From Phycisphaerae bacterium (GTDB lineage: Bacteria; Planctomycetota; Phycisphaerae; UBA1845; UTPLA1): DNA of 7,062 nt. The stretch lies in the NCBI GenBank assembly GCA_016935885.1, contig JAFGQA010000139.1, positions 1-7,062 of the forward strand, given 5' to 3'. Within the stretch, counting starts at the first letter, position 1, and every line of letters starts with the position of its first letter. Shown in pieces: positions 1-7,062 of the stretch. The notes under the pieces were generated by a model that had not been told where the DNA came from, made no database searches, and was given only the letters and a program-made list of their open reading frames with translations. The position numbers and the translations under genes are program-made.

Positions 1-8
1 CATCAGCA

Positions 9-221
9 ATGAAGTACCGGGTACTCATCGAGCAGGACGAGGACGGGGTCTTCGTAGCCAGGTGTCCGTCCCTTCCCGGCTGCCTGTCACAGGGGAAGAC
101 AAGGGATGAGGCTGTCGCGAACATCCAGGACGCCATCCAGGGCTACCTGGCCAGCCTGGCAAAACACGGCGAGCCGATACCGCCGGCCATCAGCGAAGAA
201 CTGGTCGAGGTCCGGGCCTGA
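9..221 (+). CDS. hicB: HicB-family antitoxin
   Basis: This 70-residue protein is the antitoxin half of a HicBA toxin-antitoxin pair; family members bind the HicA RNase and block its mRNA cleavage. The sequence shows the compact HicB core: an N-terminal strand (MKYRVLIEQDEDGVF), the signature PSLPGC at residues 21-26, the SQGKTRDEAVANI turn-helix segment, and a second helix ending in HGEPIPP near residue 60. Short HicB proteins of this type lack a separate C-terminal DNA-binding domain, and none is seen. The start is the first ATG in the frame; only eight bases precede it, so promoter and ribosome site are outside the window. Its stop codon overlaps the start region of the broken hicA gene. 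The antitoxin order upstream of the toxin is a known arrangement for this subtype. The frame is intact even though the toxin gene is damaged. Confidence 0.9.
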   Translation: MKYRVLIEQDEDGVFVARCPSLPGCLSQGKTRDEAVANIQDAIQGYLASLAKHGEPIPPAISEELVEVRA

Positions 222-442
222 GCAGGCTTCCCGTCCTGTCGGGCCGCACGGCAGTCAAGGCATTCTGCAAGCTGGGCTACGAAGAAGACCACCAGACCGG
301 TAGCCACATCATCCTGCGGCGCAAGCAACCGCCCCATCGGCGCCTGTCTGTTCCGGACCATTGCTAGCTTGCGCAGGGAACGCTGCGCGGGCTGATTCGC
401 GAAGCCGGCATCACGGTCGAAGCCTTCGTCCAACTCCTCTAG
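218..442 (+). pseudogene. hicA: Broken hicA mRNA interferase toxin gene
   Basis: Reading from the CTG that overlaps the hicB stop (CTGA where ATGA is usual), the frame gives SRLPVLSGRTAVKAF, then LGYEEDHQTGSHIILRR with the GSH motif holding the catalytic histidine of HicA, then RRLSVPDHC, a TAG at 365-367, and beyond it LAQGTLRGLIREAG followed by ITVEAFVQLL and a TAG at 440-442. Both sides of the TAG match a standard HicA of about 74 residues with no frameshift; the usual residues after PDH are typically K/E-like, so one substitution (GAG to TAG) explains the stop. TAG ends several other genes here, so it is unlikely to be reassigned. CTG in place of ATG is a second lesion, or a weak non-canonical start. 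A product stopping at residue 49 would lack the last helix. It is most likely a dead toxin; sequencing error at these two points is the alternative. Confidence 0.82.
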
Positions 443-737
443 CACCGGCCCGCGAACCAGCACCCACCACAACCGGCCCCAGGAATGGGGGACCGCGTAA
501 GACAATGTCTTACGCGGTCCTGGGACTGGCCTGGAGAATGAGATTGAGACAACGGAACTGCTAAGGGAACTACTGACCGCCGCGGCGGCGGTCCTGCGCG
601 CCGGGCCGGACCCCGCCGGCCCCGACCATCAACTCGCCCGAGTCATAGCCGCACTTCCCGCACGCCGCCCTCAACCACTGTCCCATCAGCTACCCGCTTC
701 CCGGCGCCTCACGCGGCCCACCTTGCCAGTTCTAGCA
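443..737. other. Spacer between convergent hicBA and the defence operon
   Basis: This stretch separates the plus-strand hicBA remnant from the minus-strand operon end at 738. It holds no gene with a normal start. It contains the perfect hairpin at 490-520 (separate entry) and a second GC-only-type hairpin at 575-593 (arms GACCGCC and GGCGGTC, loop GCGGC). A reading frame open from 501 to the TGA at 744-746 lies across most of it (separate entry). No T-run follows either hairpin, so no classical intrinsic terminator is visible for either convergent unit. Confidence 0.6.
490..520. repeat. Perfect 14-bp inverted repeat with 3-nt loop
   Basis: Arms GGACCGCGTAAGAC (490-503) and GTCTTACGCGGTCC (507-520) are exact reverse complements around the loop AAT, giving a 14-bp stem. 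It sits 48 bases after the end of the hicA remnant, between convergent transcription units, where a bidirectional terminator would be useful, but no T-tract follows on either strand. Alternatives are an operator, a REP-like palindrome of the kind mobilised by IS200/IS605-family transposases, or a phage or recombinase site. The structure is certain; its role is not. Confidence 0.85.
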
Positions 738-746
738 CTACCTTGA
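501..746 (+). other. Open frame without a standard start codon, possible relic
   Basis: The frame opens after a TAA at 498-500 and runs to the TGA at 744-746. From about 543 it reads IETTELLRELLTAAAAVLRA and then a proline- and arginine-rich tail with LARVIAALPARRP. Codons are GC-rich at the third position like the real genes nearby, and the first part would form an amphipathic helix. There is no ATG, GTG or TTG in the frame; the nearest candidates are CTG at 531 and ATT at 543. An ATG at 538 belongs to another frame that stops at once. It could be a decayed small gene with a frameshift near its start, or chance in GC-rich DNA. No family is recognised. Confidence 0.15.
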
Positions 747-1136
747 CTTGACGTCGAGGCCGAGCTTGGCGATCCGTCTGGTTACCGCGCTGACCTGTCG
801 CTGCAATTCGGCGGCGATGGTCTTGGGATTCTGCCCGGCCATCAGCATGATCCGCAGCTTGGCATCCTCCTCTGCGGACCACGGCTCGTATGCACGCGGA
901 TGCTTCGCCCGTATCTCAAGCAGGCGCTCATTTTGGATGTGGACCGGTCGCGCGACACCTTCGGCCGCCTCGGTGTCCGGCCCGAGCAGTTTCAGCGCCT
1001 CATGCGCTGCCCGGAAGATGTTCCGATACGTCAGACCGGGGTGCACGCTAAGAATCTGATCGTAGCTGTGCCCACGTGCAATCTGCGTCAGAATCTCTCG
1101 CGACCTCGGCGTGAGGCGAGTTCTGTCGCGCTTCAT
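738..1136 (-). CDS. Small DNA-binding protein with two helix-turn-helix-like segments
   Basis: A 132-residue protein of two apparent DNA-binding parts. Residues 8-50 (LTPRSREILTQIARGHSYDQ, then ILSVHPGLTYRNIFRAAHEAL) resemble both the LuxR/GerE helix-turn-helix opening (LTPRExEIL..IAxGxSxxxI) and the DUF433 fold found in some antitoxins (EGxSxxxILxxxPxLT). Residues 85-126 (PWSAEEDAKLRIMLMAGQNP followed by KTIAAELQRQVSAVTRRIAKLGL) follow the SANT/Myb-like pattern of PWSxEED.xL..L...G.....IA..L.R...AV..R...LGL. It is the last gene of the minus-strand series, 71 nt after the nuclease stop, and has a good ribosome site (GGGAGG, 4 nt before ATG at 1136). It may regulate the cluster or guide its nucleases; both are inference from position. 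No enzymatic motif is seen. Confidence 0.75.
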   Translation of the reverse strand: MKRDRTRLTPRSREILTQIARGHSYDQILSVHPGLTYRNIFRAAHEALKLLGPDTEAAEGVARPVHIQNERLLEIRAKHPRAYEPWSAEEDAKLRIMLMAGQNPKTIAAELQRQVSAVTRRIAKLGLDVKSR

Positions 1137-1201
1137 ACAACCTCCCTCTCAGTGCTGTCTCACCGGGGCGCACGACCGAGGATAAGCCGCCGCGGGGCAC
1201 T

Positions 1202-1213
1202 GGGTGATCACCC
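1202..1213. promoter_or_regulatory. Perfect 12-bp palindrome containing GATC
   Basis: GGGTGATCACCC is a perfect palindrome covering the stop codon of the small nuclease gene and the start of the 71-nt gap before the DNA-binding protein gene. It could be an operator for that protein, and it contains GATC, the site recognised by DpnII-family systems. A perfect 12-bp palindrome can occur by chance in coding DNA, so this is weak evidence of function. Confidence 0.25.
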
Positions 1214-1621
1214 GAACACCTCTGCGGCGAGGACCGGCTTCCACTGGTGTCCGACGAGCCGGCACAGGTCGGGCTTCTTTCCCCGCCGCCACTCGGCGAG
1301 AACAACGGCCTTGGCACGGTGGTGCCGGGCGACCTGCTTGAGGCGCAGGACGTCCAGTGGTGTGGGTCGGGACGCAGTTCCACCCTTGACCTGGATGAGA
1401 ATGATATCGAAGAGGTCTCCGCGCTTCGTGCCGCTGGAGGGAAGGCGGTGGTCCTTCCGGACAGCAAGGAGGTCGACGATGCCGCGCGACTCGGCCCTGT
1501 GTTCGCCGAGGAAGTCAACCACGTTCCATCTCGCGCCTCTCCGGCGGCTGTAGGTGACGAGCCATTTCGTCATCGTCCGCGCCCGCCGAGCCGTGTACAG
1601 GGCTTTCTTGCCCGGGTTCAT
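1208..1621 (-). CDS. Small PD-(D/E)XK-fold nuclease-like protein
   Basis: A 137-residue protein from the ATG at 1621. The middle part reads RGIVDLLAVRKDH (D50) and, after a loop, FDIILIQVKGG (Q77-V78-K79): an acidic residue ending one strand and a QxK in the next, the active-site pattern of many PD-(D/E)XK nucleases with Gln replacing the usual acid. The following helix (RPTPLDVLRLKQVARHH) and strand (AKAVVLAEW) suit the same fold, as in archaeal Holliday-junction-resolvase-like enzymes, though size and context suggest a restriction accessory. The chosen start makes an ATGA overlap with the DUF4268 gene stop, so translation is probably coupled. An ATG at 1648 in the same frame would give nine more residues and a longer overlap; one at 1573 would remove sixteen residues. 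No named family is recognised. Confidence 0.75.
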   Translation of the reverse strand: MNPGKKALYTARRARTMTKWLVTYSRRRGARWNVVDFLGEHRAESRGIVDLLAVRKDHRLPSSGTKRGDLFDIILIQVKGGTASRPTPLDVLRLKQVARHHRAKAVVLAEWRRGKKPDLCRLVGHQWKPVLAAEVFG

Positions 1622-2553
1622 CCCCGGAGCTGCTCGACGGTCGCCCAAGTCCTCTCTATCAGGGTTCTCATGGCCTCCACTGCCTCGGAGACGGAGTCCA
1701 AGGAAGGACGGGCATCATTGTAGGGCAACACGTACCGGGCGTGTGCCCACCCCTTCCCCCACTTCTTGGCCTCGAACTCCCAAGGAACACTAGCGCCGAT
1801 TTCATTAGACAGCCTCTTCAGCGTCGTGAGCCAGCGGAAGTTCTCCGCATCGTCGTCGCTCTCGAAGTGGAGCGCCACATCCACCTGCTTGGGTTTCCTG
1901 CGCACCTGCCACTCATAGTGGACGTCGCCGTCGCCGATGGGAACCTGCAGGTAGTTGTCGGCGTGGCGTGCCGTGGCCTGAAACCGTCGCCCACGCACCA
2001 CCAGGTCTAGCGCATTGAACTGCTCAGTGACCGCCTGCCAGTACTCCGCGTAGGGCGACTTCGACGCGGGCCTCACCGACCGCGTCCAGTTGTTGGGCTT
2101 GGACACAACGTTGAACTTGGGAGCGACCGGCGACTTGCCGATACGCCAAAGCTCGACCTCAAGTCCGAAGAACGCTATCTGCTCATCAGTGTGTTCGTTC
2201 AACCAGTCGAGTGCGGCCCGATGCTGGTCAATGAACTTCCTTGCTACCCAGATGATGGATACAGCCTCCAGCCCTGCTGCATAGGTGAGTATCTGGCCTA
2301 GGTGGTTGTGGTCGGTTGGCTCAAGCTGGTTCTCAATCAGAACCGTGCTGCTGCTTGCCACGTCGCGGCAGACGATGTCGGCGCGGAACTGGCCGACCCC
2401 CTGTTCCTGCCCCACGAGCACGAGATCCATGCCGAGCGTCTCCCCAAGCAGCTTGAGATTCTCGTCCTGCGCCAGCCAAGGCGTGAAGTCTCCCGCCTCG
2501 TTCTTCCACCCGGTTCGCAGGTCGACCTTCTCCAGACGTCCAAGATTGGCCAT
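1618..2553 (-). CDS. DUF4268 protein with PD-(D/E)XK-like N-terminus
   Basis: A 311-residue protein. The N-terminal half has a nuclease-like core: residues 55-60 (QFRADI, D59), then VLIENQLEPTDHNHLGQILT (residues 71-90), which is a conserved opening in DUF4268 proteins, with E74-N75-Q76 where a classical enzyme has (D/E)xK. A helix-rich segment (HRAALDWLNEHT) and FFGLEVELWRIG follow. The C-terminal part, about residues 165-305, fits the DUF4268 domain. Proteins of this family are common near restriction systems; a biochemical role is not firmly known to me. It starts 3 nt after the Mrr-like gene stop with GGAG about six bases before the ATG, and its stop overlaps the next gene by four bases, so it belongs to a tight operon. 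Replacement of the catalytic Lys by Gln leaves open whether it cuts DNA or only binds it. Confidence 0.85.
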   Translation of the reverse strand: MANLGRLEKVDLRTGWKNEAGDFTPWLAQDENLKLLGETLGMDLVLVGQEQGVGQFRADIVCRDVASSSTVLIENQLEPTDHNHLGQILTYAAGLEAVSIIWVARKFIDQHRAALDWLNEHTDEQIAFFGLEVELWRIGKSPVAPKFNVVSKPNNWTRSVRPASKSPYAEYWQAVTEQFNALDLVVRGRRFQATARHADNYLQVPIGDGDVHYEWQVRRKPKQVDVALHFESDDDAENFRWLTTLKRLSNEIGASVPWEFEAKKWGKGWAHARYVLPYNDARPSLDSVSEAVEAMRTLIERTWATVEQLRG

Positions 2554-2556
2554 TGC

Positions 2557-3561
2557 CTACTCCGAAGCCGGAACCCAGACCTTGCGGAGCGGTATCAGGG
2601 CCTTGTAGTCTGAATCGAGCCTGTCGTAGTACTCGGTGAGGAAGCCGACCAACTCCTCTGCATCCACCAGCGTAACGCGGCCGCCCTTCTCTGCTTCGCG
2701 CCTGGCCTCGGTAGAGAAACCCCCGGTAGACACGAATAGGCCCTTCTCGCCCTGGTTCAGGGTTCCAACTAGGTTCCGCACATCCGGCCCGCCCGCAGAT
2801 GACTGCCTGTGCTTTATCTGCACCTTGATTCGCGGGCTCTCAAAGCCCAAAGCGTCCGGATGGGCTATTACATCAACTCCGTGGTCCGGGCCGGGTGCCG
2901 AAACCCGCGTCCGGTACCCCATTGCCTCCAGCAAGCCGGCAACTAGCTCCTGGAGGTCGTAGGGGTCGATCTTCGACACCATGTCGCCGATCAGTTCGTC
3001 GGCCTTGCCCCTCACCTCTTCTAAGAACGGTGTGGCAGGCTCATCAGGCGGCTCGGAGATACCGGGCTCGAGCTTGCCCGTCCCGCCCTGCTTCATCAAC
3101 TTGAGCAACTCGTCGGCGTGAGGGTCGAGCAACAGGACCGTCGTCGCCCCACCCGAACTGTTCTTCAACGCCTGGCTCATCTCGTCGCGCGAGAACTCGC
3201 CGAGCCACTTGACTTTCCGCCCGTGGGAAATCGTCGGCCCAAGCACGTCCTTCTCGTAGAAGTAGTCGCCCGCAACACCGAAGAGGACCGTTCGTGCGCT
3301 GCGGTCGGGCGTGAGTATCCAATCGCCGGGACTGATGACGTGGACGACGCGAAAGAGTTGGCCCACGGCGTTCGCCACCTTGTTCTCCGAGGCTCCCGGC
3401 CGCAGCTCGCGGTATCTACGCTTCATTTCCTCCTTGTCGGTCACGCCCGACAGATCCCCGTCGAGCACGAACCCGACAGCCACCATCTTCTTCTCTCGGG
3501 CAGCATCTATCCAGTCCTGTCCCTTTGGAACCCTCACGACCCAGAACCTTGGCTCACTCAT
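2557..3561 (-). CDS. Mrr-type restriction endonuclease with N-terminal putative base-reader domain
   Basis: A 334-residue two-domain protein. Residues 1-155 (FWVVRVPKGQDWIDAA, AVGFVLDGDLSG, VGQLFRVVHVISPGDWILTP, VLFGVAGDYFY) match the N-terminal domain common to a large group of Mrr-like enzymes and resemble PUA/EVE-type modules that bind modified bases; that fold assignment is inference. A proline-rich linker follows (165-178). The Mrr catalytic domain occupies about 198-315: DPYDLQELVAGLLEAMGY, PGPDHGVDVIA (D230), IKVQIKHR (Q248-I-K250), and LFVSTGGFSTEAR, the typical strand-loop after the active site. Mrr-type enzymes are type IV restriction endonucleases that cut methylated DNA. The start at 3561 is supported by a strong ribosome site. 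It follows the glycosylase-like gene by 16 nt and precedes the DUF4268 gene by 3 nt. Confidence 0.88.
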   Translation of the reverse strand: MSEPRFWVVRVPKGQDWIDAAREKKMVAVGFVLDGDLSGVTDKEEMKRRYRELRPGASENKVANAVGQLFRVVHVISPGDWILTPDRSARTVLFGVAGDYFYEKDVLGPTISHGRKVKWLGEFSRDEMSQALKNSSGGATTVLLLDPHADELLKLMKQGGTGKLEPGISEPPDEPATPFLEEVRGKADELIGDMVSKIDPYDLQELVAGLLEAMGYRTRVSAPGPDHGVDVIAHPDALGFESPRIKVQIKHRQSSAGGPDVRNLVGTLNQGEKGLFVSTGGFSTEARREAEKGGRVTLVDAEELVGFLTEYYDRLDSDYKALIPLRKVWVPASE

Positions 3562-3566
3562 CCATA

Positions 3567-3573
3567 CCTCCTT
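3567..3573 (-). promoter_or_regulatory. Strong Shine-Dalgarno site of the Mrr-type gene
   Basis: On the minus strand AAGGAGG lies five bases before the ATG at 3561, a near-perfect match to the anti-Shine-Dalgarno. It fixes this start and contrasts with the heads of the two modules (4450 and 6667), which have no such site. Confidence 0.85.
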
Positions 3574-3577
3574 GCCG

Positions 3578-4450
3578 TCACTGCAAACCTCCGTGAGAGG
3601 GACGAATCACCGCACAGAGCCTGCTGCGCCGGAGCGGACATGCGCGGTTGGTGCACTTCTCGGTCGATCGGCAGGACGAGAATCCGCTTCGCACGTAGCC
3701 GACTGTCGAAGACTGACCGCCGAAGGTCAGCAGGTAGGCATCCATCAAGGGGGGACGGATGCCGCTCTTCAACCCGTACCGCTGCACCCGCTCCACAAGA
3801 GCGCGTTGATTGCCCGCCCCGTAGGGCTTGGGAATCGCGCCGACCACATAACCAACCCGCATCGCCACCACGTCGGGCTTGATGCAGTCGTAGCGCATGT
3901 CCTCCATGAGGAAATGAAGAAGCGTCGGCCAGTTGCCTAGGTTGGGCATCTCGCGCCGCTCCATGTCGGTCCGCAGCGATGCAATGGACGACCAGAAGAC
4001 CGTCACGTCTTCCTCGGACTCAATCCGGGGCGGAATGCTGAACTGCGCCAAGTATGCCCCGAAGTCGCCGAACTCCTTCCCGATTTGCCTGATGGCCCGC
4101 GCGCTCCAGATGATGCTGGCGACCTTTTTCTTGAAGCGAATCGGCTTCAGAACCTCCCAGTACTGATCCAATACTCGGTCCGGGTCCAGCCGCGCGACCT
4201 GCCTCAGGTCGAAACCCCGAAAAGCCCCCAACCAACCATCTGATTCGAAGAAACCTTCGAGCCGGTCAGCGCGGGTGGCTTGGTAAGCGACCTTGCAGGC
4301 CAACTGGCCTAGAAACGCATTGTCATCCCAGGAGGTCAGGCTTCTTGGCGACTGCGAGTCAATCCACTGCCTTAACGAATCGAAATCCGCCTCGCGGTGG
4401 CCGTCCACATACCTGGTGATGCTGTCGAACGCCCGGAACACGCGGCTCAT
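3578..4450 (-). CDS. HhH-GPD/TAG-like DNA glycosylase homologue with C-terminal cysteine cluster
   Basis: A 290-residue protein resembling DNA glycosylases of the helix-hairpin-helix superfamily. Residues 73-137 (WLGAFRGFDLRQVARLDPDR, then IRFKKKVASIIWSARAIRQI and FGDFGAYLAQF) parallel the 3-methyladenine glycosylase I region in which AFxxFDxxxVA is followed by Ix..xKIxAIIxNARA and FxxYxWSF. Residues 171-204 (LGNWPTLLHFLMEDM, DCIKPDVVAMRVGYVVG) fit the hairpin and helix bearing the catalytic Asp; D193 is the candidate. No Lys sits at the bifunctional-lyase position, so a monofunctional glycosylase is expected if active. Near the end, C260, C266, C271 and C279 (SCRSTEKCTNRACPLRRSRL, then C) recall the iron-sulphur loop of EndoIII/MutY but with unusual spacing. 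The ATG has no ribosome site; a promoter lies immediately upstream. It heads the operon with the Mrr-type gene. Substrate is unknown: repair of alkylation, or attack on phage modified bases. Confidence 0.7.
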   Translation of the reverse strand: MSRVFRAFDSITRYVDGHREADFDSLRQWIDSQSPRSLTSWDDNAFLGQLACKVAYQATRADRLEGFFESDGWLGAFRGFDLRQVARLDPDRVLDQYWEVLKPIRFKKKVASIIWSARAIRQIGKEFGDFGAYLAQFSIPPRIESEEDVTVFWSSIASLRTDMERREMPNLGNWPTLLHFLMEDMRYDCIKPDVVAMRVGYVVGAIPKPYGAGNQRALVERVQRYGLKSGIRPPLMDAYLLTFGGQSSTVGYVRSGFSSCRSTEKCTNRACPLRRSRLCAVIRPSHGGLQ

Positions 4451-4456
4451 GCGGGC

Positions 4457-4484
4457 AGGATATTGCAGCCGGTCAGGGTGTCAA
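4457..4484 (-). promoter_or_regulatory. Promoter of the glycosylase-like/Mrr module, leaderless
   Basis: On the minus strand TTGACA (4479-4484) is followed by a 16-bp spacer and TATCCT (4457-4462). Only six bases (GCCCGC) separate this -10 box from the ATG at 4450, so transcription should start at or next to the A of the start codon. The lack of any Shine-Dalgarno before the ATG agrees with leaderless translation. It lies in the 49-nt gap after the restriction endonuclease gene and would separate expression of this module from the restriction-modification genes. Confidence 0.65.
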
Positions 4485-4499
4485 GCGGGGCGGGATGTG

Positions 4500-5648
4500 C
4501 TATCGAAATCGGTCCAGATTCTCAGCAAAGCTGTTGAGATTGAACACGGCTCTGAACTGCTCCTGAAGTTCGGCAAACCGCTTCATCCCGTCAACGCAGA
4601 GCCAGTAGTTGCCGTCCGTTATCCAGTAGAACTCCAGTTCCGGCAGTTTCTTACGGATATCCCTATCCAACTGGACATATTCGCCCTGGTTGATCCCTAT
4701 CTTGGTGCCAGACGTGGTGTAGAAGTTGACCTCGAACAGGTACCTCGGCCTGCGTCCTTGCAGAATGACGACATCCAGCTTCTTCGGCCTTGACGCACGT
4801 CCCTTCACTACGCCTTTGACGTACCTCTCCGTACAGAAGAGCGGACGATCTGACGGCAGTTTCACGTCGGACGGTACGCCCTTCTCCGAATCGAGAGTCT
4901 TGATTCGGTGCTTGTTCAGGACGTCGTCAACATTCAGGAATCCGCCGTCAACTAGGGCTTGCCGAACACGGTCGTGCGCATACTTGCCATGCAGCCCCTT
5001 CGAGTCCCGTGGCACCCGCTTGTTCGCCAAGAACGTGCGCACGTCCATCCAATTCAGCACTGTGTTCAGCCGTAGTGCTGTAAGGATGTAGTTGGCCACT
5101 CTTATCGGGACGTCGCTGAACTCGGGACGTGCCATCCTGCGTTCCAGAACACCCACTTCTTTCGTGACGCAGCTAACGTATTTCGCGACGGCGATCTTGA
5201 AGTAGGCCAGTGCACTGGGCCGGCCAAGCCTCATGGCTAGATCCAGCGTATCTGCGGAGGTAGGTTCGGCATCCGCTACGTCAGCAAAGAGCTTCGCGAA
5301 GTCCGGGTCATGTTTGAGGTTCAGCACCAAGTACTCAAATAGGGCCTCCACACGCCGCGAGTTAAGTTTGACGGTATCGAACGCGAAGTGGATGACCTGT
5401 ACGTTTGTGAACCGCTGCAACTGGAACATTGCCTCGAATACCTCGAAGCACCTGGGATATCTCCGAACGTAGTCGGAGAGGTCCTCCACGCCCCAGTTGC
5501 GCCGCTGAGTTAGTGCCGCAACCTCCTTCTCCACCTCCCGGAATGGGAAACCGACTTCGCGGAACTCCTCCTCGGTGAGTTCTAAGAAGGAGATTCTGCT
5601 GGCAAACTCCTCGTAGGCTGCATCAAGCCTGCCACGCGCGCTCTTCAT
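4500..5648 (-). CDS. DpnII-family-like type II restriction endonuclease
   Basis: A 382-residue protein whose C-terminal third is close to the DpnII/MboI endonuclease pattern: KKLDVVILQGRRPRYLFEVN (residues 289-308) followed by FYTTSGTKIGINQGEYVQLD and FYWITDGNYWL. In that family the D...(E)VNFY..GG(S/T)K stretch carries the active site; here D292, E306 and K316 are the candidates. DpnII-type enzymes cut unmethylated GATC, but target specificity here is inferred from family only. Residues 1-200 are mostly helical, with a DpnII-like central part (around NWMDVRTFLANK and GLHGKYAHDRVRQALVD, probably a DNA-contacting region). At 382 residues it is longer than the roughly 290 of DpnII. Its ATG overlaps the methyltransferase stop (ATGA), with GGAAG nine bases upstream, so the two are translated together. 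The stop is TAG at 4500-4502. Confidence 0.85.
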   Translation of the reverse strand: MKSARGRLDAAYEEFASRISFLELTEEEFREVGFPFREVEKEVAALTQRRNWGVEDLSDYVRRYPRCFEVFEAMFQLQRFTNVQVIHFAFDTVKLNSRRVEALFEYLVLNLKHDPDFAKLFADVADAEPTSADTLDLAMRLGRPSALAYFKIAVAKYVSCVTKEVGVLERRMARPEFSDVPIRVANYILTALRLNTVLNWMDVRTFLANKRVPRDSKGLHGKYAHDRVRQALVDGGFLNVDDVLNKHRIKTLDSEKGVPSDVKLPSDRPLFCTERYVKGVVKGRASRPKKLDVVILQGRRPRYLFEVNFYTTSGTKIGINQGEYVQLDRDIRKKLPELEFYWITDGNYWLCVDGMKRFAELQEQFRAVFNLNSFAENLDRFR

Positions 5649-6667
5649 TTCGGAATCTTCCTGCCAATCGAGTGCCTCTCAGACGTGTTCAGTCCAATCG
5701 TTAGCTGCTTCGGGGCATCTATCTCATCTACTAACCGCCGTACAGCTTGTCTCACGTACCCACCCTCCAGGTCTATTCCTATGACACGTCGCCCAGTTCG
5801 GAGAGCCGCCACGGCCGTGGTGCCGGCGCCGATGAACGGATCTAGGACCCACCCGCCAGTGTCCGTGCTGGCGAGGATTGCGCGTTCCACCAAGGCTACG
5901 GGCTTCTGCGTCGGATGCTTGCCGTGCCGCTTCTCTGCCGCAGACGGAGGCATCTCCTCCCAGACATCCACAGGGCTGTCATGCCTAGTAGGCCACACCG
6001 TCTTCATCTGTCGATTACCTGCACGAAGCTTCATCTCTCTGTAGTCGAAGTAGTGCTTGCTCTTCCTGTTCTTTGCGGCCCAGATGATCGTCTCCGTCGC
6101 GTGCGTGAAGTAGCGGCAGGACAGGTTCGGCGGAGGGTTGGGCTTAACCCAGGTGATGTCGTTCAACAGCTTGAAGCCGAGCTGCTGCATCGCGAACCCA
6201 ACCGAGTGAATGACGTGGGCGGTGCCCGACACCCAGATCGTGCCGTTCGGCTTTAAGACGCGTTGGCAGCGGTCCAGCCATGCGCGGTTGAACTCATGGT
6301 TCTCCTCCGGGCCCTTGCTTTTGTCCCAGTCACCCTTGTCTACGCAGACCATCCGGCCCGCATGACAGGAGATACCACCGTTGCTGAGGAAGTAGGGCGG
6401 GTCGGCGAAGATCATGTCGAACACGCCCTCCTTCCAACGTTCGGCAACGCGATCCATCCAGGTCAGGCAGTTGGCCTGGTAGAGCCAAACCCCGTGGCCC
6501 GGGTCAGACCAGGCGAGCTTGACCTCTTGCTCAATCTCCTTGGGCTTCCCGCGCTTCCTCACCGCATCGCCCGCGCCTACCATGATGGACTCCGGTGCCA
6601 TACTGATGTCGAACGGGTTCTCAGGAGAAACGGGCATGGCCGGCTGGCTGGTGCGCTTCTTACCCAT
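5645..6667 (-). CDS. Beta-class DNA adenine methyltransferase, DpnA/M2.DpnII-like
   Basis: A 340-residue methyltransferase that transfers a methyl group from S-adenosylmethionine to DNA, protecting host sites from the adjacent endonuclease. Motif IV is IFADPPYFLSNGGIS (residues 86-100, DPPY 89-92), then MVCVDKGDWDKSKG, RVLKPNGTIWVSGTAH, ITWVKPNPPPNLSCRYFTHA (171-190), TETIIWAAKN, GKHPTQKP (249-256) and motif I LDPFIGAGTT (275-284). Motif order IV then I is the beta class, and the stretch from DPPYFLSNGG through NLSCRYFTH(A/S)TET is characteristic of DpnA-type enzymes. N6-adenine methylation of GATC is expected by homology, not shown. The first 60 residues are an extension relative to DpnA. 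The start MGKKRT is chosen because a -10 box lies eight bases upstream; the in-frame ATG at 6709 would fall upstream of the promoter. It overlaps the endonuclease start by four bases. Confidence 0.9.
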   Translation of the reverse strand: MGKKRTSQPAMPVSPENPFDISMAPESIMVGAGDAVRKRGKPKEIEQEVKLAWSDPGHGVWLYQANCLTWMDRVAERWKEGVFDMIFADPPYFLSNGGISCHAGRMVCVDKGDWDKSKGPEENHEFNRAWLDRCQRVLKPNGTIWVSGTAHVIHSVGFAMQQLGFKLLNDITWVKPNPPPNLSCRYFTHATETIIWAAKNRKSKHYFDYREMKLRAGNRQMKTVWPTRHDSPVDVWEEMPPSAAEKRHGKHPTQKPVALVERAILASTDTGGWVLDPFIGAGTTAVAALRTGRRVIGIDLEGGYVRQAVRRLVDEIDAPKQLTIGLNTSERHSIGRKIPK

Positions 6668-6675
6668 CGCCCGCC

Positions 6676-6703
6676 AGCATATCGGCCAATGCAGAGACGT
6701 CAA
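6676..6703 (-). promoter_or_regulatory. Promoter of the restriction-modification module, near-leaderless
   Basis: On the minus strand TTGACG (6698-6703), a 16-bp spacer and TATGCT (6676-6681) are followed by eight bases (GGCGGGCG) and the ATG at 6667. The expected transcription start falls within one or two bases of the start codon. The layout matches the promoter at 4457-4484 in -35 sequence, spacer length and distance to ATG, so the two modules may be recognised by the same sigma factor. GGCGGG just before the ATG is too close to serve as a standard ribosome site. Confidence 0.6.
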
Positions 6704-6890
6704 GCACAACAGAACTGGGTGGGTCCAAGGATTCGTGGGTTCAAGGGGTCCAGGGAAGACGAGGGCGAGCCATACGAGATTCTAGATTTGAGATTGGTGA
6801 TTCCAGAGGACTTGGGAGTCTACGGCATACGGCCGACAGCATACGGCCGGAGCGTGGACAAGCCAGACGGACGGGGAACGCGCAGCCGGC

Positions 6891-6928
6891 GAAGTCAGAA
6901 GGCAGAAGTCAGAACTGTGAAGTCTGAG
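6891..6928. repeat. Three-copy tandem repeat with 14-nt period
   Basis: GAAGTCAGAA occurs at 6891-6900 and 6905-6914, and the variant GAAGTCTGAG at 6919-6928; the starts are exactly 14 nt apart. The spacers (GGCA and CTGT) differ. It is a small decayed tandem repeat within the word-repeat spacer upstream of the methyltransferase promoter. Confidence 0.7.
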
Positions 6929-7014
6929 GGACAAGTAGCCGACAGCCAACAGCATACGGCTGACAGCAGGATGCCCTGACGCGAGTTGGTGAAGGGAGTG
7001 GATTTTCGACTCAT

Positions 7015-7034
7015 CGTAAGTTGCGGAACTTGCG
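7015..7034. repeat. 8-bp hairpin at the right edge
   Basis: CGTAAGTT (7015-7022) and AACTTGCG (7027-7034) pair around the loop GCGG, with one G-T wobble. No T-run follows on either strand, so a terminator role is not supported. It may belong to whatever gene lies beyond the window. Confidence 0.35.
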
Positions 7035-7062
7035 CCTACTTGGGAATCGGAAACTCCCCCGG

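Follow-up and report, generated by a model that had tools for sequence, protein, structure and literature searches.

The glycosylase homologue encoded in the window (the whole 7,062-nucleotide stretch analysed here) is predicted, as its most likely role, to take a non-canonical base out of the DNA of invaders that evade restriction. Our whole explanation is that of a rare, apparently mobile DNA glycosylase of helical fold, which acts as the partner of a restriction-modification (RM) cassette and excises such a base from a restriction-evading invader. We favour this explanation tentatively, with slightly less than even confidence.

Organization of the locus

The window covers part of a defence island, in which a type II adenine-type RM operon is followed by an operon for the glycosylase, an Mrr protein, a DUF4268 protein and a small protein. 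The features are as follows.

6676 to 6703, minus strand: putative leaderless promoter of the RM operon, TTGACG-16-TATGCT, with the methyltransferase ATG eight bases downstream
5645 to 6667, minus strand: methyltransferase (MTase) gene, first gene of the RM operon; the open reading frame runs to 6709, with ATG 6667 preferred as start
4500 to 5648, minus strand: type II restriction endonuclease (REase) gene with a DpnII-like C-terminal part, overlapping the MTase gene by 4 nt
4457 to 4484, minus strand: putative leaderless promoter of the four-gene operon, TTGACA-16-TATCCT, with the glycosylase ATG six bases downstream
3578 to 4450, minus strand: glycosylase homologue gene, Tag-like / Endonuclease III-like, predicted monofunctional, with four C-terminal cysteines
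2557 to 3561, minus strand: Mrr-type (type IV-like) restriction endonuclease gene, Mrr_cat, PADLOC PDC-S02
1618 to 2553, minus strand: DUF4268 protein gene, PADLOC PDC-S11, its N-half possibly an EndoMS/NucS-like PD-(D/E)XK nuclease domain
1208 to 1621, minus strand: small protein gene, 137 aa from ATG 1621 (TTG 1648 is an alternative start), possible PD-(D/E)XK protein by motif only

The genes all lie on the minus strand and have a third-codon-position GC of 0.71-0.82. Re-measurement confirmed what the initial annotation had described, namely four minus-strand genes with their own promoter directly downstream of an RM pair, with junctions of 16 nt, 3 nt and -4 nt. The last is an ATGA overlap that holds for the small-gene start at ATG 1621, not for TTG 1648.

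The MTase matches Pfam PF01555 (N6_N4_Mtase) at 207 bits, and its DPPY motif is one that we take to indicate, probably, N6-adenine methylation. The REase matches PF04556, the DpnII C-terminal part, at 53 bits. In WOR-3 genomes, relatives of the REase adjoin other MTases, and relatives of both RM genes occur without the glycosylase homologue. The glycosylase was therefore rejected as an obligatory partner of either the REase or the MTase of the window.

The glycosylase homologue

By sequence, the glycosylase homologue is Tag-like. It matches PF03352 at 32.2 bits (cut-off 25), a family matched at E 0.01 or better by 12 of the 13 family members, and its profile reaches solved structures of Tag at E 7.7e-9 over profile positions 39-183. 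Tag is the only family of significant sequence similarity among solved structures. The threshold of the NCBIfam tag model TIGR00624 was missed (11.7 versus 232.5 bits). A confident AlphaFold model, made up of helices only with no strand of at least three residues, indicates an Endonuclease III-like protein with a helical HhH glycosylase fold over its full length. Kinship to Endonuclease III rests on this model, since the profile comparison fell short of significance (hhalign, E 0.56). Besides E. coli Nth, the Endonuclease III profile drew on 27 of the 30 loci L116-L145, those with the canonical cysteine and Asp motifs in frame; the other three were dropped. None of the 13 family members matches PF00730 at E 0.01 or better.

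D193, the putative catalytic Asp, and R198, of a D....R motif, are present in all 13 members, and D193 is aligned to Nth D138 by the same hhalign comparison, whose score is not significant. A KPD...MR motif is invariant. The column of the lyase residue Lys120 of Endonuclease III (D. radiodurans EndoIII-1, 4unf) holds a Lys in none of the 13 members, so the protein probably only removes bases, without a lyase step. Four C-terminal cysteines occur in 11 of 13 members, spaced 5-4-7 in all 11, in contrast to the C-x6-C-x2-C-x5-C cluster of Endonuclease III, which is absent from these members. The column aligned with the catalytic Glu of Tag, which we take to be Glu38, has no Glu in any of the 11 rows with letters, a result that depends on the alignment; a Glu stands one residue earlier in six of the 11. 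The N-terminal and middle regions resemble Tag (PF03352), to which the window protein adds its four-cysteine C-terminal part and the KPD...MR motif.

Distribution and linkage to restriction-modification genes

The glycosylase family is rare. Thirteen members were found by protein searches that reach only relatives sharing short words, one of which scored just 7,999 candidates sharing most words. A full-length member is present in only 1 of 147 WOR-3 genomes (SKW181), versus an HhH-GPD glycosylase in 56 of 60 genomes, which bears out the earlier placing of the gene outside housekeeping repair. The SKW181 locus (L001) was found independently, and one scan of genome contigs returned it alone. No relatives were present in the viral contigs scanned or in the phage records searched. 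Among plasmids, distant relatives (25-29% identity) occur in just three Vibrio records, themselves closely related, and there the gene is not next to an RM pair; the annotated proteins stop before the glycosylase's cysteines (2 of 3 aligned). The family appears to be mobile. In one Vibrio record the match to the glycosylase relative P0032 extends past the annotated protein end; P0032 itself is encoded on a 17.6-kb contig, and P0034 on one of 22.9 kb. On a Vibrio plasmid, the second gene upstream of the glycosylase relative is a weak match to PD-T4-7.

The SKW181 cassette has the order GIY-YIG/RAMA, Tsp45I REase, N6_N4 MTase, glycosylase. Its RM pair is adenine-type like that of the window, with an REase of another family (Tsp45I). 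Imperfect direct repeats of ~85 nt (6570-6658 and 11421-11508) flank the cassette and occur nowhere else in the SKW181 genome; the window has no such long bracketing repeats, none being longer than 27 nt. An RM pair adjoins the glycosylase gene in both readable core-family loci (2 of 2, the window and SKW181). With three N6_N4 MTase loci in the 1.8-Mb SKW181 genome, the chance of a next-gene position beside one is roughly 0.3%, assuming about 1,700 genes. The PDC-S02 and PDC-S11 models have no match in the SKW181 genome. Because the SKW181 glycosylase follows an adenine-type RM pair in a genome without Mrr or DUF4268 model matches, the recurrent partner of the glycosylase, across the two readable loci, is RM and not the nucleases. 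Each locus has, in addition, one more candidate for a modification-dependent nuclease, GIY-YIG/RAMA in SKW181 and Mrr in the window; for the GIY-YIG/RAMA gene (PADLOC PDC-S14) both matches are weak or partial.

The downstream genes

The defence setting proposed earlier stands, as the RM pair is adjacent and two of the four genes match PADLOC defence-candidate families. The further claim of three nuclease-fold proteins fared unevenly: it held for the Mrr domain and, as far as a model of low confidence shows, for the N-terminal half of the DUF4268 protein, leaving the small protein to a reading of its motif. Mrr matches Mrr_cat at 93.5 bits (cut-off 21), with D..[QE]xK present, and PDC-S02 at 316 bits over most of its length; D230 and K250 are invariant in six aligned sequences. 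In a PDB profile search its catalytic part found MspJI (1.1e-4) and AspBHI (0.076). For its N-terminal part the search gave nothing but antibody chains, none better than E 0.08, so an EVE/PUA-like reader domain there stays a guess.

The DUF4268 protein scores 31.9 bits against a cut-off of 27 and matches PDC-S11 at 317 bits over most of its length. Its N-half is possibly an EndoMS/NucS-like PD-(D/E)XK nuclease domain, a match to be taken as a lead given the low-confidence model (pLDDT 66, 2 sequences); Foldseek with this model returned nothing at 0.001 or better, the top matches being of unrelated kinds. PDC-S02 and PDC-S11 are two separate candidate families in PADLOC, whereas here they are adjacent in one operon. 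The small protein matches no family in Pfam, PADLOC or PHROGs and has one NCBIfam match at E 0.17; its motif makes it a possible PD-(D/E)XK nuclease. A homologue, 45% identical, is present on four Variovorax plasmids.

Alternative explanations and proposed role

The main rival is a repair function in RM maintenance, like that of Mig.MthI, in which the glycosylase mends lesions that arise from, or become mutagenic through, RM methylation by the host itself, such as stray alkylated bases or the hypoxanthine formed from 6-methyladenine. Mig.MthI of Methanobacterium thermoautotrophicum, the one RM-linked repair glycosylase known to us, repairs deaminated 5-methylcytosine (T:G), and its partner MTase makes m5C. 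RM linkage is common to both cases, but the MTases linked here are both of the N6_N4 family and not m5C enzymes, so the host would have no T:G problem. The structure 1kea, presumably the Mig.MthI thymine-DNA glycosylase, is 12% identical to our glycosylase in structural alignment. Homologues of this MTase and REase occur without the glycosylase and the rest of the window's operon is nuclease-like, and we judge this explanation unlikely, if still deserving serious weight. The Tag similarity, significant against solved structures and shared through PF03352 by nearly the whole family, would also suit an ordinary alkylation-repair (Tag-like) gene that sits in the island by chance with no special defence link. 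Such a gene is rather improbable in view of its full-length presence in a single genome of the 147, the alignment-dependent lack of the Tag catalytic Glu, the extra C-terminal part with cysteines, a score far under the TIGR00624 cut-off, and RM linkage in both readable loci. A position beside an MTase gene is also what one would expect of an R.PabI-like restriction glycosylase, which excises an ordinary base in its recognition sequence unless the neighbouring MTase methylates it. Base-excision restriction enzymes exist, and PabI has a HALFPIPE fold (PMC10273834); the fold modelled here is that of a helical glycosylase. A separate REase is present at both loci, and the partner MTases differ between them. 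On fold and the separate REase we reject this candidate, to which we attach only the faintest probability.

The initial annotation had instead proposed that all four proteins work together as a defence unit, the glycosylase marking DNA for three nucleases to cut. The tight single operon with its own promoter favours this, as does the recurrence of Mrr next to DUF4268 in one of three near-full-length Mrr places among the 147 WOR-3 genomes (G114, 3 nt between frames). One haloarchaeal plasmid has Mrr and DUF4268 with one gene between, and among the best 30 of 59 plasmid records for Mrr and the best 30 of 63 for DUF4268, one, Halomontanus, was seen by eye in both. A check set beforehand, for the four families together elsewhere, found no such set in the collections searched, including the 147 WOR-3 genomes; only Mrr-DUF4268 recurs, and no other locus in these collections pairs the glycosylase with Mrr or DUF4268. 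Many of the searched genomes are fragmented, which may conceal some neighbours. The lack of PDC-S02 and PDC-S11 matches in SKW181 also argues against one system, as does the small protein: it is unmatched in the 147 genomes, by a search that lacked a positive control, and in the single Variovorax locus inspected out of four it is separate from the other three families. The set of four does not have the look of a conserved system, and their cooperation as one is not supported and quite improbable.

In our preferred explanation, defence by an RM-partnered glycosylase, the enzyme would flip out a non-canonical base, and Asp193 would drive its excision without a lyase step. Abasic sites would then damage invader DNA whose modified bases keep the RM pair from cutting it. 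Mrr and the DUF4268 protein would be nucleases that depend on modification and work in parallel, rather than parts of a single complex. That base excision can serve in defence has been demonstrated (PMC11078745, PMC13160076). The anti-phage DNA glycosylases Brig1 and Brig3 share with the window a glycosylase homologue in a defence island, but the fold differs: published descriptions assign them to the uracil-DNA-glycosylase superfamily (alpha/beta fold), against the helices-only model here, and homology to Brig1 was rejected.

Among the open-licence papers listed in our literature searches, none dealt with a Tag/HhH glycosylase in RM-based defence. It is conceivable, although we would not wager on it, that with this family the helical Tag/Endonuclease III fold provides its first defence glycosylase, a monofunctional enzyme that moves together with RM cassettes of the adenine type and is predicted to excise a modified base of RM-evading phages. 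One mobile cassette would then cover both unmodified DNA, by restriction, and modified DNA, by base excision. If true, a second, unrelated glycosylase fold would be tied to mobile restriction cassettes, immunity would have taken up base excision on more than one occasion, and a protein small enough to express would be at hand to show directly which base is removed. If RM-maintenance repair were true instead, the Mig.MthI case would extend to adenine-methylating systems, which would also be surprising.

Putative promoters of the two operons

With only six bases between the end of the four-gene promoter and the ATG of the glycosylase gene, a leaderless mRNA is predicted. The preference for ATG 6667 as the MTase start comes from the position of the other putative leaderless promoter. 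A general promoter scan of the window gave two promoter-like sites versus 1.6 expected, which is not significant alone. A stricter pattern of promoter plus start codon, composed after both window sites were known, picks out both; none of 500 Markov shuffles had two matches and 1.6% had at least one. Applied to 15 other WOR-3 loci (146,479 bp), it gave 14 matches versus 0.55 expected, one of the 14 coming from a locus (L053) chosen for its promoter match. Seven of the 14 open frames of at least 80 codons. A 49-bp stretch across the glycosylase promoter (4446-4494) has a 92% match in genome G116, where the copy precedes a gene read by eye as GmrSD-like.

Two operons behind one another

The six minus-strand genes of interest form two operons, and with third-position GC values of 0.71-0.82 they look like real coding sequence. 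The initial annotation had described a four-gene unit on the minus strand, headed by its own promoter and following a restriction-modification (RM) pair. That arrangement is present in the window, and re-measuring the junctions of the unit gave the same 16, 3 and -4 nt.

Genes of the two operons, in order of transcription
5645-6667, minus strand: N6_N4-family methyltransferase (207 bits), first operon, RM pair
4500-5648, minus strand: type II endonuclease with a DpnII-like C-terminal part (53 bits), first operon, RM pair
3578-4450, minus strand: glycosylase homologue, second operon
2557-3561, minus strand: Mrr-type endonuclease, second operon
1618-2553, minus strand: DUF4268 protein, second operon
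1208-1621, minus strand: small protein without a family, second operon

Elsewhere in the window, a HicB-like antitoxin gene (9-221, plus strand, 46 bits; relatives in WOR-3 genomes G107 and G121) is followed by what appears by eye to be a decayed HicA partner (about 222-440, plus strand). The small helix-turn-helix protein at 738-1136 (minus strand) has weak Myb/GerE matches under the cut-off and a 61% identical homologue in WOR-3 genome G118.

A rare glycosylase family linked to restriction-modification

The window holds a member of a rare, RM-linked glycosylase family. Only one of the 147 WOR-3 genomes, SKW181, carries a full-length member, which was also the sole match when genome contigs were searched. 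Partial matches of at most 49.4 bits occur in 25 further WOR-3 genomes; 16 of these sit in frames of 194-218 codons, the length expected of an ordinary Tag, and the other frames span 102-812 codons.

In both contexts that are readable, one of them the window itself, the glycosylase accompanies an RM pair. At the SKW181 locus, genes for a GIY-YIG/RAMA protein (both matches slightly under their cut-offs), a Tsp45I-family endonuclease, an N6_N4 methyltransferase and the glycosylase follow one another on one strand. The endonucleases of the two loci belong to different families, and the methyltransferases are distant (36% over 80 residues). Because SKW181 has three N6_N4 methyltransferase loci in 1.8 Mb, we estimate the probability of the next-gene position arising by chance at about 0.3%. 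Counting against the linkage, distant glycosylase relatives on Vibrio plasmids (25-29% identity; one at 10524-12756 of the locus read, annotated without the cysteine cluster) have no adjoining RM pair. A weak PD-T4-7-like gene lies near one such relative.

The Tsp45I RM-glycosylase cassette is bracketed by imperfect direct repeats at 6570-6658 and 11421-11508, whose segments match at 80-91%; a search of the SKW181 genome located this sequence nowhere else. The structure resembles the insertion of RM genes with long target duplication that Nobusato et al. reportedly described in 2000, and we infer that the glycosylase and RM pair entered SKW181 together. The repeats have diverged and further repeats lie on the right side, which leaves room for other histories. 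A gene neighbouring the cassette is partly duplicated (11047-11320 and 12330-12783).

Base excision can act as anti-phage defence, as Brig1 (PMC11078745) and Brig3 (PMC13160076, preprint) demonstrate. Both belong to the uracil-glycosylase superfamily, and the fold of R.PabI (PMC10273834) also differs from the one modelled for the window's glycosylase. A DefensePredictor figure of predictions names a UDG and an aGPT-Pplase, and the passages covered mention no Tag-like protein (PMC13092281). Among the open-licence papers listed by our searches, none dealt with a Tag/HhH glycosylase in RM-based defence, and we met no description of this family's fold for defence.

No second four-gene unit in the collections searched

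The proposal that the four genes act as one system found no backing: the unit occurs nowhere else in the collections searched, including the 147 WOR-3 genomes. Matches to PDC-S02, the PADLOC family of the window's Mrr protein, occur in 13 of these genomes (three places near-full-length), and matches to PDC-S11, that of the DUF4268 protein, in 12 (seven places near-full-length); neither model matches in SKW181. The two genes adjoin once, in G114, in an island that also holds IetS and, by eye, a type I R gene. On a haloarchaeal plasmid, DUF4268, NucS-domain and Mrr genes are consecutive and adjoin BrxL and PglZ. The small protein had no match in the 147 genomes, a search without positive control that shows little, and four plasmid relatives, all in Variovorax (one of the four loci was read).

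We also read five loci around methyltransferase relatives and four around endonuclease relatives (of six places above 150 bits). The glycosylase, Mrr and DUF4268 genes are absent from all nine stretches. In at least two of the five methyltransferase loci, the adjoining endonuclease matches PDLC03548, the PADLOC model of the window's endonuclease. Absence of neighbours in WOR-3 genomes is no proof, because many of these genomes are fragmented.

Several DUF4268 genes were seen in other settings. In G115 (5776-7598 of the locus read) one overlaps a gene read by eye as an HNH nuclease, whose N-terminal domain looks Mrr-like and which has no PADLOC match. A 44% identical gene on an IMG/VR viral contig (2661-8942) lies in an island with methyltransferase-like, TIR-like and HNH genes, all by eye. 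Stop codons interrupt another in one WOR-3 genome (G065:C84:12165-13083).

Promoters and similarity to WOR-3 genomes

A predicted sigma-70-like promoter heads each window operon. With six bases (glycosylase) and eight bases (methyltransferase) between the end of the -10 box and the ATG, both transcripts are predicted to be leaderless. A plain promoter scan of the window gave two sites against 1.6 expected, no excess over chance. With the start codon included, the pattern matched 14 times against 0.55 expected in 15 other WOR-3 loci (146,479 bp), one of which had been picked for its promoter match; seven of the 14 open frames of at least 80 codons. The glycosylase promoter stretch recurs in G116 (92% over 49 bp) ahead of another gene. 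A near-identical leaderless promoter block precedes different frames in the WOR-3 genomes G116 and G107 (L053, 1468-1516; L094, several sites), as if one promoter type served many accessory genes.

Of the 147 WOR-3 genomes, 14 share similarity with the DNA of the window. The matches fall in individual genes and in intergenic repeats, including the methyltransferase gene in G114 (81%), the DUF4268 gene in G119 (74%), the HicB-like gene in G107 (73%) and the last 87 bp in G116 (84%). The GC content is 60.8%, against 55.6-63.6% for loci from G107-G121. The source of the window is therefore most likely a WOR-3 bacterium belonging to this group. Short intergenic repeats at 6721-6971 are common to several WOR-3 genomes, for example G106, G107, G110, G115, G118, G132 and G140.
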